29,860 nucleotides of DNA from a virus. Numbering within the stretch: the stretch's first letter is position 1; every line of letters starts with the position of its first letter. The position numbers and the translations under genes are program-made. The notes beneath the pieces are model-generated. The model saw only the letters and a list, made by a program, of their open reading frames with translations. It ran no database searches and had not been told where the DNA came from. Shown here one piece after another: positions 1 through 29,860 of this stretch. The stretch spans positions 1 to 29,860 of the IMG/VR virus record IMGVR_UViG_3300026455_000038; one strand, written 5' to 3'.

Positions 1-251
1 CGGCTTTCAGTGTTTGCGATTTTCACCGCAACATTCACCCACTTTGCACCCAACTCCTGCCGTGCCTGCCGCTCGACAACCTTCTTCACCCGTTCTTTGT
101 CGGCACTGAGATTGGAAGTCGCAGTCATTGTGACTGATCCGTTCCACCGTTCCCATTCCTTCATCCAGTAGGACGCATTACTTTCATCCTGATAAGCGAA
201 GGCTGGTGATGCAGCGGCGACAAAGATTGATGCGTAGATTGCCTGTTTCAT
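1..251 (-). CDS. Secreted or periplasmic small protein, partial (3' end outside window)
   Basis: The frame starts at ATG 251 and stays open to the left edge, giving 83 residues without a stop. The start has a good Shine-Dalgarno (AGGAG, 7 nt upstream). Residues 1-19 form a typical Sec signal peptide: a Lys near the N-terminus, a short hydrophobic stretch and an AFA cleavage motif before Tyr20. The predicted mature part is polar and helical (YQDESNASYWMKEW and onward) and I do not recognise it. It follows the DUF2312 gene by 11 nt, so it is probably in the same leftward operon. A phage-encoded exported protein may act in the host envelope (superinfection exclusion, for example), but that is a guess. 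The end of the gene cannot be seen. Confidence 0.7.
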   Translation of the reverse strand, partial: MKQAIYASIFVAAASPAFAYQDESNASYWMKEWERWNGSVTMTATSNLSADKERVKKVVERQARQELGAKWVNVAVKIANTES

Positions 252-262
252 AATTGCTCCTG

Positions 263-529
263 TTATTCCTGCTTTTTCGCATAGTCTCCAAGTGGAGTTC
301 CTTCGAGCATACCCAGCGCAGACTTATAGGTGTCCAGCAGAGCCTCTTCTTCAGCGATAGTCGCAGCGTCCTTTTTGCGAAGAGCAATGACTTTCTTGAT
401 GATCTTTGGATCGTAGCCACTGCTCTTGGCTTCAGTGTAGATGTCCTTCACATCAGCAGCAAGGACAGCACGTTCATCTTCCAGCCGTTCAATCCTATTG
501 ACAATTTCAGCCAGCTTGTTGTTCGTCAT
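263..529 (-). CDS. DUF2312 / GapR-like DNA-binding protein
   Basis: This 88-residue protein is almost entirely one DUF2312 domain. It has the N-terminal coiled-coil motif (RIERLEDERAVLAADVKDIY, residues 12-31), then the EAKSSGYDPKIIKKVIALRK segment and the EEEALLDTYKSALGML end typical of the family. GapR of Caulobacter is the characterised member: it forms clamps on overtwisted DNA and supports chromosome replication and segregation. Family members are largely alphaproteobacterial, including their phages, and this is one of the main host clues here. In a phage it may coat or manage supercoiling of replicating phage DNA; that role is inferred. It overlaps the 3' end of the DUF6378 gene by 23 nt. 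Confidence 0.88.
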   Translation of the reverse strand: MTNNKLAEIVNRIERLEDERAVLAADVKDIYTEAKSSGYDPKIIKKVIALRKKDAATIAEEEALLDTYKSALGMLEGTPLGDYAKKQE

Positions 530-833
530 TGGTGTATCCCCCAGATACAGTTGAACTTACTGCAGCTTCTAATTCAAACATCTCAAGTTCACGATGCACC
601 AGTGCTGCATATCCTTGAATGTCAATCCAGTGATCTTTGAAGTCTGGATTACCTGCAAGAATGCGCCCCATCTTGTCAGCCATTGCATCAAGTGACTGTG
701 CTTGAAAATACTCAAGCATTTTCCAACCCGGCATCTCGTGCATCACATTCTTCAGCTGTTGCGTACACGCTGCTTGGTTGCGGTAGAACCCGTGTGTCTT
801 CTCTCGTTCTGATAATGTATCGTTGATAGTCAT
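507..833 (-). CDS. DUF6378 family phage protein
   Basis: This is a 108-aa protein if ATG 833 is used (AAGGA upstream); a GTG three codons earlier is also in frame. It carries the recognisable DUF6378 pattern: an N-terminal L-S-EREKTHG-F-Y-N-Q segment, a central Q-A-LDAMADKMGRILAG helix and the D-H-W-DIQGYAALV motif near residues 77-91. The family is common in phages of Proteobacteria and has no established activity. The ERxKTHG and DHWxDIxGYA pattern resembles all-alpha nucleotide pyrophosphohydrolase-like folds, which is only an analogy. The 5' 122 nt lie inside the 3' end of the DnaA-like gene in another frame, so the two are probably translationally coupled. Confidence 0.82.
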   Translation of the reverse strand: MTINDTLSEREKTHGFYRNQAACTQQLKNVMHEMPGWKMLEYFQAQSLDAMADKMGRILAGNPDFKDHWIDIQGYAALVHRELEMFELEAAVSSTVSGGYTNDEQQAG

Positions 834-1266
834 CACCCTTTTCCTTTCTCCACTTTCTCACTCCATACATCACTGATGTATGGTCACGGTTACAGAGTCT
901 CGCTATTTCAGAGTATCCGTATCCATTCACAAAAAGTGCGTAGTAGCACTCATATCTAATCCAGTGCCATGTTTTCTCACGGCTGTTATTGACAACCATT
1001 TTCCAAGGCACATTGTCGCGAAACAGCATTGGTGCGACGATGTTTGCAACCCGTGATCGTTTGATGCCACGCAACAGCGGATGATCTGGAACACCAAAAA
1101 CATCGATCTTCTTTGGCAGTTTTACTTCCGGTTCTGGTGGTTCTGGTTCTGGATCATGTGCTTTTGTTATGACAACTGGCGCAGGTTTTGGCGGTGCTCT
1201 CCATAGCTGTTGCCGAATGCGTGCATAGTTGTCCATGAAGTCTAGTGATACATCCCGATCAGCCAT
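712..1266 (-). CDS. DnaA domain-IV-like DNA-binding protein
   Basis: This is a 184-aa protein. Residues 101-143 resemble the C-terminal DNA-binding domain of the replication initiator DnaA: helices around RYECYYALFVNGYGYSEIAR, then the signature NRDHTSVMYGVRKW (residues 126-139; compare the DnaA signature GRDHTTV-HA--K). No AAA+ ATPase motifs are present. The N-terminal half instead has a Pro/Glu-rich linker (about 36-52) and a basic segment (KLPKKIDVFG, HPLLRGIKRSRV). It therefore looks like a stand-alone DnaA-box reader, either a regulator or a helper that recruits or competes with host DnaA; this is inference. The 41-residue C-terminal tail overlaps the DUF6378 gene out of frame. The first 25 nt overlap the preceding gene. 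Confidence 0.75.
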   Translation of the reverse strand: MADRDVSLDFMDNYARIRQQLWRAPPKPAPVVITKAHDPEPEPPEPEVKLPKKIDVFGVPDHPLLRGIKRSRVANIVAPMLFRDNVPWKMVVNNSREKTWHWIRYECYYALFVNGYGYSEIARLCNRDHTSVMYGVRKWRKEKGDDYQRYIIRTREDTRVLPQPSSVYATAEECDARDAGLENA

Positions 1267-1451
1267 TTCCGTGCCTCACTCAATGTGTAGCAATACTGAA
1301 GTTGACCATGTACAGAAACTGCACGCCACTTGTGCGCAGTCTTCTTTCCTGTAATTGGTGCAACATGACCAGCAACCTTGTCGAAGTAGAACAGGGTATA
1401 TGTCTGATCGTCATTGCGCTGCATATTTATTGGATTGACTAGCTGGTTCAT
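1242..1451 (-). CDS. Hypothetical protein, 69 aa
   Basis: This is a short protein (MNQLVNPINMQRNDDQTYTL start) with a predicted beta-rich centre (LFYFDKVAGHVAPITGKK) and a Trp-containing basic C-terminus (HKWRAVSVHGQLQYCYTLSEARKWL). I do not recognise a family. Support comes from position: its ATG overlaps the TGA of the 34-aa membrane protein (ATGA), and its end overlaps the DnaA-like gene by 25 nt, fitting translational coupling in one operon. The Shine-Dalgarno is weak (GGTGATG just upstream), also as expected for a coupled start. Confidence 0.6.
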   Translation of the reverse strand: MNQLVNPINMQRNDDQTYTLFYFDKVAGHVAPITGKKTAHKWRAVSVHGQLQYCYTLSEARKWLIGMYH

Positions 1452-1552
1452 TGCATCACCACTGCAATAATGCTGATGGCAACGATGACGCCAAACATCA
1501 GCGAACCAGCAGTAAAGACAACGATGTTCATGATGAGTTCTGAGGTGTTCAT
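1448..1552 (-). CDS. 34-aa single-TM membrane peptide
   Basis: A tiny gene starts at ATG 1552 with a strong Shine-Dalgarno (GGGGAGA, 5 nt spacer) and encodes 34 residues. Residues 8-33 form one hydrophobic segment (IVVFTAGSLMFGVIVAISII) with a short polar N-terminus (MNTSELIMN). The frame is open further upstream to 1759, but those codons run through the preceding gene and a stable hairpin, so the short form is preferred. Its TGA overlaps the ATG of the next gene. Small phage inner-membrane peptides can act in lysis inhibition, exclusion or host membrane-enzyme inhibition; nothing here selects among these. The start region carries an RNA element that could gate its expression. Confidence 0.6.
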   Translation of the reverse strand: MNTSELIMNIVVFTAGSLMFGVIVAISIIAVVMQ

Positions 1553-1558
1553 GTTTGT

Positions 1559-1594
1559 CTCCCCGGTAGTGGTGGGGAGCCGAAGCTCCCCGGT
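1559..1594 (-). promoter_or_regulatory. Candidate RNA switch: UUCG hairpin competing with SD pairing
   Basis: On the minus-strand RNA, GGGGAGC (1591-1585), UUCG (1584-1581) and GCUCCCC (1580-1574) form a perfect 7-bp hairpin with the very stable cUUCGg tetraloop. The sequence ACCGGGGAG occurs twice (1594-1586 and 1567-1559), and the second copy contains the Shine-Dalgarno of the 34-aa membrane peptide. The CUCCCC arm at 1579-1574 can therefore pair with either copy: with the first it leaves the SD free, with the second it hides it (6 bp, 9-nt loop). No U-run follows, so it is not a standard terminator. The geometry is read directly from sequence; a regulatory role is inferred. Confidence 0.45.
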
Positions 1595-1598
1595 TGCA

Positions 1599-1763
1599 TT
1601 AGATGGCAGTTGCCCAGAACTGCATCTGGTTGACGTCGTAGCCGAAGGCTGCGGCATCGCGTTTTGCGCGTTTGATGCCAGAAGCTGCATCGCGCGTCCA
1701 AGTGAAAGCCTTAACAGCTTCACCACCGTTAACCGCGAACCAGATTTCGAAAGAAGCAACCAT
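1599..1763 (-). CDS. Hypothetical 54-aa protein, first gene of the left operon
   Basis: ATG 1763 follows a G-rich Shine-Dalgarno (GGGGG, 5 nt spacer) and gives MVASFEIWFAVNGGEAVKAF at the N-terminus. The rest is basic and aromatic (TWTRDAASGIKRAKRDAAAF, then GYDVNQMQFWATAI). An upstream in-frame ATG at 1817 has no SD, so the short form is preferred. No family was recognised. The alternating hydrophobic N-terminus followed by a basic helix could be a small beta-beta-alpha DNA- or protein-binding fold, which is speculative. It is the first gene after the late-operon terminator and so should mark the start of a separate transcription unit. Confidence 0.55.
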   Translation of the reverse strand: MVASFEIWFAVNGGEAVKAFTWTRDAASGIKRAKRDAAAFGYDVNQMQFWATAI

Positions 1764-1845
1764 CGGAACCCCCGAAGCAGTGGAGTGGGCCAATCCCGTC
1801 CTCCATGCCAAAAACATTAAACGGCAAAAAAACTAAATGCAACCA
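1764..1845 (-). promoter_or_regulatory. Gap between late terminator and left operon; weak promoter candidate
   Basis: These 82 bp separate the late terminator from the first left-operon gene and must hold its promoter if that operon is transcribed independently. The best candidate I see is TTGCAT (minus strand, 1842-1837) and TTTAAT (1821-1816) separated by 15 bp that include a run of seven T; the spacing is short and the match weak. No gene was found here. Confidence 0.25.
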
Positions 1846-1884
1846 ATAAAAAGCAACCCCGTGAAGATTTATCCACAGGGCTGC
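1846..1884 (-). terminator. Rho-independent terminator of the late operon
   Basis: Read on the minus strand, GCAGCCCTGTG (1884-1874) pairs with CACGGGGTTGC (1863-1853) to give an 11-bp stem with two G-U wobbles. The loop is 10 nt and the stem is followed at once by TTTTTATT. It lies 31 nt downstream of the stop of the last ejection-protein gene and closes the long structural operon. Confidence 0.85.
1869..1877 (+). promoter_or_regulatory. Perfect DnaA box (TTATCCACA)
   Basis: The nine bases match the E. coli DnaA-box consensus exactly, with a flanking T and G on either side. It lies in the loop and upper stem of the late terminator, 600 bp upstream of the gene for a DnaA domain-IV-like protein. 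I noticed no second perfect copy in the window. A single 9-mer can occur by chance in about 30 kb, so function is not established. Confidence 0.4.
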
Positions 1885-1892
1885 TGAATATG

Positions 1893-1909
1893 GTTAACAA
1901 TGTGTTAAC
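1893..1909. repeat. Two GTTAAC palindromes 11 bp apart
   Basis: The palindrome GTTAAC occurs at 1893-1898 and 1904-1909, so the centres are 11 bp apart, about one helical turn. The pair sits between the stop codon of the last late gene and the terminator. The arrangement would suit a dimeric regulator, or may simply be AT-rich spacer. Confidence 0.3.
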
Positions 1910-1914
1910 GGCTG

Positions 1915-3612
1915 TTACTCTGCTTCCATTGCACCCTTAGCAGCCTGCGCCCCTAGAAGGCCCTGAAGCTCAGGCCTCATTGGTGCACCATACCACTGAC
2001 GGGCCACGGCATACGGGATGCCCAAGGATAGCAGTGGATCAATCGTAGCAACTCCTAGACCCTGTGCAGCACTGCCAGCAGCCACAGCAGGTGCGCCACG
2101 TTTCCCGCCAGTCAGGATGTCTTGGGCAAAGCTGCGCTGTGTAGTGCCGCTGTTAGGCACTGGATCAGGCAGAATTGCTGCACCTGCTCTCACAAAATCA
2201 GTGAACGGATTTCCACCTTCAGCCCACATTTGCGGGTTGCGACCGCGTTCAACTGCGGCAATCTGTTGAGGCGGGATAAACCCTGTATTGAGTTTATCCT
2301 GTCCAGCACGCGCCATAGTGTCTTCAATGCGTGAGAAAATCGCATAACGACGATTTACATCTTGCCACGCATTACGAAGTTCAGGGCTGCCAGCAGACCG
2401 CTCCATCGCATCTCCAAGTGCACGCTGCATACCTTGCAGTGCTTCACGCCAGAATTGTGCATTCGGACTATCACTGCGTTGCGCCCTAGCGATTTCTTCA
2501 GAAATCTTCGACTGCATCCGTTGATAGTCGATGCCTTCACCAGCTTTGCCACCTGCATACTCAAGAACGGTATCACGCATTCTTTGCCATGCAGGTGCTA
2601 CATCTTGGAATCCGCGAACATAACGGTTTTCAATGTTGAGCAGATCATCAAACAACTGCTGCTGTTGTGTACCGCCAATTTGTGTAGCCTGTTCAAGCTG
2701 CGTGTATTCATTTCTGAAGTTTTTGCGTGCCTGAGACAACACTTCAGGAGTAGCGACATCGCTATCAATGCCTGCATTTCGCATGATGTTTCGTGTAAAC
2801 GCACGCATCTGCTCATCCTCAACACGCGCAACACGCGGTGCTGATGTTGGCAGATACTTCATTACACTTTCAAAAACCTGAGCAGACGGATTACCTGAAA
2901 CTTGAGCAGGTGTAAGTGGAACACCTGATTGCTCCAGCAAACTGACATTCCCCTGCCTAACTTCACCGCCTGTAGCCGGAAACAATCCACCGGGACGCAC
3001 AGCTGGAAGTGCACCAGCAACAACACCAAGCGGAATAGCAAGACCAGCAGGAACGCCTGCCTCAAGTGCACCCTGAGTTGTTACTGCACCAGTTGTAGCA
3101 CCTACTGTCTGCGTACCGGGTGCAGATGCGAGTGTCTGCATAACAGGTCGTGCAACCTGAGATGTCATTGGCAATGCCTGCGCAACATTGCGTGCTGCCG
3201 CTGCTCCTATTGGAGCTTCAACGGCAGCGCGTGCAGCAGCAGACATAAGGCGTTCTGTTGCACTTGCTGGTTCAGGTAGACCTGCTCTTGTCATCAATTC
3301 TTCCATAGCCTGAGACGGCACTGGTTGGTTTTGACGAGTCAAAGCATTCCATGCAGTCACAGCAACATCAGACAATGGTTGAGCAAGTGCAGCCGATGTT
3401 GCGCCAGCAAGTGCACCGGGAATAGCACCAATACCAGCAAACGGTGCGCCAGCAGCAGCACCTAGTGCAGCGCCTGCGGCAACAGGACCAAGTGCACGAG
3501 TTGCTAGTCCAGCACCACGTTGAATGTTTTCAAATGCACCACGATCAACCCGTTGCTGTAGTTTTTCGCGTTCTTTGGCAATCAGGTCATTTAGGTTCAC
3601 ACGATCTGCCAT
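1915..3612 (-). CDS. DNA-ejection / internal virion protein, 565 aa
   Basis: This large Ala/Gly-rich protein is the last gene of the late operon. After a short basic N-terminus, residues about 33-90 form Gly/Ala-zipper membrane-compatible helices (GPVAAGAALGAAAGAPFAGI). Similar segments recur near 180-205. The central 260-440 region is mostly polar helix (QARKNFRNEYTQLEQATQI, MQSKISEEIARAQRSD). This mix of insertable amphipathic helices and long coiled regions, together with its position at the end of a podovirus morphogenesis module, fits proteins that leave the virion and build the trans-envelope DNA channel (P22 gp7/gp16/gp20 or T7 gp14-16 analogues). There is no enzymatic motif. A good SD (GGGGG) precedes ATG 3612, which overlaps the previous stop by 1 nt. 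Confidence 0.7.
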   Translation of the reverse strand: MADRVNLNDLIAKEREKLQQRVDRGAFENIQRGAGLATRALGPVAAGAALGAAAGAPFAGIGAIPGALAGATSAALAQPLSDVAVTAWNALTRQNQPVPSQAMEELMTRAGLPEPASATERLMSAAARAAVEAPIGAAAARNVAQALPMTSQVARPVMQTLASAPGTQTVGATTGAVTTQGALEAGVPAGLAIPLGVVAGALPAVRPGGLFPATGGEVRQGNVSLLEQSGVPLTPAQVSGNPSAQVFESVMKYLPTSAPRVARVEDEQMRAFTRNIMRNAGIDSDVATPEVLSQARKNFRNEYTQLEQATQIGGTQQQQLFDDLLNIENRYVRGFQDVAPAWQRMRDTVLEYAGGKAGEGIDYQRMQSKISEEIARAQRSDSPNAQFWREALQGMQRALGDAMERSAGSPELRNAWQDVNRRYAIFSRIEDTMARAGQDKLNTGFIPPQQIAAVERGRNPQMWAEGGNPFTDFVRAGAAILPDPVPNSGTTQRSFAQDILTGGKRGAPAVAAGSAAQGLGVATIDPLLSLGIPYAVARQWYGAPMRPELQGLLGAQAAKGAMEAE

Positions 3613-5504
3613 TAACGCCCCCTGTTCAAGCGGTTCAGACGTACAGCATAAGCTGCCTTTTCCTGTTCAGTCATGTCATCTGTATTCATTGTCAGCAATT
3701 CTTGCGGAGTTGCTGAGTTAATACGGTCAATCATACCGGGTTCATAAGGCTTAAACTCAAGACCTTGACGCTTTGCACCCGGTCCAGCAGCCGTAATCAT
3801 GCCCTGTGTAGCAGCTTCTCGATTTTTGCGTTTCTGCTCAATAACAGCGTTTGTGTCACCTTGTTGTGGGAAATAGTTTTCTATTTCCTTTGCCATTTCA
3901 TCAACGCCAATAACTGCGCCAGATTCTTTACGAAGATTTGCTCTAACCCAATTTTCCTGTGCTTGACGATAACGCTGTCTATCTTCATCACGCATGATGT
4001 TTGTTGCTATAGGTCCAATTTTAGGACCAACAAGAGTTTCAACAAGACCCGGCTTTGCAGCAGCACTAAAATCAAGAGGATCAGTGATCTTTGATGCTTG
4101 AATCATTCGTGCAGCAAATCCTGTCGCTCTTGCCTGATCTTCAGTAAGAGGCTTTTCTTCAGGTGGACGTTGCGCAATCAGCGGTGCAGTTGTGCCGGGA
4201 GCAGGAGCCTGCGCCACAGGAAGACCAGCGGCCTGTCCTGTTTGCTGAACTTCTGTTCCTGCTGTTGCAGGTTGCTGGATCAACCCTTTCGGCGGGATGA
4301 CACCCTGTGGAATTGGTGGAGATGTCCAAGCATATTCCATCTGCTGTGTTGCAGGGTTGAATGTAGTGACCATCTTCGGCCCATACATTCTATTGAATGC
4401 AACAGAGTATTCAGGTGTTTCTGCAATTTTTGGGTCTTTAGTTGCAGAAAGGATCAGGTTTTGAGCCCGACCTTCAAGGCCACCTGCTTCTTCAACTTTG
4501 CGATTGTCTGTAGCAAGTTTTGCAAGTTCTTCAGAAAACTTAGCTGCATCTCCTCCAGTTGCTTTCAACCGGGCAAAAACTTCATTTCTTGGGATGTTTG
4601 GAAACTGCGAGAAGATAGAAGCACCAGCTTCCGCTGTTGTACGCGGAAGTGATGGAGGATTAAACAGAGATGCAGGCGCAGCCGGAGGTGTAACAGGCGC
4701 AGCAGACGGCTGTTCTGATGTCGGTGCAGCAGCATGTGCTGACGGTTGCACAACACCACCGGGCGTCACGGCAGGAGCAGCAGCAGGTGCAGCAGGTGTT
4801 ACAAGTGCAGGAGTTGGTGCAGCAGCAGCAGGTGCAGGTGCAGCGCCGTAAATGCGGCGTAGTGTGTTGATTTGTGCATCAATCTGCGATGTGTCACCAT
4901 TGATTGATGCAATGTTAGCCTTCTGTGCTTCAAGAGCAGTAATAGCCTTCTCGCGGTTAGCAAGAATGTCGGCATACTGTGCTTCTTGAATCTGACGAGC
5001 CAGCGGATTCACATACTGCGATGTTGCACGCTGCTGCACGATGTTCTGCACCTGTGCGGCAGATACACCCGGTGGCAAGTCAAACCCGTAAGCCTGCTTG
5101 AATGCAGCAGGGTCTTTCATCAGCGCATTGATCTGACCAAGTGATTGCTGGTTCTGCATCCGTTCAGCAAGCTGTGATTGAAGCATACGTGTTTGCAGAT
5201 TACCCATTGCTTCACGCTGCACATTGCCGGGAATAGCACCCAACTGAGACAGATACTGTGCACGCTGTGCAGGCATCTGCTTTTGACCAGCTGCAAGCAG
5301 CGTTGAACCAAGCTGACCAAGCAGACTGTATGTCATGCGGCGCTGGTCTTCAGGCGACATCATGGAAAGCAAGTCAGTTGCCTGCTGCTGCGGCTGCAAA
5401 CCAGCAGTTTGCTGTGTCGCATCAGTCTGTGCCTGACCACCGCCACCCAGCAACCCACCAAAGAAGTTGCCGATGCCACCAGTGATGTCTTCAAGAAGTG
5501 CCAT
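3612..5504 (-). CDS. DNA-ejection / internal virion protein, 630 aa
   Basis: A long virion-type protein with three zones. Residues 1-210 are Gln-rich helix (GIGNFFGGLLGGGG, then MSPEDQRRMTYSLLGQLGST and KANIASINGDTSQIDAQINT). Residues about 215-285 are a Pro/Ala-rich linker. The C-terminal domain from about 450 on has KPLTEDQARATGFAARMIQA and ENWVRANLRKESGAVIGVDE, a pattern I associate with internal virion proteins of podovirus-like environmental phages. No catalytic residues were seen. It lies between two other ejection-type genes and overlaps the next start by one base (TAATG). The role is assigned by position, composition and the C-terminal pattern. Confidence 0.68.
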   Translation of the reverse strand: MALLEDITGGIGNFFGGLLGGGGQAQTDATQQTAGLQPQQQATDLLSMMSPEDQRRMTYSLLGQLGSTLLAAGQKQMPAQRAQYLSQLGAIPGNVQREAMGNLQTRMLQSQLAERMQNQQSLGQINALMKDPAAFKQAYGFDLPPGVSAAQVQNIVQQRATSQYVNPLARQIQEAQYADILANREKAITALEAQKANIASINGDTSQIDAQINTLRRIYGAAPAPAAAAPTPALVTPAAPAAAPAVTPGGVVQPSAHAAAPTSEQPSAAPVTPPAAPASLFNPPSLPRTTAEAGASIFSQFPNIPRNEVFARLKATGGDAAKFSEELAKLATDNRKVEEAGGLEGRAQNLILSATKDPKIAETPEYSVAFNRMYGPKMVTTFNPATQQMEYAWTSPPIPQGVIPPKGLIQQPATAGTEVQQTGQAAGLPVAQAPAPGTTAPLIAQRPPEEKPLTEDQARATGFAARMIQASKITDPLDFSAAAKPGLVETLVGPKIGPIATNIMRDEDRQRYRQAQENWVRANLRKESGAVIGVDEMAKEIENYFPQQGDTNAVIEQKRKNREAATQGMITAAGPGAKRQGLEFKPYEPGMIDRINSATPQELLTMNTDDMTEQEKAAYAVRLNRLNRGR

Positions 5505-5515
5505 GTTCTTTGTCC

Positions 5516-5878
5516 TTATCGGCCCAAAAGACCGCCAAAGTTGATAGGTGTTTGAGTGATGGTTCCAGTTGTGTCACCAAACTTCAAACGACCATACTGT
5601 GTAGGGAGCTGATTTGTTGTTACCTGCATTTCAGCAGGGTTGAACGGTGGTGCTTGTGTTCCAAGCATTGCCTGATTCATCAAAGCAGTCTGAAACGCAG
5701 ACTGGATGGCAGGATGAATCTGCATGATAGGAGCAGCCAGTGTTGGCTGAACAGGTGGTGTTGGCACAACAGGGATCATTGGCTGTTCTGGCATGATCCC
5801 ATAATTTGCGGAATCAACGCGTCCACCTGTCAAAGATTGCAGGTAAAGTGCACCAAGCTGTTCTTCAAGACTTGCCAT
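5516..5878 (-). CDS. Small Pro/Gln-rich virion-associated protein
   Basis: ATG 5878 with GGGGTGAT upstream gives 120 aa beginning MASLEEQLGALYLQSLTGGR. The middle is rich in Pro, Met and Gln (PMIPVVPTPPVQPTLAAP) and the C-terminus ends in GLLGR. The frame is open another 32 codons upstream, but those codons overlap the end of the preceding gene and have no SD. No enzymatic domain is visible. Its place between two ejection proteins and its low-complexity composition suggest a minor internal or ejection component or a chaperone for one. Confidence 0.6.
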   Translation of the reverse strand: MASLEEQLGALYLQSLTGGRVDSANYGIMPEQPMIPVVPTPPVQPTLAAPIMQIHPAIQSAFQTALMNQAMLGTQAPPFNPAEMQVTTNQLPTQYGRLKFGDTTGTITQTPINFGGLLGR

Positions 5879-5882
5879 GTCA

Positions 5883-7346
5883 TCACCCCAAAAGACCTGA
5901 GAAGATAATATCACGCCATTGACCGCGTTGCACGGGTGCGGGTGCGCCCGGTTGCCATGACGGCTTTTCTGCACCTGCTGCCATCAAACCAAGTCCAACA
6001 TTGGCAAGTCCAGCAAGGCTGCCTGCTGTCGATAGAGCAGATGGTGTAGGGTTGAACAATGATTGTGTTGTCGGCTGCATTGCAGCAGCAGGTGGCATTT
6101 GCAACCCAGCACCCACATTAAGACCAGCCATTTGCGGCATTGTTGGCTGACCAACGGAGGCAGGAAGTGTCACACTTTCAGCCATACCCGGTGTCAAAGA
6201 TGGAAACTGTGTTGGCTGTGGAGCGGCAACAGGAGCCATTGAGGCAACTTGTGTTGGCTGGACAGCATTGGCAGCAGGAGTTGACCAAGGTGTACCAAGC
6301 AGACCGCCTGTCATGCCACCAAGGACATCCTGCCCAAATCGTGACCATGTACCAGCCGGAGCAAGTTGAGCAGTTGATGCAGGAGCAAGATAGCCTTTTA
6401 CATCTGCCATCTGGGTTGCAGGTGCTTGTGGCTGCTGTGGCTGTTGTTGTTGCGGCATCTGGGGCTGCGGAAGACCCATGATATTTTGAGCAATGGTTGA
6501 AGAACCAATGCCAGTTTGTGCCAGCAACTGACCTTGAGGTGTAAAAATCTGCGTGCCATCAGCAGCAGGCTTATATCCAAGACCCATACCGATACGAACA
6601 GCATTGCTATCTCCAATAGGAATAGCACCGGGATACTGTTGAATAAGTTGTCGCACTGACTGTTGTGTCAAATGCAATGGGTCTTTTGCTTCGTATGTAC
6701 CAGTTGCGATAGTTGCACCTGCATCTGTTGCAGCAGTTCTAACTGCTTCACTTACAGGTCTAAACTTATCATTATTCGCATTAGGTGGGACAATTATAGG
6801 ATTTAGGCCTCTTGATTTAGCTGCTTCAATAGCCTTCATAGTTGCTTCAGCAGCAGCTTGAGGATTGGCATAATCGTTTGTTCCAAGAGCAATCAAAGCA
6901 TTCTTTGGCTGCTGTTGTGCTGTTTCAGTTTGACCGCCTAACAGGCCAATAGAATTGGCAAAGTTTGCACCTTTTTTGGTTATTGCTTCAACGCCCCCTT
7001 GGTCACGCACAGCATACCAAGGGCTTGTTCCTTTATTTTTCATCATCTCAAGCGAAAAATCGACCTGCTGCATCCAGTTTTCACGGGATGGAGCCTGTCC
7101 ATATTTTTGCTGAAACTCATAGGCCATTCCACCGGGTGCAATTTTATTCGGATCAGACGAACCAGAATAAAGTTGGAACGGACCAAACGAATAACCGCGT
7201 GCATCACGGTTCCCGAATGTGGGGCTTCCAAGTGTATTTGGATTTAGACCTTCATAACGAGCAATGCCGACAGCAAGATTTGGATCAATGCCGTAGAGTG
7301 GCGCTCTTCTGTAGATGTATTCCGCAATAGTGTTTACATCAGCCAT
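5883..7346 (-). CDS. Virion protein: lytic-transglycosylase-like domain plus permuted SGNH-like domain
   Basis: This 487-aa protein is modular. Residues 1-135 look lysozyme-like: Glu32 (GIARYEGLNPN) is the likely catalytic acid, followed by GNRDARGYSFGPFQLYSG, as in phage transglycosylases. After a QQQ linker, residues 148-290 hold SGNH-hydrolase blocks in an unusual order: GTND (155-158, block III), DPLH (222-225, block V), GDS (245-247, nucleophile block I), then a Gly block at TGIGSS (278-283, block II). From about 292 it is Pro/Gln/Ala-rich linker with a hydrophobic tail (ALSTAGSLAGLANVGLGLMA). It probably travels in the virion, opens peptidoglycan during DNA ejection and may de-esterify glycans; the esterase part is inference. 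It overlaps the PP-loop gene by 8 nt. Confidence 0.75.
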   Translation of the reverse strand: MADVNTIAEYIYRRAPLYGIDPNLAVGIARYEGLNPNTLGSPTFGNRDARGYSFGPFQLYSGSSDPNKIAPGGMAYEFQQKYGQAPSRENWMQQVDFSLEMMKNKGTSPWYAVRDQGGVEAITKKGANFANSIGLLGGQTETAQQQPKNALIALGTNDYANPQAAAEATMKAIEAAKSRGLNPIIVPPNANNDKFRPVSEAVRTAATDAGATIATGTYEAKDPLHLTQQSVRQLIQQYPGAIPIGDSNAVRIGMGLGYKPAADGTQIFTPQGQLLAQTGIGSSTIAQNIMGLPQPQMPQQQQPQQPQAPATQMADVKGYLAPASTAQLAPAGTWSRFGQDVLGGMTGGLLGTPWSTPAANAVQPTQVASMAPVAAPQPTQFPSLTPGMAESVTLPASVGQPTMPQMAGLNVGAGLQMPPAAAMQPTTQSLFNPTPSALSTAGSLAGLANVGLGLMAAGAEKPSWQPGAPAPVQRGQWRDIIFSGLLG

Positions 7347-8028
7347 AGCTCACCCACTGCTTTCCAACTGCCTCGTCGATGATGTTTAACCTACGCAGCA
7401 CCTCTGCTTTTTTGAACGGAGACAGATTCTTAATCCGCTGTTCATTGTCAGAAAGATATGCAGTGCAGTCCCAGCAGTCTCTTCCTGTTTTTTCACCTTC
7501 TTTGTATCCCGGTGGCAGCACAGCGCCGACTTCATCAAGATACTTGAAAACCTGTTCTTCGGTCCAATCTTGGATTGGCATTATAAACTCAATGCCATCC
7601 ACCTTTGTACCATTTCGCGCAGTTGACTTTTTTGCGTCAGAATTACGCTGACCTTTGATCACCTTTGTAACACCTAAATCCTTCACCCCATAGTGCAAAG
7701 GTATCCAGATGTTAGTTGAGCAGCACGACACATAAGGCTGCATCAATGGTCCAGTTTCTCCGCTGATATGTCTGCCAACCATTGTGTTATTGACTGGCAA
7801 CACATCAACAGGCCAACCGAAATTCTGTATGTTCTCAGGCTGATTAGAATTAAGTTCCACAAAGTGTGGCAACTTTTTCTTCCATTCAGCCATATACGCG
7901 ACCATTTCAGGATACGCTGCACCAGTGTTTAGCCATACAACATACATCTGATCCCATTTGTCTTTGTTCAAATACAAACAAGCCAGACTGTCTTTGCCAC
8001 CACTAAACAGTAACGCAGTGTCGATCAT
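7339..8028 (-). CDS. PP-loop ATPase of the PAPS/APS-reductase superfamily
   Basis: This is a 229-aa protein. The N-terminus carries the PP-loop SGGKDS (residues 9-14), which binds ATP or adenylyl-sulfate. Further family marks are LNTG (33-36) and KGQRNSDAKKS (125-135). Four cysteines lie as CC (102-103) and CxxC (185-188), the spacing of the [4Fe-4S] ligands in APS reductases and in DndC-type proteins. The C-terminus after 190 has no cysteine, so the catalytic Cys of true PAPS/APS reductases is absent. A thiolation, DNA/RNA-modification or other adenylation role is therefore as likely as sulfate reduction. Start and stop overlap the ejection-type genes on both sides (ATGA; 8 nt), an odd place for metabolism. 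Confidence 0.82.
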   Translation of the reverse strand: MIDTALLFSGGKDSLACLYLNKDKWDQMYVVWLNTGAAYPEMVAYMAEWKKKLPHFVELNSNQPENIQNFGWPVDVLPVNNTMVGRHISGETGPLMQPYVSCCSTNIWIPLHYGVKDLGVTKVIKGQRNSDAKKSTARNGTKVDGIEFIMPIQDWTEEQVFKYLDEVGAVLPPGYKEGEKTGRDCWDCTAYLSDNEQRIKNLSPFKKAEVLRRLNIIDEAVGKQWVSYG

Positions 8029-8963
8029 AGTGATGCAATCGTACCAATGAGAGACGCGGCAGACGCGGCTGCACCCAAACCAGTCAGCAATGGATTGCTG
8101 GAAGGACCGGGACCAGTCTGCGTATTTGTCTGTCCATACGGTGTAGCACCGAGTGCTTGGACAGGAATCTGCAACTGCTGCAATGGGAATTGCTGGGCTT
8201 CACGATAAGCCTGCTGCATTGCATCAAGTTCAGCCTGCTGCTGCTGTTGCAAAGCAGACTGGGCAGCAAGAGCAGATGATGCACCAGTGAGATAAGCCTG
8301 TTGACCTGCACCAGCAAGACCGCCGAGTGCCTGTGCACCTTGAAGACCAATGCCAGCCTGCTGCAATCCAGCAGCCTGATTAAGCTGCTGTGCAGCCATC
8401 TGACGGGCAATATCAGATTGTGCTGCCTGCTGCGCCTGCTGGAAGTTCTGCGAATACAACTGTGCAGCAAGGTTTGCAGCCTGCTGCTGGGCAGCCGCGT
8501 TTACAACACCTTCCTGAATGCTTTGGCGTGATCCACCAAATGCACGGGCACGAATAGCTGCATCAGACGCAGCATTCAGGTTTTGCATCCGCTGTTGGTT
8601 CAATGTGTCCAGAGATGATTGCAGGACAGACTGAGTAAATGGGTTCATATATGGAGCAAGATCAGTCGTTGAAAGCTGACCTGCCTGCACTTGCTGCGGC
8701 TGGTACTGACCAGACTGTGCAGCCATTTGTTGCGCATAAGCATAAGCAGGCTGTGCCATGCCATAGCTAGATGCAATGTCCCCGATGGTCTGAAGTTGAC
8801 CGCTGCTAATATCTGCAACACGCTGACCTGTATATGGTCCCATCATGTTTTCAGATACCTGATAGGCAGCAGCAAGGTTCTTCTTACCTGCTTCCTGCAC
8901 CCATTCAGGCAGTTCTGTCTTATTCACGACCTGTTGTTGACCACCGCCGCCACCTTTGCCCAT
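8025..8963 (-). CDS. Gln/Ala-rich internal virion (ejection) protein, 312 aa
   Basis: ATG 8963 has an ideal SD (GGAGG, 6 nt spacer). The protein starts MGKGGGGGQQQVVNKTELPE and then becomes Ala/Gln-rich helix. It carries the segment LAPYMNPFTQSVLQSSLDTL followed by AIRARAFGGSRQSIQEGVV, a pattern seen in a conserved family of environmental podovirus/siphovirus structural proteins. A hydrophobic Ala-rich tail (GLGAAASAASLIGTIASL) ends the chain. Such composition suits a protein stored in the capsid or tail and ejected with DNA. The 3' end overlaps the PP-loop gene start by 4 nt. Several short tandem Gln codons give local repetitiveness. Confidence 0.7.
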   Translation of the reverse strand: MGKGGGGGQQQVVNKTELPEWVQEAGKKNLAAAYQVSENMMGPYTGQRVADISSGQLQTIGDIASSYGMAQPAYAYAQQMAAQSGQYQPQQVQAGQLSTTDLAPYMNPFTQSVLQSSLDTLNQQRMQNLNAASDAAIRARAFGGSRQSIQEGVVNAAAQQQAANLAAQLYSQNFQQAQQAAQSDIARQMAAQQLNQAAGLQQAGIGLQGAQALGGLAGAGQQAYLTGASSALAAQSALQQQQQAELDAMQQAYREAQQFPLQQLQIPVQALGATPYGQTNTQTGPGPSSNPLLTGLGAAASAASLIGTIASL

Positions 8964-8964
8964 T

Positions 8965-9297
8965 TTAATCCTCCAATGGTAGTGCCATAGACACCGACCT
9001 GTTGGTCCATCCATATTTCGGCAGAATCTTCTGCCATCCCCAGCGTCCGTTCATGGTCATAAAAGAGCAACCATGCTCTTTAGCAAATGCGATGACCTGC
9101 GGGTGCATACTCATCGCCTCTTCCATGTCACCGAACACCAAAAAACAGTTCAGCCATTTCTTCTGTGGTCCAACTAATATCTCTGTAATCACACCAGAGT
9201 TATCCGTGAACCATCCCTGATACTTACCAGACTGCAAACCAAGATAGATGTCACCGACTGAATGCGTACCGCCACCCAATCTAAGTGCTTTCTCCAT
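8965..9297 (-). CDS. GNAT-fold-like phage protein
   Basis: Using ATG 9297 (directly after the previous TAA) gives 110 aa. The pattern WFTDNSGVITEILVGPQKKW, then CFLVFGDMEEAM, then AFAKEHGCSFMTMNGRWGWQ and a terminal YGW matches small GNAT-like proteins encoded in the tail/ejection region of many podovirus-like phages. Acetyl-CoA-binding residues (Q/RxxGxG/A) are not evident, so it may have a structural role. No clear SD is present, so it likely depends on re-initiation after the upstream stop. A longer in-frame start at 9327 would overlap the upstream gene and is less likely. Confidence 0.6.
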   Translation of the reverse strand: MEKALRLGGGTHSVGDIYLGLQSGKYQGWFTDNSGVITEILVGPQKKWLNCFLVFGDMEEAMSMHPQVIAFAKEHGCSFMTMNGRWGWQKILPKYGWTNRSVSMALPLED

Positions 9298-9298
9298 T

Positions 9299-9529
9299 TT
9301 AGTAAGGAGGTGCGCCTGTTTGTCCAAGTGGAACCGCCGTTGTAGTTAGTGTACCTGTATTGCTTACAGTTACCTTCCAGACTGATCCGTCAGATGCTTG
9401 TAGCAAGATGCTTTCAACAGCCTCAAACTTAGTCACAGACTGATTTACTGCCTGAGAAAAAGTCGCAAAGGCTCTGTTGAAGTAACCATTATCATAGGAC
9501 GCTGGTACAGGTGGAAATGTAATGTTCAT
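9299..9529 (-). CDS. Small conserved tail-region protein, 76 aa
   Basis: A compact protein starting MNITFPPVPASYDNGYFNRA, with a helix (FATFSQAVNQSV) followed by a small beta meander (SILLQASDGSVWKVTVSNTG) and a C-terminal QTGAPPY tail. The same helix plus SDGSVWKVTV layout recurs next to gp10-like nozzle genes in other phages as I remember them. It has no known activity and is probably a virion or assembly component. Its ATG overlaps the stop of the nozzle gene (ATGA), implying coupled, near-stoichiometric synthesis. Confidence 0.6.
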   Translation of the reverse strand: MNITFPPVPASYDNGYFNRAFATFSQAVNQSVTKFEAVESILLQASDGSVWKVTVSNTGTLTTTAVPLGQTGAPPY

Positions 9530-11268
9530 CGTCCACCACTCCCCATAAACTCAATCCGCATTTCACCAATGCTCCAAGGAGCATCTTGTGTTGCTGTGAT
9601 CTTCATGCGGAAATCACGCCCAGTAACCCGCATATCAGTATAACCACTAGAACGCGGAGTATAAGGACCAGATGTTGTTTCAGCACCTTCTGGTGTGAAG
9701 CTGGAATAGACAGTGATTGTAGTGCTGTCATAGCCATACCCACTATCAGTGATAGCCTGACGAAGATGACTGACCAGATTGCCATTTTGAATGTTAATGG
9801 ATGATGTCTCAACCCATCGTTGACCTTCAAGTGAAGCACCTGCCGCTGTCCATCCGTTTTCTTGGAAGAAAATATCATTATTAGAGTCAGCAGCTATCGG
9901 ATAAGGAAAGATACTTGCTCCAAATGCAGCAGTTCTGTCCATTGTTCCAATAGTCCACCAGTCTTCAGCATAGTTATAAACTACATACTGATCTGGTGTT
10001 GTTGATCCTGTTGATGGATACCAAAACCATGCTTCAGGAAAGACATTGTTTTCAGCACCATGCGTATAGAGCGCGCCACTGTCAGTGTCGATGTTCTCAA
10101 AAACATAAGAGCCAACATCGCAGCGAAGCGGCCTGACAGTACCGCCATCATAAATCCAGAAGGATTCTTTGCCCATCCAAATGCAACGACCAGCAGTCGT
10201 AGCAAATGCGCGTGGAGCAATGATCCCGCATCCAAAACCAATACGGTTGATGCTGTAGATATATGGAAGACCAATATACTGCATCAGCCATACTTCGTCT
10301 TGCGTCCAAATCAGCGTGCCTTCACGCACTGCTGCGCACATGATGATCTTACTTGCGGTATCAAGATCAAGATAGCCAGCCGTATTTGTTGTACTGGCAA
10401 AATCCCAATCTGTGTAATCTTCGCGTGAAGACCACGCAACACGACGAGCATTACCACCAGCACCAATCAAAACAGCATGGCGTTCCTGAGTGACGATAAC
10501 ACCACGGTTATTTGTCGGTGGAAGATCAGCAGTTGGATATGACGCAGTTCCACCTGTTCCAGTCGTATTTGTACCAGAGTTAGCATAGGTAAATGTGGTG
10601 AGACTTGGAACAGATGTGATTGTGTATGTTCCGTTCAAAGATGAAACAGAATTTCCACTAATCACAACGGTATTACCATTGGTGAACCCGTGATTATATG
10701 TAGTTGTTACTGTTGCCACGTTTGAAACGCGAGCAATAGATGTAATTGGTTCAATACCAACTACAGTGATCTTTCCTTCACCTTCTTGCCAGTGAAGCAA
10801 TCGACCATCGCTAGATGCAACAGCAAGAAGTTCGCCACCCCAGTTATCAAACGTCCATGAGAACGGTGGGATAAATGAAGCAGATTCAGGACGCGGATAA
10901 GTTAAATCTGTGTCATCACCATACAGCAGTTCGCCATAGTCATAAGCACCATAGCCACCAACTGACGTATCTTCAGCACCAACAAAACCATCAGGTGTAA
11001 TGTCATCGTATGTCGCACCTTCAAGCGAATACAATTTATCATCACAACCAAAAACAGTGAGAGATGATCCAATTGTGCTGGACCAGCTAAAAATGGTGCG
11101 AACAGTGCTTGCAAGCGGTGTTTCACTGATACGCTGCCACCCACCAATAGGAAGCAATTTACCAGCACGCCAGCGGATCAAATTTGCATCCCAATAGCGA
11201 CCTTTGACCTGAAGCGGCGTTGCCGTCTTCAAGACACCGGGTGGAATGTTAATTGGAGCCAGTGGCAT
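9526..11268 (-). CDS. Tail nozzle / packaged-DNA stabilisation protein (P22 gp10-like)
   Basis: A 580-aa beta-rich protein beginning PLAPINIPPGVLKTATPLQ and RYWDANLIRWRAGKLLPIGGW, the hallmark start of the P22 gp10-like beta-propeller family that plugs or extends the podovirus tail below the portal/adaptor. Repeated W-aromatic blades follow (RVAWSSREDYTDWDF, TLIWTQDEVWLMQYIGLPY, RCIWMGKESFWIYDG), with a C-terminal RVTGRDFRMKI region. Residues about 175-244 look like an inserted small beta domain (SNVATVTTT-NHGFTNGNTV) found in many unrelated phage proteins. SD GAGGG precedes ATG 11268. A possible extended -10 promoter lies just upstream, so this gene and the ejection genes may be boosted independently. 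Confidence 0.8.
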   Translation of the reverse strand: MPLAPINIPPGVLKTATPLQVKGRYWDANLIRWRAGKLLPIGGWQRISETPLASTVRTIFSWSSTIGSSLTVFGCDDKLYSLEGATYDDITPDGFVGAEDTSVGGYGAYDYGELLYGDDTDLTYPRPESASFIPPFSWTFDNWGGELLAVASSDGRLLHWQEGEGKITVVGIEPITSIARVSNVATVTTTYNHGFTNGNTVVISGNSVSSLNGTYTITSVPSLTTFTYANSGTNTTGTGGTASYPTADLPPTNNRGVIVTQERHAVLIGAGGNARRVAWSSREDYTDWDFASTTNTAGYLDLDTASKIIMCAAVREGTLIWTQDEVWLMQYIGLPYIYSINRIGFGCGIIAPRAFATTAGRCIWMGKESFWIYDGGTVRPLRCDVGSYVFENIDTDSGALYTHGAENNVFPEAWFWYPSTGSTTPDQYVVYNYAEDWWTIGTMDRTAAFGASIFPYPIAADSNNDIFFQENGWTAAGASLEGQRWVETSSINIQNGNLVSHLRQAITDSGYGYDSTTITVYSSFTPEGAETTSGPYTPRSSGYTDMRVTGRDFRMKITATQDAPWSIGEMRIEFMGSGGR

Positions 11269-11288
11269 AGTTATCCCTCAGAAGTCCA

Positions 11289-11300
11289 TTATTTATACCA
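11289..11300 (-). promoter_or_regulatory. Candidate extended -10 promoter
   Basis: In the 43-bp gap after the endolysin gene, the minus strand reads GTGGTATAAATAATGG. TGGTATAAA fits an extended -10 element (TGnTATAAT with one mismatch), about 20-30 nt before ATG 11268. No good -35 is present. It would start a transcript for the nozzle and ejection genes. Evidence is limited to the motif and the presence of one of the few real gaps in the operon. Confidence 0.3.
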
Positions 11301-11311
11301 CGAAACAGGCT

Positions 11312-11821
11312 TCAGGCCATGCCCTTTGCCTTCTCTTCGACTTCAGCAACACGACGAGTCCAACCCTTTCCAAAGGTATCAAAGGTGGGCAAGCCTTTTA
11401 AGAAGTCCATCCGCATCCCACAAAGAGCATCAATCACCTCATCAGCAGGTGCTTCGTTAATAGCAGCCAGTGTTTTTGGCCCAATGATGCCATCTGCCGG
11501 AACACCTACGATCTGCTGTAGGTATTTAGCTGCACGGGCTGGTCCAGAGTTAACTGCCAGATCATAGGCTGCATAATCAACTCCAAACGGAAGTTCATCT
11601 CCACGTATTTTGTCCCAGTAACGAGCCTTATAGAACGGCTGAACCATCTCAGGTGTCAGACTGCGCATTTCTGCCTCATCAGCCTGCTGACCTGTGTATT
11701 CTTCCCATGCTCTCTTTGTGACACCGAGATTGGTCATACCACCGGGATCACGCGGATGGTTTACAAATCCACCTTCATGCTTCAAGACCATCCTAAAGCA
11801 GTCTTCCCAGTTGCTCTTCAT
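11312..11821 (-). CDS. GH108 N-acetylmuramidase endolysin
   Basis: ATG 11821 (GGGAG upstream, overlapping the holin TGA as ATGA) gives 169 aa starting MKSNWEDCFRMVLKHEGGFV. The GH108 signature is intact: HEGG (catalytic Glu16), then DPGGMTNLGVTKRAW and a CxGD-like turn. The second half, from about residue 85, is the PG_binding_3 type domain (DLAVNSGPARAAKYLQQIVG, then DGIIGPKTLAAIN). The enzyme cleaves the MurNAc-GlcNAc glycan bond of peptidoglycan at lysis. It has no signal peptide, so release depends on the neighbouring holin. Length is normal for the family, which is common in alphaproteobacterial phages. A longer in-frame start (11905) overlaps the holin gene and is unlikely. Confidence 0.92.
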   Translation of the reverse strand: MKSNWEDCFRMVLKHEGGFVNHPRDPGGMTNLGVTKRAWEEYTGQQADEAEMRSLTPEMVQPFYKARYWDKIRGDELPFGVDYAAYDLAVNSGPARAAKYLQQIVGVPADGIIGPKTLAAINEAPADEVIDALCGMRMDFLKGLPTFDTFGKGWTRRVAEVEEKAKGMA

Positions 11822-12342
11822 TTTCCATCTCCCTTGCCGATCAAGGCATTCTTTTCCTTCGATCCAGCCGATGAACCATAGTAGAAGTTGATTACCCCAG
11901 TCCATGCCGTACCAAGTGCACCAAGCATCATAAGCAGTGCTTCAGTGCCATTCTGCGGCATACCATGAAGAAGCATCCAAGTCAGGATGCCGAAGAATCC
12001 AACGGTGATCAGGAGTGCAAGCATACGTGGAACCCAGTCTTGGGTTGATACCTGCATCTTACGGGCGCTGTCACGATCAGCAGCAGCAATGCGCTCAAGA
12101 TCAATGTCCAGTTCCTTCATGCGAACCTTGAAATCAGCGTCAATCTGCTTCACAGCTGCAAGCTGTTCTGGCGTTGCCTTTTCCAAGGCAGCCTTTACAT
12201 CGTCTTCATTGCCTTCTTCATGCCCAAGGAGAGCCGAAGACAATGTTTTGACAGCAACACCTGCCAATGGTCCACCCAAGGCTGTTGCCAGCGTAGGAGC
12301 AACTGTCTGGAGCAATGGTCCAAATGTTTTCAATAGGTCCAT
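11818..12342 (-). CDS. Holin, three-TM GTA type
   Basis: This is a 174-aa protein matching the 'holin of 3 TMs' family used by gene transfer agents and alphaproteobacterial phages. It has an Ala/Gly/Leu-rich amphipathic N-terminus (FGPLLQTVAPTLATALGGPL), a central charged helix (AALEKATPEQLAAVKQIDAD, KELDIDLERIAAADRDSA), the WVPRMLALLITVGFFGILTW membrane segment and a last membrane segment around LLMMLGALGTAWTGVINFYY before the GSSAGSKEKN tail. It permeabilises the inner membrane to time lysis and give the adjacent GH108 enzyme access to peptidoglycan. SD GGGGG precedes ATG 12342. The order holin then endolysin with a 4-nt overlap supports one lysis cassette. Confidence 0.88.
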   Translation of the reverse strand: MDLLKTFGPLLQTVAPTLATALGGPLAGVAVKTLSSALLGHEEGNEDDVKAALEKATPEQLAAVKQIDADFKVRMKELDIDLERIAAADRDSARKMQVSTQDWVPRMLALLITVGFFGILTWMLLHGMPQNGTEALLMMLGALGTAWTGVINFYYGSSAGSKEKNALIGKGDGK

Positions 12343-12351
12343 GCTGTCCCC

Positions 12352-12819
12352 CTATATAGCCAGAAACACCAGAAAAACACCGATGATGATGCAGATAACA
12401 ATACCACCAATGGTACAGATTATCATCACCTCACGCTGAAACTCTTCCGCTTCCTTGGCTGCTCTTTCACGCGCTGCCTTCTGATCCTTTTGGATGCGCG
12501 TGAGTTCACGTTCAACTTCCTGCCACCCCGCAATTCCATACGTGGCGACAAACTCATTTTTGACCTGCGCAAACCATTCTTCTGCCTGTTTACGTTTAAC
12601 AACGATGTCCATTGCCATTTCTTCGGCAGACACCTTGCTAAACATTTTAGGCTTAGGAGGATTAGACGATAGTTTAGTGAGACTGGTAACTGATCCGTAA
12701 AGTTTGGCGATGTCACCCGCCATACCCTGTATTTCTTTACCGACCTTGATGCCTGTCTTAATAGCTTCATAAGCAGTCTTTGCTGCACCAAATATAAGAG
12801 CAATAGATGCGGGGTCCAT
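12352..12819 (-). CDS. C-terminally membrane-anchored coiled-coil protein
   Basis: A 155-aa protein with an N-terminal amphipathic region (MDPASIALIFGAAKTAYEAI), a long Lys/Glu-rich helix (VERELTRIQKDQKAARERAA, KEAEEFQREV) and a single C-terminal TM segment (ICTIGGIVICIIIGVFLVFL) ending the protein. This architecture, placed directly upstream of the holin, would fit a lysis accessory such as a tail-anchored spanin-like or antiholin protein, but there is no lipobox and no recognised family, so that remains inference. SD GAGGTG lies 7 nt before ATG 12819. Confidence 0.65.
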   Translation of the reverse strand: MDPASIALIFGAAKTAYEAIKTGIKVGKEIQGMAGDIAKLYGSVTSLTKLSSNPPKPKMFSKVSAEEMAMDIVVKRKQAEEWFAQVKNEFVATYGIAGWQEVERELTRIQKDQKAARERAAKEAEEFQREVMIICTIGGIVICIIIGVFLVFLAI

Positions 12820-12858
12820 GTTTGTTCACCTCGTCATCTCCCTCTTTTTGTGAAACTA

Positions 12859-13095
12859 TCAAGGTTTGTCTGCCTTGCTTTCCAGTTTGTCGTAGATGCG
12901 CTGGAACATATATTCGATATGCTCCATGCGCTTATCTAAATCGACTTTCTGGACATATTCTTTTGGAAGACCAACTTCCAACTCATGCAGGTCTTTGCGC
13001 AGTTCTTTGACTGCACCCCACATCTCACGACCTAGCCAGCCAGCTACACCAAATGCAGCCGCAACCGACATATTGATGATCGACTGCATTTCCAT
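12859..13095 (-). CDS. Small membrane protein with N-terminal TM and coiled coil
   Basis: A 78-aa protein. Residues 6-24 (IINMSVAAAFGVAGWLGREM) form a TM segment, followed by a helical coiled region (AVKELRKDLHELEV), the GLPKEYVQKVDL motif and a charged C-terminal helix (RMEHIEYMFQRIYDKLESKA). The TM plus coiled coil plus LPxxYVxK layout is widespread in phage lysis regions and may be a holin/antiholin or spanin partner; the function is not established. It follows the fibre-assembly gene by 6 nt and precedes the second membrane protein. Confidence 0.68.
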   Translation of the reverse strand: MEMQSIINMSVAAAFGVAGWLGREMWGAVKELRKDLHELEVGLPKEYVQKVDLDKRMEHIEYMFQRIYDKLESKADKP

Positions 13096-13101
13096 AATTC
13101 A

Positions 13102-13320
13102 TCATTCCGGCTGCGGAGGAATAGGAGCAGGAATAACGGAAAAAGAACCGTTATCGCTATAGTAATAAGCCTCTGCCGTTACATAGTCTGGACATGGCGT
13201 CCAAAACAAAGGTGCAGCCACTTCAAAAGTTGAAGTGGATACTTCTGCAATACGTTTACCGACATTGCCATATCCGTAAACGTAAACATTTTCGTTTGGA
13301 GAGATCAGAGCCTGTTTCAT
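13102..13320 (-). CDS. Small tail-fibre-associated protein, 72 aa
   Basis: A protein beginning MKQALISPNENVYVYGYGNV, then GKRIAEVSTSTFEVAAPLFW, then a CPDYVTAEAYYY segment and a Pro-rich end (VIPAPIPPQPE). This pattern recurs as a small gene directly after fibre genes in marine and soil phages and is probably a fibre assembly or capping component. There is no catalytic motif. SD GGAG is 9 nt upstream of ATG 13320. The compact beta-rich N-terminal half and the exposed Pro tail fit a small virion protein. Confidence 0.6.
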   Translation of the reverse strand: MKQALISPNENVYVYGYGNVGKRIAEVSTSTFEVAAPLFWTPCPDYVTAEAYYYSDNGSFSVIPAPIPPQPE

Positions 13321-13323
13321 CTA

Positions 13324-14529
13324 TCAATACTCCACAACGACAACACCAGCCGCACCTGATGCGCCTGAACCGCCGCCGCCGCCATAAAGTCCACCATTGC
13401 CGCCACCGCCATCAACATATCCGGCGCCGCCGCCACCCATAAACGATGAACCACCACCGCCATAATAGCCACGGCTGCCAACCAAAGCACCACCATTGCC
13501 ACCTTGACCAGTCATATTTAGATCACCGCTAGAACCAGAACCACCGGGACCACCATTAGCGCCTGTAGTTGTGCTTCCACCAGTTGCAGAGCAATACGCG
13601 CCAAATGATGAAGTGCCACCATTAGAGCCAGCAGAACCACCGCTGCCTACTGTGACAGATACTGTTCCTGCTGGAGTAAGACCAGAGATGATCTTGATGG
13701 CTGTTCCGCCACCGCCGCCTGCACCAGCATTGCCGCTACCACTGCTTCCTCCTGCACCACCGCCAACTACAGTAACTTTTACTTTAGTTACGCCTGATGG
13801 AACGGTAAACGTGCCGTTAGATGTGAAAACCTGCATATTTGAGAACGATGACAGTGCAGATGAAACCCATGTAGTTCCATCAGATGTCAAAACATTTCCA
13901 GATGAACCGGGCGCAACTGTTTGAACAGCAGAAGTGCCATTTCCAAGAATGACATTGTTGGCTGTAATCGTAGCAACACCAGTACCGCCATTAGCAACAG
14001 GAAGTGTTCCTGTGACAGCGCTTGTCATCGAAATGTTTGTTATTGTGTTGTTTGATCCATTGATCGTTTTATTTGTCAAAGTGTCTGTTGTAGCACGACC
14101 AACCAGTGTATCAGTGCTTGTTGGAAGCGTTACAGTTCCAGTATTGCTGATTGTCGATATAACAGGAGCAGTCAGAGTCTTATTAGTAAGAGTCTGCGTG
14201 CTATCCGTATCAACCATTGTTTTACGTGCTAGACCAGTTCCAACTGTCAGCAAGTTATCATCGCTGTCCCACACCATAGAACCATCTGTCACCTGTGTAG
14301 GTGATGTAGATGTCGGAACAACAAGTGTTCCACTGATGTTTGCAGTTCCAGCTACAGTTAGTGTTTTGCCAGCACCAACATTCAACCCGACAGATGTACC
14401 ATTACCAGCAGCGTTAAAAACGCCATCCAGCGTGTCCATATCGCCGTTGATCTTGGTTCCCCATGTATCACGGCTGGCCCCAACTTCGGGCTTAGTGAGA
14501 TTGAGGTTAGTTGTGTAACTGTCAGCCAT
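13324..14529 (-). CDS. Tail fibre with Gly-rich adhesin C-terminus
   Basis: This 401-aa protein begins [20 protein letters not shown], a common attachment-end motif of phage tail fibres. It then has beta-helical repeats with [11 protein letters not shown] and [12 protein letters not shown] motifs, a [20 protein letters not shown] linker (about 175-195) and, from about residue 260 to the end, very Gly-rich sequence ([54 protein letters not shown]). Such poly-Gly regions can form a polyglycine-II sandwich with exposed variable loops that bind host surface receptors (as in T-even gp38 adhesins). Here it is fused to the fibre. The role in receptor recognition is inferred. Good SD (GGAGAG). It lies immediately after the repeat-rich fibre gene. 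Confidence 0.78.
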
Positions 14530-14539
14530 CTATTCTCTC

Positions 14540-15394
14540 CTAAGCCGCCTTCTGCCAGTTTGAATTTGGCGTAGGCACTTCTGTCCATTCATCGTCCTGT
14601 GTCGGTATAACCGACCAGTCACCAGTTGATGTTGATGCCGTCCATGTAGCATCGTTAACTGGCTGATCCGTCCATGTGTCAGGATCGACTGGCTCAGGCG
14701 TCCAACCGACATTTTTAATGTAGCCAAAGCATACAGCATAACCGACTGCCGTTCCAGTGAAGGTAGCCGTTGCCCTTAGAACACCGTTTACGGTTGATGT
14801 GCCAACTGCGGTTGCAACCATTGTTGCTGTAGCAGTCATAACAGCAGATGCTGTGGATGTTCCAGAAGCAGAAGCCACAGCCGATACGACAAGTACACCC
14901 TGTCCATCAGCTGCTGCTGTAGATGTTCCAGATGCACTTCCAACTGCCGCAAATGTGGAGGCGCCTATGCCTGAAACAGATGATGTTCCAGTTGCAGCGC
15001 CAACCGAGTTGATGATCTGCGTACCGACACCGGAAACATCCGCTGTTCCAGAAGCCGCACCTGTTGCAGCAGCTGTCGAAATTCCAATTCCTGCAACATC
15101 CGAAGTTCCAGTTGCTGATGCAACAGCAGCAAATGTTGAAGCGCCAACTGCTGCAACAGTGCAGGTTCCTGTTGCAGATGCTATAGAAGCAAATGTAGAA
15201 GCACCAACCGCAGTGACTGTGCAAGTGCCAGCGGCAGATGCCACAGCGTCATAAGTTGACGCACCAACCGCAGTGACTGTGCAAGTGCCAGTAGCCGAAC
15301 CAACAGCTTCGACATAAATAGCAGGTTCAATCAGAGCCGCAGAGATTGGCCCTGATGATATTGGTGTCCCTGCTATGCCAAGCCAGTCAGCCAT
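14540..15394 (-). CDS. Repeat-rich tail-fibre/structural protein
   Basis: A 284-aa protein. After a short N-terminus (MADWLGIAGTPISSGPISAA), residues 30-169 form seven 20-residue repeats of the type AVASATGTCTVTAVGASTFA. Weaker Ala/Thr/Ser repeats follow to about 220. The last 55 residues are Trp repeats (VGWTPEPVDPDTWTDQPVND, TWTASTSTGDWSVIPTQDDE, WTEVPTPNSNWQKAA), as in many phage fibre tips. The regular spacing suggests a fibrous trimer of variable length. Several copies contain a Cys at the same repeat position, which could be stacked in the fibre. SD GGGG precedes ATG 15394. Neighbouring fibre and assembly genes support a host-contact role. Confidence 0.7.
   Translation of the reverse strand: MADWLGIAGTPISSGPISAALIEPAIYVEAVGSATGTCTVTAVGASTYDAVASAAGTCTVTAVGASTFASIASATGTCTVAAVGASTFAAVASATGTSDVAGIGISTAAATGAASGTADVSGVGTQIINSVGAATGTSSVSGIGASTFAAVGSASGTSTAAADGQGVLVVSAVASASGTSTASAVMTATATMVATAVGTSTVNGVLRATATFTGTAVGYAVCFGYIKNVGWTPEPVDPDTWTDQPVNDATWTASTSTGDWSVIPTQDDEWTEVPTPNSNWQKAA
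14888..15307 (-). repeat. Tandem repeat, 60-bp unit, 7 copies in a fibre gene
   Basis: Seven in-frame 60-bp units run through the coding region. The copies nearest the gene's 5' end (around 15200-15307) are almost identical at DNA level (the block GCACCAACCGCAGTGACTGT on the + strand recurs exactly 60 bp apart), while those towards 14888 are more diverged. This is a typical site for copy-number change by slippage or recombination. Confidence 0.9.
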
Positions 15395-15628
15395 TTAGAG
15401 CCCCAATGCAACCTTAATCTCTTCTGGCGTAGATGCCTCATTAATCGCCTGCTGGATTGTAGCATATTTCTCACGAATAGCCTGACGAGCAACTTCCGCT
15501 TCCTGCGCATTCTGACCGGGGATTTGCGCTGCGATGATCTTGTCATAAGGCGCAAACTCTTCTGCGCGTGCTTCACGGCGCATGGTGTGGCCGATCTGTT
15601 TTGCCTTGTCCATGTTGACCGTAATCAT
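15395..15628 (-). CDS. Small tail-fibre assembly-type protein, 77 aa
   Basis: A helical protein beginning MITVNMDKAKQIGHTMRREA, then RAEEFAPYDKIIAAQIPG, then REKYATIQQAINEASTPEEI and a KVALGL end. Similar small proteins accompany fibre genes in many Proteobacteria phages (DUF4376-like or fibre-assembly neighbours). Chaperoning or capping the fibre is plausible but not shown. Its ATG shares a base with the previous stop (TAATG), and its TAA adjoins the start of the repeat-rich fibre gene, a sign of coupled expression with it. Confidence 0.62.
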   Translation of the reverse strand: MITVNMDKAKQIGHTMRREARAEEFAPYDKIIAAQIPGQNAQEAEVARQAIREKYATIQQAINEASTPEEIKVALGL

Positions 15629-15873
15629 TACTTATTCTCCTGTTCAGCAAACCATGCTTCTGCGCCAATTCCATAACCATCAGGATTGCTGAAATCAGCT
15701 TCCCATGCGTTGAAAAACGTATGATCCGCAGGAACATCTGATTCATCAATGATGCGATACGGGATTCCAGCAGGCACATCTTTACGAGCCACTTCTTCAA
15801 CAGGAAGTTCTCTAGTTGGCATGACTAAACAGATGCCGCCATTTCCGTTTGGATAGATAATTTGCTTGCTCAT
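15628..15873 (-). CDS. Small conserved tail-region protein, 81 aa
   Basis: A protein with the pattern IIYPNGNGGICLVMPTRELP, then VEEVARKDVPAGIPYRIIDE, then SDVPADHTFFNAWEADFSN. The YPN-NGG / P--ELP-EEV--KDVP-G--Y-I-D / F--AWE layout recurs as a small gene paired with the preceding MIT(V/I)N-type protein in fibre regions of other phages, so the two are probably functional partners. No enzymatic motif is present. SD GAGGTGAG lies 3 nt from ATG 15873. Confidence 0.62.
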   Translation of the reverse strand: MSKQIIYPNGNGGICLVMPTRELPVEEVARKDVPAGIPYRIIDESDVPADHTFFNAWEADFSNPDGYGIGAEAWFAEQENK

Positions 15874-15881
15874 ATCTCACC

Positions 15882-16412
15882 TCAACGGAAAATTGCTACA
15901 CAAACGGTCCCATCATCTTGGGTCGTTCCATTTTGATAAGTTGTGATTACAGATACAGACCCTGTACTTAATGAAGTATTTCCTTTTAACGAAAGGTATC
16001 CAACACTGCTTGATGATCCACCTTGTGTATAACCAGCAGTTCCAGCAACACAATAGTTTGCATCTGGCATAGCTGATGTGAAGTTAACCGTATAATCACC
16101 TGTCGTATTTTTTGTAACGCTTGTGACGTTTGCGCTTCCACGAATTGTTGATGGTGATGCAGTTGTACCGTTGAAGTTCACCCAAGCACGGCAACCATAA
16201 GCTGTAGCAACAGAGCCATAGCCGCTGTTGAATTTTAAATTACCGCTTGCATCAAATTCGCCAACTTGCACCCCACCTTCTGCCAAACCAATACGGTCTG
16301 CACCGGGAAAGTAAATTCCAGTGTTAGTGTCTGTTCCTTGAAACGCAGGCGTAGATGCAGACCCGTCAACGCCTGCAACACCTGTGCTACCGCTGATCGT
16401 AATCGGCATCAT
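15882..16412 (-). CDS. Tail fibre / fibre-tip protein, 176 aa
   Basis: The N-terminus (PITISGSTGVAGVDGSASTP, then AFQGTDTNTGIYFPGADRIG) is the repeat-like region of phage tail-fibre proteins that attaches or starts a beta-helix. The part from about 70 onwards (ACRAWVNFNGTT-type sequence, here YGCRAWVNFNGTTASPSTIR, then GDYTVNFTSAMPDANYCVAG) is the C-terminal receptor-side domain common in marine phage fibres. It is short, so it may be a distal fibre segment attached to another fibre. ATG 16412 directly follows the previous stop. Confidence 0.72.
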   Translation of the reverse strand: MMPITISGSTGVAGVDGSASTPAFQGTDTNTGIYFPGADRIGLAEGGVQVGEFDASGNLKFNSGYGSVATAYGCRAWVNFNGTTASPSTIRGSANVTSVTKNTTGDYTVNFTSAMPDANYCVAGTAGYTQGGSSSSVGYLSLKGNTSLSTGSVSVITTYQNGTTQDDGTVCVAIFR

Positions 16413-16413
16413 C

Positions 16414-16587
16414 TTACTCCGCTGGTGAGATGGTTAGCTTGCCTTCTGCGACAAGCTGCATGATGTTGTTGTAATCTGTGTTTGATTCATCAATAGGAAC
16501 AATAAATTGCACACCATTGATGTAAACGCTGATACAAGCGTTATTGCCATTAAAGTCTTTGAGATACTTTGCATTTTGATATGGCAT
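16414..16587 (-). CDS. Small fibre-cluster protein, 57 aa
   Basis: ATG 16587 (GGAG, 8 nt spacer) gives MPYQNAKYLKDFNGNNACIS, then VYINGVQFIVPIDESNTDYN and a short helix (NIMQLVAEGKLTISPAE). This AKYL-D-NG-NA-I / V-P-D--NTDY--IM-LVAEG pattern is a widespread tiny gene next to tail fibres in cyanophages and other environmental phages; the function is unknown. It fills the 176-bp space between two fibre genes exactly, with 1-2 nt on each side. Confidence 0.68.
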   Translation of the reverse strand: MPYQNAKYLKDFNGNNACISVYINGVQFIVPIDESNTDYNNIMQLVAEGKLTISPAE

Positions 16588-16589
16588 GA

Positions 16590-17750
16590 TCAAAGCTCCG
16601 CAGACAGATCAATGTAGGCAGAAGCATTGTTATTTCCGATTAACATAGCACCACGCCCTGCCGTCATAGTTCCCGTCACATTCACATTTGCAGCAAGTGA
16701 ATCACCACCATAATAGACAGTTCCAAGACTAGATGTGGCAAATGTTGCTGTTGTTGAATAAATACAAGTGTTTGATTGTGAAAGAGCTGGTGTGCCTCTC
16801 ATGGTTACTGGGTATTTAATGTAAATAAACCCCGTTGATGTGGTGTCGCACATACCAGCGCCAAATCCAACATAGTTGCCAGACAAAGAACCAAGCCGCG
16901 CAAAATACCTCTGACACAGCGCCAACTCTTGCCCATACTGACGGCGTTCAAACGGCGTGGCGACAGAGCCAACTTCAAGCTGGACGCCTGTGATGAAGAA
17001 TGTCGCAGATGATGTGCCAATCAAATTGGCTCTTCCACTTGTGCTAAAATATAGACCAGACTGCCAAGCATCTAATGTTGATGTTTGATAAGTTGATCCT
17101 GAACCCAAATCCCAACGAATTTGTAAGCCGCTGCCGTTTGTAGTGTTCCACGTTCCTGTTGTATCACCCGTTATAGTGATCGTCTTTTGCTCCCAAGTAT
17201 TTGCAGACGAAATCGTATAAGTTGTGACATACGACCGCGTATCATTTGCATTGCGCAAACCAACAGCAAACGTACCAGTTACGCTGGATTTGACCCAAAA
17301 TCTAAGAGTTGTAGTCAACGCGCTTGTGGAGCCGTATCCAAAGTCTGATACGTTGTATCCTTCAATGCGCTGTTCAATGATGGCAAGCTGCGATGCTGTT
17401 GCTGTTCCACCCGTGCCAACCGTAAACTTCAAGGAGTTTGGGAATACAACTCCATTAGTTGCAGATGTAGGGCCATCAGAAACTTGCTGAACAGTGCAGC
17501 TTGAAGCAGATGTGCTTTCATAGGCAAGAAAACGATCAACCCCGTATGTGATCGTTGAATCAGAAAGAGTCACACTTGCTCCAGCATTGCGCTGATCAAT
17601 TCGCATATCTCCATTGATGATGCGGTTGCGAAGATACGACGATGCCATTGCAGCCGTGCCGCCAAAAATCACATTGCCGCTTGAGTCAGTCACAATGTTA
17701 TTTGTGCTTCCTGAAGGATGAATGACGTTGATGACTTTTAGGGTGCTCAT
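16590..17750 (-). CDS. Tail fibre/receptor-binding protein, 386 aa
   Basis: The N-terminus STLKVINVIHPSGSTNNIVT, then DSSGNVIFGG, is the short adaptor sequence shared by many phage fibre proteins. From residue 40 (YLRNRIINGDMRIDQRNAGA) the protein continues as a beta-sandwich carbohydrate-binding-like domain, with TLRFWVKSSVTGTFAVGLRN, WEQKTITITGDTTGTW and the FFITGVQLEVGSVATPFERR motif that ends this domain in homologous fibres. A C-terminal region of about 100 residues beginning ELALCQRYFARLG is the usual distal domain. It probably binds host surface glycan. The ATG overlaps the stop of the 57-aa gene upstream (ATGA). Confidence 0.8.
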   Translation of the reverse strand: MSTLKVINVIHPSGSTNNIVTDSSGNVIFGGTAAMASSYLRNRIINGDMRIDQRNAGASVTLSDSTITYGVDRFLAYESTSASSCTVQQVSDGPTSATNGVVFPNSLKFTVGTGGTATASQLAIIEQRIEGYNVSDFGYGSTSALTTTLRFWVKSSVTGTFAVGLRNANDTRSYVTTYTISSANTWEQKTITITGDTTGTWNTTNGSGLQIRWDLGSGSTYQTSTLDAWQSGLYFSTSGRANLIGTSSATFFITGVQLEVGSVATPFERRQYGQELALCQRYFARLGSLSGNYVGFGAGMCDTTSTGFIYIKYPVTMRGTPALSQSNTCIYSTTATFATSSLGTVYYGGDSLAANVNVTGTMTAGRGAMLIGNNNASAYIDLSAEL

Positions 17751-17920
17751 GCGCCAACTTCCTTAAGTTGTTGCTCTGTTGGCTGCGGGAAAGTAGGATG
17801 CTCCCAGCGAGCAATGTAGTCACCTCGCCCATCAGCATCATTTTGAAGCGTGATGTATGTCATAAAATCCATCATTGTTAATGATGGATAAATAAGCATG
17901 ATCTTGTCGTATAGGCTCAT
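17747..17920 (-). CDS. XkdW-like small fibre protein, 57 aa
   Basis: A short gene from ATG 17920 encoding MSLYDKIMLIYPSLTMMDFM, then TYITLQNDADGRGDYIARW, then EHPTFPQPTEQQLKEVGA. The I-RW-HP-FPQPTEQQL ending is typical of XkdW-like or fibre-associated small proteins, which probably help fold or attach fibres. It overlaps the neighbouring genes at both ends (TAATG and ATGA), so all three are translated as a coupled group. Confidence 0.7.
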   Translation of the reverse strand: MSLYDKIMLIYPSLTMMDFMTYITLQNDADGRGDYIARWEHPTFPQPTEQQLKEVGA

Positions 17921-18501
17921 TATGCACCTCTCGCCAAGAAGCCTTGGAAATATGTAGCTGTTGAAGAACCAGCAATGTTTGTTGCAGATGTGTCATAGGC
18001 ATAAGCCTCAACATAATCTGTACTTCCATTGCAGTATATTAAGGCAGAAACTGTTGTATTTGGGCCGCCAGCACTGCCTGTTTGAATAATGTTTCCTTCC
18101 TTAACTCGTGATCCATTTTTATAAATGGAAACAAGAGCAGCACCGCTCGCGCTAGGCTGGAAACAGGCATTGAATTGATAATATCCAGCAACTGTCGGTG
18201 TAAACCGATAGTTTGTTGTATTGTCGTAGTTACTGTTTGTATCAAACTCTTCAGTATCAAATTGAATTTTTGTAAATGTATTAGCAGACACACTAGATTG
18301 AGTTGTTGATCTATACGCGCTGAAAGCAGGACCAGTACCAGCAACGCCAGAAGCAATCATACTCTGCGTAACAGTTGCACTGTCTGCGGATGTGATGATC
18401 GTTCCTGTTCTTGCAGGCAAAGTAGCAGTGTATGTCGATGCCGTATTAGGCACATCAACAGTGACACTACCGCCGCCAGTTGAATTGAGCTTCAGAGGCA
18501 T
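17920..18501 (-). CDS. C1q-like tail-fibre protein
   Basis: With ATG 18501 the product has 193 aa. The N-terminal 65 residues (LKLNSTGGGSVTVDVPNTAS, TYTATLPARTGTIITS) are the small shaft repeat often found in phage fibres. Residues about 70-193 look like a C1q/TNF jelly roll: AFSAYRSTTQSSVSANTFTK, IQFDTEEFDTNSNYDN, then RFTPTVAGYYQFNACF and ATYFQGFLARGA. C1q-type heads trimerise and bind ligands, so this is a likely receptor-binding or capping module. An earlier in-frame start at 18549 overlaps the upstream gene and lacks fibre sequence. Confidence 0.78.
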   Translation of the reverse strand: MPLKLNSTGGGSVTVDVPNTASTYTATLPARTGTIITSADSATVTQSMIASGVAGTGPAFSAYRSTTQSSVSANTFTKIQFDTEEFDTNSNYDNTTNYRFTPTVAGYYQFNACFQPSASGAALVSIYKNGSRVKEGNIIQTGSAGGPNTTVSALIYCNGSTDYVEAYAYDTSATNIAGSSTATYFQGFLARGA

Positions 18502-18502
18502 A

Positions 18503-19006
18503 TTACACCACCGTCCACACGCTGCCTGACGGCACAGTGACCGTAGCACCGCTGTTAATTGTCACAGGTCCAAACGAACCAGCATTGTAGCTAGTCGGAA
18601 TCGTGTAGTTTGATGCAATCGTAATCCCATTCAGGATAATTGCATTGTCAGACCCACCACCTGATCCTGCATACACACTTCCATCTGACTGACGCTGAAT
18701 GGTTCGCGCTGCTGCCAGCGTAGTGAACACATCCTTCGTGCCAGCAGAGAAGTTTACTGCGCTACCTGCATTTGAAGATGCAAGCACAGTTGTACGTGCA
18801 AACACGTTTGCGCTGGAATATGTACCAACGCCGACTTCCCACTCATTCGCACCCTGCGCCTGAATGACATAGTAAAACGTGTCATTGACACTAAGCACAG
18901 CCGACAGTGTACGAAAGCCAGTCGGAGCAGTACCGGAAACCGTGAAGTTCCCGGTGCTTGTCGTTGTGCTTGTATCTCTGACACGATCAGCAGAGACGAA
19001 TGCCAT
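18503..19006 (-). CDS. Virion/fibre-base protein, 167 aa
   Basis: The sequence begins MAFVSADRVRDTSTTTSTGN, FTVSGTAPTGFRTLSAVLS, then FYYVIQAQGANEWEVGVGTY and ARTTVLASSNAGSAVNFSAG, then TKDVFTTLAAART. This is a well-repeated phage structural family (the ADRV-ETTTTTGTG / NEWEVG / SSN-G--V-FSAGTK pattern), located at the start of fibre gene clusters. It probably forms the part joining fibres to the tail. The C-terminus (NGITIASNYTIPTSYNAG) is a short beta segment like those on other fibres. The start codon lies at the end of a small hairpin that pairs its SD. Confidence 0.75.
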   Translation of the reverse strand: MAFVSADRVRDTSTTTSTGNFTVSGTAPTGFRTLSAVLSVNDTFYYVIQAQGANEWEVGVGTYSSANVFARTTVLASSNAGSAVNFSAGTKDVFTTLAAARTIQRQSDGSVYAGSGGGSDNAIILNGITIASNYTIPTSYNAGSFGPVTINSGATVTVPSGSVWTVV

Positions 19007-19021
19007 GAGGATTAGTCCTCA
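19006..19021 (-). promoter_or_regulatory. Hairpin spanning SD and upstream stop
   Basis: On the minus strand TGAGGA CTAA TCCTCA forms a 6-bp stem; the TAA stop of the upstream gene lies in the loop and the last base of the stem is the A of ATG 19006. The GAGGA inside the stem is the only SD for that gene. A ribosome terminating on the upstream gene would melt it, so it looks like a translational-coupling element. Confidence 0.4.
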
Positions 19022-19440
19022 GTGATAGTGGAGGCCGTTGTCAGTCGTGGCGTCACACCAGACGAGATAGAGATGCTGGGCGTCACCGTGCCGCTATAGT
19101 AAAGAACGCCAGCGCCAGACGATGCAGAGCCAACGCCAAAGTATGTCACAGTCGCCGTGCCACCAGTAGCAGCCGGGAAGTCAATGTTGGCGACAGGCGA
19201 GACGCTGTTGTTTGTGACAGTCCAACCACCTGTCGTACGAGCAACTGCAACACGCGCATAAGAAGTGTAAGACACTTCATTTGTTGACTGGTCGCCAGCT
19301 TCGCCGGGGTCTGCTGTGTGCAAAGACACATACAGATTAGTCAGCGGAGATGTTGCAGCATTGTCTGCAAGATTTGCGATTGCAGTAGCGTTGAAGATCA
19401 ACTTCAACAGCGAATTTTCAAAAGCATTAGACTTAGACAT
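19012..19440 (-). CDS. Phage tail/structural protein (Gp80-like fibre family)
   Basis: A 142-aa protein. An N-terminal helix (SKSNAFENSLLKLIFNATAI) precedes LTNLYVSLHTADPGEAGDQS, then TNEVSYTSYARVAVARTTGG, WTVTNN and AATGGTATVTYFGVGSASSG. This LYVSLHTADPGE-G / YARVAVART--GWTV / FGVG pattern defines a common phage tail-fibre-region protein family of small beta-barrels. It precedes the fibre base gene and follows the adaptor, consistent with a tail-side structural role. SD GGAG, 7 nt. Its stop lies in the hairpin that covers the next SD. Confidence 0.8.
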   Translation of the reverse strand: MSKSNAFENSLLKLIFNATAIANLADNAATSPLTNLYVSLHTADPGEAGDQSTNEVSYTSYARVAVARTTGGWTVTNNSVSPVANIDFPAATGGTATVTYFGVGSASSGAGVLYYSGTVTPSISISSGVTPRLTTASTITED

Positions 19441-19450
19441 CTGTTAGCTC

Positions 19451-20071
19451 CTAGATGTAAATGCTGCGGGTGCGAGCAAGCAGCGGCGAACCGCTATGCA
19501 GTGACTTCTGTGATTCCTGATTAAGTTCCTCAACGCGCTTCAGGTAAATGTTGCCAAATACAGGAATGCGTTGGTCATCCATCAGGAACGGTGCTGCATG
19601 GACAAGTGCGCCATACAGATAAACATCAGGTGCTTTAGTCAGCAGCCAGTTTGTTGTGTTTGAGTCGGTCAATGCAGGAATCTTCCCATAATAGACCATC
19701 TCAATTTCAACATCAGTGCTTGGTGGCGGAATAAGTTCAATCGCACCATTCATCAGTGAATACACTGACACCTGCGTTAGAACCTGCGCCTTGTTGATCA
19801 TGTCAGCTTCATCCAGCGTGACATATCGCAACGGTGATGCACCGCCAACAATCTGCAAGTTGAGTGCCTCAAGAAAATCGAGAGGCAGCTTAACAAACTC
19901 GTCATCATTGGTGGTTGTGGCACGCACAATCATTTCACGGCAACGAAGCCGCGTATTCAAGTCTGCCTCAACAAACTGAATGAACGTCTGAATCTGAGAA
20001 GTCAGGTCAGCACGGTTCAGATAGTCAGCGATTGCTGATTGCAGCGTTGAATAGTTAGTGATTGTGCCCAT
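19451..20071 (-). CDS. Head-tail adaptor (P22 gp4 / SU10 adaptor-like)
   Basis: A 206-aa mostly helical protein with TITNYSTLQSAIADYLNRAD, IQTFIQFVEADLNTRLRCRE, then KLPLDFLEALNLQIVGGA, a beta segment (AIELIPPPSTDVEIEMVYYG KIPAL-type, residues about 120-145) and a C-terminal helix (VYLYGALVHAAPFLMDDQRI). This is the phage adaptor pattern of proteins that bind under the portal dodecamer and carry the tail. Its position between the capsid/completion genes and the fibres agrees. It overlaps the preceding stop as TGATG. Confident in family type; its exact stoichiometry is not visible. Confidence 0.82.
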   Translation of the reverse strand: MGTITNYSTLQSAIADYLNRADLTSQIQTFIQFVEADLNTRLRCREMIVRATTTNDDEFVKLPLDFLEALNLQIVGGASPLRYVTLDEADMINKAQVLTQVSVYSLMNGAIELIPPPSTDVEIEMVYYGKIPALTDSNTTNWLLTKAPDVYLYGALVHAAPFLMDDQRIPVFGNIYLKRVEELNQESQKSLHSGSPLLARTRSIYI

Positions 20072-20400
20072 CAGCTTGTGATCCGGTGATTACGGTAAGG
20101 CGCTGCTGCGTCAGACCGAAGCCATTTACGGAAGGCCATCTTATCCTTCAAAATGCCCTTCTGCTGCAATTCAAGATACACCATCATGGGCAAAGATGCC
20201 ACTTTCACCATGCCATCCGGCAGGCGCTCTGTATTGCTGATGCTGTCCCTGATTGCTTTGTTTTGCTCTGCAATCCCGTCAATGTTGACCACATCTTCAA
20301 AGACCATTTTCTGATCTGTCGTGATGTGCATCTTGGTCAGCGTTCCACTAACGCTGTCATAACCAAGATTAAATGAACCGGGTGCGTATTCTTCAGCCAT
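20071..20400 (-). CDS. Head completion-type conserved protein, 109 aa
   Basis: ATG 20400 with GGGG 6 nt upstream gives a protein starting MAEEYAPGSFNLGYDSVSGT. The centre (FEDVVNIDGIAEQNKAIRDS) and especially the C-terminus (PDGMVKVASLPMMVYLELQQ KGI-type, then MAFRKWLRSD) match a small protein found between the major capsid and adaptor genes of podovirus-like phages (M-KVAS-P---Y--L---GI---D---F--WL). The function is not defined; it may be a capsid-vertex or head-completion factor. It follows the capsid terminator by about 20 nt, so its level should be below that of the capsid protein. Confidence 0.68.
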   Translation of the reverse strand: MAEEYAPGSFNLGYDSVSGTLTKMHITTDQKMVFEDVVNIDGIAEQNKAIRDSISNTERLPDGMVKVASLPMMVYLELQQKGILKDKMAFRKWLRSDAAAPYRNHRITS

Positions 20401-20410
20401 AGTGTTCCCC

Positions 20411-20441
20411 AAGATGAAAGGGGCAGGATTTCTCCTGCCCC
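20411..20441 (-). terminator. Terminator/attenuator after the capsid gene
   Basis: Minus-strand GGGGCAGGA (20441-20433), GAAA loop (20432-20429) and TCCTGCCCC (20428-20420) form a perfect 9-bp hairpin with a GNRA tetraloop, starting 7 nt after the capsid stop and followed by TTTCATCTT. The T-tract is interrupted, so read-through to the next gene is expected; the hairpin would also protect the capsid mRNA 3' end. Confidence 0.7.
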
Positions 20442-20448
20442 AGTGTTA

Positions 20449-21432
20449 TCACGAAGCAATGATGTTCGCGATGACTGCATGAGCCTTTTCAGACTTAATG
20501 CGGAGGCCGTATTCCACGACCATTTCCTTCTTGTCCGAGTCGCCAGTTTTAGCGATGTCGAACGTGCGGAACGGACGGAGATAAGCAACCGAAGCATACT
20601 CAGGATCGAGCACGAAGGCGAAGTTGCCGGGGCTAAAGCGGTTAGGAACGATAGCCACTTCACCAAAGTCACCGAGATACACATCAGCCGTTGCAATGAT
20701 CTTCAACGGTGTTGCAGATGTGTAGTTCACGCGCTGCTGTGCAAGGCCAGAGAACGCAGAAGCAACAGTCTTGTTGTATGCGTTGACCATGAAGATCGAC
20801 GGATCACCACCCTGCGTCCAGACCTGCTGAATTGCGGTTTTCAGCATCGTTTCCGTCAGAGCAACGTCTGTCGAAGTCGAAAGCGAAGTCCACGCTGTGT
20901 CGGGATAGCCGTTGCCGTTAGCACCGGACATTTCCGAAACGGTTGCACCGTTAGCCTGCGAGTTGGTGATGAGCCATGTGGGCAGACCAGCAGTCTTACG
21001 AGCAGTCGATGTGCTATTGCCAGCCACGCCAGCTTGGTTGCTGGTGAGGATAGCTTCCATATCACGCTTCAGCTCTTTTGCGGCTTTAGCGGTGAGATAG
21101 GCCATCTGTGTGCGCATACCTGCATTGTTCACGACATCGTCAGTGCCTGACACAGAGATCACTTTCTTGCTGATCTGAGTGTAGTTTGCGACACGGACGG
21201 TAGGAGTGAAGTCAGCATCACCTGCATCGGCGCCTTCGATGGCGGCATTACCAGTGTCAGCACTGGCCAAAATGTCCGTTTGCCACTCGAAATATGTGTT
21301 TTCGCAGGTGTCGCGACCGATGTTGCTCATAAATGGCGTATCAGTCGGGCTGATGTCATAGATGATGTTGCTCAAATCTTCCCTGATGGAGTTCGGAGCA
21401 TCGTAGGTTGTAACCTTGGAAACTGTCGTCAT
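20449..21432 (-). CDS. Major capsid protein, SU10/DUF5309 type (HK97 fold)
   Basis: A 327-aa protein with the SU10-like major capsid (DUF5309) sequence pattern: APNSIREDLSNIIYDISPTD, TPFMSNIGRD, FEWQTDILASADTGNAAIEG, ADA, TPTVRVANYTQISKKVISVS, then AKAAKELKRDMEAILTSNQA and a C-terminal LDPEYASVAYLRPFRTFDIA with EMVVEYGLRIK. These are the N-arm, E-loop, spine helix and A-domain regions of an HK97-fold coat. It assembles on the adjacent scaffold protein into the icosahedral head around the portal. Its place directly after the scaffold, with a following hairpin, fits highest late expression. SD AGGAAG; length is normal for this type. Confidence 0.93.
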   Translation of the reverse strand: MTTVSKVTTYDAPNSIREDLSNIIYDISPTDTPFMSNIGRDTCENTYFEWQTDILASADTGNAAIEGADAGDADFTPTVRVANYTQISKKVISVSGTDDVVNNAGMRTQMAYLTAKAAKELKRDMEAILTSNQAGVAGNSTSTARKTAGLPTWLITNSQANGATVSEMSGANGNGYPDTAWTSLSTSTDVALTETMLKTAIQQVWTQGGDPSIFMVNAYNKTVASAFSGLAQQRVNYTSATPLKIIATADVYLGDFGEVAIVPNRFSPGNFAFVLDPEYASVAYLRPFRTFDIAKTGDSDKKEMVVEYGLRIKSEKAHAVIANIIAS

Positions 21433-21436
21433 TGTC

Positions 21437-22441
21437 TTACTTCCTGTCTAGCATTGCAAAGAGAGCAGCCGCGTCATTAACGTGGCCTGTTGATTTGAGA
21501 CGCTGTTTTACACGGGCGACATCAGTTTGCGTTCTAGGAGATGAAGCAGTCGAACCGGAACGCATTGGCCTTGGTCCATCCTGCTTAACAGGTTGAGGAC
21601 GTTTGACCTGCAATTCATCATATCTCCGTGCTTTCTCAAGCATTACGACATAACGAGGATCGTAAACATTTCCCAATTCCTCTTCAGTGAAGCCTTGTTT
21701 CATGCCGTACTGACGAAGCTGTTTGGTCGATGCTTCGAACTTCTCTTGGTCCTTCCATTCAGCAAACGTATCAAGAAGGTACTTTCGTCCAATCTCAACA
21801 AGCTGCTGCTTTTGCTCCAAGTCCTTCTGATAAGCGACTTGATCAAGATAAGCCTTTTGTGCCTGCAACTGCTGCTTACGAGCCTGCTGGTCACGCCACT
21901 GCTTCTCAATCAGCGGAAAGTTGATCGGGTCTTCTTGGTGCAACCGCTGCCAATCAGGTTCCTGCATTTCGAACTGCTGAAGTTCCTGCAAAACCCGTTC
22001 AGTGGCTACACGAAGCTGCGACCTTTCAGCCTCAACCGCCTGCTTCTCAGAACGCAACTCATTCATACGCCGCGAGTAATCGGATTGACGTTGATACCCT
22101 TCTAAAGCCTCTTTTAGCGGGATTTGCTGCGTCTTGCCGTCAATTTTGACGGTTACGAGCGTATCCGGCTTCAGCTGCTCTTCAGAGCCATCATCATCAT
22201 TCCCTGCTTCATCTGCTGTTTCATCACCATCAGACGCGTCATTCGACGCTGCCTCGTCATCAGGTGCTGAAGTCTCATCAGCATCTTCAGCAGTCGCCTC
22301 AGTCTCTTCGACTGCGGCAGGAGCCATCTGCTTTTTCTCAGGTTCGGCTGTGGGTGCGGACCCTTCCAGAATTGCTGAGATACGACCAGCGGCATCTGCA
22401 AGGCCGATTTCGCTAGGCTGCGACTTCTCGGCATTCGACAT
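21437..22441 (-). CDS. Scaffolding protein
   Basis: A 334-aa protein with the features of podovirus scaffolds. Residues about 27-95 are an acidic, low-complexity N-terminus (ATAEDADETSAPDDEAASND, ASDGDETADEAGNDDDG). A small VTVKIDGKTQQIPLKEALEG segment follows (about 96-115), then a long predicted coiled coil to about 235 (YSRRMNELRSEKQAVEAERS, QQARKQQLQAQKAYLDQV). The basic C-terminus (ARVKQRLKSTGHVNDAAALF) is typical of capsid-binding ends. It guides correct assembly of the neighbouring capsid protein and portal and then leaves or is degraded. Ends 4 nt before the capsid start. SD GGGAG. Confidence 0.88.
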   Translation of the reverse strand: MSNAEKSQPSEIGLADAAGRISAILEGSAPTAEPEKKQMAPAAVEETEATAEDADETSAPDDEAASNDASDGDETADEAGNDDDGSEEQLKPDTLVTVKIDGKTQQIPLKEALEGYQRQSDYSRRMNELRSEKQAVEAERSQLRVATERVLQELQQFEMQEPDWQRLHQEDPINFPLIEKQWRDQQARKQQLQAQKAYLDQVAYQKDLEQKQQLVEIGRKYLLDTFAEWKDQEKFEASTKQLRQYGMKQGFTEEELGNVYDPRYVVMLEKARRYDELQVKRPQPVKQDGPRPMRSGSTASSPRTQTDVARVKQRLKSTGHVNDAAALFAMLDRK

Positions 22442-22456
22442 TATATTACTCCCAAG

Positions 22457-22711
22457 TTATGCCCGTTTCAATCGGGCGTTGAAATCTGCAACTTTCTTCT
22501 CTGCTGCGAGTGCAGACAGTTCTTCAGAAAGAGCAGATACCGCACGGACCATGTTATAGGCATCCTCCCTGACAGATGCCTGATCCGGTGGCGATTGACG
22601 CCACTGATTCATGTAACGCTGTTCCAGCCGTTTCATTAACTCATTGAACAGCGCGTCATCATGGAAAACCTTGGCTGACCGCCATAGCTCTTCCTGTTCA
22701 AAAGTCTGCAT
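22457..22711 (-). CDS. Small helical protein between portal and scaffold, 84 aa
   Basis: This protein begins MQTFEQEELWRSAKVFHDDA, LFNELMKRLEQRYMNQWRQS, then a DQASVREDAYNMVRAVSALS helix and a basic end (FNARLKRA). Small helical proteins with a W-S-K-F--D-LF-E---RLE--Y---W pattern sit between portal and scaffold in many phages of this kind and may aid portal-scaffold interaction. I do not know a named family. It starts 2 nt before the portal stop is complete, so it is translated in step with the portal. Confidence 0.62.
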   Translation of the reverse strand: MQTFEQEELWRSAKVFHDDALFNELMKRLEQRYMNQWRQSPPDQASVREDAYNMVRAVSALSEELSALAAEKKVADFNARLKRA

Positions 22712-22712
22712 C

Positions 22713-24932
22713 TCACATCACCCCCGGTGGTACTGGCATCGGAGGCATCACGGGCTGCTGCTGCATCTGCTGCTGCTGTGCGCCAACCGTTGCAAAGATT
22801 TGCTTGATTTCTTCGCGCTGCTTATCAACTTCACCCTTGATGACAGCCATATCAACCTGCGCACCATATTTTGCCTGAATCTCGATAGCCTTCATCATGG
22901 CATCGACATACAGCTTGTCGCGCTCAATGTCTGCCTGCGCGATTGCCTTCTGACGATCCAGTTCCTGCTTGGCAGCATTGATGATGATGTCAGCCTTGAT
23001 CTTTTCTGCCTCAACATTAGCAAGCATTGTTGCAGGATCAGGCGACTTGTTAGATGCCATCATTGCAGCATATTCTTGCACTTGCTGCGGTGTGATCTGG
23101 TTCCAGAACTTTGCAGTGTCTTGGAAACCTGCAAGTTGTGTGATCTGACCAAGTGTTGATGCAATCTTGTCAACGCCACACAGCGGGTTCATCGGACCAA
23201 ATGCCTGCACTGCTTCCTTCTGCTGCTGCAAGATAGTCATCAGGAAGCCCATGCGCTGCTCGTCTGAACCGCGACCAAGTGCAATGTTGACAACCATATC
23301 CATGTTGGCATCCCAGCCACGCGGATCAATCGGCACAAACTTGCCACGCAGACGGATGATCTTTGCCTTATCCTGATGCTGGATCACCAGCTTCAGCAGA
23401 CCTTGGAAGCAGCGTTTCAGGCCATCAGAGAACAGACGCGCAATCATTTCGATGCGCTCCTGAGACGATGACAATTGTGCCTGCACTGCTGCGCGTGTTG
23501 TCGATTGCAATGCGTCTGCATCAAGACCCTGTGACGCACGGGAAATGCCTGTGCGCTGCGTCTTGATCTCGTCCATATAGGACATCACACCCAGCGCCTG
23601 CTGACCGACAAACTGTGTTGTGAACGGCTGCACTGCACCAGCCTGACGCATACGAATAATTGCACCAGTCTCATTGTTCAGAACATCGTCAATGTTGACC
23701 TGTCCTTCAACAATGGCAGTGCGAGGATGGATAGACTGTGCCAGTGAATCCAGCGTATTACGCATGATTGCAGACTTAATGCGCTGCAGGTCAATCGTCT
23801 GGTCAGCAATAGACTGACCGAAGATCGTATGCGGTGTTGGATCAGGTGCAAGGATGGAGAAAGGTGCAGATTGCACAACTTCATCATGCAGAACATAAGC
23901 ACCATTTCCAACCGTGCAGACCTTATGCAGTTCTGCGATGCCATCACCGTCCTTATCAACCTTGATATAGCTTTCAACGTAAAACACCTTGTTGGTGCTT
24001 TCATCGTTTCCAAGCTCAAGACCGAAGAATGACTGGTCAGCAGGATTGCGCACCAGTACTTCGTTATTCATCTCGAAGCCGCCTGTGCCAGCGTTCTGCT
24101 CAATGATCGTGCGGTCGTATCCCATTGCCACAAGTTCACTGATTGTCATCAGTTTGCGGCGACCCATGTAAATGAAGTCATCCAACGATGTTGCTTCGTT
24201 GTCGATAAGGAACTGTTCAGGTGGAATGCACTCGACAACGTAACGCGGGTTCTTCCGTTTACGACGAATAGTAAGGCTGATCTTCACTTCACCACTGATC
24301 AGGTCCATCTCTTCTGAGATGCTATCAACTTCAACATCAGGATCATTGGTGATGATGTTTGCTTCAGCCTGATTTAGACCTGAATATGAGTAATATTCAA
24401 CACTGACTTCATCCAACTTGTACCAAGTCAGAATGCCCGTCTTCAGGATCAGTGCATCCTTCATTGCATCATGCAATGTACGGAAGCCGGGGTTTTCTTG
24501 GTTGAAGATGTAATCAATCAGGTCTGTTGCCTGTGCTGCGGCTTCAACATCCTCTGCACCTTTAGGCACAAAGTCCAGAATCTTGTCGCCGCCTGTGAAG
24601 ATTCGGAGCAATGACGGAAGCATCGCGAGTACCGTGTCGCGTACTTCCGTCATAACGATTTGTGATCGTCCCTGCTCTTCATTACCCAGCGGTTCAGCCA
24701 GATAATACGCCATCGCCTGTTCACGTTCAGGCGCGATATAGCTGTCAATGTATGTCTGTGCGTCCTGAATAGCCTGATACACAGTGTATCGGAACTGGTC
24801 TTCAGACATCGGCACATCGTATGGCGTCAGATAGCCAGTTTCAGTGTTATATGCCGCATCCTGCGGCCCATCAGCAGACTGTGGGATCAGGTCTGGTGTG
24901 TATGTCCCCGGCTGGATGTCTTGCATAGCCAT
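22713..24932 (-). CDS. Portal protein, P22/podovirus type
   Basis: With ATG 24932 the product has 739 aa, the size of P22-like portals. Visible regions: the N-terminal QFRYTVYQAIQDAQTYIDSY and EREQAMAYYLAEPLGNEEQG clip/wing segment; SQIVMTEVRDTVLAMLPSLL (the conserved VxDTVxxxLPSL motif) ; DYIFNQENPGFRTLHDAMKD; YVVECIPPEQFLIDNEATSL; then the crown/barrel side with ERIEMIARLFSDGLKRCFQG and a long C-terminal coiled coil (ANVEAEKIKADIIINAAKQE, LDRQKAIAQADIERDKL) ending in a Gln/Pro-rich tail. It forms the dodecameric DNA gate and docks the terminase. Several start ATGs are possible (24935, 24932, 24926); ATG 24932 has the best SD spacing. The C-terminal coil is likely the intravirion barrel. Confidence 0.92.
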   Translation of the reverse strand: MAMQDIQPGTYTPDLIPQSADGPQDAAYNTETGYLTPYDVPMSEDQFRYTVYQAIQDAQTYIDSYIAPEREQAMAYYLAEPLGNEEQGRSQIVMTEVRDTVLAMLPSLLRIFTGGDKILDFVPKGAEDVEAAAQATDLIDYIFNQENPGFRTLHDAMKDALILKTGILTWYKLDEVSVEYYSYSGLNQAEANIITNDPDVEVDSISEEMDLISGEVKISLTIRRKRKNPRYVVECIPPEQFLIDNEATSLDDFIYMGRRKLMTISELVAMGYDRTIIEQNAGTGGFEMNNEVLVRNPADQSFFGLELGNDESTNKVFYVESYIKVDKDGDGIAELHKVCTVGNGAYVLHDEVVQSAPFSILAPDPTPHTIFGQSIADQTIDLQRIKSAIMRNTLDSLAQSIHPRTAIVEGQVNIDDVLNNETGAIIRMRQAGAVQPFTTQFVGQQALGVMSYMDEIKTQRTGISRASQGLDADALQSTTRAAVQAQLSSSQERIEMIARLFSDGLKRCFQGLLKLVIQHQDKAKIIRLRGKFVPIDPRGWDANMDMVVNIALGRGSDEQRMGFLMTILQQQKEAVQAFGPMNPLCGVDKIASTLGQITQLAGFQDTAKFWNQITPQQVQEYAAMMASNKSPDPATMLANVEAEKIKADIIINAAKQELDRQKAIAQADIERDKLYVDAMMKAIEIQAKYGAQVDMAVIKGEVDKQREEIKQIFATVGAQQQQMQQQPVMPPMPVPPGVM

Positions 24933-25492
24933 CATTGACCCCTTTTCCGTACCCGCCACCACTGCCATCCACCCTCTGTGCCGACTTCGTGCTGCGGGAA
25001 AAACTGTTTCACTGCTGATTTTACACCATCCATAGGATAATCGTCACCACCGATGACGCCGCCGACTTTCAGCTTCGGGAACCACGCAGTGATGTCAGCC
25101 ATGACTTCATCGTGCTCATGGCCTGCATCAATCCAGATGAAATCCACGCTGTTATCCGCAAAATCTGCCGCAGCATCCACCGTAAACCGTCGATGCACAG
25201 AGCAATTAAGCCCGCGCAGAAGTGCGATGTTGCCGTTAAATATCTCATAAACACGTTCCAACTCAGGATCAGCTTTGTGCGCAGGTTCATCGGAACCTCC
25301 CCAATGATCGACAAAATGGACGGAAACCGCTTTTCTAGCGTTGATGATTTCAACACCTAGAAATGCAGCAGATTTACCTTTCCAGCACCCTAATTCGACA
25401 AAAACCGCACCATCAGACGCCTCTCGGACAGCCTGACGATACGGTTCCTTGAAGTTAAACCAGCCTTGAATCTGGTCGTAGAAGTGTTCCAT
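24932..25492 (-). CDS. Class I SAM-dependent methyltransferase (Methyltransf_24-like)
   Basis: A 186-aa single-domain protein. Motif I for SAM binding is VFVELGCWKGKS (residues 30-41). Later Rossmann strands are VSVHFVDHWGGSDE (57-69) and SVDFIWIDAGHEHDEVMADI (115-134), followed by KVGGVIGGDDY (142-152). The IDAGHxxxxVxxDI and GGxxxGDDY pattern matches the family of methyltransferases often linked to glycosylation loci. It ends inside the portal start (ATGA) and lies just after a small basic gene and a glycosyltransferase. A likely role is methylating a glycan or other small target made by that neighbour; the target is unknown. Confidence 0.85.
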   Translation of the reverse strand: MEHFYDQIQGWFNFKEPYRQAVREASDGAVFVELGCWKGKSAAFLGVEIINARKAVSVHFVDHWGGSDEPAHKADPELERVYEIFNGNIALLRGLNCSVHRRFTVDAAADFADNSVDFIWIDAGHEHDEVMADITAWFPKLKVGGVIGGDDYPMDGVKSAVKQFFPQHEVGTEGGWQWWRVRKRGQ

Positions 25493-25659
25493 TACTTCTT
25501 CTTCTTGCTCATCCCGGCTTCAGACAGAGCAATCGCAATCGCCTGCTTACGAGATTTAGCCATAGGAGCCTTCTTCGGACCCTTCGGGTTCACACCCGCA
25601 TGAAGTGTACCCTTCTTATATTCGCCCATCACCTTAGCGATCTTTGATTTACCCTTCAT
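25492..25659 (-). CDS. DUF6496-like Lys-rich protein, 55 aa
   Basis: ATG 25659 has an excellent SD (AAGGAGA, 6 nt). The product is MKGKSKIAKVMGEYKKGTLH, AGVNPKGPKKAPMAKSRKQA, then IAIALSEAGMSKKKK. The K-KI-KVM-E-K-GTLH-G / KGP---SRKQAIAIALSEAG pattern is the DUF6496 family, seen in phages and bacteria without a known function. It is highly basic, suited to binding DNA or RNA. It overlaps the glycosyltransferase gene by 11 nt and shares a base with the methyltransferase start (TAATG), so expression of all three is coupled. Confidence 0.78.
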   Translation of the reverse strand: MKGKSKIAKVMGEYKKGTLHAGVNPKGPKKAPMAKSRKQAIAIALSEAGMSKKKK

Positions 25660-26332
25660 CGCTCATCTCCTTGATCTTGTCTGCCGCTGCTGCCAGCGCC
25701 TCATCATCAGCCATAGCCTGTTCTGTATGCTCATGCCCGAACTCAAAAGAACCGATATGCCTGATGTCTTTGGATAGATCGTGATCAATCCAAATCTTCT
25801 TACCAGCCATCTTTGCTGCCTGACAGAAGTACATATCTTCACCCATCCACATACGAGCAGATGGAAGATAATGAATCTGGAACCACGGATAGTTAACCTG
25901 CTTGAACACTTCTGCCTTGATCAGCATACAACCCATGCCGACAGCATCACATTCTTCAATACCATTCTTATCCATCGAATACATATAAGACAGATTAGAG
26001 AAGTCTCTGAATGCTACCGTCTTCACAGGCAATCGACGCGATGCGTAGTTGCAGGCAACTATGTCTTTGTCATGCTTAGTTAGCTTCTCAACTAAATATG
26101 ACGGAAAACGCATATCACTATCCAAGAACAGAATATGCGTTGCACCTTGTTTCAGACTCATCTCAACGAGTTTTGACCGCTGATCTGCAATCAAAGTCCC
26201 GTTGAGAAAGTTCAAGTTGAATGTCGTACCCGCAGGAGCATTTCCGTAAAACCGTGCACACAACATTGCAAGATCATACGAAAACCCTGTGTTCACAGTC
26301 TCCCGCGCAGGAACACAGATGCTAAGATTCAT
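25649..26332 (-). CDS. GT-A-type glycosyltransferase
   Basis: A 227-aa protein beginning MNLSICVPARETVNTGFSYD, as in GT2-like glycosyltransferases. Key parts: NGTLIADQRSKLVEMSLKQG, then ATHILFLDSDMRFPSYLVEK with the metal-binding DxD (Asp71-Ser-Asp73), then DIVACNYASRR and DAVGMGCMLIKAEVFKQVNY, and GEDMYFCQAAKMAGKKIWID with the catalytic-side ED. It should transfer a sugar from a nucleotide sugar to a phage or host acceptor. C-terminal residues (SFEFGHEHTEQAMADD) are helical. It lies next to a methyltransferase and inside the head module, so virion glycosylation or envelope glycan change are both possible; the acceptor cannot be told. Confidence 0.85.
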   Translation of the reverse strand: MNLSICVPARETVNTGFSYDLAMLCARFYGNAPAGTTFNLNFLNGTLIADQRSKLVEMSLKQGATHILFLDSDMRFPSYLVEKLTKHDKDIVACNYASRRLPVKTVAFRDFSNLSYMYSMDKNGIEECDAVGMGCMLIKAEVFKQVNYPWFQIHYLPSARMWMGEDMYFCQAAKMAGKKIWIDHDLSKDIRHIGSFEFGHEHTEQAMADDEALAAAADKIKEMSDEG

Positions 26333-26847
26333 CAGTCCATTTCCCCGTTTTCAGATGAGTACATTTCACTGTCTTCATCTTCGTAGTCTTCACCGTCACC
26401 TTCATCAGTGATTGGTCCACCGACGATCCATGCGGCACAAGTGCGCTTGGCTGCACATTTGAAGTCGAAGACTTCGCAAAACCCAAGATCACCCGCTTCA
26501 GTAGTCTCAAAGGCATCCGCTTCATTGTCGCCATCAGCCAGCCCTTCTTCGATGCACTTCAGCATCTTTGCTGTCTGAATGAATGCAGAGCAATTACCAC
26601 AGCGCATTGTTTTAGCTTCTTCCGCAGGAACATCCCACTTCATAGCCATCTTGCGCCAGTAATCTTCATTCGGTTCATCAGGATTCATAGGACCATACAT
26701 GGCAACCTTGATTGCCTTGCCACGGTTCTTCAAGTTCATCGTGATGTCGCGTGTTGCCACTGGGCAAGAACGATCCATCTCACCTTCACCCATCATCTCT
26801 TGCATACGAGATGAAAGAAGGCCAATCCCTTCAGGCATACGCGCCAT
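26332..26847 (-). CDS. Cys-rich conserved phage protein, metal- or Fe-S-type
   Basis: A 171-aa protein. After MARMPEGIGLLSSRMQEMMG comes SCPVATRDITMNLKNRGKAI and YGPMNPDEPNEDYWRKMAMK, then the Cys cluster CGNCSAFIQTAKMLKC, LGFCEVFDFKCAAKRTCAAW and IVGGPITDEGDGEDYEDEDS. The CxxC ... C ... CxAW arrangement with aromatic residues around it resembles the cysteine pattern of high-potential iron-sulfur proteins, though a zinc site is equally possible. The acidic tail (about 150-171) is unusual. The protein pattern is conserved in phages but its role is unknown. It starts with GAGGTACATC before ATG and is coupled to the glycosyltransferase (TGATG). Confidence 0.66.
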   Translation of the reverse strand: MARMPEGIGLLSSRMQEMMGEGEMDRSCPVATRDITMNLKNRGKAIKVAMYGPMNPDEPNEDYWRKMAMKWDVPAEEAKTMRCGNCSAFIQTAKMLKCIEEGLADGDNEADAFETTEAGDLGFCEVFDFKCAAKRTCAAWIVGGPITDEGDGEDYEDEDSEMYSSENGEMD

Positions 26848-26857
26848 GATGTACCTC

Positions 26858-27097
26858 TTACTTGAAGCCGACCATCAAGGTAGCAGTTGAAGTTGCCAGT
26901 ACCTTTTGCGTGCGGATCGGGATGATCGTGCCGACTGGAACAGCTTTGAACGTCACTGTCGTGCCAGCTTCTGTCACCACAATCACATCGCCTGTGCCAC
27001 CGACATAGATGCCGGAGTAAGCATTGCTTGCAGTCGCAGATGTTGTGATTGATTCAGCGTCACCCCAGACGCGACCATTTGCCAAAAAGCTGCTCAT
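26858..27097 (-). CDS. Small virion protein, spike-base/decoration-like, 79 aa
   Basis: A beta-rich protein: SSFLANGRVWGDAESITTSA, then ASNAYSGIYVGGTGDVIVVT, EAGTTVTFKAVPVGTIIPIR and TQKVLATSTATLMVGFK. The IYVG-TGD--VT-EAG--VTF--VP-GT--P-R---V-AT-T pattern is shared by a widespread family of small phage structural proteins, including the GTA spike-base type (RCAP_rcc01079). It probably forms a spike or decoration on the capsid. It lies in the head block and follows its neighbour by one nucleotide (TGACATG). Confidence 0.75.
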   Translation of the reverse strand: MSSFLANGRVWGDAESITTSATASNAYSGIYVGGTGDVIVVTEAGTTVTFKAVPVGTIIPIRTQKVLATSTATLMVGFK

Positions 27098-27098
27098 G

Positions 27099-27263
27099 TC
27101 ACTTTCCTTTCTTCATGCGGGCGACAGCCCTCATATTATCAACCAAATTAGGATAAGGCCGACCAGCAGCCTTTGCCATCGATTTAGCAGCTGACTTCTG
27201 TTTAGGAGACAGCTTCTTGTCAGTCTTCGTCGGGTCTTTCGTTTTCCAGACAGGCTTTTTCAC
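27099..27263 (-). CDS. Small Lys-rich protein, 54 aa, GTG start
   Basis: Reading from GTG 27263 (SD AAGGG, overlapping the upstream TGA as GTGA) gives MKKPVWKTKDPTKTDKKLSP, KQKSAAKSMAKAAGRPYPNL, then VDNMRAVARMKKGK. The K-K-SP-QK--AK--AKAAGRPYPNLVDN-RA pattern recurs as a small basic phage protein; it has no named function that I know. The very high Lys content suggests nucleic-acid binding. It is too short for many gene callers and would easily be missed. Confidence 0.68.
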   Translation of the reverse strand: MKKPVWKTKDPTKTDKKLSPKQKSAAKSMAKAAGRPYPNLVDNMRAVARMKKGK

Positions 27264-27568
27264 TTGCTGCCCTTTCCCTTATTTCGCGCGGAGATAGCTT
27301 TTGCCTTGGCCTTGGCATCCGCTTTAGAACTCGCACCCCATGCTTGCAGCGATAGAAGTAAACGTGTTGGCTTGCCTTTTTCATCGCGCTCTGGTCCCGG
27401 CATTGAACCCATACGAGCCAAGAATGACGCACGACGAGGATTATCGCCAGACTTAACTGGTGGCTTCAGGTTCATGCCAGCAGCTTTTGCCGATGCACGA
27501 CCTTTTGCATTCAAACCACCGGAAGGATTCTTACCTTCTGACCGCTGCCATGCAGGTGTTTTAGCCAT
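27260..27568 (-). CDS. DUF6321-type phage protein, 102 aa
   Basis: ATG 27568, overlapping the previous TGA (TGATG), gives MAKTPAWQRSEGKNPSGGLN, AKGRASAKAAGMNLKPPVKS, GDNPRRASFLARMGSMPGPE. The TPAWQR-EGKNP-GGLNAKGRAS / GDNPRR-SFLARM--MPGP pattern is the DUF6321 family of phages and related elements. The C-terminal part (ASSKADAKAKAKAISARNKG) is a basic low-complexity tail. Its role is unknown; the basic tail and location among head genes point to a DNA-associated virion protein. Confidence 0.8.
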   Translation of the reverse strand: MAKTPAWQRSEGKNPSGGLNAKGRASAKAAGMNLKPPVKSGDNPRRASFLARMGSMPGPERDEKGKPTRLLLSLQAWGASSKADAKAKAKAISARNKGKGSK

Positions 27569-28227
27569 CACTCACCACCCTGTTTAGGAAGGCGCATCAT
27601 TAACTCCGATATTGAGTTATCACGGCTTCTTCCTTTGTTCATTTTGAATCCCATACTGCTATACCAATCAATCAGCTTACCTTTTGAAGTTCCAAATGAT
27701 GAATCTGGTGTAAGTGCTGCAACTTTACCCTGCTGATCAGCATAATTTAATATGTCATTCATAACAGATGAGCCGATACCCTTTCCGCGTTGATCTTCTG
27801 GAACAACAATCCTATTGATGACAACTGGACCAGATTCCTTTCCAGAAATATCCAATTTCACATCAGGGTATTTCTGAGACATCAATAGCCTAAGTTCATC
27901 GAGGTTTTGAGGGATAGTGCGTGCAACCTCGTTTGCCGCTATTTTAGCAGGTATGGCAGCCACCTTTGCCGCAGGCAAAACAGCCGTTGCCCCAAGAATA
28001 CCGCCAACATAGTTTCCAGCGTTTACATCTCTTTGGGCCTCCTGCGCTGCCATAGGAATACCAGCAGGCGTCAGGTCAACCAGACCCATCCCTGTAGTCC
28101 CAAGACCGCGTGACCCAAGCAACCCTTCAACAAACTGCTGTGCACCCAATGATGCACGACCATCGCCAAGCAGCATGGATGCAAGACGATCTCGCCATGT
28201 CTGTTCATACGGACGAAGTTCTGCCAT
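27568..28227 (-). CDS. Virion-type N-terminal region fused to a GNAT acetyltransferase domain
   Basis: ATG 28227 (SD AAGG) gives 219 aa. The N-terminal 90 residues (LRPYEQTWRDRLASMLLGDG, GLLGSRGLGTTGMGLVDLTP, AGIPMAAQEAQRDVNAGNYV) are a recurring leader region in environmental phages that is found joined to different enzyme domains. Residues about 120-215 are a GNAT fold: VVINRIVVPEDQRGKGIGSS with the acetyl-CoA-binding QRGKGIG (146-152), then MNDILNYADQQGKVAALTPD and the IDWYSSMGF segment near the end. It may acetylate a host or phage component from inside the virion. That would be unusual, so packaging is only suggested by the leader. GTG 28236 is an alternative start without SD spacing. 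Confidence 0.75.
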   Translation of the reverse strand: MAELRPYEQTWRDRLASMLLGDGRASLGAQQFVEGLLGSRGLGTTGMGLVDLTPAGIPMAAQEAQRDVNAGNYVGGILGATAVLPAAKVAAIPAKIAANEVARTIPQNLDELRLLMSQKYPDVKLDISGKESGPVVINRIVVPEDQRGKGIGSSVMNDILNYADQQGKVAALTPDSSFGTSKGKLIDWYSSMGFKMNKGRSRDNSISELMMRLPKQGGE

Positions 28228-28282
28228 CGCGATCACCTTATCTTCGCTGCATAAACTACACTAAATTTAACACGAATGCGAA

Positions 28283-28358
28283 TGGTGCTCCCGGCAGGAT
28301 TTGAACCCGCGACCTACTGATTACAAATCAGTTGCTCTTCCAACTGAGCTACAGGAGC
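28283..28358 (-). tRNA. tRNA-Thr (anticodon UGU)
   Basis: The 76-nt minus-strand sequence folds as a complete tRNA. Acceptor stem GCTCCTG/CGGGAGC with discriminator A and an encoded CCA; D arm GCTC...GAGC; anticodon stem ACTGA/TCAGT with loop TTTGTAA, anticodon TGT (reads ACA); T arm GCGGG/CCTGC with loop TTCAAAT. It lies 7 nt after the terminase stop and 55 nt before the next gene. It probably supplements the host for ACA-rich late structural genes; alternatively, phage tRNAs can mark insertion hot spots. Confidence 0.95.
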
Positions 28359-28365
28359 CAACCAA

Positions 28366-29766
28366 TCACACCACACCTCTGATCCCGCGTGTTATCGGTT
28401 TACCCGGCTTCCACGCCATAGCCCTACCACCAACCATCGCAGCATTACCTGCAAAAGTCAGGCACAGTGCGTCAGCCAAGTCAGGTGAACGCATACGCCT
28501 CTTCCGCATGGAATCCTTCGATTCTACGATCAACTTGCCAGAGCTGCTGAAGTTATACCGTGGCGCCACTAACTCATGTCGCAGTGTTTCATCACGCGGC
28601 AGTTTAACAGCTCTTGTTGCCAGCCAGTCTTTGACCGACATCCACAGTTCATCACGCAGCTTGTTTGCATTCGGGTTCATGGCTGACGATTCAGACACGT
28701 TCACATCGACAACATTATAACCCTGTTCACGCAGTCGATCTGCAACACCGCCGCCGAGGCCAATTGTATCAACGCAGATTTCCGATGGAGCATCCAACTT
28801 TGCTTCATTTACAATCTGACCGACAGTCTGCATCAGGTCCAAGCCACCCCATGACTTGATCTCCAACACAACATTGCCGCGTCTTTTACAAAGAGCCGTT
28901 CTATCCGTGCCAAACCGTGCAACGTCCACACCGTATATAATCGGCTCTGACGCAGATACTGTAATATCTCGGTTAATAGCGCCATCCACCAGTTCTGCCG
29001 GGATCAGCGTGTCATCGTCTGCTAAAGCAAATTCACCAAGAACACGGATACGGAAAGCATTGCTGCCTTCTCCATAAGTTGCTTTGATCTGTGCAACGAA
29101 GTCAGACGATACAAGCGGATTATCCAAGCAACTAACGTGCATCCGTTTCCAGTCTGCCGCTAGTTCATGGTGCGTCTTGTAAAACAGTCCACTGTTGCGA
29201 GTAGGGTTGCTGATCAAAACAGTCGTAGCCGAATGGCCTGACATCGAGCCAGCCGCTGCTTCAAAGACCTCCTCATAAACCGCTGATGCCTCGTCAACGA
29301 TCAGAAGCACATTCTCAGAGTGCACACCTGCAAGTGCTTCAGGTCTTTCCTTGCTGCTGGTGCGTGCGCTGATGAAGCTGGATTCCGGCGCAGCCTTGAA
29401 TGCAATCTTGTCGCTGAAAACCTCAAAACTGTCCTTCAACACCGGAGGCAGTTTGTTGATCCATGACTTCAGTTCAGCAAACAAAGCATCAAACAACTGT
29501 GGTGCAGTCGGAGCCGTGACCACACCTTTCTGAGGATACCGTGTGACCATGTGCCAGATCAGAGCCCAGCTACACGCAGTTGACTTTCCAACACCGTGAC
29601 CTGCTCTGACGCTGATGCGCCTTTCGCCGCGTGCGATGTCGCGCAGGAAATCCTTCTGCCAGTCCAACGGTGTCGCACCCAATACCTCTTCAACAAAGGC
29701 CACCGGGTTGTCGCCATAGACCTCAATGAAGTCGATGAAGTTATTTTTTTTAGAAGCAGTCATCAT
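28366..29766 (-). CDS. Terminase large subunit
   Basis: A 466-aa packaging motor with the two classic domains. The ATPase has Walker A GHGVGKST (residues 56-63) and Walker B LLIVDEAS (154-161), with SNPTRNSGLFY as coupling motif. The C-terminal nuclease has the RNase H-like acidic sites GVDVARFGTDRTAL, EICVDTIGLGGGVADRL and RSPDLADALCLTF, spaced as expected. It cuts concatemeric DNA and threads it through the portal using ATP. The N-terminus VAFVEEVLGATPLDWQKDFL carries the adenine-recognition Q motif. The gene begins ATGATG overlapping the upstream stop; the second ATG (29763) has the better SD distance. Length is normal, no truncation. Confidence 0.95.
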   Translation of the reverse strand: MMTASKKNNFIDFIEVYGDNPVAFVEEVLGATPLDWQKDFLRDIARGERRISVRAGHGVGKSTACSWALIWHMVTRYPQKGVVTAPTAPQLFDALFAELKSWINKLPPVLKDSFEVFSDKIAFKAAPESSFISARTSSKERPEALAGVHSENVLLIVDEASAVYEEVFEAAAGSMSGHSATTVLISNPTRNSGLFYKTHHELAADWKRMHVSCLDNPLVSSDFVAQIKATYGEGSNAFRIRVLGEFALADDDTLIPAELVDGAINRDITVSASEPIIYGVDVARFGTDRTALCKRRGNVVLEIKSWGGLDLMQTVGQIVNEAKLDAPSEICVDTIGLGGGVADRLREQGYNVVDVNVSESSAMNPNANKLRDELWMSVKDWLATRAVKLPRDETLRHELVAPRYNFSSSGKLIVESKDSMRKRRMRSPDLADALCLTFAGNAAMVGGRAMAWKPGKPITRGIRGVV

Positions 29767-29860
29767 GCTTCCTTGTCGCCGGGGGTGGGGGGGGTGAACA
29801 TTTGTGTCACCGCTTCACGGATTGCCGCGTCTTCATCTGATGCGTCTGATTCTGTAACAT
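29763..29860 (-). CDS. C-terminus of the gene upstream of terminase (partial)
   Basis: A frame open at the right edge gives VTESDASDEDAAIREAVTQM then FTPPTPGDKEA before a TGA that overlaps the terminase ATG (ATGA). It is acidic and then Pro-rich. In this position the small terminase subunit is usual, but too little is visible to name it. The Pro residues are encoded in a C8 run, which is a possible slippage site. Confidence 0.5.
   Translation of the reverse strand, partial: VTESDASDEDAAIREAVTQMFTPPTPGDKEA

Follow-up and report, generated by a model that had tools for sequence, protein, structure and literature searches.

A predicted circularly permuted SGNH hydrolase domain beside a lysozyme-like domain in a phage ejection-region protein

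The virus fragment IMGVR_UViG_3300026455_000038 comprises 29,860 bases, and the window analysed here is this whole stretch. It encodes a 487-aa protein within a block of ejection-region genes, consisting of a lysozyme-like domain, a permuted SGNH domain, a Pro/Gln linker and a C-terminal tail (Table 1). Two neighbouring genes (1918-3612 and 8028-9014) match the PHROG 'DNA ejection protein', and other neighbours match virion structural protein, tail fibre and portal entries. The portal is closest to the portals of uncultured Caudoviricetes and of Sinorhizobium phage phiM5, with 47-50% identity. The ejection block also encodes a 630-aa protein (3615-5504, minus strand), and a 120-aa ORF (5516-5878, minus strand) lies directly after the 487-aa gene; neither had a match in the PHROG search. 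A PAPS-reductase-like gene (7342-8028, minus strand; phrog_424, E 3.7e-20) was found between ejection-region genes. Because the 487-aa gene lies within the ejection block and a separate endolysin gene is present at 11315-11905, the 487-aa protein is not the lysis endolysin. Its homologue in phiGT1 is annotated as 'internal virion protein/injection protein', and from this annotation together with the gene position we infer that the 487-aa protein is a virion component.

Table 1. Features of the 487-aa ejection-region protein and its gene in the window.
Feature	Position	Strand	Basis
487-aa ejection-region protein (lysozyme-like + permuted SGNH + Pro/Gln linker + C-terminal tail)	5883..7346	-	ORF
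c-type-lysozyme/lytic-transglycosylase-like domain, residues 1-135	6942..7346	-	AF2 (AlphaFold2), VIA-align, Glu32
Circularly permuted SGNH domain, residues 148-291 (approximate), order III-V-I-II	6474..6905	-	Motifs, homologues, profiles, AF2
Block III GTND, residues 155-158; N157 predicted oxyanion-hole Asn	6873..6884	-	Aligns with OatA Asn491
Block V DPLH, residues 222-225; D222 and H225 predicted triad acid and base	6672..6683	-	Motif conservation
Block I GDS (GDSN), residues 245-247; S247 predicted nucleophile	6606..6614	-	Aligns with OatA Ser438
Block II TGIGSS, residues 278-283; G279 most likely the block II Gly	6498..6515	-	Homologues, OatA comparison
Pro/Gln-rich linker and conserved C-terminal tail (..RGQWRDIIFSGLLG)	5886..6473	-	Common to homologues with other N-terminal enzymes

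The domain contains all four SGNH superfamily blocks, with GDS as block I, Gly as block II, GxND as block III and DxxH as block V. However, the canonical order I-II-III-V was not found; every member examined, including every distant relative, has the order III-V-I-II. The initial annotation had placed the four motifs at these positions and in this order, and they are indeed there: all four occur in the same order in 10 of 10 close IMG/VR homologues (79-100% identical), and the order is kept in all relatives examined. GxND, DxxH and GDS occurred together, in any order, in 0 of 20,000 shuffles of the domain, and the conservation of the motifs is stronger evidence than this test. The annotation had also assigned the block II Gly to TGIGSS. 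The motif is kept, and the Gly is most likely G279 and not G281, because one homologue (L009) carries Asp at 281 and G279 corresponds to Ser461 of the SGNH protein OatA. G279 is conserved across most of the wider family. Conservation of GDS had been proposed as a check; it is kept in close and most distant homologues and lost only where the His is mostly lost too.

Profiles were built from the same 15 member sequences in native order, in the correct rotation (I-II-III-V) and in a wrong rotation. The native-order profile matched the SGNH domain of pneumococcal OatA in two order-swapped pieces (21.3 bits, E 0.0019). After the correct rotation, with the cut at the predicted old ends, a single continuous alignment covered blocks I-III of OatA (27.6 bits, E 2.4e-5), and the wrong rotation, with the cut between blocks I and II, gave 22.5 bits (E 7.9e-4). 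The gain on rotation is modest, about 6 bits, and the OatA alignment ends short of block V. An earlier pair of native and rotated profiles (A3 and A4), whose rows differ, gave E values of 0.0048 and 4.1e-7, respectively. S247 aligned on OatA Ser438 and N157 on Asn491, and a reading of the block II sequences puts G279 at Ser461. In OatA, Ser438 is proven as a catalytic residue and Asn491 as an oxyanion residue, and Ser461 occupies the block II position (PMC5697884). At the level of sequence, similarity to proven SGNH members is present.

In Pfam, Lipase_GDSL_2 (PF13472) is the best family for most members, with scores under the curated cut-off; alignments of rotated members begin at profile position 2, and in native order only the block III part aligns. 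Rotating the single window sequence changed the Pfam score from 14.4 to 15.7 bits, or from 18.0 to 20.2 bits with other ends, which is no clear rise. The OatA-type SGNH family PF19040 had no match in the window record at E <= 0.001 and was matched weakly by some relatives (best E 4.4e-4). The circular permutation claimed in the initial annotation is supported by the family-wide block order, the predicted topology, the swapped OatA match that became one piece on rotation, and the members whose chain begins at block III.

The AlphaFold2 structure of the permuted domain, predicted with 16 sequences, had a pLDDT of 93.3 and a pTM of 0.89. Its elements run in the order b(III)-H-b-H-[V]-H-b(I)-H-b(II)-H, and this modelled strand order fits a rotated SGNH fold. 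Foldseek and VIA-align searches of the model against the PDB revealed no SGNH protein among the top matches, which were generic Rossmann folds with Z <= 6.5. Both aligners are sequential and would not see a permutation, so this result, to be expected of a permuted domain, is uninformative, not contrary. The N-terminal domain was predicted with a pLDDT of 84 and a pTM of 0.82. Its full length could be matched to c-type lysozymes, with an alignment of the model to hen lysozyme at Z 9.1 (rmsd 3.4, 118 residues), and among the VIA-align matches listed all were lysozymes or lactalbumins; a Pfam search of this domain gave no match. Glu32 (codon 7251-7253) is invariant in 12 homologues. A lysozyme-like domain with Glu32, as proposed earlier, agrees with these results, and the modelled fold places it in the lysozyme superfamily (GH22/GH23-like) as a putative transglycosylase or hydrolase.

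The permuted SGNH domain is absent from close homologues L019-L032, which share the lysozyme domain and the tail, and is thus an optional accessory. In L016, L017, L018 and L031 the C-terminal tail is kept and the N-terminal enzyme is exchanged, with an SLT-like domain in L016 and a glucosaminidase in L018. Such exchanges mark the ejection protein as a modular carrier of enzymes.

Distant relatives of the permuted domain were sought by pattern and alignment scans seeded with the permuted family. The initial annotation had suggested looking for the same block order in other phage proteins, and the domain recurs in unrelated phage virion proteins that form about 21 clusters at 70% identity. It stands repeatedly beside unrelated peptidoglycan-opening enzymes: lysozyme-like domains, M23 (L123 and its kin), SLT (L124), GH19 (L130), Amidase_5 (L134) and a gp5-type OB domain with Phage_lysozyme2. 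L055 and other cyanophage 'endolysin' proteins also contain it. No GxND follows GDS in any of the 51 loci of the final scan. Canonical-order relatives were not seen, a weak negative given that permuted sequences served as seeds. A scan of genome contigs found no relative, and BLAST against named phages returned the cyanophage copies alone. In L148 and L149, a gp5-type OB domain, the permuted SGNH domain and Phage_lysozyme2 follow one another in a single 478-aa protein, a T4-gp5-like hub with a predicted esterase placed between OB domain and lysozyme. None of the PHROG and NCBIfam models recognised the domain, save for one weak PHROG match to one member. Because these models and sequential fold searches miss the permuted domain, many phages probably have it listed wrongly under 'hypothetical' or 'endolysin'.

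We give a probability of roughly two in three to the reading that residues 148-291 form a complete permuted SGNH/GDSL hydrolase that acts as a virion esterase, probably on peptidoglycan O-acetyl groups, with activity, substrate and timing inferred. Sequence and models support the domain, its block order, the alignment with the OatA catalytic residues and the lysozyme fold. The chain would start at block III and end after block II. The old C-terminus, a helix after DxxH, would connect through a brief 'YPGA' turn to the old N-terminus, the GDS strand, and the new chain ends would separate the block II helix from the block III strand. In the predicted active site the nucleophile is S247, the base H225 and the acid D222, and the oxyanion hole would be built from N157, G279 and the amide of S247. 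Located in the virion beside a lysozyme-like domain, the enzyme may strip ester-linked acyl groups, our best guess being O-acetyl on peptidoglycan MurNAc, after which the partner enzyme could open the wall at DNA entry. The recurrence beside wall-opening enzymes is consistent with this proposal, and the closest relative with a solved structure, OatA, works on the O-acetyl of peptidoglycan MurNAc (PMC5697884). If the proposal holds, virions may bring esterases against O-acylated walls at entry; wall O-acylation is a host modification that has been studied mostly as lysozyme resistance.

Inhibition by MurNAc O-acetyl is not known for some of the partners (M23, amidase), which counts against this group as the target. 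SGNH domains of phage tail proteins often target surface polysaccharides, and the enzyme could deacylate LPS, O-antigen, capsule or lipid while the phage adsorbs or crosses the membrane. However, the domain's carriers are ejection-region or tail-tip proteins, in which it neighbours wall-cutting enzymes, and not receptor-binding fibres, and we regard such a substrate as unlikely, with appreciable weight nonetheless.

It is also conceivable, at a distinctly lower probability, that the permuted SGNH fold exists but serves mainly in glycan binding or in holding the virion protein in place, with catalysis secondary or lost. Several lineages retain the domain despite having lost Ser, His or Asn. Catalytic residues are missing in some relatives (ACG-2014d, S-SSM4, L100-105, L130 and L150), and in two 'endolysin' proteins, L033 (ACG-2014d gp010) and L035 (S-SSM4), the permuted SGNH domain is decayed, with Ser, His and Asn all replaced. 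These decayed copies suggest, from their sequences, an additional or later non-catalytic role of the domain. On the other hand, the catalytic residues are intact in this phage, in 10 of 10 close homologues and in most distant clusters. Among the 21 clusters at 70% identity, those that have lost Ser247 tend also to have lost His225 (Fisher p 0.011) and G279 (p 0.0055), and structural Gly and Pro positions stay unchanged. Clustering at 50% identity leaves the Ser-His link without significance (p 0.18), which makes the co-loss supportive rather than decisive; L130 and L141 have lost Ser and kept His, and L069 and L142 have lost His and kept Ser.

That the nearest solved structure is OatA could imply an acyltransferase rather than a hydrolase. 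The block II residue Val460 is said to favour transfer in OatA (PMC5697884), but its position is occupied by T278 here and by T, V, R, Q and other residues in the family. An infecting virion also has no evident acetyl donor, and we consider an acyltransferase very unlikely. Ejection proteins are oligomeric in known podophages, and two broken SGNH domains, or halves that function only via subunit swapping, might therefore be imagined. However, six members (L130, L141, L150, L151, L142 and L183) have a Met start just before block III, which leaves no room for a lost earlier block I, and the prediction is a single confident monomer fold; two broken domains, already doubted in the initial annotation, are rejected on the block III starts, and this explanation as a whole has hardly any chance. 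Just as poorly placed is the view that the motifs arose by chance in a generic Rossmann-like domain, for which the fold searches speak by returning Rossmann-type folds only (Z <= 6.5), and against which stand the conserved catalytic motifs, the OatA profile match before and after rotation, Lipase_GDSL_2 as the best Pfam family of members and the shuffle test.

Turning to known systems, the SGNH domain of OatA from Streptococcus pneumoniae (PDB 5UFY/5UG1), a peptidoglycan O-acetyltransferase, is the best PDB sequence match to the permuted family. OatA differs in that it has the canonical block order, is fused to a membrane acyltransferase, is cellular, and is a transferase rather than a shown esterase. 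Virion-borne wall cutters with a lysozyme fold are known from T4 gp5-type and P22/T7-like internal virion muramidases, to which the 487-aa protein adds the permuted SGNH domain. The 'endolysin' proteins of cyanophages ACG-2014d, S-SSM4 and S-SSM6b share this domain; however, they have GDQ or GDK for GDS and Lys in place of His. AlgX/AlgJ and BcPatB1 (DHHW) are naturally permuted SGNH proteins of order H-S-G-N that act on polysaccharide O-acetyl groups, and these papers describe no phage members (PMC9487903, PMC4148444). Like them, the phage domain is predicted to have a circularly permuted SGNH fold, but their cut point lies between blocks III and V, whereas that of the phage domain (N-H-S-G) lies between II and III. 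AlgX/AlgJ further have Tyr for Asn in block III, a DxH block V, a GTSYS block I and a cap domain (PMC9487903), in contrast to GTND, DPLH and GDS in the phage domain. In the open-access literature, with subscription papers outside our scope, we found neither the N-H-S-G order nor a phage permuted SGNH domain. We think it quite probable that these proteins represent an undescribed phage class of permuted SGNH domains (N-H-S-G), an interchangeable module of unrelated virion wall-penetration proteins that joins the removal of esters to the cutting of glycans or peptides and is non-catalytic in some lineages. If so, naturally permuted SGNH enzymes have a second cut point, and the fold tolerates this cut across many lineages. 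Permuted SGNH proteins are already known, and the N-H-S-G cut is a different, new permuted variant.
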